64,000 bases of DNA from positions 124,001-188,000 of the forward strand of contig PERI01000001.1 of the NCBI GenBank assembly GCA_002928515.1. Reading direction: 5' to 3'. The position numbers and the translations under genes were made by a program. The notes below the pieces were generated by a model that did no database searches, was not told the DNA's origin, and worked only from the letters and a program-made list of their open reading frames with translations. Below, piece by piece: positions 1 to 64,000 of this stretch (position 1 is its first letter; every line of letters starts with the position of its first letter). The DNA comes from Hyphomicrobium sp. GTDB lineage: Bacteria; Pseudomonadota; Alphaproteobacteria; Rhizobiales; Hyphomicrobiaceae.

Positions 1-1838
1 AACATGCGTCTGACGCGTTGTGCGACGTGCGTTGACATCGGGAATCTACCGCCGCCGTAGCTTGGAATCATGGGATCGGCAGACTTCGCGCGCGAGACGA
101 ATACCTCGGTGCCTTGCAGACTTTCAAAGCGCAGGACTTCTCCAGCGAATACGAACGTTGCGCGTGCGGGGAGCTGTTCGACGAATGCTTCATCGACTTC
201 GCCAAGAACGCGACCACCTTGGTGTGCGGTTCGTGTCTGTTTTCCGGCGATGTGCTTTCCTGAGACGAGGCGCACTTTCAGCATCGGGCTTTCGACGATG
301 GTGCCGACATTGAGCCGATACTGTTGGGCAAAACTGGGATGGGCTATGCGTAGTTTGCCGTCGGGCTCGGGTTTGAGTTTTGCAAAGCGGTCGTAGGCGC
401 GCAGTGCGTAGCCACCTGTCGCGACAAAATCTATGGCGCGGTCAAATTGCTGTCGGCTGAGGTATGCATAGGGAAGCGCGGACCGCACTTCATCAAACAG
501 CGCGCTTGGCTGGAAAGGCGCGGAGCATGCTGTGCCCAGGATGTGTTGAGCTAAAACATCTAGCCCGCCGTTTCGCGAAAGAGCCGCATCTTGTGCGCCT
601 GCTTCGGCGGCTTCCAATGCGGCTCGACATTCCAAGACTTCAAAGCGGTTACTTGGGACGAGGATCGCTTTTGAGGATTCATCGAGGCGATGATTGGCGC
701 GGCCGATGCGTTGCAGAAGTCGGCTAGATCCCTTGGGTGCGCCGACATTGATCACAAGGTCGATGTCACCCCAGTCGATCCCGAGATCGAGCGTCGATGT
801 GGCGACGACGGCGCGTAGTTTTCCCGCCGCCATTGCGGCTTCGACTTTTTTACGCTGGGCTGCATCGAGCGAGCCGTGATGCAAGCCGATGGGTAGGTTG
901 TCGTCGTTGACGCGCCAGAGTTCTTGAAACACAAGCTCGGCTTGCATGCGTGTGTTGACGAAAACGAGCGACAGTTTGTGGGCACGTAGTTCATCGTAGA
1001 TTTCGCGCATCGCGTATTTCGATGTGTGACCTGACCAAGGCACGCCGACCTCGGCTTCCAGAATGCGGATATCTGGCTTTGCGCCGCCTGTGACGGTGAC
1101 GATGTCTGACAGACGTGTTTCGGTTTCAGGTTTCGTTTGTGCGACGAGATAGGCGCGCAGTTCACTTGGTCGCGCGACCGTTGCCGACAGACCGATGGTC
1201 ATGACGTGAGGCGCGTGGGACCGCAGGCGGGCGAGGTCGAGTGCCAGCAAGTCGCCGCGTTTCGTCGGAGCCAATGCGTGCAGTTCATCGAGGATGATGG
1301 TGTCGAGATCGGCGAACAGATGACCAGCGTCTGGATGACTGAGGAGAAGTGCAATTTGCTCGGGCGTGGTGAGCAAGATGTGCGGAGGGTTGGTGCGCTG
1401 TCTCTGGCGACGTGCGGCGCTGGTATCTCCGGTGCGAATTTCGGTCCGGATTTTGAGGCCCATGTCGGTGATTGGCGCAGTGAGATTTCGGGCGACGTCG
1501 GCTGCCAGCGCTTTAAGCGGTGAGACGTAGAGTACGCGCAATCCAGCGCCCTGCTTTTTCTGTTTGTCTTCGGCAAAGGCCGCCATCGTTGGTAGAAATC
1601 CGGCGAGCGTTTTTCCAGCGCCTGTTGGCGCGATCAGGAGCGTCGATTGACGCAACTTGGCATTGGCGAGTAAGGCGAGCTGATGGGGGCGGGGCTGCCA
1701 ACTTTTAGAGCGAAACCATTGGGCAATGATCGACGGAAGCGTTGCCGGGGTTTGGGCAAGGTTGTGTATTTGCCCGGCATCACGATGCGCTGGCTGTGCG
1801 CGCAAGGGTTGAGATTTTCTTTGTTGTCGCAGTGCCAT
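1..1838 (-). CDS. Ligase-associated DEXH-box DNA helicase (Lhr-like), 3' end outside window
   Basis: Superfamily 2 DNA helicase expected to act in DNA repair; family members usually sit beside an ATP-dependent DNA ligase and a metallophosphoesterase. About 612 N-terminal codons are visible and the C-terminus runs off the left edge. In order: Walker A APTGAGKT (residues 70-77), DEXH box DELHAL (184-189), SAT motif (218-220), and motif VI QRIGRA (376-381) after a LVFVNTR segment typical of Lhr-type proteins. I chose the ATG at 1838, the first ATG after an in-frame TAG upstream; it has no strong Shine-Dalgarno. The full family length is roughly 800-850 residues, so about a quarter is missing. 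The family call is firm; the link to a ligase cannot be tested here because that side is cut. Confidence 0.88.
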   Translation of the reverse strand, partial: MALRQQRKSQPLRAQPAHRDAGQIHNLAQTPATLPSIIAQWFRSKSWQPRPHQLALLANAKLRQSTLLIAPTGAGKTLAGFLPTMAAFAEDKQKKQGAGLRVLYVSPLKALAADVARNLTAPITDMGLKIRTEIRTGDTSAARRQRQRTNPPHILLTTPEQIALLLSHPDAGHLFADLDTIILDELHALAPTKRGDLLALDLARLRSHAPHVMTIGLSATVARPSELRAYLVAQTKPETETRLSDIVTVTGGAKPDIRILEAEVGVPWSGHTSKYAMREIYDELRAHKLSLVFVNTRMQAELVFQELWRVNDDNLPIGLHHGSLDAAQRKKVEAAMAAGKLRAVVATSTLDLGIDWGDIDLVINVGAPKGSSRLLQRIGRANHRLDESSKAILVPSNRFEVLECRAALEAAEAGAQDAALSRNGGLDVLAQHILGTACSAPFQPSALFDEVRSALPYAYLSRQQFDRAIDFVATGGYALRAYDRFAKLKPEPDGKLRIAHPSFAQQYRLNVGTIVESPMLKVRLVSGKHIAGKQTRTAHQGGRVLGEVDEAFVEQLPARATFVFAGEVLRFESLQGTEVFVSRAKSADPMIPSYGGGRFPMSTHVAQRVRRM

Positions 1839-1964
1839 CGCCTTATGTACGCATGGATTGGCAGATTGGCTCGCACTTGCGATAGAGCGGTGCTAATTGC
1901 TTTGGCATGATGTCTGTGCGCTCACGGCATTTTTAAGTTCACCGGAAAATTGGAGATGAGAAGC

Positions 1965-2252
1965 ATGAATTTTCGCGACTTTCTTGGCGGGCATCCTATC
2001 ACCGTCATTTTGAGGCTCGCGATCATTTCGCTGCTGGTCGGCATCGTCCTTTCGATATTCGGCATCACGCCCGGCAATTTCTTTTACGTGATCGATAATT
2101 TCATACGCCTGATGTACGACCTGGGCTTTGGCACAATCGAGTGGATTTTGCAGTATTTGGCTGTTGGCGCGATGCTTGTCGTGCCGATCTGGTTATTGAT
2201 GCGGTTGTTGAGATCGCGACCCGCGCGTCAAGAAGGGCAACGCGACGAGTAG
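1965..2252 (+). CDS. Small inner-membrane protein, DUF6460-like
   Basis: A 95-residue protein of unknown function. It has two hydrophobic segments, roughly residues 12-36 and 60-81, separated by a stretch with FFYVIDNFIRLMYDLGFG, and ends in a short basic and polar tail. The pattern fits the small two-helix alphaproteobacterial proteins labelled DUF6460; I recognise the pattern but cannot run a profile. The ATG at 1965 is preferred because GGAG lies at 1952-1955; a second ATG at 1956 and a TTG at 1950 are in frame. It ends 7 bp before the convergent pyrD stop, so the two genes share a terminator region if there is one. Confidence 0.6.
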   Translation: MNFRDFLGGHPITVILRLAIISLLVGIVLSIFGITPGNFFYVIDNFIRLMYDLGFGTIEWILQYLAVGAMLVVPIWLLMRLLRSRPARQEGQRDE

Positions 2253-2259
2253 CCTCGCT

Positions 2260-3351
2260 TTATTCCAGCGGTCGGCGGGCCCACGCGTCGGCATCGCGAC
2301 CGATGATGGACGATAGTTGCCTGGATGGCGTCAGGCGCACTTCGCGTGTGATGTGTGACTTGATACGACCGATCAAGCCGGGACCTTGATAAATCAGGCC
2401 TGTATAGATTTGTAACAACGAAGCGCCGGCTTCGATTTTCGCCAAGGCGGTCTCTGGGCTGTCGATGCCGCCGATGCCGATGAGCGGAATTTTTCCATTC
2501 GTTTCTAAAAAGACGCGGGCCAACATCGCCGTTGCGCGCGTGAATAGCGGGCGACCAGATAGGCCGCCCGCTTCGTTGGCTTCGCCACTGCTGAGACGGG
2601 GTCGGGCGAGCGTCGTGTTCGATACCGCGATGGCGTCAATGCGGTGTTGCATGAGGCGATCGCAGATTTCTGCAATGTCTGCTTCGGCGATGTCGGGTGC
2701 TATTTTGACGACGATCGGGCGTCGCGGTTTTCCAGTTTCAACCAAGCGTGCGCGAGTCGACATGACGCGTATCAGGAGTTCATCCAGCGCAGCGGGCGCT
2801 TGCAGGTCACGCAGGCCTGGTGTGTTGGGCGAAGAAATATTGACGGTGAAATAACTGGCGACGGCGTTGAAAGTTTCAATGCCTTGCACATAGTCGGCGC
2901 TGCGGTCGCTTGCGTCTTTATTGGCACCGATATTGACGCCGACAATGCCACCATTTTTGCTGCGCGCTTGTAATCGGGCCAGTGCTGCGGCGTGCCCGCC
3001 ATTGTTGAAGCCGAGGCGGTTGATCAATCCGTTGTCGGCAACGAGACGAAAAACACGTGGTTTTGGATTTCCGCTTTGGGGCTTGGGTGTGACGGTACCA
3101 ATTTCTGCAAAGCCGCAGCCGAGCCCGAGTACGGCGTCAGGAACGCGGGCATCTTTGTCGTAGCCTGCTGCAATGCCAACTGGATTTGGAAAAGACAGGC
3201 CCATGATGTTTTGAGACAGACACGCATCGTCGCGGCCGAGTGCGCGGGGGTAGAGCCCGGCTTCGAGAGCTTTCAATGTCGCTTCGTGCGCATCCTCCGG
3301 TTGGAGTGCGAATAACGCGGGGCGTGCGAGATGGTAGAGCCCGGTCAGCAT
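2260..3351 (-). CDS. pyrD: Dihydroorotate dehydrogenase (quinone), class 2
   Basis: Oxidises dihydroorotate to orotate in pyrimidine synthesis and passes electrons to membrane quinones through FMN. The class 2 assignment rests on an N-terminal amphipathic extension before the barrel (about residues 1-45), the GxxAGYDKDA segment (59-68), TVTPKPQSGNPKPRVFR (87-102), and NISSPNTPGL (171-180), where Ser174 is the expected catalytic base. C-terminal PLIGIGGI and a GASLLQIYTGL phosphate-binding segment are present. At 363 residues it is normal length. The ATG at 3351 overlaps the upstream DUF952 gene by 7 bp; a GTG at 3360 is possible. The overlap implies translational coupling with the DUF952 gene. 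Confidence 0.96.
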   Translation of the reverse strand: MLTGLYHLARPALFALQPEDAHEATLKALEAGLYPRALGRDDACLSQNIMGLSFPNPVGIAAGYDKDARVPDAVLGLGCGFAEIGTVTPKPQSGNPKPRVFRLVADNGLINRLGFNNGGHAAALARLQARSKNGGIVGVNIGANKDASDRSADYVQGIETFNAVASYFTVNISSPNTPGLRDLQAPAALDELLIRVMSTRARLVETGKPRRPIVVKIAPDIAEADIAEICDRLMQHRIDAIAVSNTTLARPRLSSGEANEAGGLSGRPLFTRATAMLARVFLETNGKIPLIGIGGIDSPETALAKIEAGASLLQIYTGLIYQGPGLIGRIKSHITREVRLTPSRQLSSIIGRDADAWARRPLE

Positions 3352-3737
3352 GTGAGCCACGTGGGGTCACATTTGGGAATTCCGTTCGTATCGAGATCAA
3401 TTGTGCGCGACCAAATTGCCAATGCTGTTGGCAGGCTCGCGTAGAGGTGAGGAAAAAGTTCGCCGCCGCGCGATGGCTCCCAGACAAGATCTTTTCCGAG
3501 TGCCGCTGACTTTACAGCGATCAATACGAGATCGTTTTGTCCTTGAAAGTGCCGGGCCAGTGTTGTGGCTACTTGATGTGCTTGGGAAAAATGAATGAAG
3601 CCATCACGTATGTCGTCGGACGAGCCGACGAAGTGCGATTTTGTGAGGGCCTCGTTCCACATTGTGCGCGGCATAATTTTATAGACGACCTCGGCTTGCG
3701 CGTTCGACGGTCGTACAACCGCAGCATTATCATTCAT
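3345..3737 (-). CDS. DUF952 family protein
   Basis: A 130-residue cytoplasmic protein of unknown biochemical role. DUF952 proteins share a short fold with segments like GFIHFSQAHQV (about residues 46-56), ARHFQGQNDLVLIAV, and the signature WEPSRGGELFPHLYASLP (about 86-103), all seen here. It sits directly upstream of pyrD on the same strand and its stop overlaps the pyrD start, so the two are probably co-transcribed. This pairing recurs in alphaproteobacteria as far as I recall, but gives no firm function. Start is the ATG at 3737, with no signal peptide or membrane segment. Confidence 0.82.
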   Translation of the reverse strand: MNDNAAVVRPSNAQAEVVYKIMPRTMWNEALTKSHFVGSSDDIRDGFIHFSQAHQVATTLARHFQGQNDLVLIAVKSAALGKDLVWEPSRGGELFPHLYASLPTALAIWSRTIDLDTNGIPKCDPTWLTC

Positions 3738-3943
3738 GGGTCGTTGACTTCAAAACTGAGTTGGGCTCACGCGAGCGTACTGATGTCGCCGATTTTGGTT
3801 GCGATGCACGCGCATCACGATTGTAGAATTTTTTTTTCGGCTATTTTTGACTATGCTCTGGATAGCTTGTGTGTGCTATTCTGACAAGCTCAGCTTGAGC
3901 CTAACCAGTATTTTGGTTGCGCCGTTTTGGAGTTTTTTATTTC

Positions 3944-5713
3944 GTGTTGCCGACAGCGTCATTGACGATATCAGAGCTATTTTCCAATCCCTTTTTACTC
4001 GATGTTCCGGTTTATCAGCGACCGTATTCGTGGGGCGAAGAGCAGGCCGAACAGTTGTTCGATGATCTGCTGGAAGCATCTAGTCTCGGGATCGATGAGG
4101 TATCTGATCCTGGATATTTTCTTGGCACCATCTTGCTGATGGATGCTTCGGGTAGTGACGCAACGCGATTGACTGCCAAGACACCTGCGCGAACGTTCGA
4201 TGTGGTTGACGGTCAGCAGCGGCTGGTGACGCTGATGACCTTGTTCGCTGTGTTGCGTGACTTGGAAACAAGCCTGAAACGGCCGATATCGCGGCGGGTG
4301 CAGGGCATGTTCGTTGCGCAGCAGGGCGCCAGATTTTTCCGCACGGAGCGGTTCCGTTTGCATTTAGCGGCGCGCGATAAATCATGGTTTGAAGAATTTG
4401 TGTTACAAGCCGATAGCACGCAACTTGTGCCGACTTTCGGTGATATGAGCGCATCTGATGAAGCGCTCTATAAGGTTCGCGAGCGCTTGAAACGGCTGGC
4501 CAAAGAGATTTCGGAAGCCGATCGCGAGCGCTTGTTTTCCTATATCAGCGCGAAGTGTCATGTGGTCGTGATCGTTAGCAACGATATCGATCGGGCGCAC
4601 CAGTTGTTCATAGTTTTGAACGAGCGCGGAAAGCACCTGCAACGCAACGACATCATCAAGGTCGATCTGCTATCGGGTATGTCGAAGGCTGACTTGGCTT
4701 GGGCCGACGAAAAGTGGAATGAAACGAGCGCCATGCTCGGCGACGATTTCGAGCAGTTCTTTGCGCACATCCGAACGATTTATGGACACGCACGCCCGAA
4801 AATTGTTTCGGGGGTTCGCTCTGTGATTCAAGAAGCGGGTGGCGCCGATGCTTTCTTCAAGACTGTTCTGTTGCCACTCGCAGAAGCTTACGCGCTCATT
4901 CGAAGTTGTGGTGAAGGCGTATTGCCGCCCGAGATGTCGCGGCATTTGTTTTATCTCAACCGACTTGCAGACGGTGATTGGGCGCCTGCTGCCATGTGGG
5001 CTTTAAAAGATTGGAAGCGCGATCCTGAGCGTGCGGCGCAACTATTGGCTGAGATCGATCGGTTTGCGCATCTGATGCGCTTGTTATGTGCTGGGTCTGG
5101 AAAGAGGCTGCGCAAGTTCGCTGGTGTGATTGCCGCCCTGCGTTCAGACGAGCTGGCGCGCGCTGGTCATCCCATGTTTCAAATTTCGCGAGAAGAGCTG
5201 CGCAATATTTCTTTCCATATGCGGGATTTGCACAAACGAAATCCCAAGGCGTGCAAATTGCTGTTGTTGCGATTGAGTGACGAGATCAGCGGCACCATCG
5301 CCGATGTTAACCCGGATCATTACACTATCGAGCACGTCCTGCCGCAGCGGCCGTCGGCGACGAGTGAGTGGCGCAAGTGGTTCCCGACGCCGGAGGAGCG
5401 ATCACAATCGGTAGAATGTCTGGGCAATCTCGCGCTGATTACCCAACAGCAAAACGATCGTGCCCGCAATGCGTCGTGGTCGGCCAAGAAAGACATCTAT
5501 TCCGCTGCAAATGTGAAAACCCCATTGTTGGCGATCACGCGCGATGTGTTGGATGCACATGAGTGGCGCAGCTCTGATATCGAGGCACGCGAGAAGCGCT
5601 TGCTGGGTATCATCGAGAAAATATGGCGCGTCGATCTCAGCGGGACGCGATCATCTACGCGCGCTGATGCTTCGAAATCAGATATTACGCTTGGACCGAC
5701 GTCAGCTGTGTAG
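3944..5713 (+). CDS. DUF262/DUF1524 protein, single-chain GmrSD-like (type IV restriction-like)
   Basis: 589 residues. The N-terminal DUF262 (ParB-like) domain shows VPVYQRPYSW (residues 21-30), DGQQR (89-93), the NTP-handling motif of GmrS, and LNERGKHLQRNDIIK (225-239). The C-terminal DUF1524 domain carries the His-Me/HNH-type IEHVLPQ (462-468), then W, NLALI and N-rich positions expected for the nuclease core. Proteins with this layout include the modification-dependent enzyme GmrSD, which cuts glucosylated hydroxymethylcytosine DNA, and BrxU-like phage-defence nucleases; the substrate here is unknown. No methylase or other defence gene adjoins it. I chose GTG 3944 (GGAG at 3929-3932); TTG codons at 3917 and 3947 are alternatives. 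A 206-bp A+T-richer leader precedes it. Its stop is 1 bp from the convergent lysK stop. Confidence 0.85.
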   Translation: MLPTASLTISELFSNPFLLDVPVYQRPYSWGEEQAEQLFDDLLEASSLGIDEVSDPGYFLGTILLMDASGSDATRLTAKTPARTFDVVDGQQRLVTLMTLFAVLRDLETSLKRPISRRVQGMFVAQQGARFFRTERFRLHLAARDKSWFEEFVLQADSTQLVPTFGDMSASDEALYKVRERLKRLAKEISEADRERLFSYISAKCHVVVIVSNDIDRAHQLFIVLNERGKHLQRNDIIKVDLLSGMSKADLAWADEKWNETSAMLGDDFEQFFAHIRTIYGHARPKIVSGVRSVIQEAGGADAFFKTVLLPLAEAYALIRSCGEGVLPPEMSRHLFYLNRLADGDWAPAAMWALKDWKRDPERAAQLLAEIDRFAHLMRLLCAGSGKRLRKFAGVIAALRSDELARAGHPMFQISREELRNISFHMRDLHKRNPKACKLLLLRLSDEISGTIADVNPDHYTIEHVLPQRPSATSEWRKWFPTPEERSQSVECLGNLALITQQQNDRARNASWSAKKDIYSAANVKTPLLAITRDVLDAHEWRSSDIEAREKRLLGIIEKIWRVDLSGTRSSTRADASKSDITLGPTSAV

Positions 5714-5714
5714 A

Positions 5715-7376
5715 TTAGGACACCGCAGCTAAAGTTGCTAACGAGCCTGTCAGCGCTTTGCCGATCAACGCGCGCATTTCTGAGATTCCGTAGAGCGCTA
5801 TAAACGTGCCCAAACGGGGGCCGCGCTCTTGTCCCAACAGCGTTTCGTAGATCGCTTGGAACCATTCGAGTTTGACGCCCGGTCCGCCTGATGGGCTTTT
5901 CTTGGTGTGGTCTTGATAGCGGGGGATGGCGCGCGCCACGTCGAGCAAAGCATTTTGAATGGCGTCCGCGTCGGCACATGAGGGGAGCGCTGCAAGCGCT
6001 GAGTCAAGTGCCGCCAAAGCGTCGCGCTCGACATCATCGGGAGCCCGGAATTTTTTCGATGGCTTCACGAAATCGTTGAAGTAGCGGATCGCATAGTTGG
6101 ATAGGCGGTCGAGGATAGGATTTGCTTCGGGTGTTGCACCCGGCGAATAACGACGCAGGAAACCCCAAAGGACGTCCTTGTTCTCAGCATTGGATACCGA
6201 GACGAGGTTGAGAAGCAGACCGAACGTGATTGGCAGTTCTGGCGCCGGTGGGGCGCCTGAGTGAATGTGCCAGACCGGATTATCAAGCTGCTGCTTGCCG
6301 TCTTGCTTCGGGTATCCATTCAGGAATTGGAGATATTCATCGACTGCGCGCGGGATCACATCGAAGTGCAATTTCTTTGCACTCTTGGGCTTTTGGAACA
6401 TGTACAACGCAAGACTTTCCGGTGACGCGTAGGTGAGCCACTCGTCGATGGTGATGCCATTGCCTTTCGACTTGGAAATTTTCTCGCCGTTTTCGTCGAG
6501 AAAAAGTTCATAGACGAAATGTTCAGGTGGCTTGCCGCCTAATGCTTTGCAGATGCCGTCATAGACCACTGTGTTAGACATGTGATCTTTGCCATACATT
6601 TCGAAGTCAACGCCAAGGGCTGCCCAGCGAGCGCCGAAGTCCGGCTTCCATTGGAGTTTAACGTTGCCGCCCGTGACGGGCAGCGTGACGTCGCTTCCAT
6701 CGTCATCGGCGAATGTGATTTCTCCGCGCTGTGCATCGACGTTTTTCATCGGCACGTAAAGAACGCGGCCGGTTGATGGCGAGATTGGCAGGAAGCAACT
6801 GTACGTCGCCTGTCGTTCCTCGCCCAGCGTCGGCAGCATGATATCCATGATGGCTTGATAGCGTTGCGCGGCGCGCAGCAAAATTTCATCGAAGCGACCC
6901 GATGTATAATAATCGGTGGCGCTGGCGAATTCGTACTCGAACCCGAATGTGTCGAGGAAGCGACGCAGCATGGCGTTGTTGTGGTGGCCAAAACTTTCGT
7001 ATTCGCCAAAGGGGTCTGGTACGCGCGTCAAAGGTTTGTGCAGGTGTTCGCGCAGCATGTCCTGCTGGGGGACGTTGTCTGGCACTTTGCGCATGCCATC
7101 CATGTCGTCGGAAAAACAGAGCAGGCGCGTTTTCACTTTGCCTTCGGTGAGCACTTCGAATGCACGGCGCACCATTGTCGTGCGCGCGACTTCACCGAAG
7201 GTACCGATGTGGGGCAGGCCCGATGGCCCATAGCCAGTTTCGAACAGCACGGTTTTGTCTTTACCGCCGGGCATTTTGTCGAGGCGTTGGATCAGGCGGC
7301 GTGCTTCTTCGAAGGGCCACGCACGAGCCTCAGGGAGTGCTGTCGTTTGGGCAGGCGTCATCGGGATTGCGGTCAT
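5715..7376 (-). CDS. lysK: Lysyl-tRNA synthetase, class I
   Basis: Charges tRNA-Lys with lysine. It is the class I (archaeal-type) enzyme rather than the common class II LysS. The Rossmann-fold signatures are PSGLPHIGT (51-59, the HIGH box) and KISKSKG (299-305, the KMSKS box). At 553 residues it fits bacterial class I LysRS, and the C-terminal helical anticodon-binding region is intact. The ATG at 7376 is used; an upstream in-frame start at 7433 would add 19 residues with no family support. Class I LysRS is usual in Hyphomicrobiales and related alphaproteobacteria, so this is a lineage marker. It is transcribed alone, convergent with the DUF262 gene. Confidence 0.97.
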
Positions 7377-7479
7377 CGGGCGATAATTTCTATGGTGAAG
7401 GTTTAGACGTGCAGATCGTGCCGTTTTGGCCAAAGCCGGCGCACCGTAGGTGTCTCAGTTGCAGGCGTCAACGCGGCCT

Positions 7480-8151
7480 CTATAGCGCATGTGCAAAGCT
7501 GGCGATCGCGTCGGCGGCGGCTGCTAAATTGTCTTTGCGAACATGGCCGGAATGACCCCGCGGGCCTAGATCGTGATCGCCGTCGGGGGACCAATGAACC
7601 TTGATTTTGGGTGAGAGTGTGTAGCTTTCGACGTCATGGCGGTTGCCAAACGGATCGCGCTCACCTTGGACGATGAGTGTTGGGCAGGTCAAAGTTTCGA
7701 GGTGGGCTGTGCGAAGTAGGTCGGGCTTGCCGGGTGGATGGAACGGATAGCCCAGGCAGAACAAGCCAGCGATGGCGCTATCGTCAAAGGCGTCTTGGGC
7801 GATAAGGCTGGCAATGCGGCCGCCCATGGATTTACCACCGATCAGCAAACGCTGATGCGCCGGTTTGGTCGCCGAAACGCTTTTGAGCATACTGACGTAT
7901 TCTTGTGTGAGTTGCTCGAAACTCGGCGGCGGACGACGGGGTCCGCCTGTGCGTCGGGCGGCCATGTAACCAAATTCAAAGCGGGTGACTGCGAAGCCGC
8001 GTTCGACCATTAACGACGTGATGGTTTCCAGGAATAAAAAAGTTATCCCCGCTCCTGCGCCGTGGGCGATAATCAGCTTGAAGGCCGCATTCTGCGGTCC
8101 GCTGTCGATGACGAAGGTGTTTGAGCTGGTACTTTTGGGTGTTGTGGACAT
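7480..8151 (-). CDS. Alpha/beta hydrolase, KANL3/Tex30-like family
   Basis: A 223-residue cytoplasmic hydrolase of unknown substrate. The fold is indicated by LIIAHGAGAG (27-36, oxyanion-hole strand), the nucleophile elbow GKSMGG with Ser108, an acid candidate Asp166 in QGERDPFG, and His193 in DGDHDL, a complete catalytic triad. The short single-domain form with GKSMGGR matches the bacterial relatives of KANL3/Tex30 proteins, often annotated as dienelactone hydrolase-like. No signal peptide. It lies 103 bp upstream of lysK on the same strand and might be co-transcribed, but nothing shows a functional link. Confidence 0.82.
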   Translation of the reverse strand: MSTTPKSTSSNTFVIDSGPQNAAFKLIIAHGAGAGITFLFLETITSLMVERGFAVTRFEFGYMAARRTGGPRRPPPSFEQLTQEYVSMLKSVSATKPAHQRLLIGGKSMGGRIASLIAQDAFDDSAIAGLFCLGYPFHPPGKPDLLRTAHLETLTCPTLIVQGERDPFGNRHDVESYTLSPKIKVHWSPDGDHDLGPRGHSGHVRKDNLAAAADAIASFAHAL

Positions 8152-8261
8152 GGTGAATACGAATTGGGTGATGAGACAATGGTGAACGCAGATGGAGCCT
8201 TGCGCGGCGGCTTAGACGCGTAGTTTCCTGGGTTCGGTGCTGTGGTGCAAAGGCGGAAGCG

Positions 8262-9107
8262 ATGAACGAAATTTGGTCTAGCTTGGGTGAAGGCGGTGTA
8301 AGGCTCGCTGTTTTTGTCAGCGTGTTTGTACTGTTGGCCTTCCTTGAGTTGGCGCGTCCTCGAAGGGTTTTGTCGGCATCTAAACGTCAGCGTTGGGTGA
8401 CCAACTGGGCGATCGTTATCATCGATAGCGCGCTGGTGCGAGCGATGGCTCATCTGGTTGTACCCATTGCCGCTGTTGCTGCTGCGGTGGCGGCTCAGCA
8501 AAGCGGTTTCGGCCTACTGAATTTGGTTGCGTTGCCGGTCGGTTTAGAAATTCTGTTGGCCGTCGTGGTGCTGGATTTGGCGATCTGGGCGCAGCACGTT
8601 GCTTCTCACAAGGTGCCGGTACTGTGGCGCTTGCACCAAATGCATCACGCGGATCGCGATATCGATCTCTCGACGGCGATCCGCTTTCACCCCGTCGAAA
8701 TTGCGTTGTCGATGGTATGGAAAATTTTATGTGTTGTGGCGCTCGGTGCATCGCCTTTTGCGGTGGTTCTGTTTGAGATCATTTTGAATGCTGGCGCGAT
8801 GTTTTCTCATGCCAACATTCGCTTGCCGTTGTGGTTGGATCGCGCCCTGCGCGCGGTGATCGTCACGCCGGATATGCATCGCGTGCATCACTCCATCGAG
8901 CGCCACGAACACGATAGCAACTATGGATTCAATCTTTCAGTCTGGGACCGATTGTTCGGCACATACACGGATCAGCCCGCAAAAGGTCACGATGCGATGA
9001 CCATTGGTCTCAAGGCTTATCAAAGCGATGGGCCATCGCAGTTGGGATGGAGTCTCGCATTGCCTTGGCGTGGGAAAGGTCATGATAGCGGAGCGCAAAA
9101 GCCATGA
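8262..9107 (+). CDS. Sterol desaturase / fatty acid hydroxylase family membrane protein
   Basis: Integral-membrane diiron oxygenase of 281 residues. Hydrophobic segments lie at about 13-30, 48-78, 85-110 and 150-180. The histidine clusters that bind the two irons are HVASH (112-116), HQMHH (125-129), H143 in RFHP, H183 in SHAN, and HRVHH (206-210), which is the full superfamily set. Substrates in bacterial relatives include carotenoids, hopanoids, sterols and ornithine lipids; none can be chosen from the neighbours. The ATG at 8262 fits the family N-terminus. A perfect 16-bp palindrome begins 2 bp after its stop. Confidence 0.9.
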   Translation: MNEIWSSLGEGGVRLAVFVSVFVLLAFLELARPRRVLSASKRQRWVTNWAIVIIDSALVRAMAHLVVPIAAVAAAVAAQQSGFGLLNLVALPVGLEILLAVVVLDLAIWAQHVASHKVPVLWRLHQMHHADRDIDLSTAIRFHPVEIALSMVWKILCVVALGASPFAVVLFEIILNAGAMFSHANIRLPLWLDRALRAVIVTPDMHRVHHSIERHEHDSNYGFNLSVWDRLFGTYTDQPAKGHDAMTIGLKAYQSDGPSQLGWSLALPWRGKGHDSGAQKP

Positions 9108-9108
9108 G

Positions 9109-9124
9109 AGACACACGTGTGTCT
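9109..9124. other. Perfect 16-bp palindrome AGACACACGTGTGTCT
   Basis: Two 8-bp arms with no spacer lie immediately after the sterol-desaturase-family stop and 86 bp before mepA. There is no T-run, so a terminator is unlikely; a dimeric-regulator operator is possible. What is seen is the symmetry alone. Confidence 0.4.
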
Positions 9125-9174
9125 GTGCGGTCACGCTGGTTAATCAAAGCCTGATTTTTGCCGAAGAATAAGGT

Positions 9175-9188
9175 ATGATGCGCATCAT
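9175..9188. other. Perfect 14-bp palindrome ATGATGCGCATCAT upstream of mepA
   Basis: The symmetric element ends 21 bp before the mepA ATG and is followed by CATTTTTATG. It could be an operator overlapping the mepA 5' region. A weak terminator is less likely because the hairpin would have almost no loop. Confidence 0.4.
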
Positions 9189-9209
9189 CATTTTTATGCA
9201 GGACTGTGA

Positions 9210-10727
9210 ATGAAGGCAGGACGGCTATTTTTATTGCTATCGTTTTTGACCGCTGCGGGTATTGGCGTGGCGCGTCCGGACGTGGCTTGGAAATTCGTCG
9301 GTCAGTTCGCCGGGCCTTTGCTGGCGCAGACGGTTCCTGCTGGTACGACGGCGACGGCTGCCGTGACACCCGCGACATCTGAGGTCGATCGTGGTGAGGC
9401 TGAGACTGTTGCGCCAATCTCTCAGTCAGAAGCACCGAGCGATACAGAAGCGTTACCTAATTTTGTGGCTGCCGATGGGTTGACGTTCGGCGCAGAGCTG
9501 AATGCGCCTGAGGCCGCTTCAGATGCCATGGTTGCGCCTGTGCCGCCGACAAACCCATTGGCAGATGCACCCGCATCTCACAGTGGTCCGACTGAAAGTG
9601 CTGCGAAGGGCGATCCTTCGGCAAATGCTCCAACTGGTGTGACAGCGGCCGTCGAGACCAAATCGAAAAGTATCAAGCTGAGTGTCGAGCCGGTACAGGC
9701 GCGTGTTTCGCTCAGTGTGCCCAAGCCGCCGGTTGTGCCTGCCAAGGCGCTGTTTGGTTCGGCGACTACGGGTGCGCCGTTGAAAGCCCGTGCGATTGGC
9801 TCTTATGCGCGAGGTTGCTTGTCGGGTGGTGTTGCGTTGCCCGTCGATGGGCCCGCTTGGCAAGCGATGCGACTGTCGCGCAATCGCAATTGGGGACATC
9901 CAAAACTTATCAAGTTGGTTGAGCGGTTGGCCGTCGATGCGCAAAAGCATGATGACTGGTCAGGACTTCTGGTCGGAGATATTTCGCAGCCGCGCGGTGG
10001 ACCGATGTTGACGGGTCATGCCAGCCATCAAGTTGGTCTCGATGCTGACGTCTGGTTTACGCCGATGCCCGCGCGTCGCCTGTCGCGCCAAGAACGTGAG
10101 GAAGTGTCCGCGACCTCGATGCTCGATAAGACTAACCTTGCCGTCAATACTAAGGTTTTCACGCCGAACCACGTCAAGCTGATCAAGCGCGCGGCTTCGT
10201 ATCCTGAAGTGGAACGTGTGCTGGTGCATCCGGCTATCAAGAAGGCGTTGTGTGAAGCGGCGGGTGCCGATCGCGGATGGCTTGGCAAAGTGCGGCCGAT
10301 CGGTGGTCACTATTATCATTTCCATATTCGGATGGGCTGCCCGCCCGGGGAGACGATTTGTAAACCGCAGACGCCAACGACGGGCGATGATGGTTGTGCA
10401 AAGGAAGTCGATGAGTGGTTGGCTCGGTTGGCGCCGAGAAAAGGTCCACCAGTTCCGCGGCCTCCGGGCTATAAGCCGCCACCACCCAAGCCGCCTATCA
10501 CGATGGCGGAGTTGCCACAGGAATGTCGCGTCGTGCTGGAGAGTGGGCATGATGGTGTGAAGAACGAACAGGCTATTTTGCGCGCCGATACATCTCGGCC
10601 GATGGAAGCTGGCACGCCGTTGGAGACAACATCGCAAACGGCTGAGGCGCGCGCGTTCTCGTTCTCAGCAGGCGCGGCGCTGCGACCGCATTTGTTGCGA
10701 GAGCGCGCTGCGGAGCAGTCCGAATAA
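9210..10727 (+). CDS. mepA: Penicillin-insensitive murein endopeptidase MepA (LAS metallopeptidase)
   Basis: Periplasmic zinc peptidase that cleaves D-Ala-meso-DAP cross-links in peptidoglycan. Residues 1-40 form a signal peptide ending near LLAQT. Residues 45-180 are a long low-complexity Ala/Pro/Thr-rich linker absent from E. coli MepA. The catalytic domain follows: GHASHQVGLDAD (269-280) supplies the first His and Asp ligands and HYYHFHIRMGCP (367-378) the last His. After it comes a Pro-rich segment (PPVPRPPGYKPPPPKPP) and a C-terminal tail. 505 residues is long for the family (about 270 in E. coli), explained by the linker and tail. Start is ATG 9210. Confidence 0.93.
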   Translation: MKAGRLFLLLSFLTAAGIGVARPDVAWKFVGQFAGPLLAQTVPAGTTATAAVTPATSEVDRGEAETVAPISQSEAPSDTEALPNFVAADGLTFGAELNAPEAASDAMVAPVPPTNPLADAPASHSGPTESAAKGDPSANAPTGVTAAVETKSKSIKLSVEPVQARVSLSVPKPPVVPAKALFGSATTGAPLKARAIGSYARGCLSGGVALPVDGPAWQAMRLSRNRNWGHPKLIKLVERLAVDAQKHDDWSGLLVGDISQPRGGPMLTGHASHQVGLDADVWFTPMPARRLSRQEREEVSATSMLDKTNLAVNTKVFTPNHVKLIKRAASYPEVERVLVHPAIKKALCEAAGADRGWLGKVRPIGGHYYHFHIRMGCPPGETICKPQTPTTGDDGCAKEVDEWLARLAPRKGPPVPRPPGYKPPPPKPPITMAELPQECRVVLESGHDGVKNEQAILRADTSRPMEAGTPLETTSQTAEARAFSFSAGAALRPHLLRERAAEQSE

Positions 10728-10740
10728 TTGGCCTGCTCCG
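10711..10740. terminator. Possible hairpin terminator after mepA
   Basis: CGGAGCAG (10711-10718) and CTGCTCCG (10733-10740) form an 8-bp perfect stem spanning the mepA stop codon. There is no T-run on either strand, so this is a weak terminator call for the convergent mepA/msrA pair. Confidence 0.3.
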
Positions 10741-10768
10741 TGCTGGCGACGATGGCGCTTCAGTCAAA

Positions 10769-11449
10769 TTATCCTGCGAGACGTTCAGAAGCCGCAGGAC
10801 CGCTGCCTGGCATGGGGCAAGCTACGCCGGTTCCGGCGAGCCCGCAGTAGCCGTGCGGGACTTTTGCCAGATATTGCTGATGATAGGCTTCCGCAAAATA
10901 GAACTCGGGCGCGGCACCGACTTCGGTCGTAATCGGTGCGAAACCGCGTGCGGTCAACGCGCGATCGTAGGCTTCGCGTGAGGCTTTTGCGGCGGCCAAC
11001 TGTGCTGCGGTCGAGGTGTAAATTGCCGAGCGATATTGCGTGCCGACATCGTTGCCTTGGCGATAGCCTTGTGTCGGGTCGTGCGCTTCCCAAAACGTTT
11101 TGAGCAGCTTTTCAAACGCTATGACGTTCGGGTCGAATGCCACACGCACGACTTCGGTATGGCCGGTGCCGCCGGTGCATACCTCCTCGTAAGTCGGATT
11201 TTGTGTGAAGCCACCTTGATAGCCGACCGCCGTGATCCAAATGCCGTTGCCGAGCTGCCAGAACAAGCGCTCTGCGCCCCAGAAACAACCGAGGCCAAAA
11301 TCGACGTGTTCGATGCCAGCAGGATAAGGTGGCTGCAATGGGCGTGACAGCACGAAATGCTCGGCCGATGTGGCAAGGATGGGCGTGTTGCGGCCTTTCG
11401 GCGCTGTATCAGCAGTTGCCATGGTGCTGCGGCGGCGGGAGAAAATCAT
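10769..11449 (-). CDS. msrA: Peptide-methionine (S)-S-oxide reductase
   Basis: Repairs methionine-S-sulfoxide in proteins using thioredoxin. The active-site motif [11 protein letters not shown] carries Cys55; resolving cysteines are Cys202 in GYCGLAG and Cys211 in ACPMPG near the C-terminus, the three-cysteine layout of E. coli MsrA. The N-terminal extension with KGRNTPI is also of the E. coli type. 226 residues. I chose the ATG at 11449 because GAAAGGA precedes it at a normal distance; an ATG at 11497 would add 16 residues. It stands alone, convergent with mepA. Confidence 0.95.
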
Positions 11450-11581
11450 GGAAGATCCTTTCTCCGGACGGGTACCGGTGAATGATGTAATTTTCATACG
11501 CTATTTTGTGGTCAATAGTTTCTAGAAATGCACCGCGATCACTGAAGCGTGACATTGCATTTGCGCATGTCACTTAGAGTT

Positions 11582-12070
11582 TTAGTTGATGAAAATACGT
11601 ACCTGATGGCGGGGACGGCCAGCGTATCCAGACAGGATAGCCAAGATGGCAAATAACAGCCAAGCAGGAAGGTTTAGAACCGATGTGAGTAGAGGGTCCC
11701 ACAGAACTGAGCTGAAGGCGCTGATGGATGCTTGGGTTGAGGCGATCAATGATGGCGTGAACGTCGTCAGATGATCGAGAAGGGAAGCCCATCCGATATT
11801 GCCATCATCGGATCGCGCAATCGTCCAGTCAGAGGCGAATGCGATCACGGCGAGCAATGCGAATAGCGCTGCGAGAAAACGCAACATCAGGCGCGGGCGC
11901 GTGTGTTTGCTGACGAGGGCGATCACGAGTGCTGCTATGCCCGACGTGATGGCGATCAATTGCATCCAGAATGGTGGTGGCTCATCGGTGCTGCGCCAAG
12001 TGACGAGAGCCGCCAAGGTGGCGACCACGGCAACGATGGCGCAAATTTTGAGAATACGTTGGCTGTTCAT
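11582..12070 (-). CDS. Hypothetical membrane protein
   Basis: 162 residues with no family I recognise. Hydrophobic segments lie at about 8-24, 36-54, 63-82 and 129-149, giving a likely four-helix inner-membrane protein with a soluble stretch between helices 3 and 4 (ARSDDGNIGW onward). Several W and P residues flank the helices. It is followed on the same strand by nothing within 100 bp and preceded by cobB 99 bp upstream, also minus strand, so read-through from cobB is possible. No role in cobalamin synthesis can be inferred. Confidence 0.6.
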   Translation of the reverse strand: MNSQRILKICAIVAVVATLAALVTWRSTDEPPPFWMQLIAITSGIAALVIALVSKHTRPRLMLRFLAALFALLAVIAFASDWTIARSDDGNIGWASLLDHLTTFTPSLIASTQASISAFSSVLWDPLLTSVLNLPAWLLFAILAILSGYAGRPRHQVRIFIN

Positions 12071-12169
12071 GGGGCTCGATGATGGATGATAAACGCACTT
12101 GTTGTGTGGCGCGGACGTGTCCGGGTCAAGAGTTTCGTCAGCGGTTGATGGGGTGTGTGTTTGCTTTCG

Positions 12170-13492
12170 TTAGCCGTCAATGAAGTGAAAAAAAGAGCCG
12201 GTTGCGTGTGCGCGGCGGCTGCCGCCCGAGGGAAGGATATCACCATCGGCATTTTGTAGGCGAAACAGCGGTTCGTCGGGTTGTGCGAGAATGGTTGCGT
12301 AATGGAATTCGTGTCCTGTGACGGTGGCGCCGGTCCTGCCGACGATGCAATCTGAGATAAGCTCGGCTTTACGGTAGCCAAGTTGCATTTTTCGACTGGC
12401 AAAAGATGTTTCGAGACCGAGCAGGCCCAACATTTCGTGGCGCTCGCCTGCGGCATCGACGAGGCCAGAGCCGAGCACCATGTAGCCACCGCACTCGCCG
12501 TGGACGGGTCGGCTTTGCGCGAACGTGCGAACGCCGGATTTGAAGTTTTCGGCGGTGGCGAGTTGCGCGGCAAACAGTTCGGGGTAGCCGCCTGGAAGCC
12601 ATACCACGTCGGCGGAAGGGTCGGGGGCTTCATCGGCCAATGGCGAGAATGACATGATTTCGGCACCGGCAGAGCGCCAACCGGCTAACACATGCGGATA
12701 AACAAATGAGAAGGCCGCATCGCGTGCAAGCGCGATACGCTGTCCGGGAGGCGTTATGTTTGGTGGTTCGGCACTGGCGATCTTGCCGCTTTTGGCTTTA
12801 GCGATGAGGGCATCGATGTCGATGTGCGCTTCGATGACATCGGCAAGGCGATTGAGACGTTCGTCGAGGTCGGATGTTTCTTCAGCTTGGACGAGGCCGA
12901 GATGGCGTTCGGGTAGGCCGATATCGTTTTGGCGCGGGAGCGATCCAAGAACCGCTAAACCTGCTTGTTCGAGTGCCGATGTTGCGAGGCGAATATGGCG
13001 CGAGCTGCCGACGCGGTTGAGGATGACGCCTGCGATTTCGACGCCAGGGCGATAGTTGATAAATCCGCGTGCGGTGGCCGCTGCGGTTTGCGATTGACCT
13101 GAGACGTCGAGCACGAGGATGACGGGCCATCCAGTGGCGGCAGCCAGATCGGCGCTGGCACCCGTGCCCCATGTGCCATCGGTCGCAACGCCGTCGAACA
13201 AACCCATCAGAGATTCGACGATGACAAGATCGGCGTTTCGGCTGTTGTGGGCGAGAATGTCGCTGGCAATTGGCCAGCGCATGGCCCAGCTATCGACGTT
13301 GAACGATGGACGATGTGACGCTGCGTGGTGGAATGCGGGGTCGATGTAGTCGGGGCCTGCTTTGAACGCCTGGACTTGGACGTTGCGGCGAACCAATGCG
13401 CGTAGAAGGCCCAGGGTGACGGTCGTTTTGCCAGCCCCTGAGCGAGGGGCGGCAATCATCAGTCCAGGTGGTAAAGAGTGTGTCGCTATCAT
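12170..13492 (-). CDS. cobB: Hydrogenobyrinic acid a,c-diamide synthase CobB
   Basis: Amidates side chains a and c of hydrogenobyrinate with glutamine and ATP, the step before cobalt insertion in the aerobic route. The N-terminal P-loop domain shows APRSGAGKTTVTLG and KAGPDYIDP; the C-terminal class I glutamine amidotransferase domain shows HGECGGYMVLG with the nucleophilic Cys, and a late H-x-F-H-Y segment (GHEFHYA). 440 residues, normal length. Start is ATG 13492; a TTG at 13522 would add 10 residues. It diverges from cbiD across a 171-bp region filled mostly by a palindromic repeat. Confidence 0.95.
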   Translation of the reverse strand: MIATHSLPPGLMIAAPRSGAGKTTVTLGLLRALVRRNVQVQAFKAGPDYIDPAFHHAASHRPSFNVDSWAMRWPIASDILAHNSRNADLVIVESLMGLFDGVATDGTWGTGASADLAAATGWPVILVLDVSGQSQTAAATARGFINYRPGVEIAGVILNRVGSSRHIRLATSALEQAGLAVLGSLPRQNDIGLPERHLGLVQAEETSDLDERLNRLADVIEAHIDIDALIAKAKSGKIASAEPPNITPPGQRIALARDAAFSFVYPHVLAGWRSAGAEIMSFSPLADEAPDPSADVVWLPGGYPELFAAQLATAENFKSGVRTFAQSRPVHGECGGYMVLGSGLVDAAGERHEMLGLLGLETSFASRKMQLGYRKAELISDCIVGRTGATVTGHEFHYATILAQPDEPLFRLQNADGDILPSGGSRRAHATGSFFHFIDG

Positions 13493-13569
13493 GGGAGCTT
13501 TATGTGCGGAGAAAGTTGGCAACCTCGCCTAAGGCTGGCGACAAGTCACGTGCAGGCCTTATAACGAAT

Positions 13570-13667
13570 TCTAGAGCTCCGATCCGAAGGAATTCGATCG
13601 GAGCTCTAAGTTTTTTCGTTTGTCGCATTTTCTGCGACGAACCGGTGCCCACTTCGTCGGAAAATGC
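13570..13667. repeat. Composite palindromic intergenic repeat, Rhizobiales type
   Basis: Two nested inverted repeats lie side by side. The first is a perfect 13-bp stem, TAGAGCTCCGATC (13572-13584) with GATCGGAGCTCTA (13596-13608), followed on the plus strand by T6 (13611-13616). The second pairs GCATTTTC plus CGACGAA (about 13625-13641) with TTCGTCG plus GAAAATGC (about 13653-13667), 15 bp with a 2-nt bulge, around a loop containing CCGGTGCCCAC. The combination, including the ACCGGTGCCCACTTCG core, resembles a dispersed repeat I know from Bradyrhizobium, Methylobacterium and relatives. The first hairpin could also act as a plus-strand terminator or attenuator ahead of cbiD. It overlaps the first candidate cbiD start. 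Confidence 0.6.
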
Positions 13668-14788
13668 TTTGTATGCAAAACACATCCGACATCGATGCCG
13701 AGCCATCACGTCCGCTGCGCTACGGCTGGACGACAGGGACGTGTGCAACGGCGGCTGCGCGGGCGGCGGTGGAAGCGCTATGGACCGGGGCTTTTCCCGA
13801 TCCAGTTGCGGTGACGCTGCCGAAAGGTGAAGCGGTTTCGTTTGTACTGGCCTTGCATGACAGCGGACCGGGATGGAGCAAGGCTGCCATCATTAAGGAT
13901 GCGGGTGACGATCCCGACGTGACGCACGGTGCACTCGTCGTCGCAAGGGTGAGCGCGGGTGTTGATGGAAGTGGCGTGACGTTTCGCGCTGGGCCAGGTG
14001 TGGGGACCGTGACGCGACCGGGGCTAGCGATTGCACCAGGTGAGCCGGCGATCAATCCGGTGCCGCGGGCGATGATCCAAGCGGCGATAAATGAAGCGGC
14101 GCGTTTGCATGGGAAGCCAGCGGATATTGTCGTCGAGATTTCCATTCCCGATGGCGAGAAGATTGCCGAGAAAACTTTGAATCCACGATTGGGAATTGTT
14201 GGCGGCTTGTCCATTTTGGGGACGACGGGGATCGTCGTGCCGTTTTCGTGTTCGGCGTGGATCCATTCGATCCATCGCGGCATCGACGTCGCGATTGCTT
14301 CGGGCATCACGCATATTGCCGGCGCGACGGGGGCAACGTCGGAGGTGGCTGTGGCGAAGCACTACGGTCTATCGGACGTCGCGCTGATCGACATGGGTGA
14401 TTTTGCGGGCGGAATGTTGAAGTATCTCAAATCGCACCCCGTACCGCGTGTGACGGTGGCGGGCGGGTTTGCCAAGATGTCGAAGCTCGCGCAGGGGCGG
14501 ATGGATTTACACTCGCGACGCGGGCTGGTTGATTTGGAACAGATAGCTGCATGGTTGGCTGAGGAAGGTGCGCCGGAAGATTTGGTGCAAGCGGCGCGCG
14601 GGGCGAATACGGCACAGCAGATTTTGGGCATAGCACAGAGTTCCGCGATCAATCTGGCGGATCGCATTGCGGAGCGAGCGGCGGCAGCGGCGCGGCATAC
14701 GCTATCGGGTAGTGGTGTGCAGCTCGACGTCATGGTGTTCGATCGCGACGGTGCTTTGGTTGGGCAAAGCGCGATTGTCAAAGCTTAA
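13664..14788 (+). CDS. cbiD: Cobalt-precorrin-5B C1-methyltransferase CbiD
   Basis: SAM-dependent methylation at C1 of the corrin ring with loss of the C20 fragment. CbiD belongs to the anaerobic pathway; here it occurs among aerobic-pathway genes and presumably replaces CobF. Family signatures: [15 protein letters not shown] near the N-terminus, [32 protein letters not shown] and FAGGML. 374 residues, normal length. Two ATGs are possible: 13664, which lies inside the palindromic repeat, and 13673, three codons later. Its TAA stop overlaps the convergent cobM stop (TTAA shared). It is the only plus-strand gene between cobB and cobK. Confidence 0.93.
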
Positions 14789-15540
14789 CCGCCGCGGAAA
14801 CGGCGCCGGTAGTCCGGATCGTAGAGCGCGCTTTCACGGAAATCAACATGGCCGAGTGCAGGACCGACAAGGATGAGAGCCGTGCGTTCGAGTTTTGCGG
14901 AGGCCGAGGCGTTGACGATGGTTGAAAGCGTGGCGCGGATGATCGTCTCGTCGGGCCATGAAGCGCGATAGACGACGGCGACAGGACACTCTGGGCCATA
15001 GAACGGCTGCAAGCGCGTGACGACATCTTCAAGCACGTGGATTGAAAGGTGTACGGCTAGCGTGGCACGGGTTGCGGCGAAAGCTTCGAGCGTTTCGCGT
15101 TTGGGCATGGATGACGCGCGCCCGGTTGTGCGGGTGAGCACGACGGATTGGGCGACTTCGGGCAGTGTCAGTTCGCGAGCGAGTGCGGCTGAGGCTGCAG
15201 CGAATGCCGGGACGCCGGGTGTGACTGTGTAGGGAATGTTCAGACGATCGAGACGGCGGAGCTGCTCGCCGAGCGCGCTCCAAATCGACAGGTCGCCGGA
15301 ATGCAGACGCGCGATGTCATGACCGTTCGCGTGCGCGGCTTCGATTTCGCGCATGATGTCGTCGAGCGTGAGTGATGCTGAGTCAATGATGCGTGCGTTT
15401 GGTGGACAATGCTTTAGCAATGCCGTCGGGATCAGCGACCCTGCATACAGGCACACGGGGCAGCGGGCGATCAGATCGCGGCCTCTGATGGTGATGAGGT
15501 CGGGGTCGCCAGGACCTGCGCCGATAAAATGAACCGTCAT
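14785..15540 (-). CDS. cobM: Precorrin-4 C11-methyltransferase CobM
   Basis: Adds a methyl group at C11 of precorrin-4 to give precorrin-5. It is a tetrapyrrole methylase: [18 protein letters not shown] at residues 7-24 is the first SAM/substrate motif, [11 protein letters not shown] follows near residue 80, and [12 protein letters not shown] near 108. 251 residues. It is the last gene of the minus-strand operon and overlaps cobE by 4 nt (ATGA). Its stop overlaps that of cbiD on the other strand, so nothing downstream is left for a separate terminator. Confidence 0.95.
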
Positions 15541-15926
15541 AGTGGGCTTTCTGTGTGGTCGGCTGATATGGCTGCGGCGGCTGTGACAGGCCCGCAGACG
15601 ATGCGGGGTAGGATGAGCCGCGAATTTTGTCCGGCTGCGACGAGGGCTGAGGCCTCAGCGATGGAGGCGACGCCGAAGCGGGCCAGCGTGCGTTCGGATG
15701 CGGTTTGGCAATCGGCGTTGCGCGTGGCCAGTGTTTCCGACGTGAAGGTGGTCAAACGAGTGTTGATGTTTTGCGCGGCCTGTTCAGCGGCAAACGCGAA
15801 TGGCGCGTTGGTCAGTGTGGCGATGAGCGTCGCGTGGTTCGACATTGCCCTATGTGCCGACGAGATGGCCACCGCGATGTCGGCTGATGTGGCGCTGCTG
15901 TTGGCACCAATACCAATGGCGATCAT
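15537..15926 (-). CDS. cobE: Cobalamin biosynthesis protein CobE (CbiG C-terminal domain)
   Basis: A 129-residue single-domain protein equal to the C-terminal part of anaerobic CbiG. In the aerobic route CobE is needed for efficient corrin formation but its chemical step is not settled. The N-terminus [13 protein letters not shown] and the pattern [31 protein letters not shown] fit the family. It overlaps both cobL (4 nt) upstream and cobM (4 nt) downstream, so all three are translationally coupled. Start ATG 15926 follows from the overlap. Confidence 0.85.
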
Positions 15927-17146
15927 GATGTGCGCTCCGGCTTATGGGCGCACCATTGCAAGACGGGCATAGCTGGACGCCATCCGAAGCGTGTGCCGAC
16001 AGGATCGGCGCGGTCGATACTGATGCGGGTGAGGCTGCCGCCGTATTGCGCGTGTGCTGCAAGAAGCGCGGCTTCAGTTTCCAGTGTGACGGCATTGATG
16101 ACGATCCGTCCGCCGGGTTTGAGCGCGGTCCAGCAATGTGGAATTGTTTCGGGTGAAAGCGCGCCACCGCCGATGAAGATGGCGTCGGGTGCGGGAAGAT
16201 CGGCAAGGGCTCCCGGTGCTTGGCCACATCTGACATCGAGGTGTGGAACGCCGAGTGCGATGGCGTTGCGAGCGGCGCGAGCGGCGCGTGCGGCATCGCG
16301 TTCGATACCTATGGCGCGATTTTGTGGGTGCGCAAGCAACCATTCGATGGCAACCGAGCCGCTGCCAAGGCCGATGTCCCAAAGTAAATCGTCGGGGGCA
16401 GGTGCGAGAGACGAGAGCGTGATGGCGCGAATTTCGCGTTTGGTGATTTGGCCGTCGTGCTCGAACGCATCGTCCGGCAAGCCTGAGGTGCAAGGGATCG
16501 GTCGTGCGTTCGCTCCGGCGACGATGTCGAGGGCGATGATGTTGAGAGGATCGATATCGGTCAACGCGAATGATGTGGCGCTCGTCGCACGGATGCGCTC
16601 ACGAGGGCCGCCGAGCGCTTCGAGAACGGTGATGTGAGATGGACCATAGCCGTGTTGCGTTAGTAGATGAGCGACTTCGCGCGGGGTATCGCTGTTCAGC
16701 GATAAGGCGAGGATGCGCTGGCCGTGATGAAGATGCGGGCGTAAGAGCGGTGTCAGCCCGCGCATATTGAGGCCGAGTGTGGTGGTCGTTTGTAGCGCCC
16801 ATGCCATGCGTGCTGCGGCAAGCGATAGGCTCGATGGGGCAGGAATCACGAGCATTTCGTCGGCAGGAATGGAGCGTGCAAGCGTGACGCCGACCCCGTA
16901 CCAGAACGGATCGCCAGATGCGAGGACTGCGACGGGGCGTCCGCGGCGGGCGATGATATCGGGAATGGTCGCGTCGAGAGGTGTAGACCATATGCGCTGT
17001 TCGCCAGGCGTTGCGCCAATGAGGTCGAGATGACGACGGCCGCCGATGACGAGTTCAGCCGCGTCGAGCAAAGCGATAGCCGAGGCTGAAAGCCCGGCGC
17101 GGCCATCTTCTCCCAGACCAATGATGGACAACCAGCGCCCGCTCAT
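15923..17146 (-). CDS. cobL: Precorrin-6Y C5,15-methyltransferase (decarboxylating) CobL
   Basis: Methylates C5 and C15 and decarboxylates the acetate on ring C to give precorrin-8x. It is a fusion of CbiE-like and CbiT-like halves. The N-terminal half has IIGLGEDGRAGLS (8-20) and VLASGDPFWYGVG; the C-terminal half has the class I methyltransferase motif LLWDIGLGSGSVAIEWLL (about 250-267). 407 residues, usual for the fused aerobic enzyme. The ATG at 17146 is 16 bp from the divergent cobK start, so cobL has no room for a promoter of its own unless it lies within cobK. Confidence 0.96.
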   Translation of the reverse strand: MSGRWLSIIGLGEDGRAGLSASAIALLDAAELVIGGRRHLDLIGATPGEQRIWSTPLDATIPDIIARRGRPVAVLASGDPFWYGVGVTLARSIPADEMLVIPAPSSLSLAAARMAWALQTTTTLGLNMRGLTPLLRPHLHHGQRILALSLNSDTPREVAHLLTQHGYGPSHITVLEALGGPRERIRATSATSFALTDIDPLNIIALDIVAGANARPIPCTSGLPDDAFEHDGQITKREIRAITLSSLAPAPDDLLWDIGLGSGSVAIEWLLAHPQNRAIGIERDAARAARAARNAIALGVPHLDVRCGQAPGALADLPAPDAIFIGGGALSPETIPHCWTALKPGGRIVINAVTLETEAALLAAHAQYGGSLTRISIDRADPVGTRFGWRPAMPVLQWCAHKPERTS

Positions 17147-17162
17147 GTCATTGCCTCACGCT

Positions 17163-17948
17163 ATGATGACGAGCGCGACAGATAAAATGCGAGTGTTGGT
17201 GCTCGGTGGGACGAGCGAAGCCAGCGCGTTGGCCGAGATGTTGGCGGCTGATCACCGTTTCGATGCTGTGTTGTCGTTGGCTGGTCGGACTGCCAATCCC
17301 AAGTTGCCATCTATTGCCGTGCGCATTGGCGGGTTTGGCGGTGTCGATGGGCTCGTGGATTATGTGGAGCGCGAGCAAGTGGATGTCGTCGTCGATGCGA
17401 CGCATCCGTTTGCTGCCCAAATGAGCGCGCATGCGATTGCGGCTTGTCAGCGAGCGGACGTGCGCTTGATTGCTTTGGAGCGCGCGCCGTGGGCGGCCAT
17501 TGAGGGTGATGATTGGCGACATTTTTCGAGCGTTGAAGATGCCATCGCGGCTTTGCCAGATCGTCCGGTGCGCGTGTTCTCCGGTCTTGGGCGATTGTCG
17601 CTCGATGCTTTGGAAGCTGCGCCCCAGCATCATTATGTGATCCGCGTCATAGATCCGATCTTGCGGCCCTTGGCTTTGGCGAATTTTTGTATCGTGACGG
17701 CGCGCGGGCCATTTTCGACGGACGACGATATCCAATTGTTCAAAGAGTATCAGATCGACGTTGTGTTGGCGAAGAACGCAGGCGGCGCTGCTGCCGTTGC
17801 CAAGATCGCGGCGGCGCGGGCATTGGGTCTGCCGGTCATGATGATTGATCGGCCATACATTCCAGAGCGACCTGTTGTTTCGAGTGTTGAGGCTGTGATT
17901 GACAAGCTTGCGGAGCATCATGCGTCTCCTGCAAAGCGCGGCGTGTAA
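17163..17948 (+). CDS. cobK: Precorrin-6A reductase CobK
   Basis: NADPH-dependent reduction of the macrocycle, precorrin-6A to precorrin-6B. The Rossmann-like start VLVLGGTSEASALAEML is preceded by a short lead; DVVVDATHPFA and RVFSGLGRLSLDAL are family segments, and AKNAGGAAAVAKIAAARALGLPVMMIDRP near the C-terminus completes the match. About 261 residues. ATG 17163 or 17166 are the first candidates after the divergent cobL; ATG 17187 (at MRVLVLGG) is also plausible. The gene is antisense within an otherwise minus-strand operon and its 3' end overlaps the cobJ 3' end by 31 bp. Confidence 0.93.
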   Translation: MMTSATDKMRVLVLGGTSEASALAEMLAADHRFDAVLSLAGRTANPKLPSIAVRIGGFGGVDGLVDYVEREQVDVVVDATHPFAAQMSAHAIAACQRADVRLIALERAPWAAIEGDDWRHFSSVEDAIAALPDRPVRVFSGLGRLSLDALEAAPQHHYVIRVIDPILRPLALANFCIVTARGPFSTDDDIQLFKEYQIDVVLAKNAGGAAAVAKIAAARALGLPVMMIDRPYIPERPVVSSVEAVIDKLAEHHASPAKRGV

Positions 17949-18676
17949 ACCCACGGTTTTTGACCGACGCGTTCGATGCGTCGCGTCGCGGTCGATCCGA
18001 CGATGACCAGCGTGCGCATATCGACGGATGATGGATCGACTTTTGCGAGTGTTGTGATGTCGATGTCTTCGTCCGGGCGTCCGACGGCGCGGGCGAGTAC
18101 GATGGTTGTGTCAGGCGCACGGCACGATTTCAGGACGTCGAAGGCTTGGATGATCTGTGCGGGTCTCGCTTTTGAAGCTGGGTTGTAAAGAGCGATGACC
18201 AAGTCGGCTTCGCAGGCGAGGCGCAGGCGGCGCTCGATTAGCGCCCATGGTTTGAGATTGTCGGACAGTGAGATGGCGCAGAAATCGTGGCCGAGTGGGG
18301 CGCCGATGCGAGCGCTTGCTGCGAGCATTGCGGTGACGCCGGGTTCAACGTGGATATTGAGTGCGCGCCATGATTGTGGTCCGCGTTCGACAGCCTCAAA
18401 AACGGCAGCGGCCATGGCGAATACGCCAGGATCTCCTCCCGAGACGACGGCGACGTTGTGACCTTCGGCTGCAAGCGTCAGAGCGCGTTGGGCGCGGCTC
18501 AATTCCTCACGGTTGTCGGAGGCTTCGATACGTTGATGCGCTTGTGGCACGATGCGATTGGTATAGGCGGTGTAGCCGAGAATGATATCGGCCTCCACGA
18601 TCGCATCGCGCGCGGCGGGTGTGACCCAGCCATCCGGTCCAGGGCCGAGCCCAATCACGGTCAGACGTCCGCTCAT
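17918..18676 (-). CDS. cobJ: Precorrin-3B C17-methyltransferase CobJ
   Basis: Methylates C17 and completes ring contraction, converting precorrin-3B to precorrin-4. Tetrapyrrole methylase with IGLGPGPDGWVTPAARDAI (8-26), ADIILGYTAYTNRI, and VVSGGDPGVFAMAAAVFEA around residue 78. The C-terminal ALYNPASKARP and TTIVLARAVGRPDE segments are standard. 252 residues. It overlaps cobI by 4 nt (ATGA). Downstream on the same strand the next gene is cobL, 771 bp away, with cobK antisense between. Confidence 0.96.
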   Translation of the reverse strand: MSGRLTVIGLGPGPDGWVTPAARDAIVEADIILGYTAYTNRIVPQAHQRIEASDNREELSRAQRALTLAAEGHNVAVVSGGDPGVFAMAAAVFEAVERGPQSWRALNIHVEPGVTAMLAASARIGAPLGHDFCAISLSDNLKPWALIERRLRLACEADLVIALYNPASKARPAQIIQAFDVLKSCRAPDTTIVLARAVGRPDEDIDITTLAKVDPSSVDMRTLVIVGSTATRRIERVGQKPWVYTPRFAGDA

Positions 18677-19416
18677 GTGATCCTCCGTCCGCGTCCGCCG
18701 GGGAGAAGGATGATGGAAAAATATGGAACGGGTTGTGCGTCGAGAGAAGAAAGTGGGAGAACGCGTTCGCCGTGCATCGTGCCGCGCTCGACGTAGATGG
18801 CATCGTTCAAGCGGCCGGCATCGCGCAGCGCCCTGCGAATTTTTTCGAGATTGCGACCAACCTTCATTATGACGGCAGCGTCGGTGTCTTTCAGGCGTGC
18901 GGTGAGTGATGCCGCATCAAGCGTGCCGGGTAGGACGGTCAGTACGTCGTCGCCATAGGTGATCGGTGTATCGGCGGCGGTCCAGCAGCCGGACATGCCG
19001 GTAATGCCGGGGATGACGGCAACTGGATGCGTGGCTTTAATGCGGTCGTACATGTGCAGGAACGAGCCATAGAAAAATGGATCGCCTTCGCATAGCAGGG
19101 CGACGTTATGGCCATCGTCGAGATGACGTTTCAGGCGGTCTGCGCTGGTGCTGTAAAAATCTCGGATGGCGTCGATGTAGCCTGCATCATGAAAGTTGAT
19201 TTCGGTCGTGACCGGATATTCGAGGCAGGCTTCGATGGCTGATTTCGGAATGATGTCTGCTGCGATCGTGCGCGCATGACCGGGACGACCCGCTTTGCGA
19301 AAGTGGGCAATGACGGATGCGCTGGCGATGATGCGTGCCGCTTTTAAAGTCATCAGTTCTGGATCGCCGGGGCCGAGGCCGACGCCGTACAACGTGCCAG
19401 GCGCGACCGCGTTCAT
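18673..19416 (-). CDS. cobI: Precorrin-2 C20-methyltransferase CobI
   Basis: Methylates C20 of precorrin-2, committing it to corrin rather than siroheme. Tetrapyrrole methylase with GVGLGPGDPELMTLKAARII (11-30), LLCEGDPFFYGSFLHM near residue 108, and VIPGITGMSGCW after it. 247 residues. It overlaps cobH upstream (4 nt) and cobJ downstream (4 nt), so translation is coupled on both sides. Confidence 0.96.
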   Translation of the reverse strand: MNAVAPGTLYGVGLGPGDPELMTLKAARIIASASVIAHFRKAGRPGHARTIAADIIPKSAIEACLEYPVTTEINFHDAGYIDAIRDFYSTSADRLKRHLDDGHNVALLCEGDPFFYGSFLHMYDRIKATHPVAVIPGITGMSGCWTAADTPITYGDDVLTVLPGTLDAASLTARLKDTDAAVIMKVGRNLEKIRRALRDAGRLNDAIYVERGTMHGERVLPLSSLDAQPVPYFSIILLPGGRGRRIT

Positions 19417-20042
19417 TCGACCTCGCTCGCGAGTGCGTTCACGGCTGCTGCTGCCATGGCGCTACCGCCTTTGCGACCTTTGACGATGGCGAATGGGACT
19501 CTGGCATCGGCCGCAAGCGCGTCTTTGGATTCGGCAGCGCCGACGAAGCCGACCGGCATACCGATGATGCAGGCGGGAAGAGGCGCACCAGCGTCGAACA
19601 TTTCGAGCAAGCGGAAAAGTGCTGTCGGAGCGTTGCCGATGACGACAACGGCACCTGCAAGGTGAGGGCGCCAAAGATCCATGGCGGCGGCTGTGCGTGT
19701 GTTGCCGATATCTTTTGCGAGCTGAGCAACTTGTGGATCGTCGAGGGTGCAGATGACTTGGTTATTGGCTGGCAGGCGCGCGCGCGTGATGCCGTTCGCG
19801 ACCATTTTAGCATCGCACAGGATTGGCGCGCCTGATTTGAGAGCTTCGATTCCGGTCTCGGCGAACGTCGGTGACATGACGATGTCGCGTGCGATTTCGA
19901 CCATGCCGCAGGCGTGAATGATCCGCACGGCGACGCGCTCTTCGGATTTTGTGAAACGTTCCAAATCGGCTTCCGCGCGGATGATCGCGAACGAGCGGGC
20001 GTAGATGGCAGCGCCGTCGCGGATGTAGTCATGGGCGCTCAT
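19413..20042 (-). CDS. cobH: Precorrin-8X methylmutase CobH
   Basis: Moves the methyl group from C11 to C12 to form hydrogenobyrinate. The catalytic histidine is His43 in RIIHACGMVE; further signatures are NAPTALFRLLEM and GMPVGFVGAAESKDAL, and VKGRKGGSAMAAAAVNAL near the C-terminus. 209 residues, normal. The start is ATG 20042, set by the ATGA overlap with the cobG stop; the reading frame stays open further upstream but inside cobG, with no family support. Confidence 0.96.
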   Translation of the reverse strand: MSAHDYIRDGAAIYARSFAIIRAEADLERFTKSEERVAVRIIHACGMVEIARDIVMSPTFAETGIEALKSGAPILCDAKMVANGITRARLPANNQVICTLDDPQVAQLAKDIGNTRTAAAMDLWRPHLAGAVVVIGNAPTALFRLLEMFDAGAPLPACIIGMPVGFVGAAESKDALAADARVPFAIVKGRKGGSAMAAAAVNALASEVE

Positions 20043-21337
20043 GAGCGACGGTCCGTGATTGCTTGGAAGGTGGACGAGAGTGAGGTCGGTGAAATCGATG
20101 CGATGTGAGGAGCGGATTGCGTTGTGCCGTTGACGATCAGATCGTAAGCGCCATTGCGGGCGACGAATGTGTAAGCTGTGGCGTTGCGATGTGCGCAGCC
20201 TTTTTCGCAGCCCGAGATGTGGATCGATGGCATGCCCTCGACGTAATTTCTCAAAGCCTGTGCGAGGCGTTCGGCGTCGATGCGCGTCGAGGTCGTGGCG
20301 TTTGCACATGACGGTGCGCCGGGACATACGTGCATCATCAAACGGGGATCTTCGGCTTGTGTGATGAGATTGAGATAGGAAGCGGCGGATAAAAGTGCGT
20401 CTGCGTCTGCTCGGGTTGTCAGTGGAAATACGAGCGTGCGTTGTTGTGACAGGCGGCAGTCTCGGCAACCAAGTTCGCGAGCTTGGCTAGCGAGGTTTTT
20501 GAACGCTGTGTCTGTGATGCGTCCAAACGGCAGGCCGATGGCGACGGCATAGGGTGTCGCTGCGTGGGAGAGGATGCCGACACTTGGTGCAGATGTTTCA
20601 AAATTTGATGTCGCGTAGGCGAGTGTTGATGCCAGGTTCGCTTTTGTGAAGATATGCGTTGCGCCGAACGCGGCGACGGCGTCTCGCATGCGGCGGAGTT
20701 CGGGGTTTTCTGCGGTGAGGGCCAGGAACACTTCTGCAAGGCGTGCCACAGCGGAAACTACGGCAGGTGGTTTTAGTTCGATATGCGTTTCGGCATTGCC
20801 ATCGAGTTTGATGGAATACGTCTCTTGATTTTGAGCTGCGATCGAGATGTCAGCATATGGTGCTGTGCGGATGCCACGTGCAGAACCGCTAACGCTGAAG
20901 CCGAATTTATTGGGCAATGCGTGAAGGTCGCTGCGCGCGATGAGCATGGCTTCGAGTGCCGATGCCAGATTGCGGACATCGATGTGACTGGGATCAAGCC
21001 CTGTGAGTGGATCGACAACCACGTTGCGTGCTGCTTCGGCATCCGCGTCGGCTTCGACGATGCCGGATGCTATGAGGGCTGCGATGGCTTCTGGATAGGT
21101 TTCGGCTGACAAGCCGCGCACTTGCAGGTTGGCGCGGTTCGTGAGGTCAATTTCGCCGGAGCCGTGGCGCTCAGCGATGTCAGCAATAGAAATGAGTTGA
21201 TCGAGCGACAACGATCCGGCTCTCGGGCGCACGCGCAGCAGTAAGCCGTCACCCGTTTGCATGGGGCGATGGGCGCTTGGGCACCATCCCTTTCTTAAAG
21301 TTAGGTCTTTTTGCATGACTTCGCGGGCGGCCATCAT
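20039..21337 (-). CDS. cobG: Precorrin-3B synthase CobG
   Basis: Oxygen-dependent monooxygenase that makes precorrin-3B, the step that defines the aerobic route. It resembles nitrite/sulfite reductases: two ferredoxin-like half domains and, near the C-terminus, an iron-sulfur cluster motif CPGAPSC followed by SGCEKGCAH. The N-terminal RKGWCPSAHRPMQTGDGLL is the family start. 432 residues from ATG 21337, which overlaps the cobN stop by 4 nt; ATG 21316 (MQKDLTLRKGW) is an alternative. No frame break. Its presence excludes the CobZ type of ring-contraction enzyme for this operon. Confidence 0.94.
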   Translation of the reverse strand: MMAAREVMQKDLTLRKGWCPSAHRPMQTGDGLLLRVRPRAGSLSLDQLISIADIAERHGSGEIDLTNRANLQVRGLSAETYPEAIAALIASGIVEADADAEAARNVVVDPLTGLDPSHIDVRNLASALEAMLIARSDLHALPNKFGFSVSGSARGIRTAPYADISIAAQNQETYSIKLDGNAETHIELKPPAVVSAVARLAEVFLALTAENPELRRMRDAVAAFGATHIFTKANLASTLAYATSNFETSAPSVGILSHAATPYAVAIGLPFGRITDTAFKNLASQARELGCRDCRLSQQRTLVFPLTTRADADALLSAASYLNLITQAEDPRLMMHVCPGAPSCANATTSTRIDAERLAQALRNYVEGMPSIHISGCEKGCAHRNATAYTFVARNGAYDLIVNGTTQSAPHIASISPTSLSSTFQAITDRRS

Positions 21338-24300
21338 TCGGCGGCCTCGCGACTTTCTGGTGTGTTTGTTTTTGCAAATACGTCGTTGCGACGCGGTTGC
21401 CAAAGTCCGCGTTCGATCGCTTCATCGAAGCGGCGGCGCATGGCTTCTAGTGCGGCAGGGTTTTCACGTTCGACGAATGCTGCGACAGCGGGATCGCCGA
21501 GATAGGCTGCGTACAATCGTTCGAAGCCACCGGAATCGACGGCGCGCGCGGTTGCTGCGAAGGCAAACGCCGCATCGACTGTGGAGGCCATTTCGGCAGC
21601 ACCGCGGAAGCCGTGGCGCAATTGGCCGTCGATCCAGCGCGGGCTTGCGGCGCGACCATGGACGATGCGGGCACATTCCTCATTGAGTGTGCGGATTCGT
21701 GGCGTTTCTGGTGTGCCGGTATCGCCGTGATAGAGCGCTGCATGTGCGTTGCCGAGCGTGTCGGCAGCGGCCGCGAAGCCACCTTCATGGGCCGCGAAAT
21801 CGCCGCCAGTCATAAGATCAATTTCGCGATGGTCTTGAATGTGCACAAAGGCGTTGGCGGTGCGGACACGGGTTTCGAATGCTTGAGGTGCACTGTGCGA
21901 TGAGCCGTTGCCGCGAAAGGCATGGTTGGAGGCTTCGAGATAACTTTTGCCGAGGTCTGCGCGCGTGGACCAGTCGCTGCGGTCGATGTGGGACATGATG
22001 CCGGCACCGAATGTGCCGTCGGCTGGTCCGAAGATGCGGTCGAGGGTGTCAGATTGAGATGTTGCGCCGATCAGGGGATTGTCGCTTGTATCTTCGTCGA
22101 GCGAGGCGACGAGTTTGACTGCGGATTCGAATAACGTGAGTTGGGCTGCAAACATATCGCGGAACAAGCCCGAGATGCGCAAGGTCACATCCACGCGTGG
22201 GCGGCCGAGTGCTGCGATGGGATCGGTTTCGACACCTACGACGCGGAATGAGCGCGTGTCCCAGGTCGGGCGCACGCCAAGGAGCGCGAGCGCAGTTGCC
22301 AATTCCTCACCGCCGGTACGCAGCGTGGCACTGCCCCACAGGTCGAGAACGATGGCGCGTGGCCAGTCGCCGTGATCGGACAGGTAACGATCGAGGATGG
22401 CACGCGCGGCGCGTTGGCCGTTAGCCCAGGCCGTTGATGTTGGAATGGCGCGCGGATCGACGCTGAATAAATTACGTCCAGTTGGAAGAACGTCGGCGCG
22501 GCCGCGGCTCGGTGCGCCTGCAGGGCCGGGTTCGACGAAACGACCGTCGAGTGTGTGCGCAAGTGCGTCGAGTTCTGTGGCGTCGAGAACGTGCAGGCCA
22601 TCGCGAATGGAGAGTTCTTTGATGTCGCACAAGAACGCGTCGATGCGTGCGAGGGCGTCAGCGTCGGACATATCTGACGATAGGCCACACGATTGCGCGA
22701 TGCCCGCGCGTTCGGCGGCATCACGAATTTTGACGATCAAGGATGTTCGACGGCGTGGGTCGAGGCCTTCGGCTGAGGAAAATTCATCGACCAAGCGTTC
22801 GACGTCGAGGAGCGCGTCGCCGAATTCGTTTTCGACTAAGGGAGGAGGGCGATGGCCGAGCGTGATGGCGGCGATGCGGCGTTTGGCTTGGGCTGCTTCG
22901 CCAGGGTCATTGACGATGAAGGGATAGATGAGTGGTGTTGGCCCGAGCAGGCATCGTGGTGCGCAGGATGGGCTGAGTGCGACGGCTTTGCCGGGAAGCC
23001 ATTCTAGCGTGCCATGGGCGCCCAAATGAATGAGTGCATCGACGCGCGCGACATGGCGCAGCCAAAGGTAGAAGGCAACATAGCTGTGGCGCGGCGGTGT
23101 CGATGGATCGTGATATTGCGCTTTGCGGTCGGCGGCGGTTCCGCGTTCGGGCTGAAGCGCGAGCGTTAGATTTCCGAACTGCGCGACTAGGAATGTGAAT
23201 GATCCGTTGGCTATGGATGCATCTTGTGCCGGTGGCCCCCAAGCCGAAGTGATGCTGGTCTTGAAGTCTTCGGGTAGCTTTGCGAAAGCTGCTTCGTAGT
23301 CTGCGAGTGACCAGCTGATAGCGTGTGTGAGATCGAGTTTGGCTGTGAGCGCGCGGCGGTCTGATGGAATGTCGGTGATGTTGTAACCGGTGCTCGCCAG
23401 ATGTTCGGCGATGCGCAATGTACTGTCGAGTGCGTCGAGACCGACGGCGTGCGCCATTTGGTCCGGACGGCCAGGGTATGTCGAGAGAATGAGTCCAACG
23501 CTGCGAGTGTTGCGCGGCGTAGATTTGAGATTAGTCCATGCGGCGGCGAGATCTGCGGTGTGATGGATGCCGTCCAGATACGGGACATGCTGTACGAGCT
23601 CGCAGCCGAGAATTTCATCGCGCGGGGTGAGTTCTTTGAACGAGATCGCTGCTGCGAAGACGCGGCCGTCGAGTTCAGGTAACACGACATGCATCGCGAG
23701 GTCTGTCGCATTGAGGCCGCGCGCGGAGGTTTGCCATGTTGCCTGTGGCGGTGCGGCGAGGGCGACTTGCAGAATAGGGCAATTTGCGATTTCGAGTGGG
23801 GAGCCTGCATCGCCATCGCGTGCGCTGAAGGCTGTGGCATTGATGATGACCGATGGTGCCACACGCGTCAGTTCGGATTTGAGCCAGTCTGCGGCTGTGG
23901 GTGCTTTGAGGCTTGGCACATAGACGGCATGGGTTGCGAGACCGCGTGCTTCCAGTGCATCGCTCAGTGCATCAATTGGCGAGACATCTGAAGCGAGCAA
24001 ATGTGAGCGATAAAACACGATGACGGCTGAACCGAGTGGTCCTTCTTCGACTTTGGGGGCGCGGTAGGTGCCGAAATCAGGGACGGGCTTTGCAGAGGCG
24101 AATGGCGCGTTGGTTTGTTCAGCGCGTGCCAATATTCCGGCGAGCGCATTGTGGGTATTTTCTTGGCCGCCGGTATCGAACAATTTTTCGATGGCATGCA
24201 GATCGTCTTGGCTCACGGTGGAGAGCGCCGACAGGCGCATATCGGGGCGACCATCGCCGGGAATGATAGCGAGCGTGATGCCATGTTGGCGGCAGGCTCG

Positions 24301-24606
24301 GCTTAATTGTTCGCCGCCGTAGCGCCAATAGTCGAGACCGCCCAGCAAGCGGACGATAACGGCTTTGGTGCCGGGCAATGTTTTTTCGAGGAAAAGATCG
24401 ACCGACATGGGATGGCGCAAGCGCACGAGATTGACGGCGCGCAAGGTGGGCCGCGTGTCGTGATCCCATGCGCGCCACGCAGCGGCTGTGGTTGCAAGAT
24501 CGCTGTCAGAAAACGACAGGACGATGATATCAGCGGGCGCAAGTTCGAGATCTTGGGCTTCGGCGGCCTCATCAAGATCGCGGCTTTGGCGCACCAGCAG
24601 ATGCAT
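21334..24606 (-). CDS. cobN: Cobaltochelatase large subunit CobN
   Basis: ATP-dependent cobalt insertion into hydrogenobyrinic acid a,c-diamide, with CobS and CobT, which are not in this window. At 1090 residues it is shorter than the approximately 1270-residue Pseudomonas denitrificans enzyme but collinear with shorter family members. Recognisable segments: a DIIVLSFSDSDL lead, VIVRLLGGLDYWRYGGEQL, VLYRSHLLASD-like motif (FYRSHLLASDVSPIDAL), HLGAHGTLEWLPGKAVALS (mid-protein, expected metal/substrate region) and WGSATLRTGGEELATAL. ATG 24606 overlaps the cobW stop by 1 nt; the stop overlaps cobG by 4 nt. Confidence 0.95.
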   Translation of the reverse strand: MHLLVRQSRDLDEAAEAQDLELAPADIIVLSFSDSDLATTAAAWRAWDHDTRPTLRAVNLVRLRHPMSVDLFLEKTLPGTKAVIVRLLGGLDYWRYGGEQLSRACRQHGITLAIIPGDGRPDMRLSALSTVSQDDLHAIEKLFDTGGQENTHNALAGILARAEQTNAPFASAKPVPDFGTYRAPKVEEGPLGSAVIVFYRSHLLASDVSPIDALSDALEARGLATHAVYVPSLKAPTAADWLKSELTRVAPSVIINATAFSARDGDAGSPLEIANCPILQVALAAPPQATWQTSARGLNATDLAMHVVLPELDGRVFAAAISFKELTPRDEILGCELVQHVPYLDGIHHTADLAAAWTNLKSTPRNTRSVGLILSTYPGRPDQMAHAVGLDALDSTLRIAEHLASTGYNITDIPSDRRALTAKLDLTHAISWSLADYEAAFAKLPEDFKTSITSAWGPPAQDASIANGSFTFLVAQFGNLTLALQPERGTAADRKAQYHDPSTPPRHSYVAFYLWLRHVARVDALIHLGAHGTLEWLPGKAVALSPSCAPRCLLGPTPLIYPFIVNDPGEAAQAKRRIAAITLGHRPPPLVENEFGDALLDVERLVDEFSSAEGLDPRRRTSLIVKIRDAAERAGIAQSCGLSSDMSDADALARIDAFLCDIKELSIRDGLHVLDATELDALAHTLDGRFVEPGPAGAPSRGRADVLPTGRNLFSVDPRAIPTSTAWANGQRAARAILDRYLSDHGDWPRAIVLDLWGSATLRTGGEELATALALLGVRPTWDTRSFRVVGVETDPIAALGRPRVDVTLRISGLFRDMFAAQLTLFESAVKLVASLDEDTSDNPLIGATSQSDTLDRIFGPADGTFGAGIMSHIDRSDWSTRADLGKSYLEASNHAFRGNGSSHSAPQAFETRVRTANAFVHIQDHREIDLMTGGDFAAHEGGFAAAADTLGNAHAALYHGDTGTPETPRIRTLNEECARIVHGRAASPRWIDGQLRHGFRGAAEMASTVDAAFAFAATARAVDSGGFERLYAAYLGDPAVAAFVERENPAALEAMRRRFDEAIERGLWQPRRNDVFAKTNTPESREAAE

Positions 24607-25643
24607 CAGGCATCTCCGCTCAACGCCCGGACAATGGCGTTGCGATCAAGGCCCTTTTGGCCGATGACGACGAGGCGTCCGATGCGCGGCTCACTCGGCG
24701 TCCAAGCACGTTCGTAGCGCGTTTCGACGCGCTGGCCGACGCCTTGCAGAAGGAGGCGCATCGGTTTGCCATCGACGGCGGCGTAACCTTTGACGCGAAG
24801 AACATCGTGGTCAGTGGCGATTTGCTTGGCGCGCGTGGCTAGGTCAGTTGGTGAGGAGAGTGTTGGAATTTCGACAATGAAACTCTCGAAATCGTCGTGG
24901 TCGTGGCCTTCTTCGCCGTCATGGTGCGAGGGGCGCGCTGCGAGATCGTCTTCGGCTGCGGCTGACAGGCCAAGCAATACGCCTGCGGGTATTTTGCCTT
25001 CGCGGGTGGCGATGATTTTGATTTCTCGCGGGATATTGGCTTTGATGTCGGAGGAAATTTGAGTGGCCTCGTCCGATGTCATCAGGTCGGTTTTGTTGAG
25101 GACGACGAGGTCGGCGCACAATAGTTGATCTTCGTAAACTTCTTCGAGCGGATTTTCGTGATCGACCGATGGGTCGGCTGCGCGTTGCGCTGCGAGTTTA
25201 ACTGGATCGTCGGCGAAGCGACCGGCGAGGACTGCTGGACCATCGACGACTGTGACGACTCCATCGACGGTCACGCGCGAACGAATGTCGGGCCATTCGA
25301 AGGCTTTGACGAGTGGCTTTGGCAACGCCAGGCCGGATGTTTCGATGATGATGTGCTCGGGCTGCGGCGAGCGTGACAGCAGCGCTTCGAGTGTCGGGAT
25401 GAAATCATCAGCGACGGTGCAGCAGATGCAACCGTTGGTGAGTTCGACGATATTTTCTTCCGGACAGCTTTCGATGCCGCACGATTTCAGAATTGAACCA
25501 TCGACGCCGACATCGCCGAACTCATTGACAATGAGAGCAAGGCGGCGGCCTTCGGCATTTTCTAGAACGTGGCGCACGAGCGTGGTTTTTCCAGCGCCGA
25601 GAAAGCCTGTGATGATGGTGACAGGGACTTTACGCGATGTCAT
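24606..25643 (-). CDS. cobW: CobW, G3E-family GTPase / metal chaperone
   Basis: A GTPase thought to deliver cobalt to the cobaltochelatase. Walker A GFLGAGKT (13-20), the metal-binding GCICC motif before residue 90, VLNKTDL (G4) and a His/Asp-rich loop HHDGEEGHDHDD between the GTPase and C-terminal domains. 345 residues. The ATG at 25643 is fixed by the overlap with the DUF1636 gene (ATGA). It is directly followed by cobN, which supports the chaperone role. Confidence 0.95.
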   Translation of the reverse strand: MTSRKVPVTIITGFLGAGKTTLVRHVLENAEGRRLALIVNEFGDVGVDGSILKSCGIESCPEENIVELTNGCICCTVADDFIPTLEALLSRSPQPEHIIIETSGLALPKPLVKAFEWPDIRSRVTVDGVVTVVDGPAVLAGRFADDPVKLAAQRAADPSVDHENPLEEVYEDQLLCADLVVLNKTDLMTSDEATQISSDIKANIPREIKIIATREGKIPAGVLLGLSAAAEDDLAARPSHHDGEEGHDHDDFESFIVEIPTLSSPTDLATRAKQIATDHDVLRVKGYAAVDGKPMRLLLQGVGQRVETRYERAWTPSEPRIGRLVVIGQKGLDRNAIVRALSGDA

Positions 25644-26062
25644 TCGGCAGGCTCCAAATGGTGGGTCGGTAAGGGTGGGATGCGCGCGACGACATTCTTG
25701 CGGCCGATCAGAGGGCGGTCGCGCCAAGCTGGGACGCCGTCAGGGCGTTCGCTGTGTTGAGTAGCGAATATCAAAACGTCGCGTGCGTCTTTTTCAGGGT
25801 CTAGGCGGCCAACGACATAGGTCCATTTTCCGGCAGCTGTGATGGCAACCGTGCAGCCAGCGGTGCAGTTGGACAAACATTCAACGGCGACAATTTTTAC
25901 ACTGGTGGACCTGTCATCGTCGGCGGCTTGGGATATCGCATTGGCCAGCAGCGCACCGTGGCGAGACACGCCATCGGGCAGTGTCTCGCCTTCGCGGCGG
26001 CACGTTGTGCAGACGAACAACGTCGTTACGGGTGTGTCAGGCAACATGTCAGGCGGTGCCAT
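25640..26062 (-). CDS. DUF1636 metal-binding protein, cobW-associated
   Basis: 140 residues. The pattern FVCTTCRREGE near the N-terminus and CLSNCTAGC in the middle gives five cysteines spaced as in thioredoxin-like [2Fe-2S] ferredoxins; this is the DUF1636 signature. DUF1636 genes are found beside cobW in many alphaproteobacteria, and a role in cobalt handling or electron delivery in B12 synthesis is inference only. ATG 26062 has GAAGG 8 nt upstream; a TTG at 26083 is possible. It lies 30 bp after hupE and overlaps cobW by 4 nt. Confidence 0.82.
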   Translation of the reverse strand: MAPPDMLPDTPVTTLFVCTTCRREGETLPDGVSRHGALLANAISQAADDDRSTSVKIVAVECLSNCTAGCTVAITAAGKWTYVVGRLDPEKDARDVLIFATQHSERPDGVPAWRDRPLIGRKNVVARIPPLPTHHLEPAE

Positions 26063-26092
26063 CGTGTTGACCTTCAATGACAACAGACATTT

Positions 26093-26728
26093 TTACGCGA
26101 CAAAGCCGGTAGCGCCTGCCGTGAAGTAAGCGCCCACTAGAGCAATAACTGCACCGGCAGCCATGATCGCTTTAGGAGCCAGTTCGACACTGCGATCACG
26201 AACCGTCACTGTCAGATAATAGGCTGCCAGTGCAATCGCTGATTGCACAACGGCGAGGCCGGCCAAATAAGCGTAGAGCGGTGTCGGTTCGGCGCCAATG
26301 ATCGATTCACCGAGCGCATAGCCATGAACAATTCCGGCCGCAGCAAAAAGTAACGCGGTCGGAATTGTGCCGAGCGACAGACGTGTTGCAATCAGAATGC
26401 CGATCACGGCCGTCGATAAAGCAACGAGCAGTTCGCCGTAAGGTAAGTCGAAACTCGCCAGATGAATGGCGACGCCTGCGAGCATTGCCAGCACAAACGC
26501 GAAGACTGTTTTCGGACCTGCGCCAATCAGAGCGGCCAAAATGCCGACGCCAACAATCGCTGCAAGGTGATCGAGACCTAAGATCGGATGGCCAAGGCCT
26601 GACAGCAGACCGTGTTCGAACGATGTGGGCATCTCGCCACCGGTCGGGTGATGGGCGAAAGCAGGTGCAGCCATGAGGAGTGAGAATAAGACAGTTCCCG
26701 CACTATGCGAGACGCGAGTGGCCTTCAT
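26093..26728 (-). CDS. hupE: HupE/UreJ family cobalt transporter
   Basis: Inner-membrane metal permease. Here it is the first gene after a cobalamin riboswitch, which points to cobalt rather than nickel. The N-terminal signal peptide ends near AFA-HHPTGG. The metal-site motif HPILGLDHLAAIVGVG follows at about residues 47-62, and a second conserved His lies in AAGIVHGYALGE. Six hydrophobic helices can be counted. 211 residues. ATG 26728 has GGAG (RNA sense, 26735-26738) six bases upstream, and that Shine-Dalgarno is itself part of an inverted-repeat system described under the riboswitch. Confidence 0.92.
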   Translation of the reverse strand: MKATRVSHSAGTVLFSLLMAAPAFAHHPTGGEMPTSFEHGLLSGLGHPILGLDHLAAIVGVGILAALIGAGPKTVFAFVLAMLAGVAIHLASFDLPYGELLVALSTAVIGILIATRLSLGTIPTALLFAAAGIVHGYALGESIIGAEPTPLYAYLAGLAVVQSAIALAAYYLTVTVRDRSVELAPKAIMAAGAVIALVGAYFTAGATGFVA

Positions 26729-26734
26729 TTTAGT

Positions 26735-26852
26735 CTCCGTCGGTTCGTGGATCGTGATGATCCCATGCACGCCGCTTCCGACGGATTCCAACCTTGCGGG
26801 TGGACCAAATACTATCCTCCGGAAGACCCCGTCCGTCGGATCGGAAAGCGGC
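26735..26852 (-). promoter_or_regulatory. Riboswitch expression platform covering the hupE Shine-Dalgarno
   Basis: Three elements lie between the aptamer and hupE (plus-strand sequence given). A: TCCGTCGGA (26832-26840) with AGCGGC (26847-26852). B: GCCGCT (26771-26776) with TCCGACGGA (26777-26785). C: TCCGTCGG (26736-26743). B is complementary to A over 15 bp, with a 6-nt bulge, and to C over 8 bp, so A-B and B-C exclude each other. C contains the GGA of the hupE Shine-Dalgarno. B-C pairing would block translation and A-B pairing would free it. The complementarity is seen directly; the switching mechanism is inferred. Confidence 0.6.
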
Positions 26853-26858
26853 TACGTT

Positions 26859-27016
26859 TGACGGCAGGTCTCCTGGCTCGCGGGTCAGTGCATTGGGCTA
26901 CCTTCCCAGGCTTGCGCCCAGTGGTGTCTTGGCCTTTTGCTCGCCGCTTACAGTTGCGGGGGCAGCTGCGGGGTATTCACCGCATTCCCATTGAACCCTC
27001 TTGCGAGGGACCGTCA
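26859..27016 (-). ncRNA. Cobalamin riboswitch aptamer
   Basis: Read on the minus strand it carries the conserved core of AdoCbl riboswitches: GGTTCAATGGGAATGCGG, then CCGCAGCTGCCCCCGCAACT, GTAAGCGG, the CCACTGG segment, GGGAAGG, and AGCCAGGAGACCTGCCGTC, which is the 3' B12 box. The outer P1 stem pairs TGACGG at the 5' end (27011-27016) with CCGTCA at the 3' end (26859-26864). It heads the hupE-DUF1636-cobW-cobN-cobGHIJ operon, which is the expected target: B12 represses cobalt uptake and synthesis. Confidence 0.96.
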
Positions 27017-27023
27017 CCCCAAC

Positions 27024-27051
27024 CGATAAGTGACGGTGTATGCTCCGTCAA
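27024..27051 (-). promoter_or_regulatory. Putative promoter of the riboswitch-hupE-cob operon
   Basis: On the minus strand, TTGACG (27046-27051) and TTATCG (27024-27029) are 16 bp apart, which would place the transcription start about 27017, exactly at the first base of aptamer P1. The -35 match is good and the -10 is weak. The sequence also sits within 60 bp of the divergent cobP start. Confidence 0.4.
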
Positions 27052-27076
27052 TCGCAAAGCACATGTTAGACCCATC

Positions 27077-27601
27077 ATGCCCAGCCCATATCAGCCTCGG
27101 TTAACTCTTGTACTCGGCGGGGCGCGTTCGGGCAAAAGTCTGCACGCCGAAGGGCTTGTGACGGCTGTGCCTGGTCCGTGGGTGTATATGGCAACGGCTG
27201 AGGGTTTGGACGGGGAGATGACCAGCCGAATTGCCGCGCATCGCGGGCGTCGCGGCGCAGGCTGGCAGACTGTTGAAGCGCCGTTAGATTTGGCTGGGGC
27301 ATTGCGCGCTGTGCCAATGGGGCAGGCTGTATTGGTCGATTGCTTGACGCTGTGGTTGTCGAACGTGATGCTGGGCGGGCGTGATGTGCCAGCAGCGATC
27401 GATGAATTGGTTGATGGGCTGATGGCTATCGGTGGTCCGTGCGTCTTGGTGTCGAACGAAGTCGGGCTTGGGATCGTCCCGGATAATGCACTGGCGCGCG
27501 CGTTTCGCGATGAGGCCGGGCGGCTGAACCAACGTGTTGCGGCATGTGCCGATCGGGTAGTGTTCGTTGCTGCTGGGCTTCCGATGGTTTTGAAAGGTTG
27601 A
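27077..27601 (+). CDS. cobP: Bifunctional adenosylcobinamide kinase / guanylyltransferase CobP
   Basis: Phosphorylates adenosylcobinamide and transfers GMP to make AdoCbi-GDP for nucleotide-loop assembly. Walker A is GGARSGKS (residues 14-21); VDCLTLWLSNVML is the second conserved block and SNEVGLGIVPDNALARAFRDEAG the third. 174 residues, normal. Start is ATG 27077; the open frame extends far upstream through the riboswitch antisense, without family support. It opens a plus-strand run cobP-cobO-cobQ, diverging from the riboswitch. Confidence 0.94.
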   Translation: MPSPYQPRLTLVLGGARSGKSLHAEGLVTAVPGPWVYMATAEGLDGEMTSRIAAHRGRRGAGWQTVEAPLDLAGALRAVPMGQAVLVDCLTLWLSNVMLGGRDVPAAIDELVDGLMAIGGPCVLVSNEVGLGIVPDNALARAFRDEAGRLNQRVAACADRVVFVAAGLPMVLKG

Positions 27602-27606
27602 GTTGC

Positions 27607-28227
27607 GTGAGTGAGCAAGATTTGAGCGAAGCTGAAGCTGAACGCCACAAAGCTAAGATGGCGAAACGCAAAGCCGTGCAGGATGCCGAAGTTGCGGGCA
27701 AGACAATTGAGAAGGGTGTTTTGCTGGTCCACACCGGACCCGGCAAAGGAAAATCGACTGCAGCTTTCGGGCTCGTGCTGCGGGCGCTGGGACATGGGTG
27801 GCGCGTTGGCGTGGTTCAGTTCGTCAAAGGTGCTTGGGAGACGGGTGAGAAAGAAGCGTTCAAACGTTTCGGCGATCAGATTTCCTGGCACACCATGGGT
27901 GAGGGTTTCACATGGGAGACCCAAGATAAAGCGCGCGATATTGCAGCCGCTGAACGGGCGTTCGCTCAGGTCAAAATTTTGATGGCCGATCCGACGATCC
28001 GGCTATTGATCTTGGACGAGTTGAACATTGCACTGCGTTACGATTATTTGCCACTCGATGACGTACTGGAGACGTTGCGCACAAGACGTAACGATCTGCA
28101 TGTCGTCGTGACGGGGCGCAACGCGAAGCCGGAGTTGATTGCTCTTGCTGACGGCGTGACAGAGATGGGCGCTGTGAAGCATCACTTCGGCGCTGGGGTC
28201 AAAGCGCAAGCTGGCATCGAGTTTTAG
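27607..28227 (+). CDS. cobO: Cob(I)yrinic acid a,c-diamide adenosyltransferase CobO
   Basis: Transfers the adenosyl group from ATP to cob(I)alamin precursors. P-loop [24 protein letters not shown] (about residues 43-66; Gly/Lys-rich CobA-type loop), [29 protein letters not shown] and [12 protein letters not shown] are the CobA/CobO family signatures. 206 residues. GTG 27607 is used, 5 bp after the cobP stop; an ATG at about 27658 would delete the charged N-terminal extension. It is followed 5 bp later by cobQ. Confidence 0.95.
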
Positions 28228-28232
28228 CACCT

Positions 28233-29699
28233 ATGACGGCACGCGCGCTGATGTTCATGGGAACGGGTTCTGACGTCGGCAAATCGCTGATCGTTGCTGG
28301 CCTGTGTCGCTTGTTGTCCAATCGTGGTGTGCGGGTTGCGCCCTTCAAGCCGCAGAATATGTCGAACAATGCGGCAGTGACATCTGACGGCGGTGAGATC
28401 GGTCGCGCGCAAGCGTTGCAGGCACGCGCATCGCGACGCGAACCGAGTGTGCATATGAACCCAGTTCTGTTGAAACCTCAAAGCGAAACCGGTGCGCAGA
28501 TCATTGTGCAGGGTCGCATGGTGGGTTCGGCCAAGGCGCGCGAGTTTCAAGCGCAGAAACTTGGTTTGATGCCTGCGGTTCTGGAGAGTTTTCGACGGTT
28601 GCAGTCGGATGCAGATGTGGTTTTCATTGAGGGCGCGGGAAGTGCCTCAGAGATCAATCTGCGCGCGAATGACATTGCCAATATGGGTTTTGCGCGGGCC
28701 GCCGATGTGCCTGTGGTGATGATTGGTGACATCGATCGCGGCGGGGTTATCGCTAGTCTTGTCGGTACGAAGAGTGTGCTTGCGTCGGACGATGCCGCCA
28801 TGATTTGCGGATTTCTCGTCAACAAAATGCGTGGCGATGCGTCCTTGTTCGACGATGGCATGAGAGCCATTCAGCGTATGACGGGCTGGGCGGCGCTGGG
28901 GCTCATTCCCTATTTCGAGGATGCGCGATTATTGCCTGCCGAAGATGCGTTGGCGTTACGAGGCATGATTGCGCAAGGCGCTGGGCCAGGTCGCTTGCGG
29001 ATAGCGGTTCCGCTATTGCCGCGCATTTCGAATTTCGACGATCTCGATCCGCTGCGGCATGAGGCAGATGTATCGGTTGAATTGATTGCGCCGGGGCGGG
29101 CGTTGCCGCGTGACGCCGACATTGTGTTGGTGCCTGGATCGAAGGCGACGATCGACGATCTGGCCGATTTGCGTGCGAATGGTTGGGATATCGATATTCA
29201 CGCGCATGTGCGGCATGGCGGTCGTGTGATCGGGTTGTGCGGTGGATATCAGATGTTGGGACGGACGATTTCCGATCCACACGGCATCGAAGGAGCACCG
29301 CGTCGCGTGGAAGGATTGGGTTTACTCGATGTCGATACGGAGTTTGGCCGCGAGAAATCTTTGGTTGCGGTCACTGGAACGTTGGTCTCGTCAGGGGCAG
29401 CATTCATTGGCTACGAAATGCATGTTGGACGGACGACTGGGACTGACACGCAACGGCCTGTCGTGACATTTCATGATGGCAGGGTCGATGGAGCGCGGTC
29501 GGTCGATGGGCGTGTGGAAGGGTGTTACGTGCACGGTTTATTTGCAGCCGACGCTGCGCGGAGGGCTTTGCTCAGCGAGTTTGGAGCGCAGAGTTCTGGG
29601 GTCAATTATGAAGTCATGATTGACGATGTTCTCGACCGTTTGGCGGCTCATCTTGAGCGGCATGTCGATATCGATGGACTGCTTAGGTTCGCGCGATGA
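28233..29699 (+). CDS. cobQ: Cobyric acid synthase CobQ
   Basis: Amidates side chains b, d, e and g of adenosylcobyrinic acid a,c-diamide. The N-terminal domain shows [18 protein letters not shown] (P-loop) and [16 protein letters not shown]; the C-terminal glutamine amidotransferase domain shows [10 protein letters not shown] with the nucleophile Cys, and YEMHVGRT. 488 residues, normal. Start ATG 28233, 5 bp after cobO. Its 3' end overlaps the convergent cobD by 17 bp. Confidence 0.96.
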
Positions 29700-30657
29700 G
29701 CAAAAGTGCAGCGATGATAGCTGTCATGAGAATCCAAGCTGTTGTTGCAAGTCGAAGTGCTGTGTAAATGTCGGTAGTCGATGCATCGCGACGACCGTCG
29801 CCCATGTAGGCGTCATCGATCATTTTGCCATCGTAGCTGCGTGGACCATTTAATTTTAAGTCGAGCGCTCCGGCCATCGCGGCCTCGGGCCAGCCGGCAT
29901 TCGGAGATCGATGTTTGGGCGCATCGCGCAACATGGTTGTCATTGCTTTTCTTGCCGAAGTGCCATTCATAAAGACAGCGGCCATTGCAAAGAGCAAACC
30001 CGTCAAGCGTGAAGCTGGCACGTTGACGATATCGTCGAGGCGTGCGGCGGCCCAACCGAATGCCTCGTGACGCGCGGTGCGATGACCGATCATACTGTCG
30101 GCGGTGTTGATGGCTTTGTAGGCGGCAAGTCCGGGAAGCCCCAACAACGCAAACCAGAATACAGGTGCAACGACGCCGTCTGAGGCATTTTCAGCAAGGC
30201 TTTCGATGGCGGCGCGCGCGACGTCATGCTCGTCCAGCGCTTGTGGATCTCGCCCGACGATGCGTGCGACAGCATTGCGCGCACCATCGAGGCCATTGGT
30301 ATTTAGAGCCGTTGCTACGTCGTGTACGTGATCATGCAAACTACGGCTGGCGATGAACGTGCTGGCGATGGCCGCTAATGCAAACGTGCCGATCCATGTG
30401 TCCGAAATCAGAGATTGTAGGATCAAGCCTGACGCAAACGGCATTCCTATGATGAACACGAGCGCTACGATGCCGTTCCGTTTGCGGTCGGCGAAATTTA
30501 ACTCTGAGCGATTGAGCCGCGCATCGAGATAGTCGATGAGGGCACCAATCCAGGTGACGGGATGGCCGATTTTCCGGTACACAACATCCGGATATCCGAA
30601 TGCGGCATCGAACAAGAGTGCGACGAGCAGAACCATGAACGTGATTTCAACCGACAT
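29683..30657 (-). CDS. cobD: Adenosylcobinamide-phosphate synthase CobD (CbiB)
   Basis: Membrane enzyme that attaches the aminopropanol (phosphate) arm to cobyric acid. Family start [33 protein letters not shown], then [42 protein letters not shown] in the middle (shortened here: [16 protein letters not shown]), and PRSYDG near the C-terminus. Several membrane helices. 324 residues. ATG 30657 overlaps the start codon of cobC on the other strand; ATG 30636 is an alternative seven codons in. Confidence 0.94.
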
Positions 30658-31678
30658 GCCATCTCCGCAGGCGCGCTCAATTACTCAAGAATTTATCGCC
30701 CATGGCGGGCGAATTTCAGTTGCCCGCGCGCGGTTTCCTGATGCGCCGACGCCGTGGCTCGATCTTTCGACCGGGATCTCGCCATGGGCGTACCCTATTC
30801 CGGAGTTGCCCGTCGAGTGCTGGACGCGTTTGCCCGATCCTGGCGATCTCGATGCGCTCATTTCTGTGGCGCGGGACGCTTATGGTGTCGATGAGCGGGC
30901 GCATGTCGTTCCTGTTGCGGGCACTGATCTTGCGATCAATTTGATTCCTCGATTGGTTGGAAAGCCTTTGGATGTGGCGATTGTTGCGCCAACTTATACG
31001 GCACATCAAGTTGCGTGGGGCCATGCAGGGCATCGCGTCTCATTGGTCGATGATGTGCGTGACATTGGCGACAGTGGGGTTGCGATTGTTGTAAACCCGA
31101 ATAATCCAGATGGCCGTGTGTGGACGGCGGAGCAGTTGTTAGAGACGGGCAATCGGTTGGCGCGCAACGGTGGATTCTTAATCGTCGATGAAGCGTTTTG
31201 CGATTGTGTTCCCGAAATGTCTGTCCTGTCGAAGAGGCACGATCTTTCGCATGTGATCGTGCTGCGCTCGTTTGGAAAATTTTATGGACTGGCGGGTGTG
31301 CGGCTTGGATTCATTGTGACGGGCCGAGCTATTGGCGGCGAACTGGCTGCGTTGATGAGCGAATGGCCAGTGTCGGGTCCAGCTATTGCAATTGGGCGGC
31401 AGGCATTGGCGGATCGCGTTTGGGCGGATATGCAGCGTCTGCGGCTGGCTGAAGCGGCAGTTAGGTTGAATGCATTGTTGGAGCGTGAGGGCCTTACTTT
31501 AATAGGCGGAACTTCTTTATTTTCGCTCGCGGCGCATGACAATGCCCCGGCCGTCTTCGAACGTCTGGCCATGCGCGGCATTTTGGTGAGGCCGATGGCT
31601 AATCCGCGGTTGCTGCGCTTTGGCATCCCAGGTTACGATCGTGATTTTGCCCGACTACAGGCTGCTTTTACGTCATAG
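30656..31678 (+). CDS. cobC: Threonine-phosphate decarboxylase CobC
   Basis: PLP-dependent enzyme that makes (R)-1-amino-2-propanol phosphate, the substrate used by CobD. Type I aminotransferase fold: PWLDLSTGISPWAYP near the N-terminus, VVNPNNPDGR (NPNNP loop), FLIVDEAFCD, and the Schiff-base lysine in LRSFGKFYGLAGVRLGF. The C-terminal PRLLRFGIPG holds the substrate arginine. 340 residues. ATG 30656 overlaps the cobD start codon in a CATG; the conserved HGG and FPDAPTPW segments begin about 16 residues in, so the start cannot be much later. Confidence 0.94.
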   Translation: MPSPQARSITQEFIAHGGRISVARARFPDAPTPWLDLSTGISPWAYPIPELPVECWTRLPDPGDLDALISVARDAYGVDERAHVVPVAGTDLAINLIPRLVGKPLDVAIVAPTYTAHQVAWGHAGHRVSLVDDVRDIGDSGVAIVVNPNNPDGRVWTAEQLLETGNRLARNGGFLIVDEAFCDCVPEMSVLSKRHDLSHVIVLRSFGKFYGLAGVRLGFIVTGRAIGGELAALMSEWPVSGPAIAIGRQALADRVWADMQRLRLAEAAVRLNALLEREGLTLIGGTSLFSLAAHDNAPAVFERLAMRGILVRPMANPRLLRFGIPGYDRDFARLQAAFTS

Positions 31679-31794
31679 CTGAGTAGTTGTTTAGGATTTA
31701 GAAAGTCATGCGCAGTTTGGTTTCGGCTTGTGTCGTAAGATCGTTGCGCGCGATGCGGTGATGAGTATAGTGCGCGTCGTTCCGGGCAATTTGC

Positions 31795-31884
31795 GGAGGG
31801 ATGGCCGAGTGGTTGAAGGCGCTCGCCTGGAACGCGTGTAGGCTCGTAAGGGTCTCGTGGGTTCGAATCCCACTCCCTCCGCCA
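31795..31884 (+). tRNA. tRNA-Ser (GGA)
   Basis: Full cloverleaf with a long variable arm. Acceptor GGAGGGA (31795-31801) pairs with TCCCTCC (31874-31880), the discriminator is G and CCA is encoded. T stem GTGGG/CCCAC with TTCGAAT. Anticodon GGA (31829-31831) reads UCC/UCU. In the anticodon stem CTCGC/GCGTG the second pair is T-T rather than A-T, giving one mismatch. The gene ends one base before the convergent pstB stop codon. Confidence 0.95.
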
Positions 31885-31885
31885 A

Positions 31886-32728
31886 TCAACCTCTTGCGCC
31901 GCTGATATATGCTTTTGTTATGGCGTTTTGAGCGGCATTGAAGATCGCGTCTGTGGGCGTGTGTTCGACTAAGTAACCGCAGCCGTCCTGAAACCAGAAC
32001 AGCGCCACACTGTCAGCTATCCTCTTCGCTTGTCCCAGATTGTGGGTCACGACAACGACGGTGTATTTTTCTCTGAGGCGTATAATCAGGTCCTCAACGA
32101 CGGCTGAAGATATTGGATCAAGAGCGCTGCACGGTTCATCCATAAGAAGTATGGATGGTTCTAATGCCAAAGCGCGCGCAATGCACAAGCGCTGTTGTTG
32201 ACCGCCTGAGAGGGCGAGCGCTGGTTGATCCAATCGATCTTTGACCTCGGACCATAGCCCGACCTCAGTGAGGGCGTGCTCGATTCTTTCATAGCGTTGG
32301 GCAGCATTTGTGAGACCATGCTCTTTCAATGGCATTTCAAGATTGCGGCGGATGGACAGTGGAAAAGGATTTGGCTTTTGGAAGATCATGCCGATATGGC
32401 AGCGAAGTTCTTGAACATCGGTCTTCGGCTCATGAATATTGATACCATCGTGATAGACGTGACCAGTGACTTTGCAGCCGGGGATTAAATCCGTCATACG
32501 GTTCAGGCTCGACAGAAAACTTGTCTTGCCACAACCTGATGGGCCAATGAGTGCAGTGATCTCATTGCGTGCGATACTGAGCGTCACGTCGCGAAGAGCG
32601 CGCGCGCCCGAGTACGTGATAGTGATGCCCTTGGCTGCAAGTGCCACTTCATGTGTGGGTTGTGCTAGCTGTCGGATGTTAGAATCCGCCCTCTTGCACT
32701 CGTCATAACTTACAAATTCAAGTTTCAT
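31886..32728 (-). CDS. pstB: Phosphate ABC transporter ATP-binding protein PstB
   Basis: ATPase of a phosphate-type uptake system. Walker A GPSGCGKTS, Q-loop MIFQKPNPFPLSIRRN, signature LSGGQQQRL and Walker B SILLMDEPCSALDP are all intact. 280 residues. The Q-loop region reads LSIRRNLEMPLKEHG where typical PstB has MSIYDNV, and the C-terminus is less conserved, so this is a divergent PstB. ATG 32728 overlaps the pstA stop by 4 nt. It is the last gene of arsR-pstS-pstC-pstA-pstB; no phoU follows. Confidence 0.92.
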   Translation of the reverse strand: MKLEFVSYDECKRADSNIRQLAQPTHEVALAAKGITITYSGARALRDVTLSIARNEITALIGPSGCGKTSFLSSLNRMTDLIPGCKVTGHVYHDGINIHEPKTDVQELRCHIGMIFQKPNPFPLSIRRNLEMPLKEHGLTNAAQRYERIEHALTEVGLWSEVKDRLDQPALALSGGQQQRLCIARALALEPSILLMDEPCSALDPISSAVVEDLIIRLREKYTVVVVTHNLGQAKRIADSVALFWFQDGCGYLVEHTPTDAIFNAAQNAITKAYISGARG

Positions 32729-33594
32729 GACGCAGTAATCCTTTGCGACCCGTAGCGATTTGTTAGAGTAACTGCGACTGAATTGATCAGTATCAGCAAT
32801 GAAATCAGCACTAGTGCTGACGCGTAGGCATTGGCGTCGCCGCCTGCGACGTTCATGGTGAGGTCGTAAATGTGAACGGCGAGCGCTCGACCGGAATCGT
32901 CCAACGATGACGGCATGCGATCGACGTAGCCACTCGTAAAAATCAAGGCTGCAGTTTCTGCTGCTGCGCGGCCGATGCCGAGCATCAAACCTGCCGCAAT
33001 GGCTGGTGTGGCCGCTGGTAATAGAATGTGGGTTAGGGCTGCTCCACGCGATAGTCCAAGAGCGGACGCGCCGCGTCGCCACTCATCGGGCACGGAACTC
33101 AATCCGGCTTGCGTCGTTCGAATGAGGATCGGCAATACCATACATGCCAGCGTCAATCCGCCTGACAGAATAGAGAAGCCAAGGCCGAGCCAAATACAGA
33201 AAAAGGCGTTTCCGAATAATCCGAAAACGATGGATGGGACGCCTGCCAAAATATCAAGAGACAGTGTTGTTATCTGCCTCACTCGACCACCAACGCGTGT
33301 GAACTCTGATAAGAATGCGGCTGTCGCAACTCCGATGGGCAGTGCCACTGTAATCGCAATCAGCAAAATCAAAAGCGTTGAGACGAGAATGGGTGCGATG
33401 CCACCGGAGCGTCCTGCGTTTGACGGTGAAGTTGTAAGAAATGACCATGAAAGACGCTCAAAGCCATGAATGATGAAATCGCCGATAATCCAAGTAAACG
33501 CCGCTATGATTATCGCGGTTGCTGACCAAACAACCAGCATGAGGCCAAGATCTCGCGCAGAGTTATTTTTTCTTGTTATTGCCATTTCAGCCAT
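32725..33594 (-). CDS. pstA: Phosphate ABC transporter permease PstA
   Basis: Six-helix permease. The conserved DILAGVPSIVFGLFGNAFF segment (mid-protein, abbreviated DILAGVPSIVFGLFG) and the EAA-type loop EWRRGASALGLSRGAALTHILLP contact PstB. LPIGVATAAFLSEFT and GIGRAAAETAALIFTSG are further PstA signatures. 289 residues. It overlaps pstC by 8 bp and pstB by 4 bp, which shows one transcript. Confidence 0.94.
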   Translation of the reverse strand: MAEMAITRKNNSARDLGLMLVVWSATAIIIAAFTWIIGDFIIHGFERLSWSFLTTSPSNAGRSGGIAPILVSTLLILLIAITVALPIGVATAAFLSEFTRVGGRVRQITTLSLDILAGVPSIVFGLFGNAFFCIWLGLGFSILSGGLTLACMVLPILIRTTQAGLSSVPDEWRRGASALGLSRGAALTHILLPAATPAIAAGLMLGIGRAAAETAALIFTSGYVDRMPSSLDDSGRALAVHIYDLTMNVAGGDANAYASALVLISLLILINSVAVTLTNRYGSQRITAS

Positions 33595-34471
33595 GCACGC
33601 GACCTCCGCTGAGGCGCCAAGCCAATGTGGCCAGCGCCATGACGATAGCTGTCAGCATGAGGCCTGAGACAAACAGTGATGCGCGGTGATCGCCAGTCGC
33701 ATAGGCCATTTCAAGGGCCATGTTGGCGGTGAGCGTGCGCATGGGGTCGAAGAGGCTTGTTGGAAATTGTACGACATTGCCTGCGACCATGAGCACCGCC
33801 ATTGTTTCACCGAGTGCGCGGGCAGCCGCGAGCAAAATACCTGCACCGATGCTGGCGCGTGCTGCTGGTAAAATCACTTTGATGATCGTTGCTTCGCGCG
33901 TTAACCCGAGTGCCGTTGCGCCTTGCAAATAAGATTTGGGCACAGTTGAGATGGCGGCGTCTGTGGTCAACGCAATGGTTGGCAGGATCATGAGCGACAA
34001 TATCAGCGACGCTGCCAAGAGACTTGCTCCCGGGGGCTGAAACTGTCCGATCAATGGCACGAGAACAGTCAAACCCCATAATCCGTAAGCTACCGACGGG
34101 ATGCCTGCGAGCAACGCAATGAGGCTACGATAGGCCTGAGCGATGCGTCGTGGCGCAATGAAGCTGCAGAAAATCGCGGACGCTATGCCTAAAGGCGCCG
34201 CGATTAATACGGCTAGTGTCGAGACGATTACGGTTGCGCCTAACATCGGCGCAAGGCCGAACAGCTTCTCAAGCGGATACCAACCGGCATCGGTTATAAA
34301 TCGCGTAATGCCGATTGATGTTAGAACGGGCCAAGATTCTTTGACCAGAAACATCGCAATGAGAATGAGAAGGGCCGTAGATAGGCATGCTGAAGCCCAC
34401 AGCACTCTGCCAAGTATTTTGTCATTCCGCCAAAGGAACGAAAAACTGCTCTTTGACGAGATCATGGACAT
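33587..34471 (-). CDS. pstC: Phosphate ABC transporter permease PstC
   Basis: Partner permease of PstA. Segments: LLAGIPSVAYGLWGLTVLVP, TTDAAISTVPKSYLQGATALGLTREAT with the EAA loop (shortened: VPKSYLQGATALGLTREAT), and ARALGETMAVLMVAGN. About 294 residues. The start is uncertain: ATG 34471 or 34465 would overlap pstS by 44-50 bp, and GTG 34405 would not overlap but shortens the N-terminal cytoplasmic lead. I give 34471. An overlap of this size suggests coupling with pstS translation. Confidence 0.9.
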   Translation of the reverse strand: MSMISSKSSFSFLWRNDKILGRVLWASACLSTALLILIAMFLVKESWPVLTSIGITRFITDAGWYPLEKLFGLAPMLGATVIVSTLAVLIAAPLGIASAIFCSFIAPRRIAQAYRSLIALLAGIPSVAYGLWGLTVLVPLIGQFQPPGASLLAASLILSLMILPTIALTTDAAISTVPKSYLQGATALGLTREATIIKVILPAARASIGAGILLAAARALGETMAVLMVAGNVVQFPTSLFDPMRTLTANMALEMAYATGDHRASLFVSGLMLTAIVMALATLAWRLSGGRVHG

Positions 34472-35270
34472 CCTTGCTACGGGCAAAATCAATGAAGGCT
34501 TTTGGTAGGTCTTTGGCTTCGTCCTTCGTGACCAAGGTCAGTGATCGCGAGAGTGGAAAGCTGGCGTTTTGAACATTCTCGACTGTTGCGGCGACTGTGC
34601 CCAAGGGGAGCAGTTTTATCGGCGTGCCTTGGCCTGCTTCAAACTCCGCAGTGCCAATCGAAACGTAGCCGATAGCGCCAGGATTGCCGGAAACAGTTTT
34701 TATGCCTTGTTGATTGTCGCCGATAATCACGCTGGCTTTGATGTCGCTGTTCTTGAGCTTGTAATGCTGCGCAAAAAGTTCGAGCGTTGAGCGGCCCTCG
34801 GCTTTGTTGACAACACTTATTGCCATGTCGGAGCCGCCGACATCTTTCCAGTTCGTGACTTTACCTAGATAGATGTCGATGATGTGCGCATCCGTGAGGG
34901 ATTGAACTGGGTTTGCAGCGTTAACGATCATACCTATACCGTCGCGTGCAATGACGTGACCTTTGATGTCCGTTTCATCGGACTTTAAATCACGCGATGC
35001 CATACCGATGTCGGCTAGCCCGGAGCGTGCGTCAGCAATGCCGCGGGACGAGCCACCAGTTTGTACGTCGATGCGAACCCCAGGGTGGAGTTGTTCGAAA
35101 CGCTTGCCAATTTCGGCGACGAGGGGAGCGACAGTACTTGAGCCGGTAATTGTAAGTTTGCCAGCCAGTGTAGGCTGTTTCGTATCGTCTGCGGCACTTG
35201 TCGCTAAATTAGCGAACGACATTCCAGCCATAAGTATGCCTAGCGCGCGCAGCACGTTCATCGTTATCAT
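34422..35270 (-). CDS. pstS: Phosphate-binding periplasmic protein PstS
   Basis: Substrate-binding protein. A signal peptide covers about residues 1-26 (LGILMAGMSFANLATSAADD). The ligand loop TGSSTVAPL, then VQTGGSSRGIADA and LADIGMASRDL are the PstS phosphate-contact motifs. About 282 residues; ATG 35270 or 35261 is used, the first 2 bp after the arsR stop. The motifs favour phosphate, but arsenate analogues bind similar proteins, relevant given the ArsR gene in front. Confidence 0.93.
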   Translation of the reverse strand: MITMNVLRALGILMAGMSFANLATSAADDTKQPTLAGKLTITGSSTVAPLVAEIGKRFEQLHPGVRIDVQTGGSSRGIADARSGLADIGMASRDLKSDETDIKGHVIARDGIGMIVNAANPVQSLTDAHIIDIYLGKVTNWKDVGGSDMAISVVNKAEGRSTLELFAQHYKLKNSDIKASVIIGDNQQGIKTVSGNPGAIGYVSIGTAEFEAGQGTPIKLLPLGTVAATVENVQNASFPLSRSLTLVTKDEAKDLPKAFIDFARSKDVHDLVKEQFFVPLAE

Positions 35271-35272
35271 CG

Positions 35273-35557
35273 TCAATGGGTCCTGAACTTTAAGGTGCAG
35301 CAACCAAAGTCGAGGCTTTGGCTTTGCGGATTTCGGCGAATTTCGGGGGATAGACGATAGAGGATGGATCGACCTTCGCGCTCTGTGACGACAAGGCCAG
35401 CGTCACGTAAGGCGCGCAAGTGATGTGATAATAATGTTGGATCTAGTCCTAGCTGATCGTTGATTTCATGGACGTGTTGGGGACGCTTGAGGAGCATTTC
35501 GAGAACGCTCATGCGTGTTTGATCGCCGAGAACTTTCATGATTTGAGCGCAATCCAT
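35273..35557 (-). CDS. ArsR-family transcription regulator
   Basis: A 94-residue winged-helix repressor. The DNA-recognition helix lies in LDPTLLSHHLRALRDAGLVVTEREGR, where LLSHHLRALRDAGLV is the recognition part. The usual metal box ELCVCDL of one As(III) class is absent (HVHEINDQLG instead), but Cys3 and a vicinal pair in FGCCTLKF near the C-terminus could bind As(III), as in ArsR types with C-terminal cysteines. It overlaps no gene but sits 2 bp upstream of pstS, so it likely controls its own operon. The effector is a guess; phosphate limitation via PhoB is another route, though no Pho box was seen. Confidence 0.88.
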   Translation of the reverse strand: MDCAQIMKVLGDQTRMSVLEMLLKRPQHVHEINDQLGLDPTLLSHHLRALRDAGLVVTEREGRSILYRLSPEIRRNPQSQSLDFGCCTLKFRTH

Positions 35558-35630
35558 GTCTTGACCCTTGGGCTAGCGCAGCCACGTGCGCTTTGACGCG
35601 CACAGGATGTGAGCGTCTGGTTCAACCCTA

Positions 35631-35642
35631 GTTCAATTGAGC
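35631..35642. promoter_or_regulatory. Candidate ArsR operator upstream of arsR-pst
   Basis: GTTCAATTGAGC is a 12-bp dyad with one mismatch about 75 bp upstream of the arsR start. The word TTCAA recurs at about 35621 and 35649. ArsR proteins bind short AT-rich dyads with such half sites. Spacing and identity are weak, so this is only a place to look. Confidence 0.3.
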
Positions 35643-35812
35643 TTCGCTTCAAGTGTTGGGATTGTTACCGTCGAAGCAAATATATAAAATATTCTGGCGC
35701 CTGCGCTCGGTGATTTATCCGTCAAGTCGGAGATATTGTTATGTAAAAATCCTAACGGGTCGGAACCCGGAGATGACTTAAAATTATTTTGAAGTTTTTA
35801 CCCAGTAAAACG

Positions 35813-36856
35813 CTATTTCGCAGCGACTGACATGCTAGCTGCCTTCATGGCTTGCGCGTTGAATTCCAACTGCATTTTGCGCCACAAAGTCTCAGACCAA
35901 CATTCTGATAGTGGCGTTGGTTTGGATAATGGCAACGGAGCTGGGCTATCAATATCCCATAAAGTTATGCGACCAACTTTAGCCTGATAATCGACAAAAG
36001 ATCGAGATTTATCAGAACCACTTATGGACTTATCATAAGCCGCAATCACATGTGCGCCTGAAGCTATCCCCTCTGATATCATCGTAGCGCTGTCAGCACT
36101 AACAATCACTAGATTTGATTGTTTAAGCAGCTCTTTCATCGAAACTCTATCGCCTGCTCCATATTGGACGTAGCGATGAGCATTGAATTTTCGATTCGCC
36201 ATGTGTTGATTTATTTTTTGTTCGATGTCTAATCCGGTACGAGGCGATGTTGTGATGGAAAGCGGTTTGTTCAATGCGCTGGCAATTTCAAAGCCTTTTT
36301 CAACTAGCTTTGTCCATAATGTAACATTGTCATGCTAATGTTTAATTGGTCCGCCGATGACTAGTAGGCAACCGTCTCGTGATAATTCTTTATAATCTTG
36401 AAGCCTTATGGCTGACGGTATGATTGGAATGCGAATGGCTTTATTCGCTGCAAACTGAGAACCTTCGTGGTCGATGATCATGTCGAAATAGTTTTCACTC
36501 AACCGTTCTACCGGTCCAAAGTATATCGCTGGACAATCTAGAGCACGGCTAAGAAAAATGCACGGCACTTCACGATTGGCTTGTGTACCAATTATAAAGA
36601 TTGGGTTCTGCGGAGGTCCTTCTCCATCTTCGTCAATGAAGAAAAATCGAAAGTTTCGCAAAACTTTCTTGCTGCGATCGGGATCAAAATTCTTTGTCGA
36701 ACCGCGCAGGAGGGGAAGTAATTTATGGGATCGAAGCTTTATTTTACGCAGACTGACTGGTGCATTAATTTTTTCAGAGATTACGTTTGCAATGCCTAAA
36801 ACATTATTCGTTATGCCAACTTTGTCGTGGTTTAAAACTATGATCTCCCCAACCAT
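35813..36856 (-). pseudogene. ELM1-family (DUF1022) gene interrupted by one in-frame amber codon
   Basis: 347 codons in one frame, with a TAG at codon 174 (36335-36337) and no frameshift. Upstream half: NHDKVGITNNVLG and IFIIGTQANREVPCIFLSRAL, ending in LLVIGGPIKH. The frame continues after TAG as HDNVTLWTKLVEKGFEI, then LSITTSPRTG and LVIVSADSATMISEGIASGAHV. Those are the two halves of the ELM1 fold (mitochondrial fission ELM1-like, resembling glycosyltransferase GT-B proteins). GGAG at a 7-nt spacing still precedes ATG 36856. The stretch is A+T-richer than its neighbours. A single mutation from a Tyr or Gln codon would explain it; sequencing error and readthrough remain possible. Confidence 0.85.
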
Positions 36857-37114
36857 GTACGCGCTCCGCTTTAGGCGGCAATTATTATATGAAAAATGTT
36901 GGGCTAGATATCATTTCAATGTGAAGACCAATTTCGAACGACCAATGAGGAAAATAAGATCTTCGTTGTATTTAGCTGCACTAAATTTTGCCATTAGGAT
37001 TTGAAGGCATCATTTTTCGCTGGCAATAAAAGTATATAGACACTGACGTCTATAGACATCGAAGGATTAAAGGTCAGTCTCGAATTTTCAACATGTTTTT
37101 TGCAGCTTGAATTT

Positions 37115-37188
37115 TGGCTGGGGGACTAGGATTCGAACCTAGACAGGCAGAGTCAGAGTCTGCAGTCCTACCATTAGACGATCCCCCA
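37115..37188 (-). tRNA. tRNA-Gln (CTG)
   Basis: On the minus strand TGGGGGA (from 37188) pairs with TCCCCCA, discriminator G, CCA encoded (37115-37117). D arm TCGTCTAATGGTAGGA, anticodon loop CTCTGAC with anticodon CTG, T arm CTAGGTTCGAATCCTAG. Its 3' end faces the A+T-richer ELM1 stretch. tRNA-Gln(CUG) can in principle misread UAG, which is of interest because an amber-interrupted gene starts about 260 bp away. Confidence 0.97.
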
Positions 37189-37338
37189 AAGCTCTGTGAT
37201 CATTCAAGAGATTTGGCGCGAAGATATGCGCGGTTCGTTGGGTGATATCAGGTGGCGCCTGGCACCGCAAGCAAGCGGTTGTGAGTACTGGGCAATTTTA
37301 TGCCGCAGACTGTCCGCCGATGCATCTCACTGATGCGC

Positions 37339-38229
37339 TTATGATTTTGGTGGCAGCAGCTCTGGGCGGTATTCAAAGTGCATGGTGTCGTAGTGATACC
37401 AGCGGCCGCCCCATATGAAGCCATGGTTCTCGAAAATCTGCACGATTTCGATCGGAATACGATTGCGATAGTGCCGCGCGGCAGCTTCGGCCAGACGCGG
37501 GCTCAATAAGCTGCGATTTTGTTTTGACCAGCGCCAGTAGTCGGCGTTCGCAATCGCGATATCGATGGCTATCCCGTAGCCATGTGTGGATGGCGAATGC
37601 GTACCGGCAATGTTGCGGCAGACGTATGTTCCAGCGGTCGGAAGCAGGAAGACGTCGAAACGAGAGGGAAGTTCGTCGAGTTCAGCGCTGACAGCGCGCA
37701 GCTTTTCGGCGACGCCATTTTGCGACGTGATCTTGATCCGCGATGCTGACTTTTTGGGTAGCCAAGTTATATCTACTAGGTGTTTTGCAACGTCATCCTT
37801 GGAACAGTTGCCGTAGATTTTATTGAAGAATTCTGCGTTGCGCGCGCGTCCAGGGTCGTAGTTAGTCGGTGGTGGATCAATGACTGCGCTAGGGCGATAA
37901 CCAAAACGGAACATGTCTTCTATATCTGGCGAAGACAGCCATTCTGACCATGACTTATCTCTCTTGCCGTCATCAAGCTGAAGTCGCGATCCATCTTTGA
38001 AGATGACGGACCCGTTCGAAATGTCGGCAATATGGTTGGGATAAGCTGATTTGAGACGTTGAGTGATGGTTGCCATAGACCTTGACTGAGGGTCTGCAGT
38101 GGCTGGCATAGCCGAGCCCCAGATAATGCTTAGCGCGAGAAGTGCAATCGGTCGCCAGCCCACGCTTGTCTTGATTTCTATTTGTTTACAAGCAGCTATA
38201 GCAGCTCTTGCTGCGTATTCGTTTATCAT
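37339..38229 (-). CDS. M15-family peptidase (D,D-carboxypeptidase-like)
   Basis: A 296-residue exported protein. Residues 1-45 form a signal peptide ending near SAMPATADP. The catalytic signature STHGYGIAIDI supplies the His and Asp zinc ligands, and MHFEYRPELL near the C-terminus the last His. These are the M15/VanY-like motifs, so it probably trims peptidoglycan stem peptides. The middle (residues 55-150) is not conserved in any family I know. ATG 38229 is chosen since the reading frame upstream lacks a signal peptide. It diverges from ppx. Confidence 0.85.
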   Translation of the reverse strand: MINEYAARAAIAACKQIEIKTSVGWRPIALLALSIIWGSAMPATADPQSRSMATITQRLKSAYPNHIADISNGSVIFKDGSRLQLDDGKRDKSWSEWLSSPDIEDMFRFGYRPSAVIDPPPTNYDPGRARNAEFFNKIYGNCSKDDVAKHLVDITWLPKKSASRIKITSQNGVAEKLRAVSAELDELPSRFDVFLLPTAGTYVCRNIAGTHSPSTHGYGIAIDIAIANADYWRWSKQNRSLLSPRLAEAAARHYRNRIPIEIVQIFENHGFIWGGRWYHYDTMHFEYRPELLPPKS

Positions 38230-38376
38230 AAATGCTCTGTTTCTTGCTGAGGCTGGCTTTACCTCGGCGCATGACCTGATAAGCTCCCATTCAAGATAGG
38301 TCCAGACTGACGACCTGACGAGCACGGTATCCAACATGGTTTGGGTGCAAAATGCTCCGGGTTCTGGAGATACAAT

Positions 38377-39564
38377 TTGAAGCCTGAACACACAGGCCCG
38401 CCTGCGCCAAGTGTCGCAAATGGGCAATCCCAGACAAACCTTAGGCGCCACAACGATTCTGCGTTGACGCACAACGCGCACGCCGAGCGCGATTTTAGTG
38501 GTGCTATTGTTGGTGGATCTATTTACGGTGCGCTGGACCTCGGAACTAACAATTGCAGATTACTTTTGGCGCGCCCTTCTCGGCGGGGCTTCCGCGTGGT
38601 CGATGCGTTCTCGCGCATAATTCGACTGGGAGAAGGCGTCAGTCAAAGTGGTCGCCTGTCTGAAATTGCTATGGGCCGCACACTTGAAGCTCTCAAAGTT
38701 TGTGCAGGAAAAATTGAGCGCCATGGCGTGGCTCGAACTCGTATGGTGGCGACGCAAGCCTGCCGTATCGCGAGCAATGGACAAGATTTCATCGATACGG
38801 TCAAAGATCGTTTCGGTTTAGAGATTGAGGTTCTGACGCCGGAAAGTGAGGCTCGGTTAGCCGTCGCTGGATGTGCGACCCTCATCGATCCCGGTGCGGA
38901 TTATGTTTTGGTATTCGATATTGGCGGCGGCTCTTCTGAAATTATCTGGCTTGATCTGACGCGCATGGGCGCTCGGCGTCATGGGCAAGGTCGGATCGAT
39001 GTGAATGAAGCGATTGTCGCGTGGACGTCGTTGCCTGTCGGCGTTGTGACACTCTCGGAGCGGTTCGATGGGCGAACCGTGACGCCTGAAAGTTTTGCGG
39101 CCATGTCAGCCGTCGTTGGAGACTTGTTGGCCCCATTCGAAGCTCAGCATAAATTCAGGGAACGCTCGGCTGATCGCAACATCCATATGTTGGGCACCTC
39201 TGGGACTGTTACGACGATTGCCGGGATCATGCTCGATCTACCACGTTACGATCGCAACAAAGTGGATGGCATTTGGTTGCAAGTTCCCGACATTGATGCG
39301 GTTTCGGCGAGGTTGCTGGCAAAATCTTATGAGGAAAGAATTGCCGAGCCATGCATCGGCCGCGAACGCGCCGATCTCGTTTTGGCCGGATGCGCGATTT
39401 TGGACGCGATTTTGCGGATGTGGCCGTCACAGCGATTGCGGGTTGCGGATCGAGGATTGCGTGAGGGCATTTTGACGACGCTGATGATCGAAGATGGTGT
39501 CTGGCGTTCTGGGCGCCGACGACGTGGTGGCGTTCGGCGCGACTTTCGCAAGGTTACGCCATGA
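38377..39564 (+). CDS. ppx: Exopolyphosphatase / pppGpp phosphatase family (Ppx/GppA)
   Basis: Acetate and sugar kinase fold phosphatase that hydrolyses polyphosphate or pppGpp. Phosphate loop 1 is ALDLGTNNCRLLL, phosphate loop 2 is VFDIGGGSSEII, and LGTSGTVTTIAG follows. About 395 residues without the C-terminal HD extension of long Ppx proteins. The start TTG 38377 has GGAG at 38366-38369; TTG 38341 is also in frame. No ATG is available before the conserved core. It ends in an ATGA overlap with rlmE, the common ppx-rlmE arrangement. Confidence 0.9.
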   Translation: MKPEHTGPPAPSVANGQSQTNLRRHNDSALTHNAHAERDFSGAIVGGSIYGALDLGTNNCRLLLARPSRRGFRVVDAFSRIIRLGEGVSQSGRLSEIAMGRTLEALKVCAGKIERHGVARTRMVATQACRIASNGQDFIDTVKDRFGLEIEVLTPESEARLAVAGCATLIDPGADYVLVFDIGGGSSEIIWLDLTRMGARRHGQGRIDVNEAIVAWTSLPVGVVTLSERFDGRTVTPESFAAMSAVVGDLLAPFEAQHKFRERSADRNIHMLGTSGTVTTIAGIMLDLPRYDRNKVDGIWLQVPDIDAVSARLLAKSYEERIAEPCIGRERADLVLAGCAILDAILRMWPSQRLRVADRGLREGILTTLMIEDGVWRSGRRRRGGVRRDFRKVTP

Positions 39565-40295
39565 CGAAAAAAGTTTCATCGTCAGGCGGTGGCAAGGGAG
39601 GCGGCCGCGGTTCGCTCAGTGGCGGACAGCGTCAATTGCGCACCAACGTCAAAACAGCTCATAAGCGCTCGGCATCTTCGGCGCGTTGGTTGGATCGTCA
39701 GTTGAACGACCCTTATGTGGCTGCTGCGAAGCGGGATGGTTTTCGCTCGCGTGCCGCATACAAGTTGAAGGAAATCGACGCGCGCTATCACATTCTAAAA
39801 TCGGGTCAGCGGGTTATCGATTTGGGTGCCGCACCTGGAGGCTGGTCACAAATTGCTGCCGATCGCGTGAAATCCCTCGAAGGGAAAGGGCAGGTCATTG
39901 CTATTGATTATTTGGGCGTTGATCCAATACCCGGCGTCGTCATTCTGGAACTTGATTTTACCGATCCGACGGCTGAGGATTTATTGAAATCTCATCTTCG
40001 TGATGGTGTTGCGGATTTGGTTCTGTCTGACATGGCAGCGCCGACGACAGGGCACACTAAAACCGATCACATGCGCATTATGGGATTGGCTGAAACGGCC
40101 GGAGCTTTTGCTGTCGATGTGTTATCACCGGGTGGTGCTTTCTTATGCAAAGTTTTGCAAGGGGGCACTGAGCGCGAACTTCTCGATGGTTTGAAGAAGA
40201 ATTTTTCGCTGGTTCGGCATGTGAAACCGCCTGCAAGTCGGTCGGATTCTGCAGAACTTTATGTTCTTGCGACGGGGTTTCGAGGACGAACTTAA
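39561..40295 (+). CDS. rlmE: 23S rRNA (uridine-2552-2'-O)-methyltransferase RlmE
   Basis: Methylates U2552 of 23S rRNA during late 50S assembly. SAM motif VIDLGAAPGGWSQIA; catalytic tetrad K-D-K-E is visible as K in YKLKE, D in LVLSDMAAP, K in FLCKVLQG and E in SAELYVLA. 244 residues, with a longer Gly/Ser/Lys-rich N-terminal tail (about 40 residues) than E. coli. It overlaps ppx by 4 nt. Confidence 0.95.
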   Translation: MTKKVSSSGGGKGGGRGSLSGGQRQLRTNVKTAHKRSASSARWLDRQLNDPYVAAAKRDGFRSRAAYKLKEIDARYHILKSGQRVIDLGAAPGGWSQIAADRVKSLEGKGQVIAIDYLGVDPIPGVVILELDFTDPTAEDLLKSHLRDGVADLVLSDMAAPTTGHTKTDHMRIMGLAETAGAFAVDVLSPGGAFLCKVLQGGTERELLDGLKKNFSLVRHVKPPASRSDSAELYVLATGFRGRT

Positions 40296-40325
40296 AGATC
40301 CTAGATCATTTATCTCAATGCACGA

Positions 40326-40718
40326 TCAATAACTGCGCGATAAGTCTGCGAGAACCGCTGAACTTTTATTCTCTGCCGTCGATGGGCTGAATAAAGCATT
40401 TCGATTTCGCGGCACCGACGCCAATGCAGCGGTGCAAGCAGTGCTCAAGCCATTTCGATTTCGGATATCATCGAAGATTGCAGCAACGGTCAGCAAATCG
40501 TCGGCGTGCACGCGGACGATATCGTGTTGGATGCTTCTTTGCTCTTTGCAATTCAGTTGAGCCCAAGCCTCGGCGCCAGAACGAGACATGACTTGTGATT
40601 TATCGCCCGCAGCGTCGAGGCGATTAGGTGCGTAGGCAAAAGTCGCGACGAATAACGCGACAATGCACGCCGCTATGGTTAGCGAGGTAATGGCTGATGT
40701 GGTACGTGTCAAAATCAT
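40326..40718 (-). CDS. Hypothetical exported or anchored protein
   Basis: 130 residues. A hydrophobic segment (about 10-30, ITSLTIAACIVALFVATFAY) is either a signal peptide or an N-terminal anchor. The rest is polar with two cysteines (NCKEQR and TACTAAL) that could form a disulfide outside the membrane. No family recognised. It is convergent with rlmE and divergent from guaB. ATG 40718 is used; 40724 is two codons earlier. Confidence 0.6.
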   Translation of the reverse strand: MILTRTTSAITSLTIAACIVALFVATFAYAPNRLDAAGDKSQVMSRSGAEAWAQLNCKEQRSIQHDIVRVHADDLLTVAAIFDDIRNRNGLSTACTAALASVPRNRNALFSPSTAENKSSAVLADLSRSY

Positions 40719-40888
40719 ACCCAATTGAATCTCATAGGGGTTTTAGCCCCGTAGGAGTAAGATCGCAGGATTTGACGACGCGCTTGTGACAGTTGCCTCC
40801 GGTCTCGCTTGCCGTTTCATTTTAATGGATTTTCACCCACTTTGACGCGGCCTCTTGAGCTTCCAACGGACAGGGCTTGGTGCTATAG

Positions 40889-42469
<1,581 letters not shown>

Positions 42470-42493
42470 TTCTCACACGATGAAAGAAGCGAA

Positions 42494-42910
42494 ATGACCA
42501 ACATATTATATCCCGTTTTTGCGCTCGTCCTTCTGACGTTCATCATGGTCGGATGGATGGCGAAAGAACGCTTCGGTGCGATGAAGAGCGGTGACGTCAA
42601 GGATGGTTATCCAGGCGCGCGACCCATATTTTCTGGCCGTGCTGGTCAGGTTTCGAACGCCTACCACAATCTTCTCGAACTGCCCGTGCTGTTTTATGCC
42701 GTGGTTGCCTTTGCCATGGAGACGAACGGCGATGATGCGCTGATGATACTATTGGCTTGGATCTACGTTGCATTCCGTGTTGCGCAGGCATTGATCCACG
42801 GCACCTACAACAAAATCATGCATCGCTTTTTGGCATTCTTTTGCAGCGTTATCGTGCTCGGGATCATGTGGGTGAAACTATTCCTGCATGTCACAAGTGC
42901 ATCGGTTTGA
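42494..42910 (+). CDS. MAPEG-family membrane protein
   Basis: A 138-residue four-helix membrane protein. Conserved pieces of the MAPEG fold: N-terminal helix FALVLLTFIMVGW, NAYHNLLELPVLFYAVVAF with the conserved N-x-x-E-x-x, then AWIYVAFRVAQALIHGTYN. MAPEG members handle lipid or glutathione substrates, but bacterial ones are mostly uncharacterised. It follows guaB by 24 bp and precedes rsmB by 3 bp, so the three are probably one transcript. Confidence 0.88.
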   Translation: MTNILYPVFALVLLTFIMVGWMAKERFGAMKSGDVKDGYPGARPIFSGRAGQVSNAYHNLLELPVLFYAVVAFAMETNGDDALMILLAWIYVAFRVAQALIHGTYNKIMHRFLAFFCSVIVLGIMWVKLFLHVTSASV

Positions 42911-42913
42911 GGC

Positions 42914-44209
42914 ATGCGACCCGGTGCGCGCGTATCTGCTGCGATTGACATTCTCGAAACCGTTTTGACGCGACACCAACCGGTGGCAACGGCATTATCC
43001 GATTGGGGTAAGGCACATCGCTTTGCCGGGTCGGGTGATCGCTCGGCCATCGGCACGCTGGTTTATGATGCGTTACGTCATAAATCGTCGGCAGCGCATG
43101 TGATGGGCAGCGATGCGCCGCGCGCTCTGATACTCGGCGGTATGCTTCGCTCCGGCGCTCAGGCAGACGCTATCGCTGCTTTATGTAACGGAGATCAACA
43201 CAGTCCAACGCCCTTGTTGGTTGAGGAATCACTTCGCATTGCGTCTCCATCAACCGATGGTGCACCACCGTGGGTCCTGGGCGATTATCCAGAGTGGCTG
43301 CATCCCGAACTTCAGCGCACATTTGGTGACAATGCTGCTGCGGAAGGCGCTACGTTAGCTGAGCGTGCACCTATTCATGTTCGGGCCAATACGCTGAAAG
43401 CAGATCGCGACAAAGTTGTGAAAGCACTTGCTCAGTATGGTGCAAAAGAGTGTTCGTATTCGTCGACGGGTGTTGCGATACCGGCCCCTATAGGCGGCGC
43501 AAAGCAGCCTCATCTCGAAGCCGATACGGCGCATGGCAAAGGCTGGTTTGAAATTCAGGATGAAGGCAGCCAAATTGCGGCGGCGCTGACTGGTGTTGGT
43601 CCGCGCATGCAAGTGCTCGATCTATGCGCCGGTGCAGGTGGGAAAACGCTCGCACTTGCCGCAACGATGCAAAATACAGGTCAGCTCTACGCTTACGATC
43701 GCGACAAGCATCAGTTGCGACCGATATTCGAGCGCTTGAAACGGGCGGGTGTTCGCAACGTGCAGGTGATCGATGCCGCAGATGAGGCAGCACTAGCTAA
43801 TCTTGGTCCGCGCTTTGATCGTGTGCTTGTCGATGCGCCATGCTCTGGTTCGGGCACATGGCGGCGCAGACCCGATGCAAAATGGCGTTTGAAACCTGAA
43901 GCGTTGGTGGAGCGGCTGGAGGAACAACGGGCCGTTTTAGAGCGAGCTTCCACGACCGTTAAGCCGGGAGGTCGCTTGATCTATGTGACATGCTCGGTTT
44001 TAGCGCAGGAGAATAGCGATCAGATTGATGCGTTCCTTGCAGCGCATTCGGAATTTCAGATTTTGCCTTATGCCGATGTTTGGCTAGAAACGCTTCCGGG
44101 CGAGCCTCCCGTTTCATCCGATGGGCGAAATGATACGTTGTTGTTAACGCCGCGACAGCACGGGACCGACGGGTTCTTTATCGCTGTATTAAAGCGGGCG
44201 TCCTCATGA
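42914..44209 (+). CDS. rsmB: 16S rRNA (cytosine-967-C5)-methyltransferase family protein
   Basis: RNA m5C methyltransferase acting on 16S rRNA. An N-terminal NusB-like helical domain (residues 1-130) precedes the Rossmann domain: VLDLCAGAGGKTLALA, DAPCSGSGTWRRRPD with the PC catalytic cysteine, and YVTCSVLAQEN with the TC cysteine. 431 residues. ATG 42914 is 3 bp after the MAPEG stop. Confidence 0.92.
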   Translation: MRPGARVSAAIDILETVLTRHQPVATALSDWGKAHRFAGSGDRSAIGTLVYDALRHKSSAAHVMGSDAPRALILGGMLRSGAQADAIAALCNGDQHSPTPLLVEESLRIASPSTDGAPPWVLGDYPEWLHPELQRTFGDNAAAEGATLAERAPIHVRANTLKADRDKVVKALAQYGAKECSYSSTGVAIPAPIGGAKQPHLEADTAHGKGWFEIQDEGSQIAAALTGVGPRMQVLDLCAGAGGKTLALAATMQNTGQLYAYDRDKHQLRPIFERLKRAGVRNVQVIDAADEAALANLGPRFDRVLVDAPCSGSGTWRRRPDAKWRLKPEALVERLEEQRAVLERASTTVKPGGRLIYVTCSVLAQENSDQIDAFLAAHSEFQILPYADVWLETLPGEPPVSSDGRNDTLLLTPRQHGTDGFFIAVLKRASS

Positions 44210-44253
44210 TGAGAGTATGTTAGTAATAGATCATCTTTGAACGGTTTAGGCTG

Positions 44254-44709
44254 ATGTCGCATATGTGGTCGTTATTGGTTTTCGTTTTGCTCGTGGTGGT
44301 TGCCGCATCCTCTGGTGCTGTCTTCCAAACGGGCGCTTGGTATGAAGCATTGAATAAACCAACATGGACGCCACCCAACTGGCTGTTTCCGATTGCTTGG
44401 ACCATTCTTTATCTCATGATCGCTATTGCCGGATGGCTGGTCTGGAAAGCTGGCGGTGGAATGAGTGCAGCCATTGTGATTTGGGGCGTGGGCTTGGTGC
44501 TGAACGCGCTATGGTCGTATTTCATGTTCGGACGACATGACATCACGCTCGCTTTATTCGATGTTATAGGGCTCTGGCTGGCGACTGCGGCATTCATTGT
44601 TGCTGCTTGGGGACTGGATGCGCGCGCCGCCTATCTATTCATCCCTTATCTGGCCTGGGTTTCGTTTGCGGCAGCCTTGAATTTTGAGGTTTGGCGGCTC
44701 AATCCTTGA
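44254..44709 (+). CDS. tspO: TspO/MBR family protein
   Basis: Five-helix membrane protein that binds porphyrins and related molecules; in photosynthetic relatives it modulates tetrapyrrole gene expression. WYEALNKPTWTPPNWLFPIAWTILY is the loop and helix-2 signature (key residues P-x-W-x-P-P and W-T-x-L-Y). 151 residues. It lies in the guaB-guaA run. A link with the cobalamin cluster 13 kb away is not shown. Confidence 0.92.
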   Translation: MSHMWSLLVFVLLVVVAASSGAVFQTGAWYEALNKPTWTPPNWLFPIAWTILYLMIAIAGWLVWKAGGGMSAAIVIWGVGLVLNALWSYFMFGRHDITLALFDVIGLWLATAAFIVAAWGLDARAAYLFIPYLAWVSFAAALNFEVWRLNP

Positions 44710-44831
44710 GCGCAAAGGACAGTTCAGGCGCACATTGATATCCGCGCGACTGTGGCCGCCTTGACGCCTATTCTTGGCGGTGATCTATCCGGCCATATAT
44801 CTTGGTGAAATGGCCAGTGAAACGGATTTGC

Positions 44832-46379
44832 ATGACCGATAGCCTCCTCATTGTCGATTTTGGTAGTCAGGTCACTCAGCTCATTGCGCGACGTGTTCGC
44901 GAGGCGGGCGTTTATTGCGAAATTCATCCGTTTCAAGCCGCTGAAGCAGCTTTCAAGAAGCTACAACCGAAGGCGGTCATTCTTTCTGGTGGTCCGGCTT
45001 CTGTTACAGCCGAAGGTTCGCCGCGCGCGCCGCACATTATTTTTGACAGCGGACTACCAATCCTCGCGATTTGCTACGGTCAGCAAACGACTGCTGTGCA
45101 ACTTGGCGGCGTCGTCGAGGGTGGGCATGCGGCTGAGTTTGGCCGCGCCGATATTTTGATCAAAGATCGCAGTGCTTTGTTCGATGGTGTTTGGGAGATC
45201 GGTCAGACCTATCCCGTCTGGATGAGCCATGGCGATCGCGTGACGCAATTGCCGCCCGGTTTCACAGTGAAGGCCACCAGCGAGAACGCGCCGTTCGCTG
45301 TTGCCAGCGATGAGGAGCGGCGCATCTACACGACCATGTTCCATCCTGAGGTCGTGCATACGCCTGACGGCGCTAAGCTCATTTCTAACTTCGTTCATCG
45401 TATTGCGGGTTTGAAGTCAGACTGGACGATGGCTGCGTACCGACGAGACATGATTGCTAAAATTCGCGCGCAGGTCGGTCGGGGTCGCGTCATTTGTGGA
45501 TTGTCAGGCGGCGTTGATAGTGCTGTTGCCGCGGTCCTTATTCATGAAGCAATCGGCGATCAATTGACCTGCGTTTTCGTCGATCACGGATTGATGCGGC
45601 TGAACGAAGCTGAACAAGTCGTTGGGTTGTTTCGCGATACCTATAATATTCCACTTGTGCATGTGGATGCCTCGAAGCAATTTTTGGAAGCTCTGGCCGG
45701 TGTTTCCGACCCCGAGCAAAAGCGCAAAATCATCGGGCGTCATTTTGTTGAGGTGTTCGAGGTTGAAGCAAAAAAGATCGGTGGGGCAGAATTTCTTGCG
45801 CAGGGAACGTTGTATCCCGATGTGATCGAAAGTGTTTCGTTTACCGGCGGGCCATCGGTGACGATCAAATCGCATCACAACGTCGGTGGCTTGCCTGAGC
45901 GCATGAACATGAAGCTTGTCGAGCCTTTGCGTGAGCTTTTCAAAGACGAAGTTCGCGCGTTAGGACGTGAGCTTGGTTTGCCAGATGCATTCGTGGGGCG
46001 TCATCCGTTTCCTGGTCCAGGCCTTGCGATCCGTATTCCTGGCGAAGTCAGCTCAGAAAAGCTCGATATTCTTCGCAAGGCGGACGCCATCTATCTCGAT
46101 GAAATTCGCAAAGCTGGTCTTTACGATACCATTTGGCAGGCATTTGCCGTTTTGCTGCCGGTGCGTACTGTTGGCGTGATGGGAGATGGGCGTACGTACG
46201 ACCATGTGTTGGCGTTGCGCGCGGTGACGTCTGTCGATGGCATGACGGCCGATTTCTTCCCGTTCGATATGGCTTTTCTAGGTCGCGCAGCCACTCGAAT
46301 TATCAACGAAGTTCGCGGCGTCAATCGCGTCGTATATGACGTTACGTCGAAGCCGCCGGGTACGATCGAGTGGGAATAA
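44832..46379 (+). CDS. guaA: GMP synthase (glutamine-hydrolysing)
   Basis: Converts XMP to GMP with glutamine. N-terminal class I amidotransferase domain: [25 protein letters not shown] with the active Cys, FHPEVVHT with the His and Glu; then the ATP pyrophosphatase P-loop [12 protein letters not shown] and the C-terminal dimerisation domain ([23 protein letters not shown]). 515 residues. ATG 44832 is used rather than an upstream frame extension. A bidirectional hairpin terminator follows directly. Confidence 0.97.
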
Positions 46380-46410
46380 AAAGCTGTCGCAATTTAGAAG
46401 CGACAGCTTT
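46380..46410. terminator. Bidirectional intrinsic terminator guaA / small secreted protein
   Basis: AAAGCTGTCGC (46380-46390) and GCGACAGCTTT (46400-46410) form a perfect 11-bp stem with a 9-nt loop, starting right after the guaA stop. Read on the minus strand it is followed by TTTTTATT, so it also ends the minus-strand gene at 46435. Confidence 0.85.
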
Positions 46411-46434
46411 GCTGTTTGATTATGTCGAATTTAA

Positions 46435-46809
46435 CTAGTGGCGAAAACCGCGCTTTCGGAAGCTTACGCGGTGGCCGTGATGACGGCGATGATGGAAGCG
46501 CGCATGCCGATAATGTTTGTGGCGATAGTGCCGACGATGGAACCGATGGCCACCGTATAATCGGTGCGCGCGGTATCGGCGCGGATAATAGTATCTCGGG
46601 TAATAATAATCGTCGTCGTAATAGCTGCTGTAATAATAGTGGCGTCGATGATGACGCCTGTAGGCGTGATGTAGAATAATTCCGCCTACAGCGAGGAATG
46701 CGATAGCGGCACCGCGATGATAGCGTCGCGCCTCGGCTTCCTTTGAAATGACTGTAGTCATTGCAAAAGCAAATGTTGCTGCCATCAGCATTATGATTGC
46801 TTTACGCAT
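46435..46809 (-). CDS. Small exported His/Tyr/Arg-rich protein
   Basis: 124 residues. A signal peptide (residues 1-27, ending SKEAEA) is followed by a short hydrophobic stretch (GAAIAFLAVGGIIL) and then about 75 residues made largely of H, R and Y (for example HHAYRRHHRRHYYYSSYYDD). No enzyme motif. Metal binding through histidine is possible but not shown. ATG 46809 has GGGAG six bases upstream; ATG 46815 is too close to it. It has a compositional partner at 47064-47321 on the same strand. Confidence 0.7.
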   Translation of the reverse strand: MRKAIIMLMAATFAFAMTTVISKEAEARRYHRGAAIAFLAVGGIILHHAYRRHHRRHYYYSSYYDDDYYYPRYYYPRRYRAHRLYGGHRFHRRHYRHKHYRHARFHHRRHHGHRVSFRKRGFRH

Positions 46810-46958
46810 GAGCATCTCCCGGGGGCTGGCTCAATCAGCTGTGCTTGCGGTTATGCTGCCAGCCGTTCTGTAGATATTTTGCAACCAGCGGGATGGGCAA
46901 TCAAGGCCAAGTTTGCACATGTTTATCCATGGCACTATTCGTGGCTGTAATTGTTATG

Positions 46959-46990
46959 ATCGCCCCGAAACAGATTAGTTTCGAGGCGAT
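46959..46990 (-). terminator. Hairpin terminator candidate after small Cys/His protein
   Basis: ATCGCCCCGAAAC (46959-46971) and GTTTCGAGGCGAT (46978-46990) pair over 13 positions with one mismatch and a 6-nt loop. It lies 74 bp downstream of the 47064 gene on the minus strand. No T-run follows. Confidence 0.4.
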
Positions 46991-47063
46991 TAAGTCGGGC
47001 AACTTGCCATTCATGCTGCAATGCATCGCGGAACTTATCGCTCCATTCACGCCGCATGTGGAC

Positions 47064-47321
47064 TTAGTAATCGCTGCGGCAGCGGAAAAACTTACGTTTC
47101 CAATAGCGGCTGCCTGTGTCCTGCCACATATCATAATAGTAGCCGCAGCTATGTCCGCCGCCGCCTACGTATAGGCGAATACGGGGACGGTGATGAAAAT
47201 TATGGAAGTGGTGGAATTTATGAAAGCCGTGATGGCGGCTGCCAGCGTTGGCCGGGGTCATGGAGGAAGCTAGTATGGCCGATGCTGCAATGGCAGCAAT
47301 GCCGAGATACTTTATTGTCAT
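47064..47321 (-). CDS. Small exported His-rich protein with Cys-Tyr tail
   Basis: 85 residues. A signal peptide (TIKYLGIAAIAASAILASSMTPANA) is followed by HHGFHKFHHFHNFHHRP and a C-terminal segment SCGYYYDMWQDTGSRYWKRKFFRC. The TGSRYWxxRxxxC ending occurs in other small Rhizobiales exported proteins. Two cysteines may form a disulfide. ATG 47321 has AGGAG at a good distance. Function unknown. Not homologous throughout with the protein at 46435, but similar in composition. Confidence 0.7.
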   Translation of the reverse strand: MTIKYLGIAAIAASAILASSMTPANAGSRHHGFHKFHHFHNFHHRPRIRLYVGGGGHSCGYYYDMWQDTGSRYWKRKFFRCRSDY

Positions 47322-47426
47322 AGTCAGTACTCCTGTTTTTGGAACGTGCAGGCAAATGGCGCCGTGCACGCAAGAGCGACGAGGATCGCTCTCGTACAGC
47401 TAATTTACGTTTCCTTTGAAGACAGG

Positions 47427-47444
47427 CTGTTCCTGTTGGAACAG
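47427..47444 (-). terminator. Hairpin terminator candidate after aat
   Basis: CTGTTCC (47427-47433) and GGAACAG (47438-47444) form a perfect 7-bp stem with a 4-nt loop, 8 bp downstream of the aat stop. No clear T-run. Confidence 0.4.
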
Positions 47445-47451
47445 TGCTGGG

Positions 47452-48126
47452 TCAGGGAGCTTTTGCCGCGAGAAGTTCAGCAATTTTTTCACCCGACACG
47501 TCATGTCTCAGAGCATTGAAATTTGCTTCAGCGAGCAAAGCGTTTTCTAGTTCGGTTTGAAATTCGCTGCGGTCAAGCTCAATGGTTCCGAACTGGCGCA
47601 AGTGTTCGGTGACAAACTGGGTGTCGAGAAGTTTAAAATTACCAACCCTCAAGCGTGCGACGAGGTGCGCGAGCGCAATTTTGGAAGCATCGCGTTCGTA
47701 GGAAAACATACTTTCTCCGAAGAACGCACCTTTGAGTGCCACGCCATACAGCCCGCCGATCAAACGATTTTTATCCCAGACTTCTACGGTATGGCATGAG
47801 CCCATCTCAAAGAGTTCTCGATACAGAGCGCGTATGCGCGTGTTGATCCATGTCGATGAGCGGCCTGGGCGCGCGGCAGAGCAGCCATCGATCACACCGT
47901 CATAGTCGGTATCAATTTTGATTTGCCACGGTGTGGTTCGGATGGAGCGGAGCAATCGCTTGGGGAAATGTGTGGTGTCGAGGGGCAAAACACCTCGGTG
48001 TTGTGGCTCGATCCAATACAGGGCCGGGTCGTCGGCACTTTCTGCCATAGGGAAAATACCGCAACTGTACGCTTTCAGCAGTACCTGCGGCGTGATTTCA
48101 AACATCGGGTCGTCGCGCGACGCCAT
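47452..48126 (-). CDS. aat: Leucyl/phenylalanyl-tRNA-protein transferase
   Basis: N-end rule enzyme that adds Leu or Phe to proteins with N-terminal Arg or Lys and marks them for ClpAP. Signatures: YSCGIFPMAE, RGVLPLDTTHFPKRLLRS, STWINTRI, HTVEVWDKNRLIGGLYGVALKGAFFGESMFS and LLDTQFVTEHLRQFGTIELDR (named pieces shorter than 20: GGLYGVALKGAFFGESMFS). 224 residues from ATG 48126; a GTG at 48183 would add 19. Located after accC, as is common in Rhizobiales. Confidence 0.95.
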   Translation of the reverse strand: MASRDDPMFEITPQVLLKAYSCGIFPMAESADDPALYWIEPQHRGVLPLDTTHFPKRLLRSIRTTPWQIKIDTDYDGVIDGCSAARPGRSSTWINTRIRALYRELFEMGSCHTVEVWDKNRLIGGLYGVALKGAFFGESMFSYERDASKIALAHLVARLRVGNFKLLDTQFVTEHLRQFGTIELDRSEFQTELENALLAEANFNALRHDVSGEKIAELLAAKAP

Positions 48127-48188
48127 GCTGCTTGGTGCCAATCGAACTCTTGGTCGCGCGCGGAACATATCGCGCAGGGGCACAGTGG

Positions 48189-49529
48189 TTATTTCATCCC
48201 GAGATGTTTTTCGAGCCAGTGAATGTCATAGATGCCGTCAACGATATCGGGCTGCTTAGCTAAATCTTGAAACAAAGGGATCGTCGTTTCAATACCGTCA
48301 ATGACGAATTCTGACAGAGCGCGGCGCAAGCGCATCAAGCAATCGTTTCGGGTTTTTCCCGTGACTATCAATTTACCGATCAAACTGTCGTAATATGGTG
48401 GGATGCGGTAGCCCTGGTAGACCCCGCTATCGACCCGGACGCCAAGACCGCCAGGTGGATGCCAATAGGTGATTTGACCAGGTGACGGGCGGAATGTTTC
48501 AGGGTTTTCGGCGCAAATGCGACACTCGATGGCGTGGCCGCGGAATTCGATTTCATCTTGTGTGAAGCTGAGTGGGGCGCCGGAAGCCACTCGTATTTGT
48601 TCGAGTACGAGATCGACGCCTGTAACCATTTCTGTCACGGGGTGTTCGACCTGAAGGCGTGTGTTCATTTCGATGAAATAGAATTCGCCATCTTCGAAAA
48701 GGAATTCGACAGTGCCCGCGCCACGATATTTAATTTTGCGCATGGCGGCCGCCACTGTCTCACCGATCTTAGCGCGCTGAGCCGCATTGAGTGCTGGTGA
48801 TGGTGCTTCCTCTAAAACTTTCTGGTGGCGACGTTGCAAGGAGCAGTCCCGTTCGCCTAGGTGAACGGCATTGCCTTTGCCGTCGCCAAAGACTTGAATT
48901 TCGATGTGACGCGGCTTCTGTAAATACTTCTCAATGTAGACGGCATCGTCATTGAAAGCTGCTTTAGCTTCCGATCTCGCGGTCGCAAGTGCAACACCAA
49001 TATCAGCGGCGCTGGTTGCGACTTTCATGCCCCTACCGCCGCCGCCAGCAGCCGCTTTGATGAGCACTGGGAAACCCATTTCTTTGGCGATTTTCAGGGC
49101 TTCCGTTTCGCTTGTGACAGCACCCGCTGATCCAGGGACAACGGGAATACCAAGCTTTTTTGCGGTTTCCTTGGCTTCAATTTTATCGCCCATGATGCGG
49201 ATGTGTTCCGATGTCGGGCCGATGAAAGTGATTTTGTGTTCTTCGAGAATTTCGGCAAAGCGCGCATTTTCTGACAAAAAGCCGTAGCCAGGATGCACGG
49301 CATCGGCACCTGTTATTTCGCAGGCGGTCACGAGCGCGGGGATGTTGAGATAGCTGTCACGGGCGGCTGGTGGTCCGATGCATACGCTTTCATCTGCAAG
49401 TCTGACGTGCATGGCGTCTGCATCGGCAGTCGAGTGCACGGCAACTGTTGCGATGCCGAGTTCGCGGCAGGCGCGCTGGATGCGTAGCGCGATCTCTCCT
49501 CGGTTTGCGATCAGTATTTTATCGAACAT
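48189..49529 (-). CDS. accC: Biotin carboxylase subunit of acetyl-CoA carboxylase
   Basis: ATP-dependent carboxylation of biotin on AccB. ATP-grasp fold: [20 protein letters not shown] (20), [24 protein letters not shown], and the catalytic [14 protein letters not shown]. 446 residues, normal. ATG 49529. Fatty-acid synthesis genes accB-accC lie in order with a 52-bp gap. Confidence 0.97.
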
Positions 49530-49581
49530 GAAGTGAAACTTTCAAAGTCTTGTCTGCGCGATGAACGAGCTGAAATCGAGA

Positions 49582-50085
49582 TTATTCAATGATAATGAGT
49601 GGCTCGCCGTATTCGACCGGTTGTGCGTTTTCGAATAAGATAGCCTTCACAGTTCCTGCGCGCGGTGCTGGAATTTGGTTCATCGTTTTCATGGCTTCAA
49701 TGATTAGCAAAGTATCGCCTTGGCTGACTTTGGATCCCACTTCACAGAACAGAGGGGCGCCTGGCTCTGGTGAACGGTAAGCAGTTCCTACCATTGGCGA
49801 TTTTACAGCGCCGGGGTGTTTGGCGGCGTCAGATGGCGTCGCAGCTAGAGACTTCGTTTCGCTCGACGCTGAGCTCACAGAATGGGTTGCTACGTTTGCA
49901 GCTGGCGGCGCATACATGACCGGGGCTTGCGCGGCGATCGAGATTTTCTTCGCGACGCGAATTTTAAGGCCGCTTTTCTCAATTTCAATTTCAGTTAGAC
50001 CTGTGTCGTTCAGCAATTCCGCTAATTCGCGGATCAACTGACCATCTGATGTGGCTGCTTTAGCCGGTTGGTCTTTTGCCGTCAT
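49582..50085 (-). CDS. accB: Biotin carboxyl carrier protein of acetyl-CoA carboxylase
   Basis: Carries biotin between AccC and AccAD. The C-terminal biotinyl domain has EAMKTM with Lys133 as the biotin site; the [19 protein letters not shown] start of that domain and a bacterial BCCP thumb (LFCEVGSKV) are visible. Residues 50-95 are an Ala/Ser-rich linker. 167 residues. ATG 50085 has AAAGGA upstream; ATG 50115 is alternative. Confidence 0.96.
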
Positions 50086-50139
50086 CAGTCGTTTGTCCTT
50101 TGTGTCTTTGGTCATTCCGATTTGATTTTACTGCGCAAC

Positions 50140-50598
50140 TTACTTTGCAGCGCCCGATTTTTTCTTCAAAAGATCACCGATCGCTTCCAATGCCAATTCG
50201 TAGCCTTTGGCACCTAAGCCGCATATGACGCCCGTTGCCGCGAGTGAGATATAGGAGTGCTGGCGGAACTCGTCGCGGCGGAAGATGTTAGAGAGATGCA
50301 CTTCTATAACGGGTCGTTCGGCCGCTTGCAGAGCATCCAGGATCGCCACTGAGGTATGCGTATAGGCGCCCGCGTTAATAATGATGCCTTGGGCTTGGCC
50401 GCGAGCTTCCTGTATCCAATTGACCAGTTCGCCCTCGATGTTCGACTGTCTGAAATCGATACTGAGGTCGTGTATTTTGGCTGCTTTTTCACAGCGAACT
50501 TTCACGTCAGCAAGCGTCTCGCTGCCGTAGATCGCGGGCTCGCGTACGCCGAGCATATTCAAATTCGGTCCATTCAGGACGTAGATCAGGTCGGACAT
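50140..50598 (-). CDS. aroQ: 3-dehydroquinate dehydratase, type II
   Basis: Shikimate pathway dehydratase. Family motifs: [19 protein letters not shown] (the N-x-x-x-L-G loop and Tyr), [45 protein letters not shown] with the catalytic His, and [11 protein letters not shown]. 152 residues, normal. ATG 50598 gives [10 protein letters not shown]. It precedes accB by 54 bp on the same strand, an order kept in Rhizobiales. Confidence 0.96.
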
Positions 50599-50764
50599 GA
50601 GCGGTTGAGCGCCGGGCCAATCGAGGCAGAAGAGTTGCGGAAGTCCTCCGGTCTAACAGCTTTCCGCAGCCGCGCAAAGTCTGACGACTGTCGCGGATGT
50701 TGACGACAGACGGCAATCTTTAGCTCATTAGCAATATTGAAATTAGTTAAATTATATCAATTAC

Positions 50765-51601
50765 TTAGCAGTAACTGCAGCCGGTCTTGCGAAACTCCGT
50801 TACGAGCGTTTCGAGTTGGCTATGGAGATCTTCGGGTGCGCCAGGGATTGACTTGTCGCCAACGAGGAAGTGCGGGGTGCCGTTGATGCCCATTTTTTTC
50901 GCGAGTTCTTTAACTTTTTCAAGTTCGGCTTCCACGGCGGGGCTAGCCATATCGGATTTGAATTTTGTCATGTCGAGCCCGAGCGTTTCAGCGGCTTTCA
51001 GAGAAGACGCCTCGTTGGCTTGGCCTTTGATGGTCAACATAGCTTGGTGGAATTCCCAATACTTGCCCTGCGCCTTGGCTGCGAAGGCGGCTTTTGCGGT
51101 TTCTTCCGAGCCTTTGGATAAGATCGGCAGTTCTTTGAACACGACGCGTACGCGTTTGTCGGACTCGATCAGCTTTTGAACTTCTGATAAGCCGCGCTTA
51201 CAGTATCCGCAGTTGTAATCGAAGAATTCAACAACTGTGATGTCGCCATTGGGATCGCCCGCAACAGGGCTTTCAGGGTTGCGATAAATCTCTTTTGCGT
51301 TCTCCGACATGAAGGAACGCAATTTTTCAGACTGCTCTTTTTCCATTTTGGCTTCGAGAGCACTTTGCACGTCAATCAAGATTTCTGGATTTTTGATCAA
51401 GTAGTCTTTGACCAGATCGCCAATTGCTTTTTTCTGGTCATCGGTAAACGCGTTGCCGCCTGCCGTCGAGGCGGTCTCAGCTATGGCGTCTGAGCTATCC
51501 TTCAGTGACAGATACACACCGGCTGAAATCGCAAGAACGGCTGCCATGGCCATGCTGCTGCGGCGGAGCCAAGAGGCCGAGAACTTTTCATAAAGCGACA
51601 T
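50765..51601 (-). CDS. DsbA-family thiol oxidoreductase (Com1-like)
   Basis: 278 residues. A signal or anchor helix covers residues 16-32; residues 50-110 form a helical N-terminal extension. The thioredoxin motif CGYC is at 131-134 in FFDYNCGYCKRG, and the cis-Pro loop is INGTPHFLVG near residue 240. Oddly, the protein ends in GCSYC (Cys275 and Cys278), a second CxxC at the very C-terminus. Disulfide formation or isomerisation in the periplasm is likely. Located between aroQ and the M48 peptidase. Confidence 0.9.
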   Translation of the reverse strand: MSLYEKFSASWLRRSSMAMAAVLAISAGVYLSLKDSSDAIAETASTAGGNAFTDDQKKAIGDLVKDYLIKNPEILIDVQSALEAKMEKEQSEKLRSFMSENAKEIYRNPESPVAGDPNGDITVVEFFDYNCGYCKRGLSEVQKLIESDKRVRVVFKELPILSKGSEETAKAAFAAKAQGKYWEFHQAMLTIKGQANEASSLKAAETLGLDMTKFKSDMASPAVEAELEKVKELAKKMGINGTPHFLVGDKSIPGAPEDLHSQLETLVTEFRKTGCSYC

Positions 51602-51645
51602 TGCGATCTCTTTCGGATGAGGTGATGGAGGGCGTAAGTGTTGAT

Positions 51646-53052
51646 TTAAGCTGGTGGACGATAGTTGATGATATCGTCGTTCTTAATCCATTCTGGCGAA
51701 CCGGAGCGAAGCTTAGGTTGCGCGCGTTTGGCAAAAATTTGCGCTTGCTTCAAGTTGCCTTCGAGAAAATAAGCCTGCGCAGTCATGGCATCGGCTTCAG
51801 GTCCTTTACCTTGTTTGTAGTAGGCATTGGCCAGCATGCGATAAGCGCGAGAATTTTGATCGTCAATCAGAGACTTGCGCAGCAGATCCACGGCCGCGGT
51901 TACATCGGCCGGAGCATTGGTTTGCTGAAGCGCGGTTGCGAGCTGCACGCGAATGAGGGAACTTTCCGGTGCCAATTTAAGGGCTTGACGCAGATAGGGA
52001 ACAGCTTCGGCATTTTTTCCCGATCGCATCAATAGATCTGCCCGCAATTCATAGAAGTAAGGGCTCTGCGGGTTTTCGCGAATTAAACCATCAATGTCCT
52101 GCAAGGCTGCATCTAAAGCGCCAGAACCACCTTGGAAGAAACGCGCAATAGCGCGCGCATAACGACCAGGAAGCGATGTGTCAGATGCTGGATAGCGATT
52201 GAAGACAGTTGTGGGACGTTCAAGATAACCAGACAATTTCGCCCGCATCAGATCGTGACGAAGTTGCAATGCCGGTGAATCAAGTTGCGAATAGTAGGGG
52301 CTTTTTGAAACCAGATCACGCAAACGGTTGATGCGGTCGGTGGCCACGGGATGGCTGCGAACGAATGGGTCTTTGTATTGGTCGGAAATGTATTCTTGTT
52401 CCTGGAAGCGCTCAAATGTTGCCAGCATCCCCTGTCCGGATTGTTTCGTCGTATTCAAGTACTGCAGGCCAGCTTGGTCAGCTGCCGATTCTTGCGAGCG
52501 TCGCTCAGACAGCAGGCCGCGTAAGATGAGTTCGTTGCCGCCTTGCAGCACAGCTTGACCGCCGGACATCGCTTCGCGTCCACCGTCACCGCCTGCGACC
52601 CCGCCTGCAATCATCGCGCCGATGCCGATAATTTGCGTCAAAAGTGCTCGGGTTTGATCTTTTGCAATACGGGCTCGCAAGGATGCCAAATGACCGCCTG
52701 CAATGTGGCCCGCTTCATGGGCAATAACACCGATCACTTCATTGGGTGTTTTTGCTTGAAGCAAAGAGCCAGTGTGCATGAAAACATTGTTTCCATCGAG
52801 CACGAAGGCATTGAAGGCTTCATTGCGTACGATGCGAACGGTGACGCGACCGCTGCCTAGACCTGCGGCTCGGAAAATGGGTTTAGCATAGTCGCTTAAT
52901 AGTTGTTCGATTTCAGTGTCGCGAATGAGCGGCAAATTTTGAGCGTTGGCACCACGCGGTTCTATAACGATGCCGACCCATGCGATGACAAAAGCCAGTG
53001 CGGCGCGCACTTTGAGCGCCGGCTCATGTGTTGCTTTGACGTTGACGATCAT
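51646..53052 (-). CDS. M48 zinc metallopeptidase with TPR repeats (BepA/LoiP-like)
   Basis: Outer-membrane quality-control protease type. Signal peptide 1-38 ends in GANAQ. HEXXH is at 112-116 (HEAGH), followed by GGHLASLRARIAKDQ. The third zinc ligand is in ESAADQAGLQYL (Glu/Asp-rich ExxxD). The C-terminal half (about 300-460) has tandem TPR-like repeats (SPYFYELRADLLMRSGK, EAVPYLRQALKLAP). 468 residues, typical of BepA. Followed by the DsbA-like gene 44 bp later on the same strand. Confidence 0.92.
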   Translation of the reverse strand: MIVNVKATHEPALKVRAALAFVIAWVGIVIEPRGANAQNLPLIRDTEIEQLLSDYAKPIFRAAGLGSGRVTVRIVRNEAFNAFVLDGNNVFMHTGSLLQAKTPNEVIGVIAHEAGHIAGGHLASLRARIAKDQTRALLTQIIGIGAMIAGGVAGGDGGREAMSGGQAVLQGGNELILRGLLSERRSQESAADQAGLQYLNTTKQSGQGMLATFERFQEQEYISDQYKDPFVRSHPVATDRINRLRDLVSKSPYYSQLDSPALQLRHDLMRAKLSGYLERPTTVFNRYPASDTSLPGRYARAIARFFQGGSGALDAALQDIDGLIRENPQSPYFYELRADLLMRSGKNAEAVPYLRQALKLAPESSLIRVQLATALQQTNAPADVTAAVDLLRKSLIDDQNSRAYRMLANAYYKQGKGPEADAMTAQAYFLEGNLKQAQIFAKRAQPKLRSGSPEWIKNDDIINYRPPA

Positions 53053-53293
53053 TTTCCCCGCCTCAACTCCTGTGTGGCGTTTGTATTAGTGTTAAGCGCG
53101 ATGTTTCATCTGGTCAAACAGGCGCACAACGCATGGTCGAGAAGGCCGATGATATTTTGTCGTCAGCAAGGCGCAAGCTATAGCATGACGAACAAATCTT
53201 GATTTACTCCGATCTATTCCGGGACTTTCATTAAATCGTCGTAAGGGCAGAAAACTGGATCGCAAGGTCCAGGTGTTTACTGATTTACATTCT

Positions 53294-54010
53294 TCATCGC
53301 GGTTCATCAGGAAGAACTAACTTTGGCTTTACGCAGCGTGCGCCGCTCCAAAGTTTAGGCAACCTGCATTCGCGCTTGGGCCACTTATCGTGTGGCGGAA
53401 GTTCATTCGTTGCGGGCATACGAAATGTTGCATCTGGGGGAAGCACAGCGATGTCATCGCTTATGTGGCGTGCTTGCCAGGTTGATGTCTTTGGATCTTT
53501 GATAACATCGATCACCATGATGATGCCGTCGCGCATGGCTTTCGACCATCCTCCGGCGTTCTCATGAAAGCGATACGTTGTGGCGCGAAGGCCGATCTGT
53601 AGTTGCTGGCTCCGTTCACTGAGGAGCATGCAATGCAACTCACTAGCGAACACGAACCCGTGCGGGATCGGTTGATTAGCAACACGATCGCCTTGGGGAA
53701 TGAGCGGGTTTAATGCTTCGCCTTTGAGAGTGTAGGCCGTGAACCACGCGTCTGCTTGCTTTAACCAGAGTTGGTCGCGGTGTTCGAGGGCAGCCGATAG
53801 ACCGGCTGGCTCCTTTGCTTCTGAGCATGGCTGCGATCGATCCCGTTGTTGGGCTGTAGTCACATCGGCATAAACGGGTGTGATAATCAAACACCAGAAT
53901 ATGAGACATACATAAAATGAAATCTTTGATGCGGTAGCGCGCGAGTGACAAAGAAACGCCGGATCTTTCGATCCGGCGTCATGCGTTCTGAATTTTCGAC
54001 TGAGCGTCAT
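53294..54010 (-). CDS. Hypothetical exported protein, start overlaps rne stop
   Basis: About 238 residues. A late signal-like segment (SFYVCLIFWCLIITPVYA, residues 33-50 from this start) is followed by a mature domain with WFTAYTLKG, ASELHCMLL, WSKAMRDGIIMVIDV and CRLPKLWSGARC. No family known. The only in-frame ATG start is 54010, sharing ATGA with the rne stop, but a strong hairpin terminator lies inside codons 10-19 of this reading frame. A shorter start (TTG or GTG after the hairpin) is possible but would lose the signal peptide. Confidence 0.55.
   Translation of the reverse strand: MTLSRKFRTHDAGSKDPAFLCHSRATASKISFYVCLIFWCLIITPVYADVTTAQQRDRSQPCSEAKEPAGLSAALEHRDQLWLKQADAWFTAYTLKGEALNPLIPQGDRVANQPIPHGFVFASELHCMLLSERSQQLQIGLRATTYRFHENAGGWSKAMRDGIIMVIDVIKDPKTSTWQARHISDDIAVLPPDATFRMPATNELPPHDKWPKRECRLPKLWSGARCVKPKLVLPDEPR
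53956..53979 (-). terminator. rne hairpin terminator
   Basis: ACGCCGGATC (53956-53965) and GATCCGGCGT (53970-53979) form a perfect 10-bp stem with a TTTC loop. On the minus strand it is followed by TTCTTTG, 28 bp after the rne stop. It overlaps the 5' end of the gene at 53294-54010. Confidence 0.7.
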
Positions 54011-57000
54011 TCTCCGCCAAAGCGACGCTGCCACCAACCTTTGCGTTCGGTCGCGGCAGGCGTTGCCTCAGCACTCGATTCCGCATTGAGGTCGGGCCTG
54101 ACGACGACGCGTTCAACGCGTGGTTCGCTCGATCCTATTTCATGACGGCGCGAGAATGGTTTAGGCTCCGCTGTTTGTGCAGGTTGCTCTTGCTTGTTAG
54201 GTGTTTGGATCACTGCAACAGGTTCAGCGGTCGAACTATTAATTTCAATAGCTTCACGAGCTGGCGCATCCCAAATGCGTGGCTGACGTGGTTTGTCGTC
54301 TCGCGATCGACCCGCTCGACGCTCGTTGGGCGTCGATTTGCTAGCTGACATGTCATGCGCATGTGGTTGTTCGTCCATCATCGGCTCATCGTCTTGAGAT
54401 GATGGGCTGCTTGAGAGGTCCGTTTGAGAACCATCATGGCCGGCGTTATGTCCGTTTTCTGCTTGCTCGACGTTCGAACGTTCTCGTCCGCGACGGCCAC
54501 CACGGCGTCCGCGGCGACGGCGACGGCCCTGGCGATCCGCCGAGCCATTTTCTAAACGTTCAGCTTCATGAGATGAGTCGCCGTGAATTTCGGATTCGCG
54601 ATCCTCGGCATTCAACTCCACATCGTCTTGGGTATCGTTGACGTTAGCTAATGCTCGCTCTGGCCCATCGTTATCATCGTCGTCATGTGATGCTTGTGGC
54701 CGAGGGTTGGAGCGGAAATCATTGCGGTTTTGATCGTCGCGTTCACCGCGTTGGCCACGGCCTCTACCCCTGCGACGGCGACGGCCACGTCTGCCGCCAT
54801 CTTCTTCGGAGCGTTCCCGGCCATTTTGGTCTGCACCGATGGGTGCATCTAAGTCGTCAGGATCACCAACGATTTCGATTTCAGCGCCTTCAAAGCTTGG
54901 TGCTTCATCTTCGCCTTCGCCCTCAAAGCCCCAGTTCATATTAACGGCGGCTCGGTCTGGTCGACGTGCGGGCAATGCAGAGGCTGCGCCGCGCTCAACC
55001 GTGAAGTTCGCGCCTTGCACCCGGTCACTGCCCAATATTGTTATCGAATAGCCGTGGCGGGCTTCCATATCTGTAACGTAGGCACGTTTGCTATTGAGAA
55101 TGTAGAGTGCCACGGCTGGCGTCGTTGTTGCGATCAACGGCGCATTAGCACCAGCTGTAATGGCGTCTTCCAATCCGCGTAAGACTGCGAGTGCGATACT
55201 TTCGGTCGAGCGGATGATGCCGGTGCCCTGACAGTGCGGACATTGCGATGTCGAGCCTTCGAGCACGCCGGTGCGCAGCCGTTGACGCGACATTTCCATT
55301 AAGCCGAAGTGCGATATGCGGCCAAGTTGAATGCGCGCGCGATCAAATCGAAGCGCATCTTTCAGACGTCTTTCGACGGCGCGATTGTTGCGCTTTTCTT
55401 CCATATCGATGAAGTCGATGACGATCAGGCCAGCCAAGTCGCGCAATTTCAATTGGCGAGCAATTTCGTCAGAGGCTTCGAGATTGGTTGCAAGAGCTGT
55501 TTCTTCGATCGAGAATTCGCGGGTCGATTTGCCCGAGTTCACGTCGATGGCAACGAGCGCTTCGGTTTGATTGATGACGATGTAGCCGCCAGACCGCAAC
55601 GTGACTTGCGGTAGGAACATCGCGTTCAATTGGCGCTCCACGCCGTAGCGCGTGAAGAGTGGCGTTGGCTCGCGATAGGCAATGACATTCTTTGAATGGC
55701 TTGGCATCAGCATGCGCATGAAGTCGGCCGCTTCTTGGTGGCCTGCGTCGCCTGCCACAACGACTTCCTCGACATCCTTATTGTAGAGGTCACGGATGGA
55801 GCGTTTGATCAGGTCGCCTTCTTCATAGACGAGGCTTGGAGCCGTCGATTGCAGCGTAAGATCGCGAACGCTTTCCCATAGGCGTAGCAAATATTCGAAG
55901 TCGCGCTTGATTTCCTGTTTCGTCCGCGCAGCGCCTGCCGTGCGGATAATCAAGCCCATGCCTTCCGGCACTTCCAATTCCTGGGCAATTGATTTTAGCC
56001 GCTTGCGATCCTGCGGGTTGGTGATCTTTCTTGAAATGCCGCCACCGCGTGCCGTATTCGGCATCAAGACCGTATAGCGACCTGCTAGCGACAGATACGT
56101 GGTGAGAGCAGCGCCTTTGTTCCCACGCTCTTCTTTTACGACCTGCACCAGAATGACTTGGCGGCGCTTGATGACTTCTTGGATTTTGTAACTGCGTGGG
56201 CGACGGCGCTGCCTTTGAGGAGCCTCTTCCTGGAAGCTGCTGCTTGCCGGAGCATCGTCATGGTGGCCATCTGTATCGACGTTTGAATAGCCATTGTCCG
56301 CAGGCTGGGACGTCTCATCATCGAAACGATGCTGATCTACGGCTTGGTTTTCGTCATTCTCGTCCGGGCCGTCAGCTTCATCGTCTTCAGTTTCATGATG
56401 ATGGGCTGAAGTGTGTTCGTTTTCATGATCCTGCGTGCGATCTAGTTGTGAGATGTCACTTTCAGACGCGAGTGTGGGCAGCGGTTCTGAGATTGTATCA
56501 GTATCGTTTGCAATGCGTGCGGCTATGGTTTGAGGGGCTTCGTCGATTGCGCCCTCGCCGCCTACTTCCTCAATGTGCTCATCTTCTTCAACATCGACGA
56601 TATGCGATGTATCGGGCAAAGCTTCGCCGATTTCTGCTTCATGTTCATCGTGATCGGAGTCAGCGACCAATCCGCCTTCATCAGGGGAAGATGTTCGTTG
56701 ACCGCTTGAGCGCCGTGCAAGGGCCTCGGCACGCCTGTCGGCTGCAGCTTCAAGCTCTGCTTCGGCAGCCGCTTCCTCGTCGATCAGCGCCTGCCGGTCG
56801 GCGACTGGGATTTGGTAATAATCAGGGTGGATTTCATTGAATGCTAGAAATCCGTGACGGTTGCCACCGTAGTCAACGAACGCCGCCTGAAGCGACGGCT
56901 CTACGCGCGTGACTTTCGCGAGGTAGATGTTTCCTCGCAAAAGTTTGCGGGCAGCACTTTCGAAATCGAATTCTTCTACGCGGCCATTCCGTTGGACGAC

Positions 57001-57054
57001 GACCCGGGTTTCCTCAGGATGCGTCGCGTCGATAAGCATTTTGGTATTGGACAT
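54007..57054 (-). CDS. rne: Ribonuclease E
   Basis: Endoribonuclease and degradosome scaffold, about 1015 residues. The catalytic half shows the S1 domain start GNIYLAKVTRVEPSLQAAF, DVNSGKSTREFSIEETALA (DNase I-like metal site region), LIVIDFIDMEE, and the Zn-link CPHCQGTG. An acidic, low-complexity insertion of about 180 residues (85-270) splits the S1 domain, as in other alphaproteobacteria. The C-terminal half has two Arg-rich RNA-binding stretches (GRRRRRGRGRGQRG and RRRRRGRRGGRRGR) and ends in GWWQRRFGGE, a PNPase-binding GWW motif. ATG 57054 has GAGGA at a good distance; ATG 57063 has it too close. Confidence 0.95.
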   Translation of the reverse strand: MSNTKMLIDATHPEETRVVVQRNGRVEEFDFESAARKLLRGNIYLAKVTRVEPSLQAAFVDYGGNRHGFLAFNEIHPDYYQIPVADRQALIDEEAAAEAELEAAADRRAEALARRSSGQRTSSPDEGGLVADSDHDEHEAEIGEALPDTSHIVDVEEDEHIEEVGGEGAIDEAPQTIAARIANDTDTISEPLPTLASESDISQLDRTQDHENEHTSAHHHETEDDEADGPDENDENQAVDQHRFDDETSQPADNGYSNVDTDGHHDDAPASSSFQEEAPQRQRRRPRSYKIQEVIKRRQVILVQVVKEERGNKGAALTTYLSLAGRYTVLMPNTARGGGISRKITNPQDRKRLKSIAQELEVPEGMGLIIRTAGAARTKQEIKRDFEYLLRLWESVRDLTLQSTAPSLVYEEGDLIKRSIRDLYNKDVEEVVVAGDAGHQEAADFMRMLMPSHSKNVIAYREPTPLFTRYGVERQLNAMFLPQVTLRSGGYIVINQTEALVAIDVNSGKSTREFSIEETALATNLEASDEIARQLKLRDLAGLIVIDFIDMEEKRNNRAVERRLKDALRFDRARIQLGRISHFGLMEMSRQRLRTGVLEGSTSQCPHCQGTGIIRSTESIALAVLRGLEDAITAGANAPLIATTTPAVALYILNSKRAYVTDMEARHGYSITILGSDRVQGANFTVERGAASALPARRPDRAAVNMNWGFEGEGEDEAPSFEGAEIEIVGDPDDLDAPIGADQNGRERSEEDGGRRGRRRRRGRGRGQRGERDDQNRNDFRSNPRPQASHDDDDNDGPERALANVNDTQDDVELNAEDRESEIHGDSSHEAERLENGSADRQGRRRRRGRRGGRRGRERSNVEQAENGHNAGHDGSQTDLSSSPSSQDDEPMMDEQPHAHDMSASKSTPNERRAGRSRDDKPRQPRIWDAPAREAIEINSSTAEPVAVIQTPNKQEQPAQTAEPKPFSRRHEIGSSEPRVERVVVRPDLNAESSAEATPAATERKGWWQRRFGGE

Positions 57055-57919
57055 GGATGCCATTCCTCAGCGCGCGCTCGGGGTGGCTCTCGCATCGATC
57101 CGAAGTTGTTTCGAATGTTAGCGAGCGCAGCGCGGCGGCGCGCAATTTTGATTTGTGAATGTTGGGGGAATTGAACGCATGACGCGCTCGTCATCTGTCC
57201 TGCCACAGCCGCGCTGGGCGCGCTGCCATGGTCGAAAGCGTCAGACAACCAGCGTCTTGCTGGTGCAGCGCAATCCAAGGTGATGACAAATACGGTCATA
57301 ATGTTTCAGTGAACCTTCGTAGTTGACAGTAAAAATGAACTCTCGTCCCTGCGCTGCTCTCGCATGTTGCGGTTCCAGCAGCAGAATTGTGGTCAGCGCA
57401 AAAAAGTACGCCGTTTGAAAAGGTCGACCGCTCGGTATCAGCCCCTCTTTCTGCGGGTGCCCGTCGCGCTCTACACGTCATAGTTGCGGCTTGGGATCTG
57501 CTACCAAGGTGGTGCTTTTCGCAAGCTGCGCATTTTATCTTCCGAGAGGTCAACGTAAACGCGCCCTCGGCGGAGGCTAAAATGCCGTCCAAGCGAGCCA
57601 AATTACCTGTGAAAGCAGAGTTTTACCTGCAGCAGGCCGATTGGGCTTCGCACGCCTTCACGAGTGTGCTCTGAAAAGCAGGCGCCGTGAAAACGCCGGA
57701 TACTAACGAAGTTTACGAGGTCGTCCCCTGCGTCGCAAGTGATATAAGGATTTTCGGTGCGCAAATAGGGTTAGATTCGTCAAAGTCTATATCATCAAGT
57801 GAAAACAGAGTGTTAAGATTCGTTTCAACTTGAAATCGGGGACAAAGTCTTCGGTGGAGGAGCAGCGAGGGTGTAGAGTGGGGTGGGAGCGCGTGCTGGA
57901 TTGGCCCTTTGGTAAGGGT
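57055..57919. other. 865-bp region between rne and amiC without a convincing gene
   Basis: The divergent rne and amiC are separated by a long stretch. Short open frames of 95-101 codons exist on both strands (57296-57601 minus, 57387-57674 plus) but neither shows a family, good codon pattern or ribosome site. The part next to rne (57055-57300) is probably its 5' leader and holds a small stem ACCAGC-AAGAC-GCTGGT around 57250. RNase E leaders are known to be autoregulated in gammaproteobacteria; whether that applies here is unknown. Confidence 0.5.
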
Positions 57920-59224
57920 ATGCACACGGCTGAACGTTTTGCAAAATATTGGGTCGCGGTAGGGTTTGCGGCCTTATTGGTGTGTCCTTTTGTGGTTTCG
58001 CCAATCGCTTGTTTGGCTGGCAAAGCTTGGGCCGGGCAGTCTGGCAACGTTGGAGAATTAAGTGTTTCTGCGCTCCATGTGACGGCTACGGATGCGCGCG
58101 TCATTGCTGATGCTGATGCAACTTCTTTTGCAATCGATCTTTCGGGTGATGTGACCGCAGAAGTTTTCACGTTGGCCAATCCTTATCGCGTGATCGTCGA
58201 TTTGCCGAACCTATCGTTCGAAATGAAGCCCGCCGGCACACAAAAAGCGCGCGGGTTGATTTCGGCTTTTCGCTACGGGCTGTTTGCTGAGCGAAAGGCG
58301 CGCGTCGTCATTGACACGACTGGCCCCGTCAGAATTGTGCGTGCCGATATGACGAGGGCGAAGTCCGGCAGCGGCGTCACACTAAAGATTGATCTAGAGC
58401 CGATGGATGCCGTTGCATTTGGTGCTGGGACCGGGGCACGTCGGTCAGCGCCTTCAGTTGCCGAAAATCAAACGGCGGTGGCTGATGATAAAGGGCGCAA
58501 ACCTAGAGACGAGAGCCGCCCCACCATCGTGATTGACCCCGGCCATGGCGGCATCGACCCTGGAGCTGTCGGGGCTGACAATGTTGCTGAAAAAACAATT
58601 GTTCTATCCGTCGGGCGACATTTGAAAAGCGCAATTGAAAATCTAAAAAACTTCGACGTGCTACTGACGCGCGACAGCGATGTTTTTGTCTCTCTGAGCA
58701 AGCGACTGCAATTTTCGCACGAGCACTCCGCAGATTTATTCATTTCACTGCATGCCGATGCGATCGAGGAGCGGCATTTTGCTGGCAATATTCGAGGCGC
58801 GACAGTTTATACACTGTCAGAGCGCGCATCTGATGCGCAGGCACGTTTGATTGCTGACAAAGAAAATGCTTCCGACCTCATAGCGGGTCTCGAAATGCAC
58901 GATGCGCCAGGCGACGATCAGGTGCAAAGTATTTTGATCGATCTCCTAAAGCGTGAAACGGCAAATTTTTCTAACGAATTTTCACGCGTTCTTGCAGGAC
59001 AGCTTGCAAAATCGATTGAGATGTCACGTGCACCGCAACGTTCGGCAGCTTTCAAGGTGCTCAAACAACCTCATGCACCCTCTGTGTTGGTTGAATTAGG
59101 CTACATCAGCAACCCAGATGATCAGGACAAAATGACAACAGAGATTTGGCAGAAAAAGACTGCGGGTGCGATTGCTGCCGCTGTGCAGTCTTATTTTAGC
59201 AAGAGACTGGCAGATAGACCCTGA
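57920..59224 (+). CDS. amiC: N-acetylmuramoyl-L-alanine amidase with AMIN domain
   Basis: Periplasmic amidase that splits septal peptidoglycan. Signal peptide: WVAVGFAALLVCPFVVSPIACLAGKAWA region (18-45, cleavage near AWAGQ). AMIN domain about 50-160 (ANPYRVIVDLPNLSF). Amidase_3 domain: VIDPGHGGIDPGAVG with the first zinc His, then AEKTIVLSVGRHL with Glu, SADLFISLHADA with the second His, and VLVELGYISN with the catalytic Glu. 434 residues. ATG 57920 follows AAGGG; GTG 57878 is an alternative with a longer N-terminus. Confidence 0.92.
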   Translation: MHTAERFAKYWVAVGFAALLVCPFVVSPIACLAGKAWAGQSGNVGELSVSALHVTATDARVIADADATSFAIDLSGDVTAEVFTLANPYRVIVDLPNLSFEMKPAGTQKARGLISAFRYGLFAERKARVVIDTTGPVRIVRADMTRAKSGSGVTLKIDLEPMDAVAFGAGTGARRSAPSVAENQTAVADDKGRKPRDESRPTIVIDPGHGGIDPGAVGADNVAEKTIVLSVGRHLKSAIENLKNFDVLLTRDSDVFVSLSKRLQFSHEHSADLFISLHADAIEERHFAGNIRGATVYTLSERASDAQARLIADKENASDLIAGLEMHDAPGDDQVQSILIDLLKRETANFSNEFSRVLAGQLAKSIEMSRAPQRSAAFKVLKQPHAPSVLVELGYISNPDDQDKMTTEIWQKKTAGAIAAAVQSYFSKRLADRP

Positions 59225-59360
59225 ATAACAGGCAAATTCCAGACGACGTGCTGCCATAATTCATTGTAATGTGCGGGGTGCGACGACACTGGGCTGGTGT
59301 TTTCTTGCTGCACTGCCGCATTCGGGCTAAACAGCTTACAAATCATGGAAATCGTGACTG

Positions 59361-61913
59361 ATGCGAGCGCCAACGCTACCGCCTATGCCTAAACGTCGAA
59401 AGAAGCGGCGCAAAAGTTTGCTGCTTAATCTGCTCGGGTTTGCTTTTGGCAGCTTCGTGCTGGTGTTTGTGGCGGTGTCAGCAGGCGCTGGGTATTTGCT
59501 GTGGCAATCGTCACGCGATTTGCCGGACTATGAAAGTCTGGCGAAATACGAACCGCCCGTCATGACGCGCATTCATGCTCAGGACGGGTCGCTGATTTCG
59601 GAATTTGCGCGTGAACGACGCATTTTCGTACCCATCAATACGATACCCAAGCGCGTAATTGCTGCCTTCCTTTCGGCAGAAGACCGGCGCTTTTATGAGC
59701 ACGGGGGCATTGACTTTCAGGGAGTTGCTCGCGCCGTTGTTCAAGCGATTGAAGATAAGCTGCGCGGCTCCAATCGTCGCGCACAAGGTGCTTCGACGAT
59801 TACTCAGCAGGTTGCCAAAAACTTTTTGCTGACCAACGAGCGTTCTCTCGAGCGTAAAATAAAGGAGGCTATTCTTGCCATCCGTATTGAGCGCGCATAC
59901 CCAAAAGAAAAAATCCTAGAGCTATATCTCAACGAGATTTTCCTTGGAATTAACTCGTATGGCATCGGCGCTGCGGGTCTGACGTATTTCAACAAAGAGT
60001 TGAAAGACCTCACGATCGAAGAAGCTGCTTATTTGGCCGCTCTGCCGAAGGCACCCAACAACTATCATCCGTTCCGGCAAAAAACCAAGGCGACCGAGCG
60101 CCGGAACTGGATCATCGGCCAGATGGCCGACAACGGATACATCACGAGCCAAGAAGCCGAAGAAGCGAAGAAAAAGTCGCTTATCGTCAATTTGCGCCAG
60201 ACGGGTGCGCATATCTCAACGGCTGAGTTTTTTGCCGAAGACGTGCGTCGTACGCTGCTCGCGCAATACGGAGAAGAAAAGCTGTACGGCGGCGGCATGT
60301 CGGTGCGCACCACGCTCGATCCGAGATTACAGCAGATTGCGCGCCGTGCATTGATAGACGGTCTGGCAAAATTCGATCGCAAAGAAGGTTGGCGCGGCCC
60401 TGTTGCAAAGATCGACATTTCCGGGGATTGGGGTGTGCCGCTTTCGGCGATCGACAGCCCGCCCGATATTCAGCCATGGCGTCTTGGCGTCGTTCTCGAA
60501 GCACAGAAGACTAAAGCTATTATTGGCCTCAAGCCTGCAAAGCAGCAGGATCAAAAGCTCGTCGCCGAGCGAGAAGCCGTCGAAGTCACACTTGAAGAAA
60601 TGAAGTGGGCTAAGGTTCCTGAGAAAAAGACCGAACCTAAAGTGACCAGCGATCTGCTGACGCCTGGCGATGTTGTGTACGTAACGCCCAAAGATCCTGC
60701 CAACATTCAAGGCACTTGGTCTTTAACGCAGATTCCTGAAGTTGCTGGCGGTCTCGTCGCTATGGACCCCTATACTGGACGTGTGCTCGCGGTAGCTGGC
60801 GGATTTTCCTTCGCTATGAGCCAGTTCGATCGGGCGATCCAGGCGAAGCGTCAGCCTGGGTCGTCATTCAAGCCATTTGTTTATGCGGCTGCGATCGACA
60901 ACGGCTACAAGCCGACCTCGATCGTTCTGGATGCTCCCATTGAAATCGAGCAAGGTCCTGGCCAGGACATTTGGAAGCCTGAAAACTACGAAAAAGATAA
61001 GTCAGCGGGCCCATCTACGCTTCGCTTCGGGATTGAGAAGTCGCGCAACCAGATGACGGTGAGACTAGCTCAGGATCTGGGCATGCCCCTGATCACAGAA
61101 TACGCCAAACGGTTTGGGATCTATGACGATCTATTGCCGGTGCTCTCCATGTCGCTTGGAGCTGGAGAAACCACACTGCTGCGCATGGCAACAGCTTATT
61201 GCATGCTTGCCAATGGTGGCCGACAGGTCAAACCAACATTGATCGATCGTATTCAGGATCGGTGGGGGCGGACTATTTGGCGGCATGATGAGCGGCAGTG
61301 CATGGGCTGCACCGCAGAAAAATGGGCTGGGCAAGATGAGCCTGCGGTGATCGACGATCGCAAGCAAATTATCGATCCGCATACCGCTTACCAAATGACG
61401 TCTATACTTGAAGGCGTCGTGCAACGCGGAACTGCTACGTCTTTAAAGCCGCTCGGCCGACCGCTGGCAGGGAAAACCGGGACGACGAACGAAGAAAAAG
61501 ACGTTTGGTTCGTTGGCTATACGCCGGACATGGTTGTTGGTGTTTTCATCGGTTACGACACGCCAAAACCGATGGGCAAGGGAAATACGGGTGGCGCTAT
61601 TGCGGCGCCTATTTTTGGCGATTTCCTCAAGCATGCGCTTGCGGATACGCCAGCAGTCCCCTTCCGTGTTCCGCCCGGTATCAAGCTGGTTCGCGTGAGC
61701 ATGAAGACTGGTCTGCGAGCATCTGGCGACGAGCCAGATACGATCTTGGAATCTTTCAAGGCGAACGAAGAGCCTGACGATGCCTACTCTGTGATTGGCC
61801 TTGCAAGCGCGAGTGCCGAAGCAGCCGCTGCTGGCGACCAAATCCCGAATGATGAGCCTGAGCCTGGTGGGCCACCTCCTGTCTTTGGATCGGGGCGCGG
61901 CGACGTCTGGTAG
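59361..61913 (+). CDS. mrcA: Penicillin-binding protein 1A
   Basis: Bifunctional glycosyltransferase/transpeptidase. Basic N-terminus (PKRRKKRRKS) and one membrane helix (19-42). GT51 motif EDRRFYEHGG (107-116) and GASTITQQVAKNF; transpeptidase motifs GSSFKPF (active Ser in SxxK), SRNQM (SxN) and GKTGTTNEEKDVWFVG (KTG). 850 residues. A PBP1A-type insertion (OB-like, about 330-440) is present. ATG 59361; ATG 59385 would remove eight residues. It follows amiC on the same strand. Confidence 0.95.
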   Translation: MRAPTLPPMPKRRKKRRKSLLLNLLGFAFGSFVLVFVAVSAGAGYLLWQSSRDLPDYESLAKYEPPVMTRIHAQDGSLISEFARERRIFVPINTIPKRVIAAFLSAEDRRFYEHGGIDFQGVARAVVQAIEDKLRGSNRRAQGASTITQQVAKNFLLTNERSLERKIKEAILAIRIERAYPKEKILELYLNEIFLGINSYGIGAAGLTYFNKELKDLTIEEAAYLAALPKAPNNYHPFRQKTKATERRNWIIGQMADNGYITSQEAEEAKKKSLIVNLRQTGAHISTAEFFAEDVRRTLLAQYGEEKLYGGGMSVRTTLDPRLQQIARRALIDGLAKFDRKEGWRGPVAKIDISGDWGVPLSAIDSPPDIQPWRLGVVLEAQKTKAIIGLKPAKQQDQKLVAEREAVEVTLEEMKWAKVPEKKTEPKVTSDLLTPGDVVYVTPKDPANIQGTWSLTQIPEVAGGLVAMDPYTGRVLAVAGGFSFAMSQFDRAIQAKRQPGSSFKPFVYAAAIDNGYKPTSIVLDAPIEIEQGPGQDIWKPENYEKDKSAGPSTLRFGIEKSRNQMTVRLAQDLGMPLITEYAKRFGIYDDLLPVLSMSLGAGETTLLRMATAYCMLANGGRQVKPTLIDRIQDRWGRTIWRHDERQCMGCTAEKWAGQDEPAVIDDRKQIIDPHTAYQMTSILEGVVQRGTATSLKPLGRPLAGKTGTTNEEKDVWFVGYTPDMVVGVFIGYDTPKPMGKGNTGGAIAAPIFGDFLKHALADTPAVPFRVPPGIKLVRVSMKTGLRASGDEPDTILESFKANEEPDDAYSVIGLASASAEAAAAGDQIPNDEPEPGGPPPVFGSGRGDVW

Positions 61914-62094
61914 GTCCGCGAACTCTTCGTTTTGCGTGTGTTCTCAGACGTGCTGTTCGTCGATCGGATTTTCATTGTAGCGCGTTTACATGAGCAGTTG
62001 GGCCCTCTATAGCTCGCGGCCTGGATGCTCATATTTTGATCGATGCCATTGGCTGCGTTCATCGCTAAGTCATTTCGATATTCTGGAGGCCACC

Positions 62095-63226
62095 ATGCGC
62101 GCTGAAGCGCAGAATCTTTCAACCGACATCAAGGAAGCGTTCGCGCTTCTGAGGAGGTCTCTTTGACTGGGACACCGCCGAAGATCGGCTAGCGGCGCTC
62201 AATGCGAAATCTGAAGATCCTAATCTCTGGAACGATCCCAAGGCTGCGCAAAAAGTTATGCGTCAGCGTCAATCCCTAGAACGCGCGATTGATGAATTTC
62301 GTCGCTTGCAGCGCGATTTTGATGACGCTCTCACGCTAATCGAACTTGGTGAAGCCGAAGACGATGAAGCCAGCATTTCGGAAGGTGAGGCGTCTCTCAA
62401 GCGCATCAATTCTGAAGCGCAGCGGCGCTCGGTCGAAGCCATGCTTTCGGGCGAAGCCGATTCCATGAATACATATATTGAAGTTCATGCGGGTGCTGGC
62501 GGGACTGAAAGCCAAGATTGGGCGTCGATGCTCGCGCGCATGTATGCGCGCTGGGGCGAGCGGCGCGGCTTCAAGGTTAAACTGATTGATGAGAGCCAGG
62601 GAGAAGAAGCTGGCATTAAATCGGCAACGTTTGAGATCGAAGGTGAGAACGCGTTCGGCTGGCTGAAAACCGAAGCCGGCGTGCATCGTCTTGTGCGCAT
62701 TTCACCTTATGATTCCAATGCGCGACGTCATACGAGTTTTGCGTCTGTAACCGTTTATCCTGTGATCGACGATACGATCGATGTCGATATCAATCCTGCC
62801 GATGTCGATATCTCTTTTGCGCGGTCATCTGGCGCTGGTGGCCAGCACGTCAATAGAACAGAGTCAGCGGTGAGGCTTGTCCATAAGCCTTCTGGCATCG
62901 TCATATTTGCTCAAGAGCAGCGTTCGCAGCATCAGAATAAGGACATCGCATTTCGCCGATTGAAAGCGCGTCTTTACGAGATGGAACTCAAGAAGCGCGA
63001 GGCGAAAGCCAATGCCGATCAAGCTGCCAAGACAGATATCGGATGGGGGCACCAAATCCGATCTTACGTGTTGCAGCCTTATCAGTTGGTGAAAGATTTG
63101 CGCACGGGTGCCACTTCTACAAACCCAGACGAAGTTTTAGATGGTGATATCGACACGTTCGTCGAAGCGGCTTTATCGCAAAGAATAAAGGGCGGCGGCG
63201 ATGTCGTGATTGACGACATCGATTAG
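62095..63226 (+). CDS. prfB: Peptide chain release factor 2 (with programmed +1 frameshift)
   Basis: Terminates at UGA and UAA. The first 23 codons (62095-62163) end in LLRRSL before an in-frame TGA (62164-62166); reading continues in the +1 frame from 62165 as DWDTAEDRLAAL. The total product is about 376 residues. Body motifs: SGAGGQHVNRTESAVRL with GGQ, and RISPYDSNARRHTSF where the codon-recognition tripeptide is SPY instead of SPF. GGAGG lies at 62084-62088, 6 bp before ATG 62095. It follows mrcA by 181 bp. Confidence 0.95.
62152..62167 (+). promoter_or_regulatory. prfB: prfB programmed +1 frameshift site
   Basis: AGGAGG (62152-62157), an internal Shine-Dalgarno, is followed by TCT CTT TGA C. 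At CTT the ribosome shifts from CTT to TTT, skipping one base, and GAC (62165) is decoded. This is the standard autoregulation of RF2: low RF2 favours the shift. Confidence 0.95.
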
Positions 63227-63240
63227 AACTATGCGGCGCT

Positions 63241-63264
63241 CTAAGGTCATGCAATTGACCTTAG
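63241..63264. terminator. Hairpin between convergent prfB and SDR gene
   Basis: CTAAGGTCA (63241-63249) and TGACCTTAG (63256-63264) form a perfect 9-bp stem with a 6-nt loop 14 bp after the prfB stop. It spans the stop codon of the SDR gene. No T-run, so it is a moderate terminator call. Confidence 0.4.
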
Positions 63265-64000
63265 GATGCCGCCTTCGACCCTGAGTGCTGCACCATTTGT
63301 TGCGGCAGCTTGTGGTGATGCTGCATAAACGACCATGTTGGCGACTTCTTCTACCGTTGCGAAGCGTTCCAAAAGTGATGTTGGTCTGTGTTCTTTGACG
63401 AAGTCCTTTGCCATATCCTCAACACTCTGTCCCGATTGTTGGGCCATCGCTTTTAAAAAATCTTCGACGCCTTCGGAGCGTGTCGGGCCGGGTAATACAG
63501 AGTTGACGGTGACACCCGTCCCGCTTGTCATTTCTGCAAGGCCGCGCGCTATTGAAAGCTGTGCTGTTTTTGTGAACCCGTAATGAATCATTTCGGGTGG
63601 GATTTGCAGTGCAGACTCTGATGAGATGAAGATGATCCGTCCCCAATTTTGATTGAGCATGCCTGGCATGTAGGCGCGAGATAGGCGTACGCCTGACATG
63701 ACATTGATTTCAAAAAATCGCGACCAATCGGCATCTGGGATGTCGAAGAATGGTTTGGGTTCGAAGATGCCAGCGTTGTTGACAAGGATATCGACAGTGG
63801 GAACGGCCTTGATGAGTTCAGCACAGCCCGCTGCCGTTGCAACATCTGCAACTACACCCCTCAACTGTAAGGCCGGTGCGCTGGCTTTGATTTCTTCGAC
63901 AGTTTGATCGACGGTTGCCTGCTTGCGACCATTAATCACGACGGCTGCGCCACTGAGAGCTAGACCTTTCGATATAGCTTTGCCGATGCCTGCGGATGAA
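63247..64000 (-). CDS. SDR-family oxidoreductase, 5' end outside window
   Basis: Short-chain dehydrogenase, NAD(P)-dependent. Reading in from the right edge, SSAGIGKAIS is the end of the TGxxxGIG nucleotide motif, followed by ALSGAAVVINGRK; DILVNNAGIF is the NNAG motif; ISSESALQIPPEMIHYGFTKT holds the Ser-Tyr-x3-Lys active site (Y-x-x-x-K as YGFTK); LPGPTRSEG follows. About 251 codons are visible and only a few N-terminal ones are missing. Substrate unknown. Confidence 0.9.
   Translation of the reverse strand, partial: SSAGIGKAISKGLALSGAAVVINGRKQATVDQTVEEIKASAPALQLRGVVADVATAAGCAELIKAVPTVDILVNNAGIFEPKPFFDIPDADWSRFFEINVMSGVRLSRAYMPGMLNQNWGRIIFISSESALQIPPEMIHYGFTKTAQLSIARGLAEMTSGTGVTVNSVLPGPTRSEGVEDFLKAMAQQSGQSVEDMAKDFVKEHRPTSLLERFATVEEVANMVVYAASPQAAATNGAALRVEGGILRSIA

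Follow-up and report, generated by a model that had tools for sequence, protein, structure and literature searches.

The leader of hupE in Hyphomicrobium sp. lies behind a cobalamin riboswitch aptamer and carries one 8-mer twice, with its complement between the two copies. This arrangement raises the question of which of the possible pairings hide and release the Shine-Dalgarno sequence (SD) and whether the coenzyme turns the gene on or off. The locus was analyzed within the window (the whole stretch of 64,000 nucleotides under study), and its leader was compared with those of related genes. We consider it likely, with a probability of about 0.78, that the leader contains a class I-type cobalamin riboswitch that turns off hupE translation when the coenzyme is bound, through a relay of the btuB type. 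Sequence comparison supports four parts of this reading (Table 1): the aptamer, a P13 hairpin whose loop is complementary to L5, an 8-bp helix between anti-SD and SD, and an arm 5′ of P13 that pairs 3′ of the anti-SD. We infer the ligand, the sign of the response, the order of folding, and cobalt as the substrate.

Table 1. Features of the hupE leader (window coordinates)
Feature	Position	Strand	Basis
Cobalamin riboswitch aptamer	26846..27030	-	RF00174 full-length match, 130.2 bits (gathering threshold, 31.5)
L5, CCCCG, proposed kissing partner of L13	26957..26961	-	Loop position from Rfam alignment
Antisequester arm, GCCGCUU	26846..26852	-	Pairs with 26777-26771; comparative support
P13 hairpin, AUCC-GA-CGGA [CGGGGUCU] UCCG-GA-GGAU	26814..26841	-	Fold, -11.9 kcal/mol
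L13, CGGGG, P13 loop	26827..26831	-	Sequence; complementary to L5
Anti-SD, UCCGUCGG	26778..26785	-	8 bp with 26743-26736
Arm partner, AAGCGGC, directly 3′ of the anti-SD	26771..26777	-	Sequence and comparison
Small hairpin between anti-SD and SD, GGAUC-AUCAC-GAUCC	26749..26763	-	Sequence; present in predicted SD-free folds
Downstream copy, CCGACGGA plus G, with the SD GGAG (26738-26735)	26735..26743	-	Sequence
hupE, HupE/UreJ family protein, 211 aa	26093..26728	-	PF04955, 119.1 bits (cutoff, 23)

hupE heads a run of cobalt and cobalamin genes

The leader is on the minus strand, before the hupE ATG at 26728. The aptamer match covers positions 1 to 189 of the 189-position Rfam model. The RNA range proposed in an earlier note on this DNA, 27016 to 26728, needs correction at its 5′ end, since the Rfam match begins at 27030 and a start at 27016 cuts the 5′ strand of P2. 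hupE is the first gene of a run for cobalt uptake and cobalamin synthesis: close to its 3′ side are a DUF1636 gene, cobW, and cobN, followed by a sulfite reductase family gene, which we take to be cobG-like, and a precorrin-8X methylmutase gene. Based on the riboswitch and the cob genes, HupE is probably an importer of cobalt rather than nickel. The protein contains, in the form HPILGLDH, the motif HPXXGXDH, which the cited passage gives as the HupE/UreJ signature (PMC7689651).

The DUF1636 protein encoded between hupE and cobW (25640-26083, minus strand) has weak similarity to NCBIfam 2Fe-2S ferredoxins (E value, 7.4e-5; 23.3 bits, below the cutoff of 150) and is possibly an iron-sulfur protein of cobalt handling. 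Upstream of the leader, cobU diverges from an ATG at 27077. Because only 46 bases (27031-27076) separate its start codon from the 5′ end of the aptamer, the promoter of hupE is likely to extend into the beginning of cobU; a search for sigma-70-like sites gave no match.

Control could also be exerted before translation, if B12 binding ended transcription early, by Rho-dependent or intrinsic termination, and the SD pairing were secondary. Untranslated leaders can expose Rho sites. A scan of the leader revealed nothing resembling an intrinsic terminator in the stretch from the aptamer to hupE. The sole match (26712-26696) lies inside hupE and is at chance level (1 found versus 0.6 in shuffles), and the pairing of SD and anti-SD described below is leader specific, which makes early ending quite improbable. 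A 13-codon open reading frame (ORF) that overlaps the hupE ATG as AUGA was taken as a chance occurrence; the ORFs in other hupE leaders are scattered, without a common pattern.

The repeats and the probable expression platform

As the earlier note had described, the 8-mer TCCGTCGG occurs on the plus strand at 26736-26743 and 26832-26839 and on the minus strand at 26778-26785. In the RNA sense, CCGACGGA stands at 26839-26832 and 26743-26736, with its complement at 26785-26778. The bare count of the 8-mer over the window is ordinary (4 found versus 2.6 expected from shuffles). A triple of this kind, with the complement placed between two direct copies, arose in 5 of 20,000 dinucleotide shuffles of the leader (119 nt). 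Of 6,390 stretches of 119 nt, taken in steps of 20 from both strands of the window, 2 contained one, and both are the hupE leader locus. The 8-mer triple is the expression platform of the cobalamin riboswitch.

The downstream copy does hold the hupE SD, overlapping GGAG six bases 5′ of the ATG. The longer stem drawn for the upstream copy (15 bp with a 6-nt bulge) can be formed as well: GCCGCTT (26852-26846) pairs with AAGCGGC (26777-26771), followed by the bulge at 26845-26840 and then by the 8-mer pair. The third leg of the predicted competition, in which the arm would also pair with the aptamer, has the required letters (GCCGCT, 26852-26847; AGCGGC, 26948-26943), but the pairing is poorly kept: a single leader of the 15 has all 6 pairs, whereas 7 leaders have 5, 1 has 4, and 6 have 3. 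This leg was rejected on these counts, and in the Rfam alignment AGCGGC is part of one of the regular helix strands of the aptamer. Of the proposed translational control by B12 through a three-way competition, the riboswitch on hupE, the leader without sign of a terminator, and the two partners of the anti-SD are retained, whereas the third leg is not.

Leaders of related hupE genes and predicted masking of the SD

HupE homologs were collected from 62 loci of named genomes and from further genomes. A B12 box was present within about 600 nt upstream in 40 of 148 loci with a HupE match; at L064, the fuzzy box had matched by chance. Dropping L093 (the window again) and L161 (the same leader as L136) left 38 leaders, 29 of them long, with 124 to 162 nt between box and start, and 9 short, with 66 to 84 nt. 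In the short leaders, the SD lies in or right after a hairpin. Three of these (L126, L128, and L129) have the SD CGGAGGG in the loop of a hairpin behind the aptamer, an env8-like arrangement. This looks like the switch in a direct form, again on hupE. HupE is not always under a cobalamin riboswitch: in an Rfam scan of boxless loci, 17 of 19 were without a cobalamin aptamer, and in the other 2 (L007 and L010) the aptamer was over 1 kb upstream of the match.

Pairing with the SD was compared between own and permuted platforms in 20 of the 29 long leaders, with near-copies left out. Summed over these leaders within a fixed search region (a variant with the zone chosen by SD pairing is circular), own platforms reached -284.5 kcal/mol versus -224.2 kcal/mol for permuted ones (standard deviation, 11.7; z = -5.14), and none of 5,000 permutations was as good. 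The signal belongs to the sum, as not each leader is good alone; the window ranks 2nd, L121 10th, and L147 17th. The SD differs between groups (GACGGAG, CGGGAG, and GAAGGGG), and the complement follows. The SD/anti-SD core shows almost no variation across the 15-leader alignment and is neutral there; in alignment A2, the row for L120 is misaligned at the SD and was counted as unpaired there. The sequence comparison thus supports the view that the SD can be masked by leader-specific pairing with the upstream anti-SD.

A P13 hairpin with a loop complementary to L5

The platform as drawn in the earlier note missed the P13 hairpin and the complementarity of its loop to L5. P13 stands between the aptamer and the anti-SD, and its 5′ side makes up most of the upstream 8-mer (26839-26832). 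Both strands of P13 vary at 3 of its 8 pairs in the 15-leader alignment; its covariation score was matched in 0 of 500 shuffles, with a slide of -2 coming near (0.093 versus 0.095). L5 and L13 are complementary at 5 of 5 pairs in all 15 aligned leaders and are invariant, hence without covariation. The likeness of L13 to the SD of its own leader versus those of others was null over 20 leaders (P = 0.40) and marginal in group I (P = 0.049), whose leaders include close relatives. Pairing of L13 with the anti-SD was likewise null over 20 leaders (P = 0.20), with P = 0.010 in group I.

The arm as a candidate upstream partner

The anti-SD had been given mutually exclusive partners, and it can indeed pair either with the SD or upstream. 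On the upstream side, relatives repeat the 7-bp arm helix (26852-26846 paired to 26777-26771) and not the 8-bp copy. In the 15 leaders, 83.8% of the cells of the arm helix are paired, and 3 of its 7 pairs are changed on both sides. The corresponding figure for the 8-bp helix is 60.5%, with no both-side changes; the 4 upper pairs, which use the P13 5′ strand, are kept in 13 to 15 of the 15 leaders and the 4 lower pairs in 2 to 8. Of the covariation among relatives that was proposed earlier as a check, both-side changes are present in the arm helix and absent from the 8-bp copy, and the SD core is neutral. As half of it is not conserved, the upstream 8-mer was rejected as a conserved partner of the anti-SD.

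The whole antisequester structure exceeded all 500 shuffles in cells paired and in covariation score, a score (0.130) that one slid control matched (0.138 at +1). Own arms paired better than permuted ones in 7 group I leaders (P = 0.003) and in all 20 leaders (P = 0.024). A covariance model that includes the P13 and sequester pairs and no arm pairs was run on 397 and 385 genomes, and the arm test was extended to its matches at fetched loci rather than to every match: 77 loci were read, yielding 75 leaders, of which 35 were nonredundant. One of the leaders (L012) is outside group I. The arm pairing had a P value of 0.008 over this set, which mixes mechanisms and relatives, such that the P values are guides. 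The arm partner lies 52 to 59 nt behind L13 in 11 of the 35 leaders, 7 of the 35 rank 30th or worse, and contiguous arm helices of 14, 11, and 11 bp are present in L220, L245, and L254, respectively. Over 20 leaders, a coarse test that set everything upstream against everything downstream gave a null result (P = 0.28); RNAduplex energies of whole regions versus shuffles are uninformative, as long looped duplexes dominate them. Overall, the comparison lends moderate support to an upstream arm that pairs just 3′ of the anti-SD. An extra P1 candidate (CGGUU/AGCCG) that would compete with the arm was seen by eye.

These results bear on whether the repeats are incidental, the identity of the 8-mers arising from separate constraints on P13 and the SD, with no antisequester at all. 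Such an origin would fit an upstream copy that is mostly the 5′ strand of P13, the null coarse test, and a platform of ordinary folding stability (z = -0.36, with 76 of 200 shuffles reaching as low an energy). Given the rarity of the triple in shuffles, the arm pairing tests, and the contiguous arm helices, however, we regard it as very improbable.

Predicted folds and the proposed relay

Folding energies, in which kissing is not included, were computed for three stretches. For 26855-26716, the best fold contains the sequester helix (-47.4 kcal/mol), against -46.1 kcal/mol for the best one that leaves the downstream copy unpaired; for the two longer stretches, the sequestered and free values are -56.3 versus -56.4 and -116.1 versus -116.6 kcal/mol, such that SD-hidden and SD-free forms differ little in predicted energy. 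In the overall best folds of the longer stretches (-58.8 and -118.5 kcal/mol), the arm helix is formed and the SD is partly paired elsewhere; the sequester helix is absent, and the SD is not entirely free. The predicted ensemble assigns probabilities of 0.54 to 0.99 to the first five arm pairs and 0.18 to 0.68 to the last two, with the 8-bp upstream part a minor conformer (0.04 to 0.07). Forming P13 with the SD free costs 1.5 kcal/mol, and P13 therefore does not strictly exclude the arm helix.

A switch working exactly as first drawn, with the upstream 8-mer as the antisequester strand and the arm also pairing with AGCGGC of the aptamer, is unlikely in this light. All of its pairings exist in the sequence, the arm and 8-mer together amount to -22.3 kcal/mol as a bare helix, and the upper half of the 8-mer helix is well kept. 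Nevertheless, in all three stretches this form is 2.2 kcal/mol less stable than the best SD-free fold, its 8-bp part occupies 4 to 7% of the predicted ensemble, and neither the lower half of the 8-mer helix nor the third leg, complete in a single leader, is maintained among relatives.

In the btuB-type relay that we favor, high B12 would lead to L5-L13 kissing and a held P13, making the P13 5′ strand, L13, and the arm less available; the anti-SD would then fold onto the SD, ribosomes could not load, and HupE would not be made. At low B12, the arm, aided by the P13 5′ strand or L13, would capture the anti-SD segment during transcription, before the SD exists, such that the SD would stay open and HupE would be made. 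The B12-bound state should thus be the SD-hidden, OFF state, a sign predicted by analogy, because published L5-L13 kissing promotes the ribosome binding site (RBS) hairpin and because of the anti-RBS exchange in btuB. The strictness with which P13 and the arm helix exclude each other is the least certain element.

The precedents come from passages on related switches. Kissing of L5 and L13 in corrinoid riboswitches is described there as holding P13 and promoting the RBS hairpin, with RBS control in btuB (PMC10653944); it is also described with the expression platform in the env8 hydroxocobalamin riboswitch (PMC10907184), and the btuB anti-RBS is said to swap between the RBS and an anti-anti-RBS (PMC7689651). 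As far as these passages go, the hupE leader would resemble Escherichia coli btuB, compared by description rather than by sequence, as a translational OFF switch with five contiguous L5-L13 pairs, a held P13, and anti-RBS exchange (PMC10653944, PMC7689651). It differs in the gene controlled and in its putative anti-anti-SD, formed by the P2-P13 arm together with P13/L13 nucleotides. With env8, it shares L5-L13 kissing with the platform, but the env8 RBS is described as lying inside the P13 loop itself, whereas the hupE SD of the window is elsewhere (PMC10907184). In the metE corrinoid riboswitch of P. megaterium, kissing likewise holds P13, and when P13 is unheld, one of its sides pairs with the strand otherwise needed to complete the OFF hairpin; there, according to the cited passage, a transcriptional terminator and the 3′ side of P13 are involved, in contrast to the SD and the 5′ side here (PMC10653944). 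Cyanobacterial hupE, in another phylum, is a HupE cobalt transporter gene under a B12 riboswitch, for which the cited passage gives no platform mechanism (PMC7689651).

Both the btuB type of relay and HupE under B12 riboswitches are thus already on record in the cited passage (PMC7689651), and the mechanism of the hupE leader is most likely the published btuB-type relay acting on an alphaproteobacterial hupE. How a bound corrinoid aptamer leads to a hidden RBS or a terminator is, according to one source, not known in general (PMC10653944). In the hupE leader, the competing helices can be read from the sequence and are backed by comparison, and the switch has natural variants (short, long, and upstream ORF [uORF] coupled) on the same gene or aptamer; single compensating changes would therefore test the relay directly. 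If the relay is as proposed, B12 stops cobalt uptake at the first gene of the run that uses this cobalt.

Other platforms behind the same aptamer lineage

A HupE/UreJ relative is present in 13 of 21 congeners, with a best E value of 2.8e-19, versus 2.8e-124 for the window's own. In 15 of the 21, the aptamer lies directly before cobW and has another platform, in which P13 is followed at once by AAAGG and an ATG. In 12 of the 15 leaders (L065, L066, L068, L073-L078, L085, L208, and L209; about 60 nt behind the B12 box), the uORF that begins there has 23 to 49 codons, with five different lengths, and its end overlaps the cobW start as AUGA; the other 3 (L072, L079, and L090) have a 14-codon ORF with a stop upstream of cobW. 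With the frame fitted, a shuffled stretch stays open in 17 to 52% of cases per leader. Because open frames are common in shuffles and the leaders are related, support for the uORF comes from the frame repeated across lengths. The pattern suggests that the congener riboswitch acts on a uORF coupled to cobW, an arrangement resembling the ppe2 switch of M. tuberculosis, where, in the cited passage, a uORF with an AUGA overlap is required for expression (PMC11260477).

In other genera of the family (L196, L198, L202, L203, L205, and L207), another gene starts just behind P13; the one tested encodes CbtB (PF09489), and DUF1636 is present in 5 of these 6 loci. The aptamer of the window clusters with the congener cobW aptamers with support of 98/93 in one tree and 91/92 in a second. 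The second tree was built without the long branches L122, L145, and L147 and drew on 11 of the 15 cobW leaders; of 13 cbt-type loci tried, 4 were included, upstream sequence being too short in the others, and L203 is a long branch of unsure place. The aptamer lineage accordingly precedes hupE-DUF1636-cobW in the window (27030-24606), uORF-cobW in congeners (L065-L090), and a CbtB-type gene before cobW (L196-L207). The HupE and DUF1636 proteins of the window are nearest L108 and L136 among riboswitch-bearing loci. Because the aptamer and HupE/DUF1636 group differently, the expression platform and the first gene, here the transporter, may have been exchanged as a unit while the aptamer stayed in place; the pattern could also reflect loss or gene conversion.

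Joining these observations, we tentatively entertain a wider reading, possible rather than probable. The alphaproteobacterial P2-P13 strand would be a recurrent, sequence-variable switching strand, and the L13 CGGGG a decoy SD that alternates between L5 and the anti-SD. Platforms would travel with the transporter gene, not with the aptamer, such that before cobW one aptamer lineage would have the hupE platform here, a CbtB-type one in other genera, and a stripped one in congeners, whose sole product would be the short cobW-coupled ORF, possibly what is left of cbtB.

The platform model also matches the second cobalamin riboswitch of the same genome (L002:1501-3144, contig 9) at 70.8 bits, with GCUCCGUCA and UGACGGAGC around the SD and GACCGAUU and GAUCGGUU as the arm pair. 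This riboswitch precedes an ORF of up to 508 aa without a Pfam or NCBIfam match; the product has a signal-peptide-like start and gives a porin-like impression.
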